Assembly (NCBI GenBank): GCA_029559915.1
Contig: JAKPZU010000203.1
Coordinates: forward strand, 1-48,995
Direction: 5' to 3'
DNA: 48,995 nucleotides
Source: Bacillota bacterium
GTDB lineage: Bacteria > Bacillota_I > Bacilli_A > Izemoplasmatales > Hujiaoplasmataceae
Every line of letters begins with the position of its first letter. Position 1 is the first letter of the stretch. Shown in pieces: positions 1 through 48,995 of this stretch. Position numbers and translations under genes: made by a program. The notes under the pieces were generated by a model. The model searched no databases. It saw nothing but the letters and a program-made list of their open reading frames with translations, and was not told the DNA's origin.

Positions 1-155
1 ACCTTAACTCTAGTCATCACGGGCTCTGTAATTGTGTAGGTTCCCAATTCTTCCAGAGTGGTACCTTCCACTTCTAATGCACTAACTGATTGCGCATTGC
101 ATATAATCATAATTACAGTTGTAAATACTAAAAATAGAGTAATATACTTCTTCAT
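1..155 (-). CDS. Secreted protein of unknown function, N-terminal part only (gene runs off the window start)
   Basis: Minus-strand ATG at 155 preceded by AGGAGGGG; translates MKKYITLFLVFTTVIMIICNAQSVSALEVEGTTLEELGTYTITEPVMTRVKV, signal-peptide-like, open to the window edge. Confidence 0.65.
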   Translation of the reverse strand, partial: MKKYITLFLVFTTVIMIICNAQSVSALEVEGTTLEELGTYTITEPVMTRVK

Positions 156-395
156 TTTTCCCCTCCTAAAAATGTTTTGTAATATATAACACAAAAAACA
201 TTGATACAATGAAAAACCTGCTTGATATATTTCATCTGATACTGTTTTCTCGATTTTTACATTCATTGTAGATATTGTATCACATAACTATTCATTAATT
301 AATACTAATCAAATATTCATTTATAATTTCTCTGCTATGAAAAAGCGAGACAATCCATGATTAAAATCTTGAATTAATCTAGTATTTCATTAAAT

Positions 396-464
396 TCGTG
401 TAGAATTTTCCAGTAATCGTGTAAAATCGCAGGCAAATCGTGTAAATTCAGGTGTAATCGTGTA
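396..464. repeat. Four direct repeats of TCGTGTA at 396, 417, 438 and 458 (spacing 21/21/20 bp)
   Basis: Read directly; core (A/T)TCGTGTA(A/G). Confidence 0.8.
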
Positions 465-540
465 AGAACTTATTTAATTACCTATATTTACAGCTTTTTT
501 TTGATATCTTTTTACTTATGAATTATTAATGAAAAGTCCA

Positions 541-592
541 AAAACGCTCTATTTAGCGCAAAAAAAAGGACTGACAAATTGTATCAATCCTA
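541..592 (-). terminator. Rho-independent terminator of ssrA, with a second weaker hairpin just downstream
   Basis: Minus strand: AGGATTGA-loop-TCAGTCCT followed by T8, then CGCT-loop-AGCG followed by T5. Confidence 0.75.
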
Positions 593-603
593 TGATTCTT
601 ATA

Positions 604-948
604 TGGTGGAGCTGAGGGGATTTGAACCCCTGTCCAAAATAGTCAATCATTTAACCTTCTACATGCTTAGTCAACTAGTAGATTTCAGTACCTGGCTGCT
701 AGTCAACAAACTACCAGATACCTAATCTTATTAAATTTGCTTGCTTATCTTAAGATGGCAGACGAACAAACTATCCTATATTCTGAAGTTCATTAAGGCC
801 TATAGGCAAACCTAGATGAACCCGCGGCTTCTTCTTAAGCTGCGAAAGCGTAATTTTGGTTTCCGGTTATATTTAACCTGCATTTTTACATCTGCCGATG
901 GCATGCTTATTAAACTTGAACTACCCCGTCGAATCCATTAACAGCCCC
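604..948 (-). ncRNA. ssrA: tmRNA (transfer-messenger RNA); tag peptide (A)GNQNYAFAA encoded at 864..835
   Basis: Minus-strand 5' GGGGCTGTTAATGGATTCGAC and 3' GGTTCAAATCCCCTCAGCTCCACCA; acceptor stem GGGGCUG/CAGCUCC; CCA encoded; TTAAATATAACC followed by GGA AAC CAA AAT TAC GCT TTC GCA GCT TAA. Confidence 0.95.
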
Positions 949-951
949 ATA

Positions 952-1395
952 CTAATATTGTACCATTTTTTCCAATCTTTTAGAAGCATCTTTTTCTTTT
1001 TCGCTTTCACGCTTATCGTAGAGTTTTTTCCCCTTGCACAGAGCGATTTCCAACTTGCATAAACCTTCATTCAAATAGACCATAGTGGGAACTAAAGTCA
1101 ATCCTTCGAGTTTAAGTTTTTGTGATAATTTTATAATCTCTCTTTTGTGCAAAAGCAGTCTTCTGTTTCTAATTTCTTTATGATTAAAAATATTCCCTTG
1201 TTCATACTTTGCGATATGCATGCCGACAATAAAAGCCTCAAAATTACTAGTAATTTTAACATAGGCTTCTTTTATGGAAAATTTACCCAAGCGGATAGAT
1301 TTGATTTCAGTTCCGGTCAAGACAATACCGCACTCGTATTTTTCCAATATATAATAATCATGAGCAACCTTCTTGTTGTTGGCCAAAATTTTCAT
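952..1395 (-). CDS. smpB: SsrA-binding protein SmpB
   Basis: MKILANNKKVAHDYYILEKYECGIVLTGTEIKSIR...YDKRESEKEKDASKRL; adjacent to tmRNA. Confidence 0.97.
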   Translation of the reverse strand: MKILANNKKVAHDYYILEKYECGIVLTGTEIKSIRLGKFSIKEAYVKITSNFEAFIVGMHIAKYEQGNIFNHKEIRNRRLLLHKREIIKLSQKLKLEGLTLVPTMVYLNEGLCKLEIALCKGKKLYDKRESEKEKDASKRLEKMVQY

Positions 1396-1412
1396 GCTTT
1401 TCGCTCCTCTTT

Positions 1413-3491
1413 TTATGTTAAAACAAAATCAATCCTACCCAGAAGTTTATTGACTTTAGTTACTTTGACGTTGACAACTTGACCTATGGTATAGGTTAAA
1501 TCTCTTTCAGTGGATTTTAGACAGATATTCTTTTCATCGTATTCCATCTGATCCTTGAAGGTTGAGATATGAATCAAACCTTCAATGGTGTTTGGCAACT
1601 CGACAAACATTCCAAATTTCAAGACTGAAGAGATAACGCCTTGGAACTCTTCACCCAAATGACGTTCCATATATTCAGCTTTTTTAATATCTAATACTTC
1701 TCTTTCAGCTGACATTGCTTGTTTTTCAGTATCGGAAGCTTGCTTAGCAATTTCATCTAATTTTAAGAGAACATCTTCGTTGTATTGTTTATCGTTGAGA
1801 AAAACGTATTTTCTCAAGAAACGATGAACGATTAAATCAGGATACCTTCTAATCGGTGAAGTAAAGTGAGTATAGTTGTCAAAAGCCAAACCATAATGGC
1901 CTTTGTTTTCTCTTGAATATCTGGCTTTCGCCATCGATCTCAACAACAGTGTGGTCACTACTTTCTCGAAAGTGGTATTTTCAACAGCTTTCAAAAGACC
2001 TTGAAGATTTTCTTGTGAATAATCGCCTTGATAATTATCATAACCCAATCTTTTGACAAATTCAAATACATTCTCTAATTTTTCAGCATTCGGTAATTCA
2101 TGAATTCTATAGATAAATGGCAAATTTTGATTAAAAATATGAGTGGCAACTACCTGGTTAGCAACTAGCATAAATTCTTCAATCATTCTTTCCGCAGTTT
2201 GTCTTTCTCTAATGATGATGTCATCAAGTTTTCCATGCTCATCAAACAAAAGCTTCGGTTCTAAGGTTTCAAAGTCGACAGAACCCATTTTTTCGCGTAT
2301 TTCAAAAAGAATGTTTTGCAATTCTCTCATTGATTCAACATCCTGATAAATATCTTTGAATTCGTTAATAATATCTAAATCTCCATCTAACATTTTGTTG
2401 ATATTTGTATAGGTCATTTTATATTTAGAATTGATTACAGATGGGTAAATAGAATATTTTACTACTTCACCTTTTGGGGTAATTTCCATTTCGCAAGTAA
2501 TTGTGAGACGGTCAACTTTTGGATTCAATGAACAAATACCGTTGGATAATGCCTTTGGTAACATCGGGATTACCGAATCGGCCATATAAACGCTAGTTCC
2601 ACGATTAAAAGCAGCTTTATCCAAAATTGAATCTTCTTCTACATAGTGACTGACATCAGCGATATGGACTCCAAGAACGTAGTTATTTGCTTTTGTTCTG
2701 ATTGATATTGCATCATCAATATCTTTGGTAGACTCTGAATCAATGGTAAAAATCGCTTCGTTTCTTAAATCTTTTCTACCAATCAGTTCTTCCGGAAGAA
2801 CTTCCTGACTAAGATTTTTAGCGAAATCTTCCTCTTCTTCGGTAAATTTGTGAATAAGATTATACTTATGGATGACTTCAAGAATTTCAATTCCTTCATC
2901 ATCGACATTACCGATAATTTCTAAGAGTGAACACTCCTTGAAATAATGATGCTTATAGTTGGTAATTTTAACTTTGATAAGTTGATGATTTTCAACCTTT
3001 TTTTGATCTTCTTTTACCAGTTTCAAAGCAATGTCGTCGCGAAAATCCTTAGGGAAAATCTGGCCGTTGTAATATTCACCAACGATGACAGATAGACTTC
3101 TTTCCAGAACTTTTTCAATTTTTCCTTCCAAACGGTCTTTATTGCGATAATCAGTGATTTTAACCAAACACAAGTCATTGTCCATAGCTCCTGAAAGGTT
3201 GTTTCTAGAGATATAGATATCGGCCATTTCTTTATCTTCGACAATGATGAATCCATAGCCCTGAGCTTTTAAATCTAGTCTACCGGTCACAATTATTTCC
3301 GATTCTTCCATAATGTTGTAATGGCCAGACTTGTCTCGATAAATCTTTTTATCTTTAACCAGTTGATCCAAAGTTTTGGTTAAACTCTGGAAGTCTTTTT
3401 TACTTGTCAGATGGAGATTTTCAGCCATGCTGATAAGAGTCCTTTCCTTATAAGGAGCTTTGTTTATTATGTTATAAATTATTTTTTTCAT
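1413..3491 (-). CDS. rnr: Ribonuclease R
   Basis: RNB domain (TIDSESTKDIDDAISI, YTHFTSPIRRYPDLIVHR) and C-terminal S1 domain; 692 aa. Confidence 0.95.
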   Translation of the reverse strand: MKKIIYNIINKAPYKERTLISMAENLHLTSKKDFQSLTKTLDQLVKDKKIYRDKSGHYNIMEESEIIVTGRLDLKAQGYGFIIVEDKEMADIYISRNNLSGAMDNDLCLVKITDYRNKDRLEGKIEKVLERSLSVIVGEYYNGQIFPKDFRDDIALKLVKEDQKKVENHQLIKVKITNYKHHYFKECSLLEIIGNVDDEGIEILEVIHKYNLIHKFTEEEEDFAKNLSQEVLPEELIGRKDLRNEAIFTIDSESTKDIDDAISIRTKANNYVLGVHIADVSHYVEEDSILDKAAFNRGTSVYMADSVIPMLPKALSNGICSLNPKVDRLTITCEMEITPKGEVVKYSIYPSVINSKYKMTYTNINKMLDGDLDIINEFKDIYQDVESMRELQNILFEIREKMGSVDFETLEPKLLFDEHGKLDDIIIRERQTAERMIEEFMLVANQVVATHIFNQNLPFIYRIHELPNAEKLENVFEFVKRLGYDNYQGDYSQENLQGLLKAVENTTFEKVVTTLLLRSMAKARYSRENKGHYGLAFDNYTHFTSPIRRYPDLIVHRFLRKYVFLNDKQYNEDVLLKLDEIAKQASDTEKQAMSAEREVLDIKKAEYMERHLGEEFQGVISSVLKFGMFVELPNTIEGLIHISTFKDQMEYDEKNICLKSTERDLTYTIGQVVNVKVTKVNKLLGRIDFVLT

Positions 3492-3514
3492 AAATCAATT
3501 TCTCCTTTCAGGAA

Positions 3515-3541
3515 GAAAAAAAGAACACGCAATGTGTTCTT
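3515..3541 (-). terminator. Terminator-like hairpin between secG and rnr
   Basis: Minus strand: AAGAACAC-ATTGC-GTGTTCTT followed by a T tract. Confidence 0.7.
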
Positions 3542-3764
3542 AAATAATGACTAATGCTAAAATTGCAAAAACCGCAAACACTATTGATACTCCGGCTGTA
3601 AGTCGCGCGATGAAGAGTTCCGAGCCTCTTTGCTTTTGGTTTTTGAAAAGGTCTGATTTTTCACCAGAAAATGTATTTTTAACATCATCTTTAGATTCTT
3701 GAACCATTACTAAAGTGATTAAGATAATTGATATTGCAAACAATACCCAATGTAACCAAGTCAT
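3540..3764 (-). CDS. secG: Preprotein translocase subunit SecG
   Basis: 74 aa, two TM segments, VMVQESKDDVKNTFSGEKSDLF motif. Confidence 0.9.
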   Translation of the reverse strand: MTWLHWVLFAISIILITLVMVQESKDDVKNTFSGEKSDLFKNQKQRGSELFIARLTAGVSIVFAVFAILALVII

Positions 3765-3816
3765 ATGTCTACCCTCCTTCGAGATAACTTATCTAGTTAG
3801 CATAAATATTATACCA

Positions 3817-3855
3817 TAAAAAAATGTTTTTGGAAGAGCCAAAAACATCTTTTTT
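3817..3855 (-). terminator. Rho-independent terminator of eno
   Basis: ATGTTTTTGG-CTCTT-CCAAAAACAT followed by T7 on the minus strand. Confidence 0.85.
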
Positions 3856-3858
3856 ATA

Positions 3859-5148
<1,290 letters not shown>

Positions 5149-5181
5149 TTAAACCATCTCCTTTTTTTCTATAATATATCA

Positions 5182-5646
5182 TTAATAAGTCTGTTTGACA
5201 CCTATATAAGTACCTATTGCAAAAACTATTGTCGTCAGCCATAAATTAAAATTAAAACTTCTGAAAAGATTTCTTGCAAAACTTTCTAGTACTAACCAAT
5301 AAAGCCTAAAATCAAAAACTAATTCCGGGGCGTTGTTGGCTTTAACCACAGTGAAAATATAAGGTAAGAAAAAGATAATAATCGCTTGAACAATCAAAAA
5401 CAAGGCCGTTAAGACGATGTAGACAATATGAGGAAATTCATATTGTTTTCTTACCATTCTTCCAATCTGCATGCTGCTGACAAGAAATAAAATACCCGCA
5501 AATGATAAGCCAACGAAATCGCCAATAAAATAATCGATAAATCCCAATAAAATTCCAAATAAGACTGACAAGACTCCCCCATAGAGAATAACAAAGAGCA
5601 GGTCCTTGAATTTGATTCTTTTTAAATCCGTGTCAAATCTATTCAA
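5182..5646 (-). CDS. Small integral membrane protein of unknown function
   Basis: 154 aa, several hydrophobic segments; start overlaps the gpmI 3' end by a few bases. Confidence 0.75.
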   Translation of the reverse strand: MNRFDTDLKRIKFKDLLFVILYGGVLSVLFGILLGFIDYFIGDFVGLSFAGILFLVSSMQIGRMVRKQYEFPHIVYIVLTALFLIVQAIIIFFLPYIFTVVKANNAPELVFDFRLYWLVLESFARNLFRSFNFNLWLTTIVFAIGTYIGVKQTY

Positions 5647-7162
5647 TGATTGATACTCCTGTCATAGCGTGAGGTTGTTCTAGATTAAGTAACTTCAACA
5701 TTGTTGGAGCGATATCGCCGAGACTTCCGTGCTCTCTTAATTTTACTTTTTCATCAGTAACCAAGAAAGGCACTAGATTGGTTGTGTGAGCAGTAAAGAT
5801 TGTACCATCAGTGTCAAGCATCTTTTCGCAGTTACCATGATCGGCTGTGATAAGCGCTATGCCACCAACTTCTTGAATCTTTTTAACCACTCTTCCCACG
5901 CAATCATCAACTGCTTCTACAGCCTTTACAGCTGCCGGAATGACACCTGTGTGTCCTACCATATCACCATTGGCAAAATTTAAAATAACAACGTCGTGAA
6001 TACGAGAATCCAATTCCTTGATAACTGCTTCAGTAATCTCATAAGCACTCATCTCCGGCTTCAAATCATAAGTTGGAACTTTTGGAGAGGGGATTAAGAC
6101 TCTTTTGGCGTTTTTGATTTGTTTGTCCACGCCACCATCAAAGAAGAATGTAACATGAGCGTATTTTTCCGTTTCGGCAATTCTTAATTGATTCAAACCT
6201 TTTTCAGCAATATAATCTCCAAACATATCTGATAAATCATTTAATTCAAAAGCGATTTCTCCAGTTACGGAATCCGCATATTTCATCGTTGAGATGAACA
6301 TGATATTTTTTGGACCACTTTTTGTGTTCAAATCAGGTAAAGCTTTTGGATTAGAATAAGCGGTTGAAATTTGTATCGCTCTATCAGGTCTGAAGTTCAT
6401 GAAGATAATTGAATCATTGTCTTTGATTAATCCATCTTCATTAACAATAAAAGGAATGACAAACTCATCGTTTACTCCAGCCCGGTATGAAGCCAAGACA
6501 CCATCTCTGGCTTTTGTAAAATGTTGACCTAATCCGCAAGTCATCGCATCATAAGCTTTTTGGATACGATCCCAGTTTTTATCTCTATCCATGGCATAAT
6601 AACGTCCAGACACCGTAGCAATCGCGCCATAGTTGATTTCTTTCATGTAGTTTTCCAAATCGTCGATGAACCCAACCGCTGACTGTGGTCCAACATCGCG
6701 CCCATCCAAGAACGCATGGACATAAGTCTTTTCAACCCCCACTTCTTTGGCAGTTTTGAGCATTTCCTTGAAATGCAGGATATGAGAGTGAACACCACCA
6801 TCGGATAATAATCCAAAAAGATGAAGTTTTGAATTATGTTTCATCGTATTTTTAAAAGCTGCCAAATAGGCATTATTGGTTTTAAACATTCTTTCCTTGG
6901 CGGCTTTATTAACTCTAGTCAATGATTGATAGACAACTCTGCCGGCACCGATATTCATATGCCCAACTTCAGAATTGCCCATTTGTCCTTCAGGAAGACC
7001 AACAGCTTCTCCTGAAGCATCTAGGAGTGTATGAGGATATTTGGCAAACAAATTATCCAAATTAGGCTTTTTTGCAAGGCTAAAAGCATTGCCTGGACCG
7101 GCCTCTGCGATACCGATTCCATCCATGATAATCAATACAACTGGCTTTTTCAAAATAATCAC
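5639..7162 (-). CDS. gpmI: 2,3-bisphosphoglycerate-independent phosphoglycerate mutase
   Basis: VVLIIMDGIG, GNSEVGHMNIGAGRVVYQ, TADHGNCE; 507 aa. Confidence 0.97.
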   Translation of the reverse strand: MIILKKPVVLIIMDGIGIAEAGPGNAFSLAKKPNLDNLFAKYPHTLLDASGEAVGLPEGQMGNSEVGHMNIGAGRVVYQSLTRVNKAAKERMFKTNNAYLAAFKNTMKHNSKLHLFGLLSDGGVHSHILHFKEMLKTAKEVGVEKTYVHAFLDGRDVGPQSAVGFIDDLENYMKEINYGAIATVSGRYYAMDRDKNWDRIQKAYDAMTCGLGQHFTKARDGVLASYRAGVNDEFVIPFIVNEDGLIKDNDSIIFMNFRPDRAIQISTAYSNPKALPDLNTKSGPKNIMFISTMKYADSVTGEIAFELNDLSDMFGDYIAEKGLNQLRIAETEKYAHVTFFFDGGVDKQIKNAKRVLIPSPKVPTYDLKPEMSAYEITEAVIKELDSRIHDVVILNFANGDMVGHTGVIPAAVKAVEAVDDCVGRVVKKIQEVGGIALITADHGNCEKMLDTDGTIFTAHTTNLVPFLVTDEKVKLREHGSLGDIAPTMLKLLNLEQPHAMTGVSIIE

Positions 7163-7304
7163 CTCATGATTTTCTAAACCAACGCTATTATACTATAAAT
7201 AGACTATTTTTGAAAGTCAAATGACTGAATTGTAAACACTTACATGTTTTAAAAAATACATTCCAAATGCGGGGATTTTGATATAATTAATATGAGGTGA
7301 TAAA

Positions 7305-9380
7305 ATGCCATTAACAAAAATTGAAAAACTAAGAAATATCTTAACGAGAAAAATCGATCAAGGAAAGATTAATTATACTGTCCCAGATCTCTGGAATGCT
7401 TGGGATTATCGGGGCGAAGAAATGAGAAAACTACCTTCCCAAGAATTATTAGTCAATCCTTATCGTTTTTTTTCTTCTGTCATTGATAAATATATCTTGC
7501 CAAACAAAAAAGAAAAAACCAACTATCTCAATTCACTTTCCCAAATCAAAGACATTAAAATTAAAAAAAGCCAAACTGGTGGTGACTGGGTAAGAAAATC
7601 AGTACTTTATTCAACAATGATCAGAACCAGTTCTGCTTGGGATCATGATCGAAGTTTTTCTTTGGACATTGAAAACTTCGATGGTTTAAAAGAGACTGGC
7701 ACTTTCGTGAAAATGCTGGCAATTTTGCCGTTGATGAGAAAAATGGGTGCTGATACGCTCTATCTTCTTCCACTTTCAAGGTTTTCACTCAAAGATAAGA
7801 AAGGCGAACTGGGTTCACCTTATGGTGTAGCTAATTTCTTTGATTTGGATCCAAATCTTAAGGAAGCAATGACCGGAAATTTAATGACTTTGGAAGAGGA
7901 GTTCCAAACTTTAGTTGAGGCTTGCCATATGCTTGACATCAGAGTTATTATCGATATCATCCCGCGTACTAACGCTGTAGAAAACGATTTAATCAAGGAT
8001 CATCCTGATTGGTTCTATTGGATTAAGGCTGATGAGTCTCACTTGTTCAAAGTGCCTATGGTCAAAACATTAGAAAATACTTTACCTCCGGATGCTAAAT
8101 ATATGGAGGAAGTCTATGCTTGCGAAGACGTTCAAAGACACATCAAGATGTTTCAATTCGATCCAAAAACACAGAATCCAGAATTATTCGAAAAATTAAG
8201 AGTTGAATCTGAAGACTTGATGACCGACATCGAGAAAAAATTCAATTTAAAAATCGCTCCTGCTTTTTCCGATCATATAAATGACGTACAACCACCGTGG
8301 ACTGATGTGACTTTCTTTAGGATGTTCATGGATCATCCTATAGAAACAAAGAAATATTTAAAGAATCCAAACACCCCACCATATATTCTGTTCGACACTA
8401 TCAAAGCTAATCTTTTCCCTGGTGAAAAACCTAATATCGAATTGTGGAACACTTTAAAAAATATCATACCTTCCTATCAGAAGACATATGGTATAGATGG
8501 TGCACGAATTGATATGGGCCATGCATTGCCTAACGAACTATTGGCAATGATAATCGAAGAGGCAAGAAAAATCGATAAAGATTTCGCCTTTATCGCTGAA
8601 GAACTAAACCCCGATAATGCCCTTAAAGCAAAAAAAGCAGGTTATAATATCATTATTGGCAATGGTTTTTGGATGGAACCAAGAATTTGGGAAAAGAAAC
8701 TTCATAAATTCGTTTATGGTGCCAAAGATATCGCCTTACCAATGTTTGCTTGCGCAGAAACACATGACACCGCAAGAATCGCTGGTAGGGATGGTGGCAG
8801 AACCCTAGCGAGAATGACTACAGTCTTGAATATGATGCTGCCAAATTTAGTGCCGTTCATCAATAGCGGTCAAGAAGTATATGAAATTCAACCAATGAAT
8901 ACGGGGATTGACTGCACAAGTGAAGATAAATTTAAATTACCGCCAGACGACTTGTTTTATGGCAAATTAGCCTTGTTTGATAAATATGCACTTCATTATC
9001 TAAATCACAACCGTTGGGAACTAGCCGATCATTTAGACGGTGTCAAGAATATTCGCAACGCCTGGTTGAATGAAATTACAGATTTAAATCAATATGAACC
9101 GATTTACTTCAATGAATTTGACTCTCCTGCTATCGGCGTTTCTTACTTTAACAAATCTAATGGCAAATGTTTATTGGTCGTTGCCAATAGCAATGTCTAT
9201 AGCGATGTTCATTGCAATGCTGATATCCATAAACTCCGTGACAAAGCGAAAAATTACAACAATTTTGGTAAGCTCTTATATTCAACCTATGAGTTTGGTA
9301 GAGATTATCATGATTTTACCCCGGATGGAAAAGTCAATTTCTTTTTAGGTGCAGGTGAAGTTAAAATAATTGAGTTTTAA
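7305..9380 (+). CDS. GH13-family glycosidase/transglycosylase (alpha-amylase or maltosyltransferase-like)
   Basis: GH13 motifs DGARIDMGHALP (nucleophile region), FAFIAEELN (acid/base), AETHDTARIAGRDGG; 691 aa. Confidence 0.8.
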   Translation: MPLTKIEKLRNILTRKIDQGKINYTVPDLWNAWDYRGEEMRKLPSQELLVNPYRFFSSVIDKYILPNKKEKTNYLNSLSQIKDIKIKKSQTGGDWVRKSVLYSTMIRTSSAWDHDRSFSLDIENFDGLKETGTFVKMLAILPLMRKMGADTLYLLPLSRFSLKDKKGELGSPYGVANFFDLDPNLKEAMTGNLMTLEEEFQTLVEACHMLDIRVIIDIIPRTNAVENDLIKDHPDWFYWIKADESHLFKVPMVKTLENTLPPDAKYMEEVYACEDVQRHIKMFQFDPKTQNPELFEKLRVESEDLMTDIEKKFNLKIAPAFSDHINDVQPPWTDVTFFRMFMDHPIETKKYLKNPNTPPYILFDTIKANLFPGEKPNIELWNTLKNIIPSYQKTYGIDGARIDMGHALPNELLAMIIEEARKIDKDFAFIAEELNPDNALKAKKAGYNIIIGNGFWMEPRIWEKKLHKFVYGAKDIALPMFACAETHDTARIAGRDGGRTLARMTTVLNMMLPNLVPFINSGQEVYEIQPMNTGIDCTSEDKFKLPPDDLFYGKLALFDKYALHYLNHNRWELADHLDGVKNIRNAWLNEITDLNQYEPIYFNEFDSPAIGVSYFNKSNGKCLLVVANSNVYSDVHCNADIHKLRDKAKNYNNFGKLLYSTYEFGRDYHDFTPDGKVNFFLGAGEVKIIEF

Positions 9381-9383
9381 GAA

Positions 9384-9413
9384 AAAAAACGAGCGAAATA
9401 AATCGCTCGTTTT
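9384..9413. terminator. Bidirectional terminator between convergent genes
   Basis: ACGAGCGA-AATAAA-TCGCTCGT flanked by A and T tracts. Confidence 0.85.
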
Positions 9414-10169
9414 CTATATCTTGTAGTTCTTGAAGACTTTGATGAGTCTTAATAAAAGCACGGTATAGATAAAAACCTCCAATGGTGTTTTTATAATTCT
9501 TAGTGGCAATTGAGGTAAGAATGTAGCGCTAGAATAAAGAATCGTTACCCAAAGCGGTGTTAAAATTAAGGTTACAATAATCTGCAAGATGATTACTGAA
9601 AAGATTATTCTTTGCGATGAATCGTCTTCGTTGCGATTGATGTATAAGAATATGTAACCGGAAAAAACTCCCAAAATACCCATTCCCAGCATAGAATAAA
9701 TAATCCAAGGATTGAAACTCATATCGACGGAAAGTTTATTTTCGATGATTTCGATAATGAAATCAATCTCAATCAAACCCCATATCCCAAGAATTAACAT
9801 CAAAGTCATCAAAATGAAATTCATATACAGAAAGAGATTTTTTCTATTAATTTTTAAGTTGTAAATCAAACCAGGTATTGTGCCATATAAGATTGAATTA
9901 AAAGTAAAACCTGGGAAAAATGGTCCAGAGGCAAATCCATATATCAGCATATAGACGAAATAACCGAGAATATCCTGAATAATCGCCGCAACCAAACCTA
10001 CTTTCGGGCCAAGAATTATCGAAACGATAATCAGTGGCAAATAGCCGATGCCAAAACGGATGATGGTTGAATTTGGCGGATAGGATATGGAAACAAAGTT
10101 TGACAAAACTATGCCGATTGCGACCATTAATGCCGAAAATATTAGTCTTTGAAGTTGCTTGTCTTTCAT
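9414..10169 (-). CDS. ECF transporter S component, FolT (folate)-like
   Basis: RFGIGYLPLIIVSIILGPKVGLVAAIIQDILGYFVY...GPFFPGFTFNSILYG, polytopic membrane protein. Confidence 0.75.
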   Translation of the reverse strand: MKDKQLQRLIFSALMVAIGIVLSNFVSISYPPNSTIIRFGIGYLPLIIVSIILGPKVGLVAAIIQDILGYFVYMLIYGFASGPFFPGFTFNSILYGTIPGLIYNLKINRKNLFLYMNFILMTLMLILGIWGLIEIDFIIEIIENKLSVDMSFNPWIIYSMLGMGILGVFSGYIFLYINRNEDDSSQRIIFSVIILQIIVTLILTPLWVTILYSSATFLPQLPLRIIKTPLEVFIYTVLLLRLIKVFKNYKI

Positions 10170-10173
10170 ATTT

Positions 10174-10872
10174 TTATTCCTTCAATCTGAAGTCAATCAT
10201 TTCTTGATTGGTTAATTTTAAAAAAGCATTGATTTTACTGAATGGTTTTGAACCAAAAAAACCTCGATAAGCTGAAAGTGGAGAAGGGTGAACATTTTCT
10301 ATCACAAAATGTTTGAGGTTTGTGATTAAAGGTTTCTTGCTACGGGCATAACTTCCCCATAAAACAAAAACCATTGGTTCTTCTTTTTTATTGAGTAGGG
10401 AGATGACGGTGTCTGTAAACTTTTCCCAGCCAAAGCTTGAATGGGATAAAGGAGAATTTTGCCTTACAGACAAAATGGCGTTAAGCAACAGAACTCCGTT
10501 TTTAGCCCAAGGAGTCAAATTTCCACTCGCCGGTTGAGCAATGTTCAAATCATCTTGCAGTTCTTTGAAGATGTTGATTAATGAAGGTGGTAACTGCACT
10601 CCTTCATTTACTGAAAATGCCAGTCCCATCGCTTGAAGTGGATTATGGTATGGATCTTGACCTAAGATTAAAACTTTTGTTTTGCTGTATGGCGTCAAAC
10701 AAAAAGCATTGAATATCTGCTCTTTAGGAGGGTAGCAAGTGAAATCACGATACTCCTTATCAACATCATTCAATAGCTTGGCAAAATATGGTTTCTGGAT
10801 TTCATCTTTTAGTAAGATGTCCCAGTCGTTATTAAATAATTTATCTGCGAGTAGCACAGTTGTCAACCGCAC
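10174..10872 (-). CDS. ung: Uracil-DNA glycosylase (start codon uncertain, overlaps the upstream ORF)
   Basis: GQDPYHNPLQAMGLAFSV, HPSPLSAYRGFFGSKPF. Confidence 0.95.
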   Translation of the reverse strand: MRLTTVLLADKLFNNDWDILLKDEIQKPYFAKLLNDVDKEYRDFTCYPPKEQIFNAFCLTPYSKTKVLILGQDPYHNPLQAMGLAFSVNEGVQLPPSLINIFKELQDDLNIAQPASGNLTPWAKNGVLLLNAILSVRQNSPLSHSSFGWEKFTDTVISLLNKKEEPMVFVLWGSYARSKKPLITNLKHFVIENVHPSPLSAYRGFFGSKPFSKINAFLKLTNQEMIDFRLKE

Positions 10873-11023
10873 AGCCTGAACAACTTACGTCTTCGCAGCC
10901 TTCAGGTTTTTCGGTTTTGGCATTAATGGTGTAAGACCATAAGTACAAACCGACAATCACAACAATAATCGCTATGGCAATTACATATTTTAACAATTTA
11001 ATCAACCTTTCTGGTGATGTCAT
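10841..11023 (-). CDS. Small Cys-rich single-TM membrane protein
   Basis: 60 aa, one TM segment, C-terminal CEDVSCSGCAVDNC. Confidence 0.65.
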   Translation of the reverse strand: MTSPERLIKLLKYVIAIAIIVVIVGLYLWSYTINAKTEKPEGCEDVSCSGCAVDNCATRR

Positions 11024-12725
11024 TGACTTCTTCGAGCAATGAATCTACCAATTTTTGAGAATTGGCCAGACTGTCTCCGATGACACCAGCATAGATTTTG
11101 AGTTTTGGTTCAGTGCCTGACGGCCTTAAGACAAACCATGACCCATCATCCAAGTAATATTTTAATACATTTGACTTGTCTAAGTCAATCGTTTCGATCT
11201 TGTCTTTGACATATCTTTCTGACAAAAGAAAATCTTCTATTTTAACAATTGGTCGGGAATTGATTATTTGTGGTGGATTATTCCGAAAATAATCCATGAT
11301 GCGAGAAATTTGTTCTTGCCCTTCTTTTCCCAATAGATGAATATTTTTTAATCCTTCAAGATAATAGCCATACTCCTCATATATTTCCAATAATTTATCA
11401 TACAAGGTCTTATTTTCCTGAGTCAAATAATAGTTAGCGGCTTCAGAAATCATCAAGATAGCCTGAAGCGAATCTTTATCCCTGACACCGTCGTTGATGA
11501 CATAACCGTAAGACTCTTCATAACCGAAGATAAATTCTCTATCTTCTTGTTCAAGATATCTTGCCTGTTCGCCGATAAACTTGAAACCTGTAAGGGTGGA
11601 AATGACATCCATACCGAAACTTCTAGCAATTTTGGCTCCTAAATCACTGGTGACTATAGTATTGAAAACAACGCCTTTATTGGGTAGAATTCCTAGCTTT
11701 TGTTTTTCATTCAAAATGTAATATATCAATAAGGCTCCAGTTTGATTACCATTCAATAGGATGTAATCGTCTTTATGCCAAACTGCTATTCCTAGGCGAT
11801 CTGCATCCGGGTCGGTGGCTATCAACAAATCAGCGGCTTTTTTATGTCCCAATTTAATGGCATATTCAAAAGCGCTCTTTTCTTCGGGATTTGGAAGTTT
11901 TACTGTCGGAAAGTTAGGGTCGTTGACCATTTGTTCTTCAACCGGATAAATAATATACCCCTCTTCTTCCATCAGTCTTTTGCCAAGATAACCACTAGTT
12001 CCATGTAATGGTGTAAATACGATTTTAAGCGGTTTTGGTAAATCTTTATTGATAGTTATGGATTTCACTAAATCTAGATAAGCTTTATCTATTTCTTCAT
12101 CAATATATTCGATAAGGTTATTATTTTCTAATTCTTTCAGACTTAGAGTCTTTATTTCAAAAATGTCACCAGTCTTGTTGACATAATCGACAATTACGTC
12201 AGCATAGCGAGGGGTATATTGACATCCGTATTCGTCATAGATTTTGTAACCGTTGTAATTCGGCGGATTGTGGCTGGCTGTGACAACTATGCCAGCTAAA
12301 GCATTTAGATGCCTGACCGCAAAGGATAACTCTGGAGTTGGCCTTAAATCAGTGAATAAATAACTTTTTATTCCATAAGCACCAAGGACTTTTGCGCTCT
12401 CTCTGGCAAATTCTTTGGACATATAACGGTTATCATGAGCAATGACAACGCCACGCAAAAGATCTTTGGATTCATAGGTATTGATTAAGTACTGCGCTAA
12501 ACCATTATTAGCTCTTCTAATTGTATAAATATTCAATCTATTGATTCCCGGGCCTAAAATCCCTCGCATACCACCTGTACCAAAAGAGAGGGTAGTGTAA
12601 AACATATCCTCCAAATCTTTTTCGGAACTGCTGAGCAATTCATCCTTTAAGTTAGCGTCTAAATCTTTATAATCAAGCCACTTCTGGTATTCGGTTTTCC
12701 ACATAAAACTTTCACCTTTAATCAA
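10998..12725 (-). CDS. Phosphoglucomutase/phosphomannomutase
   Basis: GIVVTASHNPPNYNGYKIYD, ATDPDADRLG, RPSGTEPKLKIY; 575 aa. Confidence 0.93.
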   Translation of the reverse strand: MIKGESFMWKTEYQKWLDYKDLDANLKDELLSSSEKDLEDMFYTTLSFGTGGMRGILGPGINRLNIYTIRRANNGLAQYLINTYESKDLLRGVVIAHDNRYMSKEFARESAKVLGAYGIKSYLFTDLRPTPELSFAVRHLNALAGIVVTASHNPPNYNGYKIYDEYGCQYTPRYADVIVDYVNKTGDIFEIKTLSLKELENNNLIEYIDEEIDKAYLDLVKSITINKDLPKPLKIVFTPLHGTSGYLGKRLMEEEGYIIYPVEEQMVNDPNFPTVKLPNPEEKSAFEYAIKLGHKKAADLLIATDPDADRLGIAVWHKDDYILLNGNQTGALLIYYILNEKQKLGILPNKGVVFNTIVTSDLGAKIARSFGMDVISTLTGFKFIGEQARYLEQEDREFIFGYEESYGYVINDGVRDKDSLQAILMISEAANYYLTQENKTLYDKLLEIYEEYGYYLEGLKNIHLLGKEGQEQISRIMDYFRNNPPQIINSRPIVKIEDFLLSERYVKDKIETIDLDKSNVLKYYLDDGSWFVLRPSGTEPKLKIYAGVIGDSLANSQKLVDSLLEEVNDITRKVD

Positions 12726-13260
12726 TATAGTCGACTGCTTTTTCTTTTCTTGGTTTTGGTAGTGGCTCTTTACCTTTAGGATAGCCTATGCAAATTGCTA
12801 GATCGTGTTCATAACCTTCAGGAATCTTCAAAATTCTATCTACATCGATTTTGTCGGCTTTATGATATAAATATCTTGTCTGTCCAATTATGCAAGAACC
12901 ATAGCCTAAGGATTTAGCTGCTATAGCAATATTTTCAATCACGCAACCAATATTGACTTCAGAAAATCCACCTATTTTTGAACTTAAGACAATTACGCAT
13001 GGTGCATGGTAGAAAATATGCGCCGCTTTGTCAACTTCAATACCAAAGCGAACCATGCCTTCAATTGCCATTTTATTAATCTCATCAATTTTTTCTTTAT
13101 TGGTAATTACAGTTAAATGCCACTCCTGTTTATTCCTAGAACTAGGAGCGTAAAGACCACATTCAATGATTTGCCTCAAATCATTTTCTTCAACCGGTTT
13201 GTCTAGATAGGATCTAATGCTTCTTCTGTTTAAAATTGTTTCAATTGTAATATTCATCAT
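12718..13260 (-). CDS. Nitroreductase family protein
   Basis: ETILNRRSIRSYLDKPVEENDLRQIIECGLYAPSSRNKQEWHLTVI; 180 aa. Confidence 0.9.
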   Translation of the reverse strand: MMNITIETILNRRSIRSYLDKPVEENDLRQIIECGLYAPSSRNKQEWHLTVITNKEKIDEINKMAIEGMVRFGIEVDKAAHIFYHAPCVIVLSSKIGGFSEVNIGCVIENIAIAAKSLGYGSCIIGQTRYLYHKADKIDVDRILKIPEGYEHDLAICIGYPKGKEPLPKPRKEKAVDYID

Positions 13261-13302
13261 TTACCTCCCTTGTACGTAACAATTTTTATGTAATTCACAT
13301 TA

Positions 13303-14022
13303 CTATTCTAAAATATTGGTAAATAAAAAATCAACATCAAATTTAATCATTTTCTCGGCTAAATCTTTATCGTTGACAATTCCAGTTATTACTTTTAAAC
13401 CAACTAAATGCATATTTTTTATATAGTCGCGCTTTAGTTTCGAATGATCTAGATAGAGATTTATACCATGTTTTTGGCAGTAGTCCAAAGTGTCTTCGTC
13501 AACAAATCTGGCATGATAATAGAGTACGCTTCCAGGAAAACTTTTTTTGAGAATCTGTAAATGTTTTTTATTTTCGGCTATCAAACTAAAGTTATCTTCT
13601 ACACCATTTTCTCGTAAATAAGTCTCAAGCCCGTTGATTGTCTCAGGTTCCAAAGTGTCTTTAATTTTAATGAACATATATTTACGGTAAGCTTTACAAA
13701 TTGATAGGTAATCTTCCAGTCGAGGAATAAAGACAAATTCATTCAAATCGCCAGTTTTTCTGTCTACTAAAGCAAATTTTTTCAGTTCATTATATGCAAA
13801 TGAGGGGATATCCAAATTCAACATACCATATTTAAGCAAGCTATCGCAGCCGGTTACGATGTATTGGTTATCTTTGGAAATTGACAACTCGCAACTGATA
13901 CCGTAATAAGAGCGATTAGCCGCAGCTAGAAAAGAAAATATTGTATTTTCTGTTTCAATACCGCTCAGGCCGTTATTGGCTACCATTCCCCTGAAATATT
14001 TATCTATTTTAATTGTATTCAT
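13303..14022 (-). CDS. Glycerophosphodiester phosphodiesterase-like protein, probably catalytically inactive
   Basis: GDPD-like architecture (ENTIFSFLAAANRSYYGISCELSISKDNQYIV) with active-site positions substituted (ANNG for AHRG, GCD for HD). Confidence 0.65.
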   Translation of the reverse strand: MNTIKIDKYFRGMVANNGLSGIETENTIFSFLAAANRSYYGISCELSISKDNQYIVTGCDSLLKYGMLNLDIPSFAYNELKKFALVDRKTGDLNEFVFIPRLEDYLSICKAYRKYMFIKIKDTLEPETINGLETYLRENGVEDNFSLIAENKKHLQILKKSFPGSVLYYHARFVDEDTLDYCQKHGINLYLDHSKLKRDYIKNMHLVGLKVITGIVNDKDLAEKMIKFDVDFLFTNILE

Positions 14023-14176
14023 TTATTTAAATCCTTTATTATGTTTTTACTGTTTTTATTGTAACATTAAAACAGGATTTTATGAACACAATATTTATAA
14101 AAAATCTCTTAAATGTTATTATATATATGATGTTATTTATATTTCGCAATGATAACAGGAATGAGAGAGCATTTAC

Positions 14177-14935
14177 ATGATTGCTAGAAAATTAGGTTTT
14201 GATTTAAAAAATATTGATTATGGCATGATTAAAAAGCGCAATAATACGGCGATATTTGTTTTGGGTTTGATGTTCGTCATATTTTTTTTGGTTTTCATTT
14301 CCTTTTTCTTTTTGTGGTTAGCAAAAATTCCTATCGAAATTGATGGAATCACAAGACAAAGCGATGAAGTCGAATACCAAAACTTTGTGACAACTTTCTC
14401 CGCTGTTTTTGGCTCAATTTTGCTTATTTTTCTCATATCATTACTACTTTGTCTACTTAGTAAACCTAAAGAATACATAGTAATAAGCAAAGATATAAAC
14501 CTTAATAAAATCTACATAATTCATTATAAGAAGAATTATGACGCAATTATTATCGGTGATAAAGTCTTTTTGTACAATAGACTTAGCAATAATTACGAAC
14601 TCCTACAAAACAAAGAAAAAATCGCTGATTTGAAAGATAAACATCTTTTTTGGGAAAGATGGGACAAAGTAGAAAAATACAAATTCGTTGATAAAAGAAA
14701 AAAAACAATTCTGAACTTCAAAATCGAAGATCCAGCAATTGTTTTCAAATTTCATTACTCGATAAAAAAGTCTTCTAGCAACATACCATCTAGAATATTT
14801 GAGAATATTACCAAAAGCTTCGCAAGAAACAATATTGGCACCAGCTTGAATACTTATTATTTTTATGACATTAATCGGAAAAACAATCTTGTACTTCCTG
14901 AAACAATCGCTAAAATTATTGATTCTGAATATTAA
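14177..14935 (+). CDS. Membrane protein of unknown function
   Basis: 252 aa, two N-terminal TM segments then a soluble domain; no recognised motif. Confidence 0.7.
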   Translation: MIARKLGFDLKNIDYGMIKKRNNTAIFVLGLMFVIFFLVFISFFFLWLAKIPIEIDGITRQSDEVEYQNFVTTFSAVFGSILLIFLISLLLCLLSKPKEYIVISKDINLNKIYIIHYKKNYDAIIIGDKVFLYNRLSNNYELLQNKEKIADLKDKHLFWERWDKVEKYKFVDKRKKTILNFKIEDPAIVFKFHYSIKKSSSNIPSRIFENITKSFARNNIGTSLNTYYFYDINRKNNLVLPETIAKIIDSEY

Positions 14936-15351
14936 TTGATTTGATCAAGCATTGCCAAAATGTTTGTAGCCCCCTCATAGAATTCCGAAACTTCATTGTC
15001 AGTGACTCTAATGATGGTTGGTGTACCTTTGACGCCAGAATCAGGGTGCAGATCATTAATTGAAAAAACTGTAACAAAATAGATAGTCGTTGATTTCGCG
15101 CGATAAAGTGTATCCAGCAAAATCGGTTTTATTTCATTACAAGCACCACAGTTAGGGCCATAATAATAGATATAATAATCATTATAAGGCATGCTTAATT
15201 GTTCGTCGGTTATTTCAATGAATTGACCACTAAAGTCAGAATAATCCAAATCGAGATATTCGCTTGTCGTCGTTGTTGGAGCGCAAGCAAAAAGCAGAAA
15301 AATTAGGGGTAAGATTAATAAGATATTTATTTTTTTATTCAATTTAATCAC
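14932..15351 (-). CDS. Thioredoxin-like lipoprotein
   Basis: Lipobox-like LLFACAP after signal peptide; YYGPNCGACNEIKP (CxxC) and KGTPTIIRV (cis-Pro-like). Confidence 0.85.
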   Translation of the reverse strand: MIKLNKKINILLILPLIFLLFACAPTTTTSEYLDLDYSDFSGQFIEITDEQLSMPYNDYYIYYYGPNCGACNEIKPILLDTLYRAKSTTIYFVTVFSINDLHPDSGVKGTPTIIRVTDNEVSEFYEGATNILAMLDQIN

Positions 15352-15931
15352 TATCCTTTGCTTTGATTACGGAAGAAATCCGTTTGTAAATGATGATGAC
15401 TATAACGCTGTTCGCTACACCCTTTAGGATGTTGAAAGGAACGTTTACAACGAAGATAAACTTCAATAAATCAGTGAAGCCATAAACTGATAATAAAGCT
15501 TCAAGCGATGTGTCGAAATAAAGTTTGGCATATAGCGGCAATAACACGAAGATATTCAAAATCGCCGCAACAATAACCATAACAAGTGTCCCTACCGCAA
15601 GCCCAATAAAGGCTTGCTTTTTTGTTTTATGCCGATAATAAATTATACTTGCAGGTACGACAAAAGATATTCCCATCAACAAATTAGCCATCTCACCGAC
15701 ATAAGCTGTATCAGAGGCTCCGCCCAAGACTACATCGAGAATAATCTTGATTGTTTCTATGGTGACACCAGCCACAGGTCCAAAGGCAAAAGCCCCAATC
15801 ATTACCGGAACCTCAGAAAAATCTAATTTATAAGGTCCAGCTATTGTGAAGCTTAGTAGCATCAACACAAATGCCATAGCTCCAAAAATACCAATTACCG
15901 ATAACTTTTTAATATTGTTTCTTTTTTTCAT
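15344..15931 (-). CDS. ribU: Riboflavin ECF transporter S component RibU
   Basis: Hydrophobic, LDFSEVPVMIGAFAFGPVAGVTIETIKIILD; downstream of an FMN riboswitch. Confidence 0.9.
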   Translation of the reverse strand: MKKRNNIKKLSVIGIFGAMAFVLMLLSFTIAGPYKLDFSEVPVMIGAFAFGPVAGVTIETIKIILDVVLGGASDTAYVGEMANLLMGISFVVPASIIYYRHKTKKQAFIGLAVGTLVMVIVAAILNIFVLLPLYAKLYFDTSLEALLSVYGFTDLLKFIFVVNVPFNILKGVANSVIVIIIYKRISSVIKAKDSD

Positions 15932-15944
15932 TTCTTTCTTCCTC

Positions 15945-15970
15945 CAAAAAAATATCCGTTAAAAACGGAC
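15945..15970 (-). terminator. Putative riboswitch expression-platform terminator upstream of ribU
   Basis: TCCGTT-TTT-AACGGA followed by a T-rich run, immediately before the GGAGG ribosome binding site. Confidence 0.7.
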
Positions 15971-16002
15971 ATTCCTCAGGCGATGAAAAAAAAGTATATT
16001 AA

Positions 16003-16106
16003 CTTCTTCCATCCAGACTGTACTGTCGGTAAGGGAGTTTCACCCATTCATGCCAAAAGGCTCGCGGACTATAACCGCCGGTAGGGACTTTCACCCTGCC
16101 CTGAAG
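16003..16106 (-). promoter_or_regulatory. FMN riboswitch (RFN element)
   Basis: Minus strand CTTCAGGGCAGGGTGAAAGTCCCTACCGGCGGTTATAGTCCGCGAG...GGGTGAAACTCCCTTACCGACAGTACAGTCTGGATGGAAGAAG matches the RFN consensus. Confidence 0.97.
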
Positions 16107-16122
16107 TGTTTTTAACAATTTA

Positions 16123-16150
16123 ATTATATTATATTTTGCTTGGTTGTCAA
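16123..16150 (-). promoter_or_regulatory. Sigma-A-type promoter for the FMN-riboswitch/ribU operon
   Basis: TTGACA (16150..16145), 16-bp spacer, TATAAT (16128..16123), just upstream of the aptamer. Confidence 0.75.
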
Positions 16151-16155
16151 CTGCT

Positions 16156-16782
16156 TTATAAATTTTTTGCAATCGCCCTGACCAAAGAACCGTCAACACC
16201 TTCAATATTTAAGGGTAGAGCCAATAAATAGATGTGGGATGATAATTTAGTCAAATTAGTTAAATTCTCTAATAAATATATTCCTGATTTCAGAAGTTCT
16301 TTATGCATGCGATAGTCGTTTTCCTTGAAATAGGCAAAGGTCGGCAGATCGCTACCCAATAAATAGATATTGTTTTCCGTGAGAAAACTATGAATTTTCG
16401 GTTCAAAGGTAATATAGTCATAATATGCTTTCGTATTGAATTTGTCGGCATGTTTCAAATCCAGCAGGACAATTCGTTCTTGATAGGTTAAATTGCGGTA
16501 TTTTTCAATCAAATCATCCGTGGACACGACGCCGTTTACAATTATCGGCCTAATCACATTGGCTTTACCCATGAATTGCTCGAATTCTACCGTTTCTTCC
16601 TTGGCTGACATATGGCTCTTGAAATCAATGTGGGTACCGACATGCATATTGATGGAGAGTTGATGAAGATTAAAACCATCTTCAGTCAAACTCTTCACTT
16701 TCGCAATTTCTAGTGGTGGATCATCGGGAAAGTTCAGGTTGTTTTTTTTGACTCTAACACTTAAATCAATCCATTCATTCAT
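16156..16782 (-). CDS. Cyclase/kynurenine formamidase-like family protein
   Basis: IDLSVRVKKNNLNFPDDPP, HVGTHIDFKSH metal-binding motif; 208 aa. Confidence 0.8.
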   Translation of the reverse strand: MNEWIDLSVRVKKNNLNFPDDPPLEIAKVKSLTEDGFNLHQLSINMHVGTHIDFKSHMSAKEETVEFEQFMGKANVIRPIIVNGVVSTDDLIEKYRNLTYQERIVLLDLKHADKFNTKAYYDYITFEPKIHSFLTENNIYLLGSDLPTFAYFKENDYRMHKELLKSGIYLLENLTNLTKLSSHIYLLALPLNIEGVDGSLVRAIAKNL

Positions 16783-16802
16783 ATTATCCCTCCTAAAAAG
16801 AG

Positions 16803-16827
16803 AAAAAAGGCTGAAAAATCAACCTTT
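16803..16827 (-). terminator. Rho-independent terminator of the glycogen operon
   Basis: AAGGTTGA-TTTT-TCAGCCTT followed by T-rich sequence. Confidence 0.75.
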
Positions 16828-19233
16828 TGTCACAGAATTAACATGCCAAATTTTTTCAGCATAATCTTGGATGGAGCGGTCTGAAGAAAAAACTCCACTT
16901 TTTGCAATATTAATCAAGGCCTTTTTAGCCCATTGGTGTTTGTCCTTATACGCTTCATTGGCTAAATGTGCAGCGTGTTTATATGCTTGATAATCTTTCA
17001 AAACAAAATAACGGTCATGATAAACCAAATTATCAAAGATATCCTTGAATTCATAGCGATCAACATCTTCAAAGAACCCGTTGACCAATTGATCAAGCAG
17101 GATTCTGATTTCAGAATCTTTTTCATAAAGTGATTTTGGATTGTATTTGCCGCTATTGTAAGCAGCGTTTACTTCTTCGCTTGTCATGCCGAAAACAAAA
17201 ATATTTTCTTTGCCTACCAATTCCTCGATTTCAACATTCGCTCCGTCCAATGTTCCTAGAGTCAAAGCTCCATTCATCATGAATTTCATGTTTCCCGTTC
17301 CGCTCGCTTCCTTGGAAGCGGTGGAAATCTGTTCGGAAATGTCAGCGGCCGGCATGATGATTTCGGCATACGAAACGTTATAATTTTCTACAAAGACAAC
17401 TTTAAGATATTTATTTGTCTCTGGGTCATTATTGACTTTTTTAGCGATGGTATTGATTAATTTTATGATTTTTTTGGCGAAATAGTAAGTTCCGGCTGCT
17501 TTCGCCCCAAAAATAAAAGTATGAGGAACATAGGTTTCCCTGAATTCAGGTTTTGCTTTCAGCGTATTATAAATGCTCATGATATGGAGAGCGTTCATCA
17601 ATTGACGCTTGTATTCATGTAGTCTCTTGACCTGAATATCAAAAATAGAATCAGGATCAATTTCAATATGTTGTTCATGATAGATTTTTTCAGCCAAGGC
17701 TTTTTTCTTCAAATGTTTGACACGTAGGAACTCTTCTTGGAAATCTCTGTCATCCACAAAATTCATTAGTTTTTCCAATTGTTGAGGATTGTGTTTGAAT
17801 CCGTCACCAATTTTTTTGGTGATTAAAGCCGTCAATTCCTTGTTTGAATGCAATAACCAGCGACGATGGGTAATGCCATTGGTTACATTCTGGAATTTTT
17901 CCGGATAAAGGTCGTAAAACTTCTTCATTTCGATATTCTTGAGAATTTCCGTATGAAGTTTGGCTACTCCGTTTACCGAGAAAGAAGCCACGATGCATAG
18001 ATGAGCCATCTTAACGACTCCGTCATTGATTATCGCCAACTCACGTATCAGTTCTTCTTTACCATAGCCATATTTTTCAAGTAAACCCAGCGTGAAACGA
18101 CGATTGATTTCTTCAATCAATTGATAGATTCTTGGCAGTAAAGGCCTCATGATGTCAACTGACCATTTTTCCAGAGCTTCAGCCAAAATTGTGTGATTGG
18201 TATAAGCAATTGTCTTGGTAACAATTTCCCAAGCTTCGTCCCATTCCATCATTTCTTCATCAATCAAGATTCGCATCAACTCAGGAATAATCAGGGTTGC
18301 ATGGGTATCATTGATGTGCAGGACCACATGGTCAGACAAATTATTAAGTTTTCCAAATTTTTCCTTGTGTTCCTCAGTTATGCTTTTTACACCAGCTGCG
18401 GAAAGGAAATATTGTTGTTTAAGGCGCAACTGCTTTCCTTCATATGTGGTGTCGTCCGGATAAAGGAAACCAGAAATTTTTTGTAATTCGTTTTCGTATT
18501 CGAAAGGAGATTTGTTTTCCGGATATTTTTTTGCTGGTTCAGCATTCCAGAGTCTCAAGTAATTCACAATATTATTGCTGTCACCTACAATTGGAACATC
18601 ATATGGAACCGCACGAATGATTTCTTGCGGATGGTAGGCCATTTTCCCGTTTTCCCAGTTTACATAACCAAAGAAGGGGATATCAACAGATTTTTCCTGT
18701 CTTCTTATCTCCCATACATATCCGTCGTTCAGCCAATTATCTGGACGTTCTTCTTGATAGCCGTTCTTGATTTTTTGACGGAATAAACCGTAGCGATAAC
18801 GAAGGCATTGTCCATACCCCAAAATACCTAATGAAGCCATTGAATCCAAATAGCAAGCTGCCAGTCGTCCTAAACCACCGTTGCCTAATCCTGGATCAGC
18901 TTCATAATCTTCTACTTCGTTCAAATCGAAGCCCATCTCATTGAATCCAGCTTCAGTTACTTCTCTGATGCCCATATTCATTAAGTTATTGGTAATCAGT
19001 CTTCCCATGAGGAATTCCATGGAAAAATAATAAACTTTCTTTTCCCCTGCTTCTTTAGCGATTTTTTCAGTGTTTAGCCAATCTTTAGCTATTTCTTCCT
19101 TTACCAAAATGCCAAGAATGTTGTATCTTTCTCTCACTGTCGAGTCAGAGATTTCTTTATAATAAGTCTTCTTTAGTCTTTCTTTAAAGGCTTTTTGAAA
19201 ACTATCTTTAGTTTTAAAAATACCTAATCTCAT
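16819..19233 (-). CDS. glgP: Glycogen/starch phosphorylase
   Basis: EASGTGNMKFMMNGALTLGTLDGANVEI, DPGLGNGGLGRLAACYLDSMA; 804 aa. Confidence 0.97.
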   Translation of the reverse strand: MRLGIFKTKDSFQKAFKERLKKTYYKEISDSTVRERYNILGILVKEEIAKDWLNTEKIAKEAGEKKVYYFSMEFLMGRLITNNLMNMGIREVTEAGFNEMGFDLNEVEDYEADPGLGNGGLGRLAACYLDSMASLGILGYGQCLRYRYGLFRQKIKNGYQEERPDNWLNDGYVWEIRRQEKSVDIPFFGYVNWENGKMAYHPQEIIRAVPYDVPIVGDSNNIVNYLRLWNAEPAKKYPENKSPFEYENELQKISGFLYPDDTTYEGKQLRLKQQYFLSAAGVKSITEEHKEKFGKLNNLSDHVVLHINDTHATLIIPELMRILIDEEMMEWDEAWEIVTKTIAYTNHTILAEALEKWSVDIMRPLLPRIYQLIEEINRRFTLGLLEKYGYGKEELIRELAIINDGVVKMAHLCIVASFSVNGVAKLHTEILKNIEMKKFYDLYPEKFQNVTNGITHRRWLLHSNKELTALITKKIGDGFKHNPQQLEKLMNFVDDRDFQEEFLRVKHLKKKALAEKIYHEQHIEIDPDSIFDIQVKRLHEYKRQLMNALHIMSIYNTLKAKPEFRETYVPHTFIFGAKAAGTYYFAKKIIKLINTIAKKVNNDPETNKYLKVVFVENYNVSYAEIIMPAADISEQISTASKEASGTGNMKFMMNGALTLGTLDGANVEIEELVGKENIFVFGMTSEEVNAAYNSGKYNPKSLYEKDSEIRILLDQLVNGFFEDVDRYEFKDIFDNLVYHDRYFVLKDYQAYKHAAHLANEAYKDKHQWAKKALINIAKSGVFSSDRSIQDYAEKIWHVNSVTKG

Positions 19234-19310
19234 ATTACCACCTCTATTGCTACATTATACCATTTATTGAGCTTTACTAAAAATTCGCTCTTTATGGCAA
19301 CGGTTACTTT

Positions 19311-21725
19311 TTATATGATTTGATAGAGTTCAAGATATCTTTTTGCCGAGTCTTGCAAAGAAAACCGTGAATTCATGGCATTGATGATTAATTGGCGCCA
19401 ATCATCAGGATTATTGTTATAAACATTGAAGGCATTATTCATTTGAAACAGTAGGTCTCTGGCGTCATAGTTGAAGAATTTGAAGCCATTTCCTCGTTTG
19501 CTTGAAGCATCGAAGTTATCGACTGTATCATTAAGACCGCCGGTCTGTCTTACAATTGGAATCGTGCCATACCTCAGGGCGATCATTTGCCCAATACCGC
19601 AAGGTTCATATCTGGAAGGCATCAAAAAAGCGTCTGCACCAGCGTAAATGTATTGCGGTTTGGTGGCATCGTATTCAAGATTCAAACTTACACGATCAGG
19701 GAAGCGATTTTTTAAGGTTTTCAATTGTTCCAAATAAATTTCATCACCTGTTCCCAATATAACAAATTCAATCTGTGGGTTTTCCAGAAACTGATGCAGT
19801 GCTGGGATAATGATTTCGAAACCTTTTTGCTCGACAATTCTTGAAACCATACCAACAACAAAATAATCTTGACCAACCGAAACGCCAAGTTTCTTCTGCA
19901 TATCTAGTTTATTTACTTTTTTGGCTGTGAAAACATTGACGAGATTGTATTTCATTGCAATTTCCAGATCGTCACGAGGATTTACTTCTTCTGACAAACC
20001 GTTCAAGATTCCGTAGAAATCCCTGAATCTCTTATTGATGATTTCCACTAGATTCTTGGAGTAATATTCATATCGCAGTTCATCTTTATATGTCTCTGAG
20101 ACAGTGGAAATTTTCGTTGCATAAGTTAAACCGATTTCCAAAAAATTGATTTTATTCAGTCTAGTGTACTGCAACGAATCTTCGATGTTTAATTTTGTCA
20201 GAATATCACGGTCATGAATGCCTTGATATTCAATATTGTGAATTGTCATCAAAGTTTTTATTGGAATATTAGAATTTTTCAGTAACAATGGCAATAATCC
20301 AGTGTGCCAGTCATGAAGATGAAGGATATCCGGAAATTCTTCAATTGCATCCAAAAAATGGATTACTGCAAGATTAAAAAAGGCAAAACGATCACCATCA
20401 TCTTCATAACCATATATTTTTTCTCGATCAAAGAAATCATATGATTCAATAAAATAATAGACTGTGTTTGTGTTCACCAATGTGTACAAATTGACTTTAT
20501 AATTCTTGTTGCCATAATTGATGGAATTTGAAACTTTAAGTTCCAATAAGAGATTATATTTTTCTTTTATCTGCGGGTATAACGGTAAAATTACCTGTGA
20601 TTTTTTACCCAAGTTAGAATATTCTTCCGCTAACGAACCAACTACATCAGCCAGTCCGCCAGTTTTGATATATGGGAAACATTCGCTTGAAACTTGCAAG
20701 ATTGCTAGTTTCTGGTGAGTCGTGACGATTTGCTTCTTTTCGGAAACAAAAATCTCATCTTCTTCGCCCGTGACAACCGACCCCTTTAATACTTTTGTCT
20801 CTTTATCGAGAATGGAAAATTCAACTAAAGCATCGCTTTCGACAATCGACTGATTCATAATGATCGAATCCTTGATTTTAGCACCATATGCAACTTTCAC
20901 TTTACGACCGATGATAGAGTTTTCTACTTCGCCTTCAATCATGGCTCCAGAAGCGATTATTGAGTTCTTTACAATTGCGAAATCTCCATATCTCGATGGT
21001 GCCGACATGGTTTCCTTAGAATAAATCGGACGATTTTCCGGAAAAAGTTGGTTTCTTATTTCCGGCAATAATATCCGCATGTTAGCTTCATACAATTCTT
21101 TGGCTGAGGTGATATTATAAGAAAATGTACTGATGACTATAGTATGTTTTTTTATTGCTGGAGCATAATCAAAGACATCAGAAAGATTTCTGAAAGCAAT
21201 CTGGTCATAATTTTCGATATATTCTAGAAGTAGCTTTTTAGATATAATATAAGTCTTTAATACTTTCCTTACATCAGACAAGATTTCCGATATGTCTGCG
21301 TTTTGATTGAGATGTTCCTGCAAAAAATCATAATAATTGATATTCCAGACCATGTTTGCGGGTGTGATGATTGCATATTCTTGATTGCTGCGATAAAAGT
21401 ATTCCAGATGTTCATACATTCTTTGAAAACTTATTTCGTTCTCAATTGTTAACGATAAATTCTTTGGAGGTAAGATAAAGATACCATCATGTCTGCGACT
21501 TAAATCCCAACGATCGCCGCTACCAATATGGTCGGAAAGCGAACGATAATTTCCATAAGGAAAAATCGCGACATTATTAATGCCTGAGTTTTTGCAATTC
21601 GATAGTGTAAAATCGATGAGACGGTATTTACCGCCAAAAGGAATTGCACCCGGAACGCGATGACGAGTAAGTTTTTCAAAGTTTCCTCTTGATGAGGCAT
21701 CAACAACTACAAAGATATCATTCAT
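19311..21725 (-). CDS. Fusion: N-terminal GlgD-like (ADP-glucose pyrophosphorylase-like subunit) + C-terminal GlgA glycogen synthase
   Basis: aa ~1-335 GlgD-like (GAIPFGGKYRLIDFTLSN, DHIGSGDRWDLSRRHDGIFILPPKN, left-handed beta-helix tail); aa ~339-804 GlgA (KLAILQVSSECFPYIKTGGLADVVGSL, PSRYEPCGIGQMIALRYGTIPIVRQTGGLNDTV). Confidence 0.93.
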   Translation of the reverse strand: MNDIFVVVDASSRGNFEKLTRHRVPGAIPFGGKYRLIDFTLSNCKNSGINNVAIFPYGNYRSLSDHIGSGDRWDLSRRHDGIFILPPKNLSLTIENEISFQRMYEHLEYFYRSNQEYAIITPANMVWNINYYDFLQEHLNQNADISEILSDVRKVLKTYIISKKLLLEYIENYDQIAFRNLSDVFDYAPAIKKHTIVISTFSYNITSAKELYEANMRILLPEIRNQLFPENRPIYSKETMSAPSRYGDFAIVKNSIIASGAMIEGEVENSIIGRKVKVAYGAKIKDSIIMNQSIVESDALVEFSILDKETKVLKGSVVTGEEDEIFVSEKKQIVTTHQKLAILQVSSECFPYIKTGGLADVVGSLAEEYSNLGKKSQVILPLYPQIKEKYNLLLELKVSNSINYGNKNYKVNLYTLVNTNTVYYFIESYDFFDREKIYGYEDDGDRFAFFNLAVIHFLDAIEEFPDILHLHDWHTGLLPLLLKNSNIPIKTLMTIHNIEYQGIHDRDILTKLNIEDSLQYTRLNKINFLEIGLTYATKISTVSETYKDELRYEYYSKNLVEIINKRFRDFYGILNGLSEEVNPRDDLEIAMKYNLVNVFTAKKVNKLDMQKKLGVSVGQDYFVVGMVSRIVEQKGFEIIIPALHQFLENPQIEFVILGTGDEIYLEQLKTLKNRFPDRVSLNLEYDATKPQYIYAGADAFLMPSRYEPCGIGQMIALRYGTIPIVRQTGGLNDTVDNFDASSKRGNGFKFFNYDARDLLFQMNNAFNVYNNNPDDWRQLIINAMNSRFSLQDSAKRYLELYQII

Positions 21726-22852
21726 TTTATTTCGCCTACTTCCAGTAGGTTTTCTTGTGTAAGAAGCGTCACTTCTAACCCTTTGAAATAATAGTTGTTT
21801 GGCACAATTACACCTTGATTTATTATAGCTTTTTTTATATAAACATTTTTGCCAATCTTGACGTCAGGCAAAACCACACTGTCTTCAATTATGCTTGAAC
21901 TTTGGACATTGACCCGATAAGCTATGGTGCTATGAATGATATTTCCTTCAATCAAACATCCATCAGCTATAACCGATGATTTTGCTTGTCCACTATTCAA
22001 AATCATATGTGGTGGTAAATTAAGGGATTTAGAAAAAACCGACATCTGTTTCGAAGAATTCAAACCTAAAAAATGCGAATCTTCCAACAAATCCATATTC
22101 GCCTCATAAAGTGATTCAATTGTGCCGACGTCACGCCAATAATCTTCAAATTGATGAATATGAATATTGCGTTCTTTCTTCAAGCAATGGGGGATAATAT
22201 CCTTGCCAAAATCAACCAAATCAGTTTCTGATGAATTGAAAAACAAATCTTCAAGGACGGATAATGAGAAAATATAAATTCCCATTGATGCGAGATTAGA
22301 ACTAGAATTAAGCGGTTTTTCTTGAAAACCGACAACTTTCCCTTTACCATCGCATTCTAGAATGCCAAAGCGTGAGGTTTCTTTATACGGAACTTTAGTC
22401 GCAGCAATTGTCACATCCGCGCTATTCGTTATATGGGTCAAGAGCATCTGGTTGTAATCCATTTTATAGATATGATCACCTGATAGAATCAAAACATATT
22501 CAGGTTGATGGTCCTTGATGAAGCGAAAATACTGTTTGATAGCGTGGGCGGTACCTTTTTGCCATAAGACATCTTCCGCTTGAGAATAAGGAGTTAAAAA
22601 CCTAACTCCGCCATCGATATAGTCGAGATCCCAAGATGCACCGGAACCAATATAATTCATCAGTTCAAAGGGTTCGTATTGCGTAACGATGCCAACTGTT
22701 GAGATGTTACTATTGGAGAGATTGCTCAAAGTAAAATCAATAAGCCGATATTTCGCCCCAAAAGAAACAGCTGGTTTAGCTATCGTTTTGGTAATATCGC
22801 CTAATCTGGTACCTCTGCCGCCAACAAGAATCATGGCTATCATTTTTTTCAT
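21722..22852 (-). CDS. glgC: Glucose-1-phosphate adenylyltransferase
   Basis: MILVGGRGTRLGDITKTIAKPAVSFGAKYRLIDF, QKGTAHAIKQ, GDHIYKMDY, FQEKP; 376 aa. Confidence 0.97.
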   Translation of the reverse strand: MKKMIAMILVGGRGTRLGDITKTIAKPAVSFGAKYRLIDFTLSNLSNSNISTVGIVTQYEPFELMNYIGSGASWDLDYIDGGVRFLTPYSQAEDVLWQKGTAHAIKQYFRFIKDHQPEYVLILSGDHIYKMDYNQMLLTHITNSADVTIAATKVPYKETSRFGILECDGKGKVVGFQEKPLNSSSNLASMGIYIFSLSVLEDLFFNSSETDLVDFGKDIIPHCLKKERNIHIHQFEDYWRDVGTIESLYEANMDLLEDSHFLGLNSSKQMSVFSKSLNLPPHMILNSGQAKSSVIADGCLIEGNIIHSTIAYRVNVQSSSIIEDSVVLPDVKIGKNVYIKKAIINQGVIVPNNYYFKGLEVTLLTQENLLEVGEIK

Positions 22853-22859
22853 ATAAATA

Positions 22860-24716
22860 TCACCGATTCTGATATTTGATTATTGATATAGCAAGTGGTG
22901 AAATGTTGATGGAAATCGATTGTTGGAATCCGTGACTGAAGTTATCACTTGTTTCAAGAATCGCTCCATTATAAATATTGGAACCGCCATAAATTTCTTT
23001 GTCGGAATTAAGAATTTCTTCATATTTACCTTTTTCTGGCACGCCAATTTTGTAGTGAGAATATGGATTAGGAGTCATGTTGATGATAACGACACAAAAA
23101 TCGGTTTTGTCTTTGCCAAACCTTAGGAAAGAAAAGATTGATTGGTCATAATTGCTTTGATCAATCCAGCGGAATCCTTCCGGTTTATGATCAAGTTCAT
23201 AAAGACATGAGTGGTGATTATACACTTTGATCAAATCTCTGACGAAGCGATTGGCAGCGCTATGCATTGGATATTCCAACAAGTGCCAATCTAGTTCTGC
23301 TTTATCCTTCCATTCAAGCATCTGGGCAAATTCGCCGCCCATGAAAAGCAATTTTTTACCTGGATGAGTGAATTGAAGCCCCATAAGTAAGCGATAGTTG
23401 GCAAATTTTTGCCAATAATCGCCTGGCATCTTGTCAACCAAAGATTTTTTGCCATGAACAACTTCATCATGAGAAAGCGGTAAAATGAAATGTTCTGAAT
23501 AAGCATAAACCATGCTGAATGTAATGAGGTCATGATGATATTTGCGGTAAATTGGGTCTTTGGCAAAGTATCTTAAAGTATCATTCATCCAACCCATGTT
23601 CCATTTGTAATCGAAGCCAACACCACCGTCTAAAACACTTTTGGTTAGATTAGGGTAAGTGGTAGAATCTTCTGCGAACATCAAAACGGAATGGTCTTTT
23701 TCTTTAATGGCATAATTGAGGTTCTTCAAAAACTCGATTGCACCATGATTAGTTCCGACATGCATATTTCCAAGATAATAGACGATGTTGGAGACGGCGT
23801 CGATTCTGAAACCGTCAACGTGAAAATAGTCCAGCCAGAAATAAGCATTAGAAATCAAAAAGCTTTTGACGATGCCTTTGCCCAAATCAAGATTAATTGT
23901 ACCCCAGACGACATTTTCCCTAATATTATAATCTACATATTCATATAGTGGCTCCCCGTCAAACATATAGAGACCATGAGCATCTTTGCATGTATGTCCA
24001 GGTACCCAGTCCATGATGACACCAATGCCATGTTCATGGCATTTGTCAATCAAATACATTAAATCTTTAGGAACGCCAAATCTTGAAGTGGCACTATAAT
24101 AACCAGTACCTTGATAACCCCAGCTTTCATCCAAAGGATGTTCCACTATCGGCATGATTTCGATATGGGAAAATCCGTGTTCTAAAACATAAGGTATCAA
24201 TAAATCTACCAGTTCATTGTATTTATTAAAACTGCCATCCGGTTTTGTCATCCAACTGCCTAGATGCACTTCATAAACCGATAATTTTTCTTCCAGATGA
24301 TTTCTATTTTTTCTTTTTTCAAGGTATGATTGATCGTGCCAAACATATCCTTCAATATCATAAACTTTTGAAGATGTTTCCGGCCGATTATCAGAAAAAT
24401 AAGCATATGGATCAGCTTTGAAAATGGTTTGCCCATAGGAAGTCACGATGCAATATTTATATCTTGTCCATTCTCCTAAACCAGGAACATAGAGATGATA
24501 AACGCCAAAGTTATCTTCTTTTTTCATCACATGCGTTCTTGAATCCCAGTTGTTGAAATCACCAACGACTGAGACAATTTTGGCATGAGGTGCGTAGACA
24601 CGAAAATCAACGCCTAATACTTCGTTTTTTTCGTTTTTTACTAGATGTGAACCAAAAATTTTGTAAGCTTCCTTCAATTTACCTTCATTAAAAAGATATA
24701 AATCCAATTCATTCAT
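22860..24716 (-). CDS. glgB: 1,4-alpha-glucan branching enzyme
   Basis: DWVPGHTCKDAHGLYMFDG, DGFRIDAVSNIVYY, FAEDSTTYP, LPLSHDEVVHGKKSLVDKMPGD; 618 aa. Confidence 0.97.
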   Translation of the reverse strand: MNELDLYLFNEGKLKEAYKIFGSHLVKNEKNEVLGVDFRVYAPHAKIVSVVGDFNNWDSRTHVMKKEDNFGVYHLYVPGLGEWTRYKYCIVTSYGQTIFKADPYAYFSDNRPETSSKVYDIEGYVWHDQSYLEKRKNRNHLEEKLSVYEVHLGSWMTKPDGSFNKYNELVDLLIPYVLEHGFSHIEIMPIVEHPLDESWGYQGTGYYSATSRFGVPKDLMYLIDKCHEHGIGVIMDWVPGHTCKDAHGLYMFDGEPLYEYVDYNIRENVVWGTINLDLGKGIVKSFLISNAYFWLDYFHVDGFRIDAVSNIVYYLGNMHVGTNHGAIEFLKNLNYAIKEKDHSVLMFAEDSTTYPNLTKSVLDGGVGFDYKWNMGWMNDTLRYFAKDPIYRKYHHDLITFSMVYAYSEHFILPLSHDEVVHGKKSLVDKMPGDYWQKFANYRLLMGLQFTHPGKKLLFMGGEFAQMLEWKDKAELDWHLLEYPMHSAANRFVRDLIKVYNHHSCLYELDHKPEGFRWIDQSNYDQSIFSFLRFGKDKTDFCVVIINMTPNPYSHYKIGVPEKGKYEEILNSDKEIYGGSNIYNGAILETSDNFSHGFQQSISINISPLAISIIKYQNR

Positions 24717-25512
24717 CGCTCAGTTGGCTCCCTTCAAGGTATTTTTTTATTAAATCGTAACGATAACCTTTAGCAAGTAATTTGGTGATTAAAAACTGAT
24801 TTAATGATTGTTTTTGATCTTTCTTTTGATATTTATCCAACAGGTGAGATGCTTCTTTACTTAACAGATTCAACTCATTGGTTTTCGAAATGGCCTCGGA
24901 TTGAAAATTTCCGATTAATGGTGAGATATCTTCATACTCAAAGCCTTTACCCATGCAAAAATCAATCAAGGATTTTTGAGTTTTATAAAATGGTTTGTTT
25001 TGTAGGGACTTGACTTTTTTTTCAAGCCAAAAATTGATGTTTTCCTGTAACTGGACTTCATTATATATAGTTAATGATTCATTTATCAACTCAATTTTTA
25101 TGCCTTTCAATCTTAATTCTTCACGGATTTTCCTTGGGCCGAACCGCTTGAAAAAAACAGCTTCATGAACGAAATTCTTAGTATATGAATCATCATCGAG
25201 AAGTTTCATTTTTTCCAGTTTAGTCAAATAATAACCGTATTCTTCCACTTGCAGCTTATCGAGATATGCAAATATTTCTTTTTTTGTTCGCGGTTTGAAA
25301 AGGGCGAATTTAAGTACTTTTTGATAATAAGAATCTCTATTGATGGCTTTTTCTATGATTTTGAATTGATTTTCTTCGATAACTTTTCCTTGCAATAAAC
25401 GGTATTCGACAAGCAAGTCTTCTGAGACATTGAACGTTGTTTCTTGATCATTATTTTCGATGGTCAATTGATAGTTTTTTCCTTTTTTGACCAAATTCTT
25501 TACCCTATACAT
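24709..25512 (-). CDS. recX: Regulatory protein RecX
   Basis: KPRTKKEIFAYL, FGPRKIREELRLKGI; 267 aa; ends in TGA overlapping the glgB start. Confidence 0.85.
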   Translation of the reverse strand: MYRVKNLVKKGKNYQLTIENNDQETTFNVSEDLLVEYRLLQGKVIEENQFKIIEKAINRDSYYQKVLKFALFKPRTKKEIFAYLDKLQVEEYGYYLTKLEKMKLLDDDSYTKNFVHEAVFFKRFGPRKIREELRLKGIKIELINESLTIYNEVQLQENINFWLEKKVKSLQNKPFYKTQKSLIDFCMGKGFEYEDISPLIGNFQSEAISKTNELNLLSKEASHLLDKYQKKDQKQSLNQFLITKLLAKGYRYDLIKKYLEGSQLSDE

Positions 25513-26605
25513 CTCGTTTGCTCTTGACTAGGTATGCCAATATGAATGGATCTAAGTCTCCATCCAGTACTCTATCTCCATTTCCGGTTTCAAAGTTGGT
25601 ACGATGATCCTTGACCATGGTGTAAGGATGGAAAACATAAGAACGAATTTGTGAGCCAAAAGCATTGGCTTTATATTCATTGAATGATTCGAGATAATCA
25701 TGCTTCTTTTCTAGTTCCAAATTATATAGTTTACCTTTTAAGACTCTTAAGGCGATTTCGCGATTTTGAATCTGAGATCTTTCATTTTGACAAGAAACGA
25801 CAATTCCTGTCGGGATATGCGTTATTCTAACTGCAGAGTCAGTTGTATTAACTCCTTGACCGCCTTTACCGCTGGAGCGGAAGGTATCGATTCTTAAGTC
25901 TTCTTCATTTATATCTATCTGGATGGATTCATCAATTTCCGGAATGACGGTCACCGAGGCAAAAGAGGTGTGACGTCGGCTTGAAGAGTCAAATGGTGAG
26001 ATTCTAACCAAACGATGTACACCTGACTCAGCTTTCAAATAACCGTAAGCATAAGGTCCGGTAATTAGAACTGTAGCGGATTTTAGACCGGCTTCATCAC
26101 CATCGATATAATCCAAGATTTTCGTCTTGAAATCTTTTCTATCGGCATATCTTAGGTACATCCTAAATAGCATCTGTGCCCAATCTTGAGATTCGGTGCC
26201 ACCGGCTCCGGGATGAAATTCGATAATTGCATTAAATTTATCATACTCTTCATTCAAAAGAATGTTTAAAGTCAATTCTTCATTAATTTGATAAAACTCC
26301 TTAATCAATGCTTTTGTTTCAGGTTCATTGATTATTTCCCCCTCTTCTGCCAAGGTGACGGTCAAATCGATAGTTTCATAAATATCTTTGACGCGATTGA
26401 ATTTGTCAATCAGTTCATTCTCGCCATTCATCTCTTGAATGATACCTTGGGCTTTGTTGGGGTCAAGCCAAAAATCTGAAGACAAAGTTAATTGTTCCAG
26501 TGATTTGACACGATTTTTCTTTTTGGAAATATCGATATTGTTGTTGAGTTTTTTGAATTCATTCGTTAGCTCATAGAATTCTTTTTTTAATTCGTCAAGA
26601 AGCAT
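25505..26605 (-). CDS. prfB: Peptide chain release factor 2 (uninterrupted ORF)
   Basis: DTFRSSGKGGQGVNTTDSAVRITHIPTGIVV (GGQ), FHPGAGGTESQDWAQML; 366 aa. Confidence 0.96.
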   Translation of the reverse strand: MLLDELKKEFYELTNEFKKLNNNIDISKKKNRVKSLEQLTLSSDFWLDPNKAQGIIQEMNGENELIDKFNRVKDIYETIDLTVTLAEEGEIINEPETKALIKEFYQINEELTLNILLNEEYDKFNAIIEFHPGAGGTESQDWAQMLFRMYLRYADRKDFKTKILDYIDGDEAGLKSATVLITGPYAYGYLKAESGVHRLVRISPFDSSSRRHTSFASVTVIPEIDESIQIDINEEDLRIDTFRSSGKGGQGVNTTDSAVRITHIPTGIVVSCQNERSQIQNREIALRVLKGKLYNLELEKKHDYLESFNEYKANAFGSQIRSYVFHPYTMVKDHRTNFETGNGDRVLDGDLDPFILAYLVKSKRDV

Positions 26606-26613
26606 TTTTTCTC

Positions 26614-29103
26614 CTAGTTATCGTTTTTACCATGGCAATATTTATATTTTTTCCCACTGCCACACGGGCATGGATCGTTGCGTCCAACTTTAGTTTGAAC
26701 GGTTCTGGGTTTGCGTTTTACCTCAGTGTCTTCTTTTCCCGAATAGGTACTGACTGGTTTAGCTACTTGAACTCTTTCGGTATTTTGTCTGACCTGAGCT
26801 TTGAGAACATATCTGGTAACGTCATCCTGAATATTTTGAATCATGGTTTCAAACATGTTAAATCCAATTTCCTGATATTCACGGAAAGGATTGATTTGTC
26901 CATAGCTTTGGAGAGTCACAGCTTGTCTTAATTCACTCATCGAGTCGATGTGTTGAACCCAGTAAGTATCAACAACTCTTAAGGTAATGGCTTTTAAAAA
27001 GTCATTGTATGGTTTTTCACCCGCTAAAGTCTTTTTGCTTTCCACGTCTTTTTTATAAGTTGACAATACATATTCCAAAGGATTATTTTCTGTTTTCAAA
27101 ATTTCTTTATCAATGGAATTGATGACGAAAAATTTATTCAAGGCAGTGTAGAGATCTTCAATGTTTTCGTGAGATTTTACGGTTCTCGTCAAAGAATCTT
27201 CAATCATGCCGTTGATGATGTGTTCGATATTGTCAAGAAATAAAACGTCTGTTCTTTGCGAGTAGATTATTTCACGTTGTTTTCTTAAAACTTCGTCATA
27301 TTGCAAAACTGTTTTACGACGGTCAAAGTTAGAGCCTTCAATTTGGGTTTGAGCTCTTTGAACCATTTTTGAAAACATCTTGAAGTCTAATGGAAGTTCT
27401 GTATCTGAACCCTTTTGGGATGTAATCATAGAAATCATCGACTTAAATCTATTACCGCCGAAACGGCGCAATAAATCGTCATCTGCCGAGAGAAAGAAAC
27501 GAGAATAGCCAGGGTCTCCCTGACGTCCGGAACGACCGCGCAACTGATTATCTATTCGGCGCGATTCATGTCTTTCAGTCCCTATAACTGCCAAGCCGCC
27601 AAGTTCTTTTACGCCTTCGCCAAGTTTGATATCGGTACCTCTACCAGCCATGTTTGTGGCGATGGTTACAGCATACTTTTGACCTGCATTAGCAACGATT
27701 TCAGCTTCTCGTTCATGTTGCTTGGCGTTTAACACATTATGTTTTACACCATTTTTCTTAAGTAACGAAGACAATAATTCCGAACTTTCAATGGAAATGG
27801 TGCCAACAAGCATTGGTTGACCCAAGTGGTAGCGTCTAGTAATCTCTTCAGCCAGCGCCTGATATTTGCCTTTCATGGTAGCGAAAATCAAGTCGTTGTC
27901 ATCGATTCTCACTACTGGACGATTCGTAGGAATTTCCACAACAAGCATATTGTAGATATTGCGGAATTCTTCTTCTTCGGTCTTTGCTGTACCGGTCATA
28001 CCGGCTAACTTTTGATACATTCTAAAGAAGTTCTGGAAAGTTATGGTAGCTAGTGTTGTAGTTTCTTTCTTGATTTCTACTGCTTCTTTAGCTTCTAAAG
28101 CTTGATGCAGGCCTTCAGAGAATTGACGACCATGCATCAAACGGCCAGTAAATGGATCAACAATAATGACTTTACCATCTTGAACAACGTAGTCAATGTC
28201 TCTGGACATAATATAATTGGCTCTTAGAGCATTATTGATATGATGCAATAAAACGACATTATTGACGTCATAGAGATTTTCTAGATTAAAGAATTTTTCA
28301 GCGTGATGAATACCAGTTTCCGTCAAGGTTATGGTTTTGTCCTTGATATCCAAATCATATTCTTCGTCAGTTAAGCTGATGACGAAATAATTGGCTTGCC
28401 GATATAAATCTTGTGTGTTTTTCGCACCACCGGAAATAATTAGCGGGGTTCTGGCTTCATCGATTAAGATTGAGTCAACTTCATCGATGATGGCAAAATT
28501 GAGTTTTCTTTGCACGATTTGTTCTTTATAAATAACCATGTGATCCCGCAAATAATCAAAACCCAGTTCGTTATTGGTTGAATACAAGATATCGCAGTTA
28601 TACATTTCACGTTTTTCTTCAGAACTTAACTCTCTAGTGTTTAAACCGACAGTGAGTCCCAAGAATTTGAATAAGTCGCCGATTTCGCCTTCCGCTTCAC
28701 GTCTGGCTAAATAATCGTTGACGGTAACGATATGGACTCCTTGACCACCTAGTGCATTTAAATAAGCTGGCATTACCGCCGTCAAGGTTTTCCCTTCACC
28801 GGTCTTCATTTCTGCGATATTGCCTTCATGAATGACAATCGCACCCATGACTTGAACTTTAAAAGGAGTCATTTTCAAGACTCTGGTCGAAGCTTCTCTA
28901 ACCGTTGCATAAGCATCCACTAAAATGTCGTCAAGGGTTTTGCCTTCATTCAACAAACCTTTAAACTCCAAGGTTTTCGCTTGCAGTTCACTATCGGTTA
29001 AAGCTTTATATTCATTTTCTTTATCAAGAACCGTCTGAGCCATTTTTTCCAAACGTTTCAGGGTCTTTTTATTGGAATTTAAAAAATCAAACAACTTGAT
29101 CAC
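26614..29103 (-). CDS. secA: Preprotein translocase ATPase SecA
   Basis: MKTGEGKTL, TNMAGRGTDIKLGEGV, C-terminal CPCGSGKKYKYCHG; 829 aa. Confidence 0.98.
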   Translation of the reverse strand: MIKLFDFLNSNKKTLKRLEKMAQTVLDKENEYKALTDSELQAKTLEFKGLLNEGKTLDDILVDAYATVREASTRVLKMTPFKVQVMGAIVIHEGNIAEMKTGEGKTLTAVMPAYLNALGGQGVHIVTVNDYLARREAEGEIGDLFKFLGLTVGLNTRELSSEEKREMYNCDILYSTNNELGFDYLRDHMVIYKEQIVQRKLNFAIIDEVDSILIDEARTPLIISGGAKNTQDLYRQANYFVISLTDEEYDLDIKDKTITLTETGIHHAEKFFNLENLYDVNNVVLLHHINNALRANYIMSRDIDYVVQDGKVIIVDPFTGRLMHGRQFSEGLHQALEAKEAVEIKKETTTLATITFQNFFRMYQKLAGMTGTAKTEEEEFRNIYNMLVVEIPTNRPVVRIDDNDLIFATMKGKYQALAEEITRRYHLGQPMLVGTISIESSELLSSLLKKNGVKHNVLNAKQHEREAEIVANAGQKYAVTIATNMAGRGTDIKLGEGVKELGGLAVIGTERHESRRIDNQLRGRSGRQGDPGYSRFFLSADDDLLRRFGGNRFKSMISMITSQKGSDTELPLDFKMFSKMVQRAQTQIEGSNFDRRKTVLQYDEVLRKQREIIYSQRTDVLFLDNIEHIINGMIEDSLTRTVKSHENIEDLYTALNKFFVINSIDKEILKTENNPLEYVLSTYKKDVESKKTLAGEKPYNDFLKAITLRVVDTYWVQHIDSMSELRQAVTLQSYGQINPFREYQEIGFNMFETMIQNIQDDVTRYVLKAQVRQNTERVQVAKPVSTYSGKEDTEVKRKPRTVQTKVGRNDPCPCGSGKKYKYCHGKNDN

Positions 29104-29187
29104 CTCTTCATCTATACCTTATAATCATATCATTTTATCGCTACTTATTCAATAAATTATACTTTATCAAAAAAAGATTTTAGGGTT

Positions 29188-29224
29188 TAAATAAAAATAA
29201 AGCACTGAGAATTTCTCTCAATGC
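29188..29224 (-). terminator. Rho-independent terminator of proS
   Basis: GCATTGAGA-loop-TCTCAGTGC followed by TTTATTTTTATTT. Confidence 0.75.
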
Positions 29225-29232
29225 CTGTTATT

Positions 29233-30669
29233 TTAATATGCTTTGGCGAAATATACCAAATGTTTAGCTTTTTCACCACAAACAGGGCAAGTATCACCAA
29301 TTGTTTCCTTAGAGAGAGGCATGCATCTTGAGGTTGCTTGAGTTTCTTCTTTTACTTTGTCTTCGCAAGCTCTTTTGCCACACCACATCATTTTAACATA
29401 GCCTTGTTTTTCAGAAATTATCTTCTTGAATTCTTCATACGAATTGGTTTCTCTGGTATTGCTAGTTACATTTTCTAAAGCTCTGTCATACATTGCTTGA
29501 TGAATGTCATGCAAGATAGATGGTAATTTTTCAATTAAGTCGTCTAAATCGATTATCATTTTTTCACGATTATAACGTTTCACTAAGACACATTGGTTGT
29601 TGCTAATATCTCTTGGGCCGATCTCGATACGAACTGGTATACCCTTCATCTCTGATTCGGAGAATTTCCAGCCAGGAGTCTTGTCGGAATCGTCGATTGC
29701 TACTCGGATATGATGCTCTTCCAGCAATGATTTCAATTCATGTGCTTTTTCTAAAACACCTTCTACATGTTGCATAACTGGAATGATATTAACTTGAATT
29801 GGCGCTAAATATGGAGGTAGAACCAAACCAGAATCATCGCCATGAACCATGATTACTGCACCAATCAATCTAGTGGATACTCCCCATGATGTTTGATGAA
29901 CGTATTTTACTTCACCATCTTTATCTTGGAAATTGATGTTGAAAGCTTCTGCGAATCCTGTACCGAAATAATGAGTTGTTCCACTTTGAAGGGCTTTGCC
30001 ATCATGCATTAATGCTTCGATGCTATAAGTGTCAACGGCACCAGCAAATTTTTCTTTTTCGGTTTTTTGTCCCATAACGAATGGAATCGCCAAAAGATCT
30101 TTACCAAGGGCGTTATACATATTAAGAATGTCCATCGTTTCTTTACGCGCTTCTTTTTCTGAAGCATGGGCAGTATGTCCTTCTTGCCATAAGAATTCTG
30201 ATCCTCTCAAGAAAGGTCTAGTTGTTTTTTCCCATCTTACCACCGAACACCATTGATTATATAGTTTCGGCAAATCACGGTAGGATGAGATTATTTTTTG
30301 ATAATGATTGCAGAACAAAACCTCAGACGTCGGTCTGATAATTAATCTTTCTTGGAGTTCTTCACCGCCACCCACCGTTACAATGGCTGTTTCCGGTGCG
30401 AATCCCTCTACATGTTCTGCTTCTTTCTTAAATAATGATTCCGGTATGACCAATGGCATATAAACATTTTGATGATTGGTTTTCTTGAACTCATTATCCA
30501 AATATTTTTGTATATTTTCCCAGAGTGCATAGCCATAAGGTCGATATATGATAAAGCCTTTAGCATCGGAATAATCCATCAATTCAGCTTTTATGCAAAC
30601 ATCTGTGTACCATCTAGCGAAATCTTCATCTCTTGAAGTAATCGCTTCGACAAATTTTTTCTTTTCCAA
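29233..30669 (-). CDS. proS: Prolyl-tRNA synthetase, archaeal/eukaryotic-type short form
   Basis: [58 protein letters not shown]; 478 aa. Confidence 0.95.
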
Positions 30670-30717
30670 AATACATCACCTCGATAATTCTTATAAATTA
30701 TATCACATGGTTATAAA

Positions 30718-32187
30718 TTAATAAATTGCTTTATTTACAAAATCGATAAAGTCTTGATTAGAGCCATATTTAAAGACATTGCAGTCTTCTAAAACACCCT
30801 CGAAAATTCTGCCGACTTCATTTTTAAGGAATGAATCCCAATCATCTAGTTCTAAATCCTTGATTGAATCAATCCACTCTTGATGTTTTTTAAGTTCTGG
30901 GAAATCATTAATCGAAAGTTTATCTTTAATAACTTGTTTAATCATATCCAATTCCGTTAATAATCTTCCCGGAAGAATTGCCATACCCATGGCTTCTATC
31001 AAGCCGATGTTTTCTTTTTTTATGTGAAAACGGCTTGGGTTAGGATGATACATTCCGTAAGGGAATTCATCATTCGTATAGTTGTTTCTAAAAATCATGT
31101 AGAAATTATAATCAGCACCATCCAATTTCACGATTGGGGTTACTGTATTGTGATCTTCTTTGGTATGAGCGAAGATATTTATGGATTCATTGCTGTATTT
31201 TTGCCAATCGGTAAAAATTTGACTGGCCATATCCAATATTTTGTTCTCATTGTTTCCGATAATTTTTATAGCAGCCATCGGCCAGTCCAAGATTTCAATT
31301 TTTAAGCCTTTACGTTTAAACAACGCCAAAACCTGAGCTTTTTCAATTGGAAAATCATATTTTCCGCCTTGAAAATGATGATGGTTAAGGATTGACCCAC
31401 CTACAATTGGCAACCCAGCATTGGAACCGATGAGATAGTGCGGGAATTTATTGATGAAATCAATCAATTCGTGGAAAGTCTTTGAGTTAACATACATTGG
31501 CGAGTGCTCTTTTCTAAGGACAATCAAGTGTTCGTCAAAATATGCATACGGAGAGTACTGCATACCCCATTGGTCTTTTTCGTGGTCTAGGGTCAGACTT
31601 ATCACTCGATGATTCGATCTTGGAGCTAGAGTTTCCGTCTGGTATAGACCAACATTTTCCATACATAAAGCACAGGCGGGATATTGATCGTTTTCATCGC
31701 GTTTTAATATGATGTCCATCGGATCTTTTTCCGGTTTGGACAGATTGATGGTGATATCCAGTGGAGCGTATTTACCTTGATATTTATAGCGAACATTAAG
31801 TTTATTGCGTTCTGTTTTTATATAGTTTGTCGCAACTGATAAATTATGGAAAAAAGTCGTTGCGGTTTTTGGACCGGTTTTGTAATGAGTATAGAAAATA
31901 CGAGAAAGTTCACTTGGTCTTGGCAAAAGGCAATCAACAATTTGTGCTTCAAAAGCGTCTTTTGTACTGATAGTTTTTGATGTGAGAACTCCAGTTTCAA
32001 TAGCAAAATCGATGAAGTCATCGATTAAGTTTGAAAAAGCGATTTCAGGCAAATCATCCAATCTCTTAAAGGTTGTTAGATGTAATAGTTTCAAAATACG
32101 ATTTTGGGCATAAAAAACATCATCCTGCTGGAGAAAGTTGTTTTTTAAGCCGTAATCTAGCAATTGATTGATTCTTTCATTAATCAT
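30718..32187 (-). CDS. galT: UDP-glucose--hexose-1-phosphate uridylyltransferase, type 2 (start moved to the internal Met)
   Basis: LMENVGLYQTETLAPRSNHRVI, IVGGSILNHHHFQGGKYDFP; ORF 541 aa but MINERINQLLDYGLKN at 32187 avoids a ~160 bp overlap with galE. Confidence 0.9.
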   Translation of the reverse strand: MINERINQLLDYGLKNNFLQQDDVFYAQNRILKLLHLTTFKRLDDLPEIAFSNLIDDFIDFAIETGVLTSKTISTKDAFEAQIVDCLLPRPSELSRIFYTHYKTGPKTATTFFHNLSVATNYIKTERNKLNVRYKYQGKYAPLDITINLSKPEKDPMDIILKRDENDQYPACALCMENVGLYQTETLAPRSNHRVISLTLDHEKDQWGMQYSPYAYFDEHLIVLRKEHSPMYVNSKTFHELIDFINKFPHYLIGSNAGLPIVGGSILNHHHFQGGKYDFPIEKAQVLALFKRKGLKIEILDWPMAAIKIIGNNENKILDMASQIFTDWQKYSNESINIFAHTKEDHNTVTPIVKLDGADYNFYMIFRNNYTNDEFPYGMYHPNPSRFHIKKENIGLIEAMGMAILPGRLLTELDMIKQVIKDKLSINDFPELKKHQEWIDSIKDLELDDWDSFLKNEVGRIFEGVLEDCNVFKYGSNQDFIDFVNKAIY

Positions 32188-33178
32188 TTTCGTCCTCCCC
32201 ATAACCATTTGGGTGTTTTTGATGAAATTGCCAAGCAGTGGAAATAATTTGCTTAATGTCTCTTTTGATTTCCCAACGCAAAACTTCCTTAGCTTTCTGA
32301 TTACTGGCAATGAGCATATCAGGATCACCAGGTCTTCTATCACCGATAACGACAGGTATTGGTTTTTCAGTCACCTTTTTGGCCGTATTTAAGATTTCTA
32401 AATTAGAATAACCAGTTTGGCTGCCTAAATTGAAAATATTTGATTCGTTACCTTTATTTAAGTAATCCAAAGCCAAAAGATGAGCTTCAGTTAAATCTTC
32501 AACATGAATGTAATCCCGGATGCAAGTGCCGTCTTTTGTCTTGTAATCATCGCCAAAAATGGTCAATTTATCCCTCTTATTTAGAGGAACTTCTAAAACA
32601 ATCGGGATGAGGTGAGTTTCTGGATTATGAACTTCACCGATAGTTCCGTCCGAGGCCGCTCCGGCAACATTAAAATAACGGAGGCTGACATATTTTATCC
32701 CATATGCCAAATCGGACCATTTAAAAATTTTTTCCATAAAGAGTTTACTCTCGCCATAAGGGTTAGTTGGCTCTGTAGAATAATCCTCGGTTATTGGCAT
32801 TTTATCATGAGAACCATAGACTGCAGCTGTTGAAGAAAAGACAATTTTCTTGATATTGTGTTTCGCCATGGCTTCGACCAATCTGATGGCGCCAATGACA
32901 TTATTATCAAAGTATTTTAACGGATCCTTCATCGATTCTCCAACCAAACTGAAAGCGCAAAAATGGACGCAAGCATCGATTTTTTCTTTTTTAAAAACAT
33001 TATCAATAAACTTTTCATCGCGTACATCGCCCTGATAGAATTTAATGTTTTGTGGTAGTGATTTTTTATGGCCTGTGGATAAATTATCTATTACAATAAT
33101 TTGATTATTGGCTTCTAAAGCCTTTTTTACAAAGTGACTACCTATATAACCGGCTCCGCCTAAAACTAAAATATTCAT
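32180..33178 (-). CDS. galE: UDP-glucose 4-epimerase
   Basis: NILVLGGAGYIGSHFVKKALE, SSTAAVYGSHDKMPITED, NPYGESKLFMEKI; 332 aa. Confidence 0.97.
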   Translation of the reverse strand: MNILVLGGAGYIGSHFVKKALEANNQIIVIDNLSTGHKKSLPQNIKFYQGDVRDEKFIDNVFKKEKIDACVHFCAFSLVGESMKDPLKYFDNNVIGAIRLVEAMAKHNIKKIVFSSTAAVYGSHDKMPITEDYSTEPTNPYGESKLFMEKIFKWSDLAYGIKYVSLRYFNVAGAASDGTIGEVHNPETHLIPIVLEVPLNKRDKLTIFGDDYKTKDGTCIRDYIHVEDLTEAHLLALDYLNKGNESNIFNLGSQTGYSNLEILNTAKKVTEKPIPVVIGDRRPGDPDMLIASNQKAKEVLRWEIKRDIKQIISTAWQFHQKHPNGYGEDEND

Positions 33179-33864
33179 TTTTTCACCTCATATTTTTTGA
33201 TGGTATCTTTAAAAAGAGAAAAAGGATTTGTATTAGGGTATAATGTGAAAGTCAATTTTTCTTTTGAAACCGGATGATTAAATCCTAGTCTGTAAGCATA
33301 TAGCCCCAGATCATAACCTATATCTTTTGAGTTATATTTATAGTCATTATAGATAGGATGACCGTAATTTGCAAGTTGACAACGGATTTGATGGAACCTG
33401 CCAGTTTCAAGTTCAATATCGATTAAGGAAAGATTGTTTTCAGTCTTTAAAACCTTGAAGCGAAGAACGCTCTTCTTCCCACTTGATTCATCTTTCACAA
33501 GAGCCATTTTGTTTATTTCGTCCTTATCAAGATAATCAATCAGTTCTATAGTCGAATCTTCTTTTAAAGTTCCACGGACAACTGCCATGTATTTTTTTTC
33601 AAAATCCAAATTCCTGATGTCTTTACTCAATCTGGAAGCTGCTTTTGAGGTCTTGGCAAAAACCATCAAGCCGCCAACATTTGTATCCAACCGGTGAACC
33701 AAACCCAGGAAAACATTTCCTGGTTTTTGGTATTTTTCCTTAAGATAAGCTTTGATAGTATCCATAATGTTTTCCAAGGATAAAGAACCGCTTTGGGATA
33801 ATATCCCAGCCGGTTTTTCTACAACCAATAAGTGATTATCTTCAAAAATAACATTCAAAGTCAT
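33175..33864 (-). CDS. RluA/RluD-family pseudouridine synthase (start at MTLNVIFED)
   Basis: LLVVEKPAGILSQ, LGLVHRLDTNVGGLMVFAKTSKAASRL. Confidence 0.9.
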   Translation of the reverse strand: MTLNVIFEDNHLLVVEKPAGILSQSGSLSLENIMDTIKAYLKEKYQKPGNVFLGLVHRLDTNVGGLMVFAKTSKAASRLSKDIRNLDFEKKYMAVVRGTLKEDSTIELIDYLDKDEINKMALVKDESSGKKSVLRFKVLKTENNLSLIDIELETGRFHQIRCQLANYGHPIYNDYKYNSKDIGYDLGLYAYRLGFNHPVSKEKLTFTLYPNTNPFSLFKDTIKKYEVKK

Positions 33865-33911
33865 ATATAATAGTTCCTTAACTAGAGTTACACTCAATAT
33901 TTTATCATATA

Positions 33912-33946
33912 TTAAGAAAAAAACTAAGCGGTTAAGAGCTTAGTTT
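33912..33946 (-). terminator. Rho-independent terminator of the aspS-like gene
   Basis: AAACTAAGC-TCTTAACC-GCTTAGTTT followed by T-rich tract. Confidence 0.8.
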
Positions 33947-33952
33947 TACTTT

Positions 33953-35272
33953 TTATGGATTTACTCTGTTTGGACCGCGATAAAGGAAGGTAACGTCTCT
34001 AATGCTTTCAACATCGAATAATCTCATCAGGAATCTAGTCAATCCGAAGCCATAACCTCCATGCGGTGGCATGCCAAATCTAAAGAAGTTGAAATAAAAA
34101 TCAAGTGGTTCCAAACCCATGTTCTTTTCCAAAGCTTGCGCTTTCAAGATATCAATGCGATGTTCTCTTTGGGCACCGGTGGTGATTTCTATGCCTTTAT
34201 AAAGCAAATCGAAACTTTTGGTCAGTTTAGTTTTTGGATCAAGCATGTGATAGAAAGGTCTTGCTTGGAAGGGATAATCAATTATGAAAACAAAATCTGA
34301 TTGGAAATTTTTTTTGACAAAAAGACCGATAAGTTCTTCTTCTTTACGGTCGAAATCATGTTCTTTCTCGCCAAAATATTTATAATTTTCTTGAATAATT
34401 CTCTTAGCTTCATAGAAAGGTATTCTTGGAAAATCGTATTCCGCCAACTCAATATCCTTATCGAAAAAGGTTTTGTATTCCTCATTCAAATCATTATGGA
34501 GTTTCCTCATTACTTCTTTGATTTTAGCTTCTTCAGCGTCCATTACTTCATGGTGAGACTTAATCCAAGACATTTCAATGTCAACGGAAGTAAACTCAGT
34601 AGCGTGGTACGCAGTATGAGAGTTTTCCGCTCTAAACACCGGACCGATTTCAAAAACATTGTTAAATCCGGCAGCCATTGCCATTTGTTTATAGAACTGC
34701 GGAGATTGCGCTAAATATACTTTTCTGCCAAAATAGTCCAAAGAGAAAACTTCTGCGCCTGATTCTGAAGCAGTTCCCAATATTTTTGGTGAATGGATTT
34801 CAATAAAATTATTTCTTATCCAGTATTCTCTCATAGCCATTTCTGCTAAAGTTTGGCCTTTGAATATTAAATAATTCTTGTCTAAACGCAAGTCTAAGAA
34901 ACGATTGTCCAGACGTAATTCCTGATTGGATTTATTGGTATAATCCAAGATATCGATTGGTAATTCTTCTTCGCTTTTTGAAGTAATCTCAAGTAATGAA
35001 GGAATAAATTCCATTCCTCTTAATTTGACTTTATCTTGTTTATAAATTATACCTTTGGCCAAGACGGTACTTTCTTTAGTCAGTGATGATATGATTTCGT
35101 TAATATGTTGATTCTTCTCATTCTTTTCAATTGTCATTTGTACTTTCGAACTAGAATCTCTAAGAACCACAAATTGAACGTATTGAAGATCCCTAATCTT
35201 ATCGACAAAACCTTGGATTTCTATTTCCTGACCAAAATAATACTCTAAATTTTTAAATAATATCTTCCCCAT
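33953..35272 (-). CDS. Aspartyl-tRNA synthetase, archaeal/eukaryotic (probably non-discriminating) type
   Basis: FGRKVYLAQSPQFYKQMAMAAGFNNVFEIGPVFRAENSHTAYHATEFTSVDIEM; ~439 aa without a bacterial GAD insertion; start at MGKILFKNLEYYFGQ. Confidence 0.85.
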   Translation of the reverse strand: MGKILFKNLEYYFGQEIEIQGFVDKIRDLQYVQFVVLRDSSSKVQMTIEKNEKNQHINEIISSLTKESTVLAKGIIYKQDKVKLRGMEFIPSLLEITSKSEEELPIDILDYTNKSNQELRLDNRFLDLRLDKNYLIFKGQTLAEMAMREYWIRNNFIEIHSPKILGTASESGAEVFSLDYFGRKVYLAQSPQFYKQMAMAAGFNNVFEIGPVFRAENSHTAYHATEFTSVDIEMSWIKSHHEVMDAEEAKIKEVMRKLHNDLNEEYKTFFDKDIELAEYDFPRIPFYEAKRIIQENYKYFGEKEHDFDRKEEELIGLFVKKNFQSDFVFIIDYPFQARPFYHMLDPKTKLTKSFDLLYKGIEITTGAQREHRIDILKAQALEKNMGLEPLDFYFNFFRFGMPPHGGYGFGLTRFLMRLFDVESIRDVTFLYRGPNRVNP

Positions 35273-35420
35273 ATAAACCTCTTTTTTTCTATTAAACAAT
35301 TGTATAAATTATAGCATAATCTTCAATCTTATTCAATTAAACTTTATTTATTTTTTAGAGCAAAAATAAACAAATATTTTTTATTTGCGTTATAATATTT
35401 GTTTAGGAGGATGAACAAAT

Positions 35421-36056
35421 ATGAGAGATAATCAATACTTAAATTTTATAAAAAAACTAGACGATGAATTGAAGGATGAGTGCGTCTTGTTTATTCTCGA
35501 CCTTTTGGAGAAAGGTGTTTCAATTAAGGAAGTTTATGAGGGGTATATTATACCCGCTTTGGCTGAATACGAATGCAACTCAGAGGTCGAGGAAATTTGT
35601 ATATGGAAAGAACATGCTAGGACTTCAATTATCAGGACAATTCTTGAAGCCACTTATCCGTATCTTATCAAGCAGAAAAAAGAAACAATTAATAAGAGCG
35701 TTATCGTAGCTTGTCCACAACTTGAGTACCATGAAATTGGTGCGATATTAGCTACCAACTTCTTTGCTTTAGAAGGATTTGAGGCAAAATACATTGGTGC
35801 TAATACACCAAGCGAACAAATTTTTTCTGCGGTAAAAATTATAAAACCGGATTTTGTAGCTTTAAGCATTACAAACTATTTCAATATAGTATATGTAAAA
35901 AAACTTACGGAAAAATTAAAAGAATCATATCCTGAAGTCAAGATAATACTCGGTGGTCAAGCAACGAGAAATGAAGATACCCTAAAACAACTTCAATATG
36001 ATTACATAATCGAAAACCACGAAGATATTGTTAAATTCAAGGAGGGCTTGAAATGA
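35421..36056 (+). CDS. Stand-alone cobalamin (B12)-binding protein, CarH/MtaC-like module
   Basis: Helical cap (WKEHARTSIIRTILEA) plus B12-binding Rossmann VIVACPQLEYHEIGAILATNFFALEGFEAKYIGANTPSEQI (ExHxxG); no N-terminal HTH. Confidence 0.85.
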   Translation: MRDNQYLNFIKKLDDELKDECVLFILDLLEKGVSIKEVYEGYIIPALAEYECNSEVEEICIWKEHARTSIIRTILEATYPYLIKQKKETINKSVIVACPQLEYHEIGAILATNFFALEGFEAKYIGANTPSEQIFSAVKIIKPDFVALSITNYFNIVYVKKLTEKLKESYPEVKIILGGQATRNEDTLKQLQYDYIIENHEDIVKFKEGLK

Positions 36057-37198
36057 AATTAGCCTTCCAAATAGCTAAAAGGTTTCTTTTGGCTTCAAAA
36101 AAACAAACTTTAGTGATTATCTTGGGTATTGCGGTTGGTGTCTCTGTTCAGGTTTTTATCGGTGCATTGATTTCCGGATTGCAAAAAAGTTTGGTGGACG
36201 CTACAATTGGCTCTCAATCACAGATCACAATTGTCAAGGAAGACGATTATATCCATGATTATGAGACATTGGTCGCAACAGTTGAAGGTGCTTCAGAAAA
36301 TATAAAAGTCGTTACTCCTACTATTACTACTAGAGCCGGTTCATTGGTTTGGGGAGAGATTTCTGAAGGCGTGGTCCTTAATGGCTATGATTTTACCTCG
36401 GCTGATGAAATCTATAATTTTTCCAATAAACTTACCCCAGGCAGTGAGATTCCCGATGCGATGAATGAAGTTGCTTTAGGAATCAATTTAAAGGAATCTT
36501 TGGGAATTGATATTGGTAGTGAAATTAGTTTTGAATCTCCTATTTTCGCTACACAAACATTTAAAGTTGTGGGTTTCTTTGATTTTGAAGTTTCAGCGAT
36601 AAACAATACTTGGACGATTACAACTATCGATACAGTGCAAAATATCATCGCTGAGGGTGAAGTAGTAAGCCGAATCGAAATGCAACTAAATGAAGTGTTC
36701 GACGCTGAAGAAGTGACTAAATTGGAATTAGAAACAGTCGTGGCTGACGAATATACAATTACCACTTGGATCAGTGAAAATGAATCCTTATTAGCAGGAC
36801 TTCAAGGTCAAAGCATCTCATCATTGATGATTCAAATATTCGTCATAGTTTCAGTTGTGTTGGGTATATCTTCAACCTTGGCAATTACCGTATTACAAAA
36901 ATCGAAACAATTGGGCATACTGAAAGCTATGGGAATCCAAGATGGCGACGCCAGTTTGATATTCTTGTTTGAAGGTGTGCTACTGGGAGTCTTTGGGGCT
37001 ATTATCGGTCTGTTGTTGGGTATTGGACTTCTTTACGCTTTCACCACCTTCAGTGGTACTGATATCCCTATTAGTTTTGACGCAGGGTTCTTGGCATTAT
37101 CGGCGGGTATAGCTATCATAGCTTCTACTCTTGCGGCATTGTCTCCTGCTATCAAATCTTCAAAATTAAGCGTAATTGAGGTGATTCGCAATGGCTAA
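36053..37198 (+). CDS. ABC transporter permease, FtsX/MacB/LolE type
   Basis: N-terminal TM, extracytoplasmic domain, C-terminal FtsX-like TM block (SKQLGILKAMGIQDGDASLIFLFEG); 381 aa. Confidence 0.9.
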   Translation: MKLAFQIAKRFLLASKKQTLVIILGIAVGVSVQVFIGALISGLQKSLVDATIGSQSQITIVKEDDYIHDYETLVATVEGASENIKVVTPTITTRAGSLVWGEISEGVVLNGYDFTSADEIYNFSNKLTPGSEIPDAMNEVALGINLKESLGIDIGSEISFESPIFATQTFKVVGFFDFEVSAINNTWTITTIDTVQNIIAEGEVVSRIEMQLNEVFDAEEVTKLELETVVADEYTITTWISENESLLAGLQGQSISSLMIQIFVIVSVVLGISSTLAITVLQKSKQLGILKAMGIQDGDASLIFLFEGVLLGVFGAIIGLLLGIGLLYAFTTFSGTDIPISFDAGFLALSAGIAIIASTLAALSPAIKSSKLSVIEVIRNG

Positions 37199-37883
37199 TA
37201 TTTTAACACTTAAGAAAGTATGCAAAACTTATGGTGAAGGAACCAAAAATCCAACTCAAGTTTTATTTGATGTCGATTTAAATTTTGAAGAAAGTTCTTT
37301 TAATTCCATAATTGGTCAATCTGGTTCCGGAAAATCAACTTTGCTAAACATAATTGGTTCTTTGGACCGTCCTAGCAGTGGTGATATTTTATTTAAAGAT
37401 GAATCATTAGCAAAACTGTCAAAAAAAGAATTAGCTGAATTTAGAAACAGATCCTTGGGCTTTATTTTTCAATTCCATTATCTCTTGCCTGAATTTACGG
37501 CCTTGGAAAACGTTCTGATGCCATATCGAATTTCCAAAAGAGAAATTACCAAAGAAGTTCTTGATAGAGCGAGCGAACTGTTGGAAATAGTAGGGTTGGG
37601 AAATTTTCAAAACAAACTGGCGACCAATCTTTCCGGTGGTCAACAACAGCGCGTAGCTATAGCACGGAGTTTAATCAACAATCCAGCTATTGTATTGGCA
37701 GATGAGCCGACAGGAAATCTTGATAGTGATACTACACAAAAAGTTTATGAATTACTGAGAGAAATCAACAAAAGGTTCAATACTACTTTCATCATTATCA
37801 CACATGACCGGACAGTCGCGGAGAAAACTGATCGAGTCATTGAAATCAAAGACGGTAAAGTATATTTGGATATCAGAAAATAG
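37191..37883 (+). CDS. ABC transporter ATP-binding protein, LolD/MacB type
   Basis: GQSGSGKSTLLNIIGSLDRPSSG, LSGGQQQRVAIARSLINNPAIVLADEPTGNLDS; 230 aa. Confidence 0.96.
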   Translation: MANILTLKKVCKTYGEGTKNPTQVLFDVDLNFEESSFNSIIGQSGSGKSTLLNIIGSLDRPSSGDILFKDESLAKLSKKELAEFRNRSLGFIFQFHYLLPEFTALENVLMPYRISKREITKEVLDRASELLEIVGLGNFQNKLATNLSGGQQQRVAIARSLINNPAIVLADEPTGNLDSDTTQKVYELLREINKRFNTTFIIITHDRTVAEKTDRVIEIKDGKVYLDIRK

Positions 37884-37884
37884 A

Positions 37885-37935
37885 AAAAATAAAGGTTTCA
37901 TCCGGAGTTAACCGTGATGAAACCTTTGTTTTATT
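37885..37935. terminator. Bidirectional terminator between the ABC operon and mscS
   Basis: AAAGGTTTCATC-loop-GATGAAACCTTT with flanking A/T tracts. Confidence 0.85.
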
Positions 37936-38968
37936 TTTTCGCTTCATGAACCACAATTTGTGGAAATGGTATTTCAATATCGTTCTGTTCTAAAATCTCT
38001 TTTATGCCTTGACGAATTTTTCTTTCAACATTATACTGCAATTCTGGTTTGGTTTTGGCAACTACCCTAAGAACCACAGAACTATTGGCAAGTTCGGTGA
38101 CGCCGACCACAGTTGGAACTTCGAGCAATTCCGGCAACGTGTTCTTATATCTAGGCATTTCTGCATTGATGATGTCAATAGTTTTTTGCACATCTTCATG
38201 ATAGGCAATTCCAAATTCCACAACTGCTATAGAATCTGTCACGGAATAATTGATAGGTTCGCTTATCGTCCCGTTTGCGAATATCTTAATATCATTTTTC
38301 CAGTTTTGAACTTTTGTTGTTTTTAAGCCAATATCAATGACGCGTCCCTTGAATCCATTAATTTCCACGACATCATCAATATCAAAGTGGTGCTCAAAAA
38401 TAATGAAAAAGCCAGCAATTAAATCCTTGATTAAACTCTGCGCCCCTAAACCAACGACCAAACCCAAAATACCAAGTCCGGCCAAGGCAGGGATTACATC
38501 CACACCCCAAATTGACAAAATCACCAATAAAGCAATAATTTTAACACTGTAATTTATCAATGAATTTGTGACTTTGAGCATTGTAACTCTTCTTTTTTTG
38601 TTTGGACCTTCACGAAGAGAACTCTTTTTAAGGACGATTTTGACAATCTTTAAAAGCAATGAAACAAAGAGGATGATGGCAATGCTAATTATTATATCCC
38701 CAATTTGCACTAAAATAAAGTCTAAAGCGTCTTGCCGAAAAGTGGAGAAGAAATCTTCGAATTGAAAACCCCAAACGAACATAATGAATATAGCTCCGCC
38801 CAGGGTGAAGAAAAATGAAGTAAGGTAGATGATTATTAAAACGAATTTGTTGATTTCATCACCTTTTTTCTTGATATAATGTCTTTCCCAAAAAAATAAA
38901 GCCAATAGTAATATTACAGTCGCTATCGTTGAAATAATATTTGTAGTGTTATTTACGAATAAATACAT
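37931..38968 (-). CDS. MscS-family mechanosensitive channel (start at MYLFVNN, preceded by AGGAGG)
   Basis: LGLVVGLGAQSLIKDLIAGFFIIFEHHFDIDDVVEINGFKGRVIDIGLKTTKVQ. Confidence 0.92.
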   Translation of the reverse strand: MYLFVNNTTNIISTIATVILLLALFFWERHYIKKKGDEINKFVLIIIYLTSFFFTLGGAIFIMFVWGFQFEDFFSTFRQDALDFILVQIGDIIISIAIILFVSLLLKIVKIVLKKSSLREGPNKKRRVTMLKVTNSLINYSVKIIALLVILSIWGVDVIPALAGLGILGLVVGLGAQSLIKDLIAGFFIIFEHHFDIDDVVEINGFKGRVIDIGLKTTKVQNWKNDIKIFANGTISEPINYSVTDSIAVVEFGIAYHEDVQKTIDIINAEMPRYKNTLPELLEVPTVVGVTELANSSVVLRVVAKTKPELQYNVERKIRQGIKEILEQNDIEIPFPQIVVHEAKK

Positions 38969-39031
38969 CTTTTTCAACCTCCTATCCTTTAACATTATAC
39001 CAAAAAATGATTTATTTTCAAAGAAATAGAG

Positions 39032-39059
39032 AAAAGATTTCCGCCGATGGAAATCTTTT
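39032..39059. terminator. Perfect 11-bp inverted repeat upstream of mscS, possible terminator of the upstream gene
   Basis: AAAAGATTTCC-GCCGAT-GGAAATCTTTT; no clean T tract on the minus strand. Confidence 0.4.
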
Positions 39060-39219
39060 AAGTTCATCTAATAAAAAAATGTCTAAGGTCTAGGGTTTAA
39101 TACAATTTTAGCACCATGCTTCATATCGTGTAGATTTTTAGCACACCTCGAATTAGCAAAAAAATACGAGGTAAATGTCTCGTTATACCCATTAAGGACT
39201 GTCAAATCTATCAAGAAAT

Positions 39220-40164
39220 TCATTTTTCTACTGAAAATTGATATATTTCTCCTTTTATAATAACTTCATTTAAACCATCAAAAAAATGAGCGTTTCCACA
39301 CAGCATTGGAAAGATTTTTTGTTCTTTTCCTTTATTGTCAAAAATGACTACTGCTTGTTCATATGAAATAGACATAAATAAAGTTTCTTTACTTAATGAA
39401 AAACCGCTCATATATCCGTACTTAGAAGTAACAACCTCTCTTTGAGAATGATTTCCTTTAATAATTTCAGTGACGGTTTCGGAAGAAATCTCCTTTACAA
39501 CATGAGAAAATGTCCTATCAACGGCTTTGATTGAATAATCTTGGAGAAACTTGAGGTAAAATAAGTCCTCAATCGGAGAGTACTCAACATGACTAGTATA
39601 TTCATCTAGCACAATTTCATCTATTTCTATAAAGTCAAGGTTGAACATTCTAACAAAAAACCTATTTTCTTTTGCTCTTTCAAAACCAAACAGATAATAA
39701 CAGTTATGCTGTGGGACAAAGATTATCTGAGTATAGCTCTCTCGAGGTTGATTATATATCCTTTCGTAAGATCCATCACTAAGTTTTATTTTCATCAAGT
39801 AGGATAATAAATCATCATCATAAACGATGTTGTACAAGAACTTACCACAGTGACTGAAGCAAAGGTTTGCATCTTGAGGTTGAGACGTTCCTTTTACTTT
39901 CAATGAAAATCTCAATTTCATAGACTCAATATCGTAAACACCTATTTTTCCTAACGTTCCCTTGACAGCCAACAAAGAATTGTCATCACTTAAGTATAAT
40001 TTGTCTCCATAAGGAATATCTTGAAATTTCTTAATTAATTCTGTGGATTTGTAGTCGTAGAAATATAAAGAAGCCGAACTTGTCCCTATATAATATTTCC
40101 GGTCACGAGTTACAACCCCTGAATAACATCGTTTTAATTTCTTTATTGGTTTTTCAGAAATCAT
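39220..40164 (-). CDS. Predicted beta-propeller (WD40-like) protein of unknown function
   Basis: 314 aa, repeated beta-strand-rich blades (KYYIGTSSASLYFYDYKS, NSLLAVKGTLGKIGVYDIES); no signal peptide. Confidence 0.6.
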   Translation of the reverse strand: MISEKPIKKLKRCYSGVVTRDRKYYIGTSSASLYFYDYKSTELIKKFQDIPYGDKLYLSDDNSLLAVKGTLGKIGVYDIESMKLRFSLKVKGTSQPQDANLCFSHCGKFLYNIVYDDDLLSYLMKIKLSDGSYERIYNQPRESYTQIIFVPQHNCYYLFGFERAKENRFFVRMFNLDFIEIDEIVLDEYTSHVEYSPIEDLFYLKFLQDYSIKAVDRTFSHVVKEISSETVTEIIKGNHSQREVVTSKYGYMSGFSLSKETLFMSISYEQAVVIFDNKGKEQKIFPMLCGNAHFFDGLNEVIIKGEIYQFSVEK

Positions 40165-40283
40165 ACTAATCCTCCAACCTAATACTAATAAGTAAGTTTT
40201 TTTACGTATTATTTGTATGTATTATATCATTTCGTTGTTTATTAATCTATATTGTACGGGAGAATCTCTCCCCCCTTTGAGCG

Positions 40284-40314
40284 TAAAAAAAAGACTTGAT
40301 AGTGATATCAAGCC
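40284..40314 (-). terminator. Rho-independent terminator of tRNA-Gly
   Basis: GGCTTGATA-TCAC-TATCAAGTC followed by T8. Confidence 0.85.
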
Positions 40315-40328
40315 TCTTCATAGTTAGA

Positions 40329-40402
<74 letters not shown>

Positions 40403-40420
40403 TTGATTTGGCGCAAAAAT

Positions 40421-40450
40421 ATAATATCATATCGTTAGGATTAATGTCAA
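40421..40450 (-). promoter_or_regulatory. Sigma-A-type promoter for tRNA-Gly
   Basis: TTGACA (40450..40445), 18-bp spacer, TATTAT (40426..40421). Confidence 0.6.
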
Positions 40451-41380
40451 CTATATTTTCTTGTTTTTTTCAACTACTCTTAATTTAGCGCTATGAGCGC
40501 GAAAATTATCCTCTAATTCTTCTGTATCGGCTGTTATAACTTTGCGATTCACAAGATTGATTACAGGTTTTTTATCCACTATAATTGCAAGACCTTTTGG
40601 TATTTCTATCGTCGATAACCTCTTGAATAATTGCTTGACGATTCTGTCTTCCAATGAATGGAACGTGATTACCGCCAACCTGCCGCCAACTTTCAATATG
40701 TCAATGGCATTGATTAATGATTGTTCCAATATTTCCAGTTCATGGTTAACTTCAATTCTCAAGGCTTGAAAAACTTTTTTTGCAGGATGCCCCTTCTTGT
40801 TGAGCTCTTTGTAAGGTAAAGCACTCTTAATTATATCTACTAATTCAAAGGTGGTGTAAATTGGTTTTAACTGTCTATATTTAACAATTTTATTAGCGAT
40901 AAATCTTGCATATTTTTCTTCGCCATACTCAAAAAATATTCTTATCAAGTCTTCAAAACTGTAATTATTTACAACATAAAAAGCATCTGTTTTAGCGCTT
41001 TGATTCATTCTCATATCAAGTGGAGCGTCGTAGCGATAAGAAAACCCTCGTTCAGGAATATCGAATTGAAACGAGGAAACCCCCAGGTCAAAAATTATTC
41101 CATCAACTTCATGAATGCCAAGATTAAAAAGACGTTCTTTTGCATTAAGAAAGTTATCATTGATTGGCTCGAAATTAGAATATTTTTTCAATCTTTCTAG
41201 AGATTTGTTTATCGCATAAATGTCTTGATCAAAGCCAAAAAGCTTCCCTTGAGGAAGATTTGACAAAATGGCTTCTGAATGTCCGCCACCACCCAAGGTC
41301 ATGTCGACATAAATGCCATTAGGCTTGATTTCTAATAGTTCAATAGTTTCTTTCAAAAGAACCGGGACATGTTTATCCAT
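40451..41380 (-). CDS. rsmH: 16S rRNA (cytosine(1402)-N(4))-methyltransferase RsmH
   Basis: MDKHVPVLLKETIELL, VDMTLGGGGHSEAIL, GIIFDLGVSSFQFD, RGFSYRYDAPLDMRM; RBS CAGGAG. Confidence 0.97.
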   Translation of the reverse strand: MDKHVPVLLKETIELLEIKPNGIYVDMTLGGGGHSEAILSNLPQGKLFGFDQDIYAINKSLERLKKYSNFEPINDNFLNAKERLFNLGIHEVDGIIFDLGVSSFQFDIPERGFSYRYDAPLDMRMNQSAKTDAFYVVNNYSFEDLIRIFFEYGEEKYARFIANKIVKYRQLKPIYTTFELVDIIKSALPYKELNKKGHPAKKVFQALRIEVNHELEILEQSLINAIDILKVGGRLAVITFHSLEDRIVKQLFKRLSTIEIPKGLAIIVDKKPVINLVNRKVITADTEELEDNFRAHSAKLRVVEKNKKI

Positions 41381-41418
41381 AAAAATCTCCTGTAAATTAT
41401 TATAACATAAAGGCAAAA

Positions 41419-41446
41419 GAAAAACGTTGAAAATTCAACGTATCTT
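41419..41446 (-). terminator. Rho-independent terminator of rpmF
   Basis: ACGTTGAA-TT-TTCAACGT followed by T-rich tract. Confidence 0.75.
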
Positions 41447-41451
41447 TTCTT

Positions 41452-41646
41452 TTATGCAGCTTCTTTTTCTGGTTTTGGTTCAACAACCAATTTACCTTTG
41501 TAATATCCACATGATTTACATACTTGGTGAGATAAAGTCAATTCACCGCAATTTGGACATACAGCCATTGCTGGAGCATGTAGCTTAAAGTGGGTTCTTC
41601 TTTTTCTTTTTTGCGTCTTACTAATTCGTCTTTGTGGTACAGCCAT
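41452..41646 (-). CDS. rpmF: 50S ribosomal protein L32
   Basis: [28 protein letters not shown]...[10 protein letters not shown]. Confidence 0.97.
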
Positions 41647-41659
41647 GTTGCTTCCCTCC

Positions 41660-42154
41660 TTACTTTTTTAAATTTGCAAATGGATTTAATTCATCAATTT
41701 CCGTTTGATCTAGTTCAACTTTTTCTTCCTTAAGTTTTTTTTCTGCACCTTTTGCAATTACTTTCATAGGTTTTTCAACTAAGATTTCAGAAAAAATGTA
41801 GGGTTCTAAATCAATTGTGATACCCTCTATTACATGGGTATCATCGTCAATATAATTGACAGAAAAATTTAACTGCGAATCAAAATCTAATTTAACTGGA
41901 ACTTCAGTTAATGTCAATGAACAGACCATTATCAAAGTGGTTTTAATGTGCAAGTTAAAAACAAAGGTGTCGTCCTCATGATAATAATGATACTGCCCAA
42001 CTATCTCTGTGTCTAAAATGTCAATTAAGTCTTCTTGTTTATCACTCAAGTAGTTTCTTAAATTTAATTTTTCTTCGATAAAGTTGTCATTCTTAGCCTT
42101 TTTAATAAGTTGTTGAATTGTCCATTTCAATTCGATCACCTCATCGCAGCACAT
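41660..42154 (-). CDS. YceD/DUF177-family protein
   Basis: Position immediately upstream of rpm[20 protein letters not shown]-terminus. Confidence 0.8.
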
Positions 42155-42287
42155 AAATTATACTTTTTTATCAAACTAATGTCAAGAAAAATATCTACAT
42201 ATTTCCCTTAACAAATAATCATATCATTTTTAAAAGTTCAGCAAATAAGTTATAATAAAGAAGATGAAAGAACGAGGTGTTAAAAAG

Positions 42288-43262
42288 ATGGATGAAATAT
42301 CAATCATAAAGTCTAGAATAAACGAAGTTACCGATCCGAGTTGTAATCAAACTCTTGGCGAAAACAATAGTGTAAAACATGTAGGTATCGATGAAAATAA
42401 CGCTGTTGTTTTAATCGTTGAAGTTGCTGAAAAAGAGGCAAACATAACAAAACAAATCACTCGGGACATTGCTAAAATAGTGAAACTTGATTTAGGTTAT
42501 TCCGGTGTTAAAATTGAGTTTACTAAGAGAAAAGTTAGAAATAAAGCGGCGAAAACTCTTCTCATTGCCTCAGGCAAAGGCGGTGTGGGAAAATCAACAG
42601 TCACGGCTAATCTTGCTTATGCTTTAACTAGACTAGGCAAAAGAGTCGGAATCATTGATGCGGATATCTATGGCGCTAATATGCCAAAGATATTTGGAGC
42701 TACTGATCATAAACTTCTAGGGAATGAAAATGGCAAGATTTACCCTTTTGAAAAAGATAACATTCAAATGGTATCTACCGAATATTTGGTTGAAGAAAAA
42801 AGAGCTTTGATGCTAAGAGGTCCTATGCTGGGGAAAGTGTTAAAACTATTTTTCCAAGAAACTTTATGGAGCGAAGAAATTGAATATTTCTTAGTTGATT
42901 TACCTCCAGGGACTGGAGATGTCATGATGGACATGAAAAACTTCAGTGAAGATGCAAAAATGGTAATCGTGACCACCCCTCAAGAAAGTGCTGCTCATAT
43001 CGCAATTAAAGCCGGTTATGCAGCTAAAGATTTATCTCACGATGTCATCGGTGTTATCGAAAACATGTCATATTACGAAGTCAATGGTGAGTTCCATTAT
43101 ATCTTCGGTAAAGATGGCGGAAAAAAAGTTGCTGATGAACTCTCGGTTGAACTGTTAGCCAAATTACCAATAACTCCATCTGATAAGATAATCTGTGCTG
43201 AGAACGAGATGCCTGGCATTATTTATCTTAATTTAGCAAAAAAAATTATAGATATACTTTAA
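42288..43262 (+). CDS. Mrp/ApbC/SalA-family P-loop ATPase (start at MDEISII)
   Basis: SGKGGVGKSTVTANLAYAL, DADIYGANMPKIFG, VDLPPGTGDV; CxxC motif absent. Confidence 0.9.
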   Translation: MDEISIIKSRINEVTDPSCNQTLGENNSVKHVGIDENNAVVLIVEVAEKEANITKQITRDIAKIVKLDLGYSGVKIEFTKRKVRNKAAKTLLIASGKGGVGKSTVTANLAYALTRLGKRVGIIDADIYGANMPKIFGATDHKLLGNENGKIYPFEKDNIQMVSTEYLVEEKRALMLRGPMLGKVLKLFFQETLWSEEIEYFLVDLPPGTGDVMMDMKNFSEDAKMVIVTTPQESAAHIAIKAGYAAKDLSHDVIGVIENMSYYEVNGEFHYIFGKDGGKKVADELSVELLAKLPITPSDKIICAENEMPGIIYLNLAKKIIDIL

Positions 43263-43284
43263 AAGCTCCCTTCGGGGAGCTTTT
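43261..43284. terminator. Bidirectional terminator between convergent genes
   Basis: AAAAGCTCCC-TTCG-GGGAGCTTTT. Confidence 0.85.
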
Positions 43285-44539
43285 ATTTTAATTCTATATC
43301 GGTTTCTGTTTGCTGGGAAAGTAAGATTTGTTCGAATTTTAGAACATAACTCAAAGCATCTTTATACCGCTTCTTTTTTTCTAAAATCTCAGAAATTGTC
43401 ATTGTCACCATCTTTAAAAAATATAAATTTTGTTTTTTTAAGGTAATAGGCAATACTGCGTCAATCAAGTATTCTTTTAAATTCCATTCTTCTTTGGTTT
43501 TTATCAGTTTTAAAAGATGAGAATATTCTATTCTTGATTTGAATTCATAGTGTTTATCATCGAGGATTTTTACAACCTCATTATATTTGTCCATTTCGTT
43601 ATTCAATAAATAATATCTAGCTTTAAAAAATAATCCCAAAAGATATATATCTCCCTCAGGTTCTAATTGTTCCAAATAGATTAGAGGAGTTTTACATTTC
43701 GTAGCCATTACGGTCAAGTAAAAATTTCTTTCCTTGGTATTTATGAACCTAAGCATATTGGTATTTAAATATGTACTAGCGGTATTTCCGTCATAAATCG
43801 CAAAAATGTCTCGCCATAGATAAAGTTCATTTATCCTGATGATATTTGAATATTTATTGAAGATATTTACTGCGATAGTACCAGTTTCAAATGCCTTCGT
43901 CTGTAAGTTAAGATTTCCATAGATTAAAAACTTGCAGTAGTTGTATAAACCGTATAAAATCTCATCGTTGAATAAAAGGCTTTCTACTTTGTCAAGAATA
44001 ATTCTTGCATTTTTATAGTCATTAATAGCCACATTGTAAAAACTAGCATATAACAGTAACATCGTAAATCCATATTCTTCTAAAGACTGAAGATAACGGA
44101 AGGATTCGGAGTACACTAATTCTGCATTCTCAAAATCCTCGATAAGGATGTAATAACCCAATTTGACTATTTGCAGCAGTATCGAAAATTGATACTTGCT
44201 CACTTCATCAAATAATGCTTTGTAACCATAAATATCTTTGTAAAAAAACAATTTAGCAGATTTTTCTAAATATTCGATCATTTCTTCCGGGAAAGTAATG
44301 CTGTCCATGTCCATGAACATTCTTTCCATGATTAGATATAGATGTTCCCTATTAACCACTATTTGATTATTTTCAATCTTCGATAAATAGGTATTTGAGC
44401 AAATACCCACAGAAACTGCTTCTTGTGTCATATCCAGTTCCAGTCTTCTTTTGCGTAAAATTTGGCCAATTCCACTATAATAGAATTGGGCAATGGAGTC
44501 TTTTCTTCTTTTTAACTCATTATTTAATACTTCAATCAT
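43283..44539 (-). CDS. XRE-type HTH regulator with TPR-like C-terminal region (Rgg/RNPP-like)
   Basis: IGQILRKRRLELDMTQEAVSVGICSNTYLSKIENNQIVVNREHLYLIMERM followed by a long helical repeat region; RBS AGAAGG before MIEVLNNE. Confidence 0.8.
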   Translation of the reverse strand: MIEVLNNELKRRKDSIAQFYYSGIGQILRKRRLELDMTQEAVSVGICSNTYLSKIENNQIVVNREHLYLIMERMFMDMDSITFPEEMIEYLEKSAKLFFYKDIYGYKALFDEVSKYQFSILLQIVKLGYYILIEDFENAELVYSESFRYLQSLEEYGFTMLLLYASFYNVAINDYKNARIILDKVESLLFNDEILYGLYNYCKFLIYGNLNLQTKAFETGTIAVNIFNKYSNIIRINELYLWRDIFAIYDGNTASTYLNTNMLRFINTKERNFYLTVMATKCKTPLIYLEQLEPEGDIYLLGLFFKARYYLLNNEMDKYNEVVKILDDKHYEFKSRIEYSHLLKLIKTKEEWNLKEYLIDAVLPITLKKQNLYFLKMVTMTISEILEKKKRYKDALSYVLKFEQILLSQQTETDIELK

Positions 44540-44680
44540 AATTTGTACCTTCTTTCTGTTTTTATTTAGAATTTTATCAAAAAAATTATAAATCATATTT
44601 TTTCAAAAATAAAGAATTAAATATTGAAAGAATTTACTGCTTTTCACAACCAATTGATTAATTATGGCTAAATATGTGTA

Positions 44681-44710
44681 AAAAATAAAACCTGAGCGTT
44701 ATAGCTCAGG
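44681..44710 (-). terminator. Rho-independent terminator of nth
   Basis: CCTGAGC-TATAAC-GCTCAGG followed by TTTTATTTTTT. Confidence 0.8.
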
Positions 44711-45334
44711 CATTTTACAGTGTTGAATAATTGGACAGTTTTTGCAATTAGGTTTCCTTGCAGTACAAAAATATCTGCCAAAAAATATTAATTTGTGGTG
44801 TAGTGATATCCAAAGATACTCCGGATATAACTTCATAAGGTTTTTTTCGATTTGGATAGGCGATGAATCAACTTTTGCGAACCCTAATCTGATCGAAACT
44901 CTGGATACATGTGTATCTACAGCTATACGAGGGATATGATGATATTCGGCCAAATAAACATTTGCGGTCTTTCTTCCTACGCCAGGGAGAGATTCTAACT
45001 CTACCTGATTATTCGGAATGAGACCAGAAAAATCCGTTAAAATTTTTCTTGCCATTAAATTCAGATTTTTAGCCTTATTACGGTACAATCCGAGATTTCT
45101 AATTTCAAATTCTAAATCGGCTATATCAGCCTCAGCAATATCTTTAAGAGTCGGAAATCTTTTAAATAGTTTGGGTGTCACTTTGTTTACTGATTGATCT
45201 GTAGTTTGTGCTGAGAGCATAACGGCAATCAAGAGTTCAAAATCCTTTTTATAATTCAATTCACAACCGGCATTAGGATATAATTTGTCAATCTCGTCAT
45301 AAATCAGTAAAGCTTTTTCTTGCTTTTTTGTCAA
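44699..45334 (-). CDS. nth: Endonuclease III
   Basis: LPGVGRKTANVYLAEYHHIPRIAVDTHVSRVS and C-x6-C-x2-C-x5-C cluster. Confidence 0.96.
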   Translation of the reverse strand: MTKKQEKALLIYDEIDKLYPNAGCELNYKKDFELLIAVMLSAQTTDQSVNKVTPKLFKRFPTLKDIAEADIADLEFEIRNLGLYRNKAKNLNLMARKILTDFSGLIPNNQVELESLPGVGRKTANVYLAEYHHIPRIAVDTHVSRVSIRLGFAKVDSSPIQIEKNLMKLYPEYLWISLHHKLIFFGRYFCTARKPNCKNCPIIQHCKMPEL

Positions 45335-45984
45335 GATTCGAGAAAATCCTTTAAAACTTGAGACTTCTTTTTGCCGGTTTTTTTAATCTTCACCTCTTGA
45401 TTAATTTGTCTTTTCTTTAGCAGAACGCTATCTAGATAGCTGATTGAGTAACGATTAGCTTTAATGGCAGTAAAAACTGCATCCTTAATATCATCTTTGG
45501 TGTACTTATACTCGTGAACCCATTTGATAATCATTTCTACTTCAAGCGGTTTAATTTGCTTTTGAAAATTCTTTTCCAATAGCTCTACGATTTCTTCTTC
45601 CAACGTCTCATATTTATGACTTGAAGTCATCATTTCTTCAAGAATTTTATTTTGATAAAATTCCAAAATTTTTCGATAAGTTAAATCGATGTCAAAACTT
45701 TCCTTTTGCTTACCGTTTTGGCCCTTTATTAAAATAAAATTTAGGTATTTTTTTTGCATTAAACCATCCATCAGTCCAACAGCTTGTTCTTCGGTAATCG
45801 TCAATTTTTTGGTCAGTATTTTTGGGGTGACAAAATGGATGTCTTTCATTTTAAGCATATTCAGTTCCATCAATAAAAAAGCTTCCATCTCAGTTAATCC
45901 AAGGTCTTTATAAGTCTTTTTCAGCAGTTTGTCGAAGTCTATTATATCTTCAGCAATCATCTTTTTTAGAATCATTACTTCCAT
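45331..45984 (-). CDS. DnaD-like replication/primosome protein
   Basis: N-terminal winged-helix-like region and DnaD domain (EMIIKWVHEYKYTKDDIKDAVFTAIKANRYSISYLDSVL); upstream of nth. Confidence 0.8.
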   Translation of the reverse strand: MEVMILKKMIAEDIIDFDKLLKKTYKDLGLTEMEAFLLMELNMLKMKDIHFVTPKILTKKLTITEEQAVGLMDGLMQKKYLNFILIKGQNGKQKESFDIDLTYRKILEFYQNKILEEMMTSSHKYETLEEEIVELLEKNFQKQIKPLEVEMIIKWVHEYKYTKDDIKDAVFTAIKANRYSISYLDSVLLKKRQINQEVKIKKTGKKKSQVLKDFLES

Positions 45985-45993
45985 ATCATTAAC

Positions 45994-46689
45994 CTACTTT
46001 TCTTTATTATTGGCCAGCTTCTTTAATGAAGTTAAAGCAGCATTTTGCTCAGCTTCTTTTTTACTTTTTCCTTTGCCTTCACCCATGATGATATTGTCAT
46101 CCATAAAGACTCTAGCTATAAACTCTTTTTCATGAGCCGGTCCAGATTCACTGATAATTTCATATCTTAGACTTCTCTTGTCAGATTGAAGAAGTTCTTG
46201 AAGCTTACTTTTATAATCATTGTCCTCCTTGTGGAGGTTCTTCATAATAGATGGAAACACCACTTTTTCAGTTACTTTATATACTTCCAATAAGCCTTTA
46301 TCTACATAAATGGCTCCCAAAAAAGCTTCAAAAGCATCAGCTAAAACAGCCGGCTTTTCTCTTCCACCCGATAATTCTTCACCCTTACCTAATAACAAAT
46401 AATCGCCAAGATTGAAGGTCTTGGCATATTGAAACAACGCTTCTTCACAAACTTCTTGCGCTCTTTTTTTGGTTAATATCCCTTCGGACTCAGGAATATG
46501 ATCGTAGAGAAATTTACCGACAATCAAATCTAATACGGCGTCACCGATAAATTCAAGTCTTTCATTGCTCAAGCAATTATTTTCATTGGCATAGGAAGAG
46601 TGAGTCATGGCTCTTGTTAAAAGTTGGAAATTTTTGAACTTTAAGTCAAACATCATTTCCAATTCTTTTATGTCTTTATTCATCTTCAA
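45994..46689 (-). CDS. rnc: Ribonuclease III
   Basis: NERLEFIGDAVLDLIV, LADAFEAFLGAIYVDKG, C-terminal dsRBD; 231 aa. Confidence 0.97.
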   Translation of the reverse strand: MKMNKDIKELEMMFDLKFKNFQLLTRAMTHSSYANENNCLSNERLEFIGDAVLDLIVGKFLYDHIPESEGILTKKRAQEVCEEALFQYAKTFNLGDYLLLGKGEELSGGREKPAVLADAFEAFLGAIYVDKGLLEVYKVTEKVVFPSIMKNLHKEDNDYKSKLQELLQSDKRSLRYEIISESGPAHEKEFIARVFMDDNIIMGEGKGKSKKEAEQNAALTSLKKLANNKEK

Positions 46690-47686
46690 AATCCTTCTGG
46701 GTATCCAAATATTCTTTTACTGTTTCAAAAACTTTTTCCCGGCAAACATTTGCAGCTTGACGTATACCATTGTAGAAACCATAGGCTTTTGAAGCACCCT
46801 GTGCTTTTATTACCGGTTTGTACAACCCAAAAATTATTGCTCCCCCTATTTCTTCGGCAGATAATTCTTTTTTGAATTCTTTTAAACTTTTGCTTGCAAA
46901 TAAAGCTCCGATTTTTCCGGATAAACTATTAGTCAGATGCTTTTTCAATAGTTGACCCATTCCTTTTGCAGCTCCTTCTACTGATTTCATTACGATATTG
47001 GCAGTAAATCCGTCGCTAATTAAAATGTCACAAGGTGGATCTAGAACGACTTTAGGTTCTACATTACCGTAAAAACTGAACAAGTCGGTTTCTTTGAAAA
47101 GTTTAAAAACTTCTTGGTCAAATTCTCTTCCCTTTCCATCTTCTGTTCCTATGTTAATTAGTCCTACTTTTGGATCTTCAATATTCAACATTTTTTGTGC
47201 ATATATTTTAGCAAAATATGCTTGTTGCAACATATGTTCTGGTTTTATACTCAAATTAGCTCCTGAATCGAGAAGAATGGTATGTCCTCCACTTACACGA
47301 GGTAGCAGCGGTGCAATGGCTGTTCTTTTAAAACCCTTCATTCTTTTTACCAGTATATGGGCTCCAGCTATCAAGGCTTGTGTAGCTCCACTCGAGACTA
47401 CAGCGTCGCTTTCATCAGTTCTCAAACTGTTCAAAGCAACAACCATTGAAGAATCCTTATGAGTTTTTATTGCTTGGATAGGGTTTTTTTCACCCATCGG
47501 AATCGCATATTTTGCATCAATGACAGTTATCCTAGTTGAATCAGTCAAGTATTGAGCGATAATGTCTTTGTCACCATATAGATTTATTTCAATGTCAGGA
47601 ATATTCTTAATAGCCATCATCGCGCCTAAAATTTGTTCTTTTGGAGCGTAATCTCCACCCATGGCATCTACACCAATTTTATACAT
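46676..47686 (-). CDS. plsX: Phosphate acyltransferase PlsX
   Basis: YKIGVDAMGGDYAPKEQILG, VSSGATQALIAGA, SDGFTANIVMKSVEG. Confidence 0.97.
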   Translation of the reverse strand: MYKIGVDAMGGDYAPKEQILGAMMAIKNIPDIEINLYGDKDIIAQYLTDSTRITVIDAKYAIPMGEKNPIQAIKTHKDSSMVVALNSLRTDESDAVVSSGATQALIAGAHILVKRMKGFKRTAIAPLLPRVSGGHTILLDSGANLSIKPEHMLQQAYFAKIYAQKMLNIEDPKVGLINIGTEDGKGREFDQEVFKLFKETDLFSFYGNVEPKVVLDPPCDILISDGFTANIVMKSVEGAAKGMGQLLKKHLTNSLSGKIGALFASKSLKEFKKELSAEEIGGAIIFGLYKPVIKAQGASKAYGFYNGIRQAANVCREKVFETVKEYLDTQKDFEDE

Positions 47687-47720
47687 ATTTAACACCTCTT
47701 TTTATAAAGTATATCATACC

Positions 47721-48995
47721 TTAATCTAAATTATAAGAATCAATTGTTTTTAAAATTTTGTTTACGATTTTTTTTGCTAATGTATCGTTACTTTGAATTA
47801 ATTGCTTTGCATCCTCGAAAGCTAAATCTCGGATTTCCTGATCTTTAATCAAGTTCGCATACCTGAAATTAGGCACTCCTGATTGAGCCTTGCCGAAAAC
47901 TTCACCCGGTCCTCTAAAGGCCAAATCATACTCACTTATCAAAAATCCATCATTGGTCTGTTCCAAGATTTTTAATCTATCGGTCTCTTCAATAAAATCA
48001 TCAACTACCAAATAGCAATATGCATCGAAATCGTTTCTGCCAATTCTTCCTCTCAGTTGATGAATTTGAGCAAGTCCAAAAGCATTAGCATTGAAGATAA
48101 TCATCGCTGAGGCATTTTCGATATTTACTCCTACCTCTACCACTGTCGTTGATATCAAGATATCGGTTTGGCCAGTATAAAACAGGTCTAAAACATTTGT
48201 CTTGTCCGAATCGCTCATTTTTCCATGTAAGATATCTATTTTAGAACTTTTGAATCTTTCCTTTATTAATGAAAAAGCATCCTCTAAAGCAAAATAACTG
48301 CGCCTATCACTTATTTCAATTAAAGGACAGATAACATATATTTGTCGATGTTTTTCCAACTCTTTCTCAATGATTTTAAAAGGTTTTGATAAACTCTGAA
48401 AATCTACTATCTCTGTTTTTATATGCTTACGGTTGCTAGGCTTTTGCCTAATGGTTGAAACTTCAGTATTTTCAAACAATGAAATTGCTAGGGTTCTTGG
48501 AATTGGAGTAGCTGTCATCATTAGGATATCTGGGTTAACCCCTTTTTGCCTAATCGCCTTTCTTTGTTCAACCCCAAATCGTTGTTGTTCGTCGATTACT
48601 ACAAAACCTAGGTTTTTGAATGTTATATCTCCTTGCAAAAGACTATGCGTACCAATGATGATGTCAATAAGATTGTTTTGTGTCTCAGTCAATATCCTCA
48701 TTCTCTCATAATTAGGGGTTTCACTTGTCAAAAGAGCAATCCTTACATTAAAATCTCTCAATATATTCCCAAAATTATCATAATGTTGTTTAGCCAATAC
48801 TAAAGTTGGCGCGAGGATAGCAACTTGATAACCTGATGTCACTACTGCATAAGTGCAAAGAATTGCAACAATAGTTTTTCCTGATCCAACATCACCTTGA
48901 AGTAAACGATTCATTCGATTTTTCTTTTTAAAATCAAGGAAGATTTCGTTGGTAACTGCTTTTTGATCATCTGTAAGTTCAAATGGCAATGTCGA
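47721..48995 (-). CDS. recG: ATP-dependent DNA helicase RecG, C-terminal part (gene continues past the window end)
   Basis: LTDDQKAVTNEI, RLLQGDVGSGKTIVA, VIDEQQRFGVEQR, MTATPIPRTLAISLF; reading frame open to the window edge. Confidence 0.95.
   Translation of the reverse strand, partial: STLPFELTDDQKAVTNEIFLDFKKKNRMNRLLQGDVGSGKTIVAILCTYAVVTSGYQVAILAPTLVLAKQHYDNFGNILRDFNVRIALLTSETPNYERMRILTETQNNLIDIIIGTHSLLQGDITFKNLGFVVIDEQQRFGVEQRKAIRQKGVNPDILMMTATPIPRTLAISLFENTEVSTIRQKPSNRKHIKTEIVDFQSLSKPFKIIEKELEKHRQIYVICPLIEISDRRSYFALEDAFSLIKERFKSSKIDILHGKMSDSDKTNVLDLFYTGQTDILISTTVVEVGVNIENASAMIIFNANAFGLAQIHQLRGRIGRNDFDAYCYLVVDDFIEETDRLKILEQTNDGFLISEYDLAFRGPGEVFGKAQSGVPNFRYANLIKDQEIRDLAFEDAKQLIQSNDTLAKKIVNKILKTIDSYNLD

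Follow-up and report, generated by a model that had tools for sequence, protein, structure and literature searches.

The DNA analysed here (the window, 48,995 nucleotides in length) is contig C170 of a 2.49-Mb metagenome-assembled genome (MAG) in 430 contigs, with a contamination of 5.5%. Its minus strand carries the tightly packed genes recX, glgB, glgC, glgDA and glgP (Table 1), and the TGA stop codon of glgC overlaps the ATG start codon of glgDA (ATGA). Both the order and the spacing of the compact glgB-glgC-glgDA-glgP operon proposed in a preliminary description of this DNA were borne out by open reading frames and family profiles. Elsewhere in the window an FMN riboswitch (RF00050, 101.9 bits) was detected at 15997-16112 (-), just upstream of an open reading frame (15344-15931) for an ECF-type, riboflavin-transporter-like protein, together with a tmRNA (604-948, -) and a tRNA gene (40332-40402, -).

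Table 1. Features of the glycogen operon and of the fused gene, in window coordinates.
Feature	Position	Strand	Description and basis
recX	24709-25512	-	name is a reading of the protein sequence, not a family search
glgB	22860..24716	-	618-aa branching enzyme; NF003811 824 bits, over cut-off
glgC	21722..22852	-	376-aa ADP-glucose pyrophosphorylase; NF003670 over cut-off; alignment to E. coli 5l6s, residues intact
glgDA	19311..21725	-	804 aa; shortened GlgD pseudo-subunit (aa 1-~334) and GlgA (aa ~340-804); ORF, profile scores, relatives
GlgD half	20724..21725	-	nucleotidyltransferase-like domain without the glucose-1-phosphate segment, then left-handed beta-helix (aa ~250-334); Pfam/NCBIfam, residue table, alignment
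Junction linker	20709..20723	-	aa 335-339 (TTHQK); sequence variable, length invariant; 49 fused proteins
GlgA half	19311..20708	-	GT5 glycogen synthase; TIGR02095 466.5 bits; all catalytic residues kept
glgP	16819..19233	-	804-aa glycogen phosphorylase; TIGR02093 1083 bits
Terminator-like hairpin	16828-16805		at end of glgP

The glgDA reading frame contains no internal stop codon. Its first part scored 257.2 bits against the NCBIfam model for GlgD (TIGR02092; curated cut-off 236.6), and residues 341-802 matched positions 2-475 of the 477 in the GlgA model TIGR02095, well over the curated cut-off of 328.45; the Pfam domain Glyco_transf_5 covers residues 342-564. Models of the GlgC type remained far under their own cut-offs (TIGR02091, 139.4 versus 424.9 bits), which identifies the first half as GlgD-like. 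Because both halves exceed the curated thresholds of their respective families, the original observation of a GlgD-like part fused to a complete GlgA within a single unbroken reading frame is right. Two AlphaFold predictions, each based on five near-identical sequences, reached mean pLDDT values of 37.6 and 39.4, too low for a usable structural model.

Active-site residues were mapped onto E. coli GlgC (PDB 5l6s) for 49 fused proteins and for 47 GlgC proteins encoded in the same operons. Within the GlgD half, the equivalents of G27 and G28 (nucleotide loop), R32, K42, D142 and D276 are replaced, with R32 retained in a single fused protein out of 49. Furthermore, the segment from approximately G179 to K195, the glucose-1-phosphate lysine, is deleted in every fused protein and in both relatives with split genes, a loss of about 30-35 residues compared with stand-alone GlgD. 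K195 and D142 of the E. coli enzyme are established as serving in substrate binding and catalysis. The operon GlgC keeps all tested catalytic and substrate residues (47/47), and the GlgA half keeps the K-x-G-G motif and the equivalents of H161, R300, K305 and E377 (49/49). Judged by its residues, the GlgD half cannot be a canonical pyrophosphorylase; the candidate assignment of an active ADP-glucose pyrophosphorylase was rejected, since neither the nucleotide site nor the glucose-1-phosphate site is intact and the TIGR02091 score is low. While the GlgD half reaches the family score and lacks the catalytic residues, as GlgD proteins do, it does not have the full body of ~370 residues with the sugar-phosphate region. 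Since that segment is deleted, it is best described as a GlgD-derived domain rather than a typical full-length GlgD, and at the level of sequence it is reduced beyond the already inactive stand-alone protein.

The two halves meet at a junction that is conserved in length. No insertion or deletion was observed over residues 236-402, which take in the beta-helix, the junction and the first part of GlgA, in any of the 49 fused proteins. K330 is present in all of these and Q332 in 46, while residues 335-339 are free in sequence and fixed in length. About 46% of all 48-residue windows in the fused protein are likewise free of indels, so the length lock is notable at the linker and not unique within the protein. 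The linker originally proposed, EDEIFVSEKKQIVTTHQ, had to be revised: alignment to the C-terminus of stand-alone GlgD indicated that most of it is the C-terminal strand of the GlgD domain (EDEIFVSEKKQIV is part of GlgD itself), leaving a shorter linker of ~5 residues at approximately 335-339.

The distribution of the fusion was assessed in related genomes. Named near relatives are MAGs of Izemoplasmatales, Tenericutes or Bacillales; the organism is of an Izemoplasmatales type and not Bacillus-like. Among 61 Izemoplasmatales-like genomes (the source genome, its family and its order), 56 contain the fusion, counted as single-frame matches spanning the junction, of which one (G019) has one internal stop and a few are ended by contig ends; in the other five the contigs are broken or the fusion is missing. 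Across the 395 genomes of the class, families f10 (three genomes) and f14 (six genomes) also have the fusion. The remaining families with both proteins encode glgD and glgA as separate neighbouring genes divided by stop codons, which agrees with the earlier statement that Firmicutes normally keep the two genes apart. Two apparently joined matches from Clostridia in a plasmid collection (Subdoligranulum, Acetoanaerobium) were discarded because they are separate glgD and glgA genes.

These data bear on whether the fusion is an assembly or frameshift artefact of the source MAG, a concern raised by the fragmented state of that genome and its level of contamination. However, dozens of related genomes have the same unbroken junction, some of them on a single contig, and it recurs in independent assemblies, one 97% identical (JAQVFZ010000094.1) and three others at 81-85%. 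Neither of the outcomes that would have spoken against the fusion, a broken junction or separate genes in all relatives, was encountered, and an artefact was rejected as extremely improbable. The GlgD-GlgA fusion is a new architecture built from known enzymes; we found no report of it in the open-access papers searched, at the level of abstracts and passages. Public databases probably contain proteins of this kind with no annotation or with only one half annotated.

To place the origin of the fusion, the two halves were concatenated, deletion columns were removed and the tree was rooted on separate genes. All fused proteins formed one clade (support 100/98), and for this reason the fusion probably arose once. 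The sister of this clade is genus g79 of family f14, which encodes a separate, shortened glgD of 341 residues whose TAA stop codon is immediately followed by the in-frame ATG of glgA (L099 5318-7783; L100 4420-6900). This arrangement looks like the state before fusion, with shortening first and joining later, although that order is not certain, given the choice of root, a one-codon difference in marker distance, and the disagreement of the half trees and of the family assignment. The trees of the separate halves disagree on the position of g79: the GlgD half groups it weakly with its own family, and the GlgA half places it among separate genes, whereas in the concatenated tree a grouping with its own family was rejected (p-AU 0.016). 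With the halves in conflict, fission may be an alternative history of g79. A mere stop-to-sense change can be ruled out as the step between g79 and the fusion, as the fusion has 47 residues between two marker motifs, against 48 when the TAA of g79 is read as a residue; either the codon was lost or another change by one codon took place. In the scenario we consider, a shortened glgD abutting glgA would have come first, and loss of the intervening stop would then have joined the two, once.

Such a history invites the explanation that the fusion is neutral, a stop codon having been lost between overlapping or abutting co-translated genes while both halves keep their old, separate roles and draw no benefit from the join. 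The order glgC-glgD-glgA with separate genes is widespread, only one TAA stands between the abutting, in-frame genes of the sister genus, and a single event accounts for everything. Against this, no clear re-splitting was seen in the fused clade across five families, and the junction strictly keeps its length despite a variable linker, while K330 and Q332 hardly change. We regard a neutral fusion as rather unlikely.

The sequences were also compared for signs of selection. Against the 97% identical relative, the GlgD half gave a dN/dS of 0.033 and the covered part of GlgA one of 0.043; pairs at greater distance were saturated. Mean pairwise identity among the fused proteins was 52% for the GlgD half and 50% for GlgA (with 2 of 49 fused rows split at the wrong point in this computation), compared to 40% and 46% among the separate proteins; the two sets differ in taxa, and hence only the ratio of GlgD to GlgA is telling. 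The gain in conservation lies in residues 41-120, which are more conserved in fused than in separate GlgD. These substitution patterns indicate that the GlgD half is not vestigial and that purifying selection acts on it as strongly as on the GlgA half.

A constrained GlgD half might no longer join GlgC and might mainly serve GlgA instead, as a module for oligomerisation, glucan positioning or effector sensing. Loss of the whole sugar-phosphate segment and the fixed-length attachment to GlgA are compatible with such a role, and residues 41-120 could form a new surface facing GlgA or an effector. The gene neighbourhood points the other way. In relatives, glgC lies directly 5′ of the fusion on every contig that extends far enough, mostly overlapping it, and the order glgB-glgC-glgDA-glgP is held in families f1, f2, f3, f10 and f14. 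Moreover, three genomes (G039, G048 and G353) lack the fusion and the operon-type glgC jointly, with at most a second locus left. On balance we regard a module mainly serving GlgA as rather unlikely. In one further genome of 1.0 Mb (G314; L128, C8:4000-12648), glgC and the fusion contain several stops and frameshifts while glgB is nearly intact, reflecting either joint decay or sequencing indels; in view of the latter, this genome was left out of the evidence.

Taken together, these results favour a model, to which we give a probability of about 0.5, in which a dead, shortened GlgD pseudo-subunit docks GlgA onto GlgC. Modulation of GlgC by stand-alone GlgD, an inactive protein that assembles with it into GlgC/GlgD tetramers, is known (PMC9093745). 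The fused GlgD half would likewise join a GlgC/GlgD hetero-tetramer and tune GlgC, and each tetramer would carry a glycogen synthase in a fixed geometry, because GlgA is attached via a short junction of fixed length. ADP-glucose may thus be made and spent on glucan elongation within one complex, at a stoichiometry set by the single polypeptide and by translational overlap with glgC. We infer assembly with GlgC, modulation of GlgC and, should it occur, hand-over of ADP-glucose alike. Of the earlier interpretation, the domain composition, the operon and the contrast with separate genes stood; the coupling function is inferred now as it was then, and is better supported by a dead GlgD half under purifying selection, an intact GlgC that is adjacent and co-absent, and a junction of fixed length.

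Several observations weigh against docking. An unfused pair of adjacent genes, glgC (412 aa, 6686-7924) and glgA (485 aa, 7943-9400), lies on the minus strand of another contig (C329) of the same genome, and most genomes of the order have a second locus of this kind, with a longer glgC. Two glycogen systems therefore coexist, and the cell need not rely on the fusion alone to make glycogen. In addition, a fusion of co-translated neighbours can become fixed without functional coupling, and the trees of the two halves disagree on the position of the sister genus.

A stronger form of the docking model, which we consider speculative and on present evidence unlikely, is a length-locked complex for supply and elongation, in which GlgC tetramers bear the synthase via the dead GlgD adaptor and ADP-glucose is passed directly to the glucan. 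If this were true, the separate GlgD of other Bacillota would also recruit GlgA, a role that to our knowledge has not been assigned to it before. Knowledge of GlgD in the many Bacillota with this protein is partial: it has no activity, and species differ in how it affects GlgC. That GlgD was joined once to the synthase in one lineage, stripped of its substrate site and still selected hints at GlgD as a link between pyrophosphorylase and synthase, and glgDA offers a single protein in which such a link could be tested.

Stand-alone GlgD (TIGR02092), as found in Bacillota such as Geobacillus, Streptococcus mutans and Ruminococcus albus, is likewise a paralogue of GlgC without catalytic function, and its gene directly follows glgC; the fused GlgD half differs in being shorter and covalently joined to GlgA. 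Similarly, the fused GlgA has the complete catalytic domain of the GT5 enzymes (TIGR02095) with all tested residues, but it has no free N-terminus and starts ~5 residues past the beta-helix domain of GlgD. The nearest case comes from Waddlia and its relatives (Waddliaceae/Criblamydiaceae), whose GlgA-GlgB fusion was called exceptional and is also a natural covalent join of two glycogen-operon proteins including GlgA (PMC7935935). Its partner and order are different, its branching domain has no activity and a deletion has removed glgC (PMC7935935), whereas an intact glgC adjoins glgDA. TreS-Mak and MalQ-GlgB are further fusions of alpha-glucan enzymes; both parts of TreS-Mak are catalytic (PMC11046441), while one half of glgDA is a pseudoenzyme.
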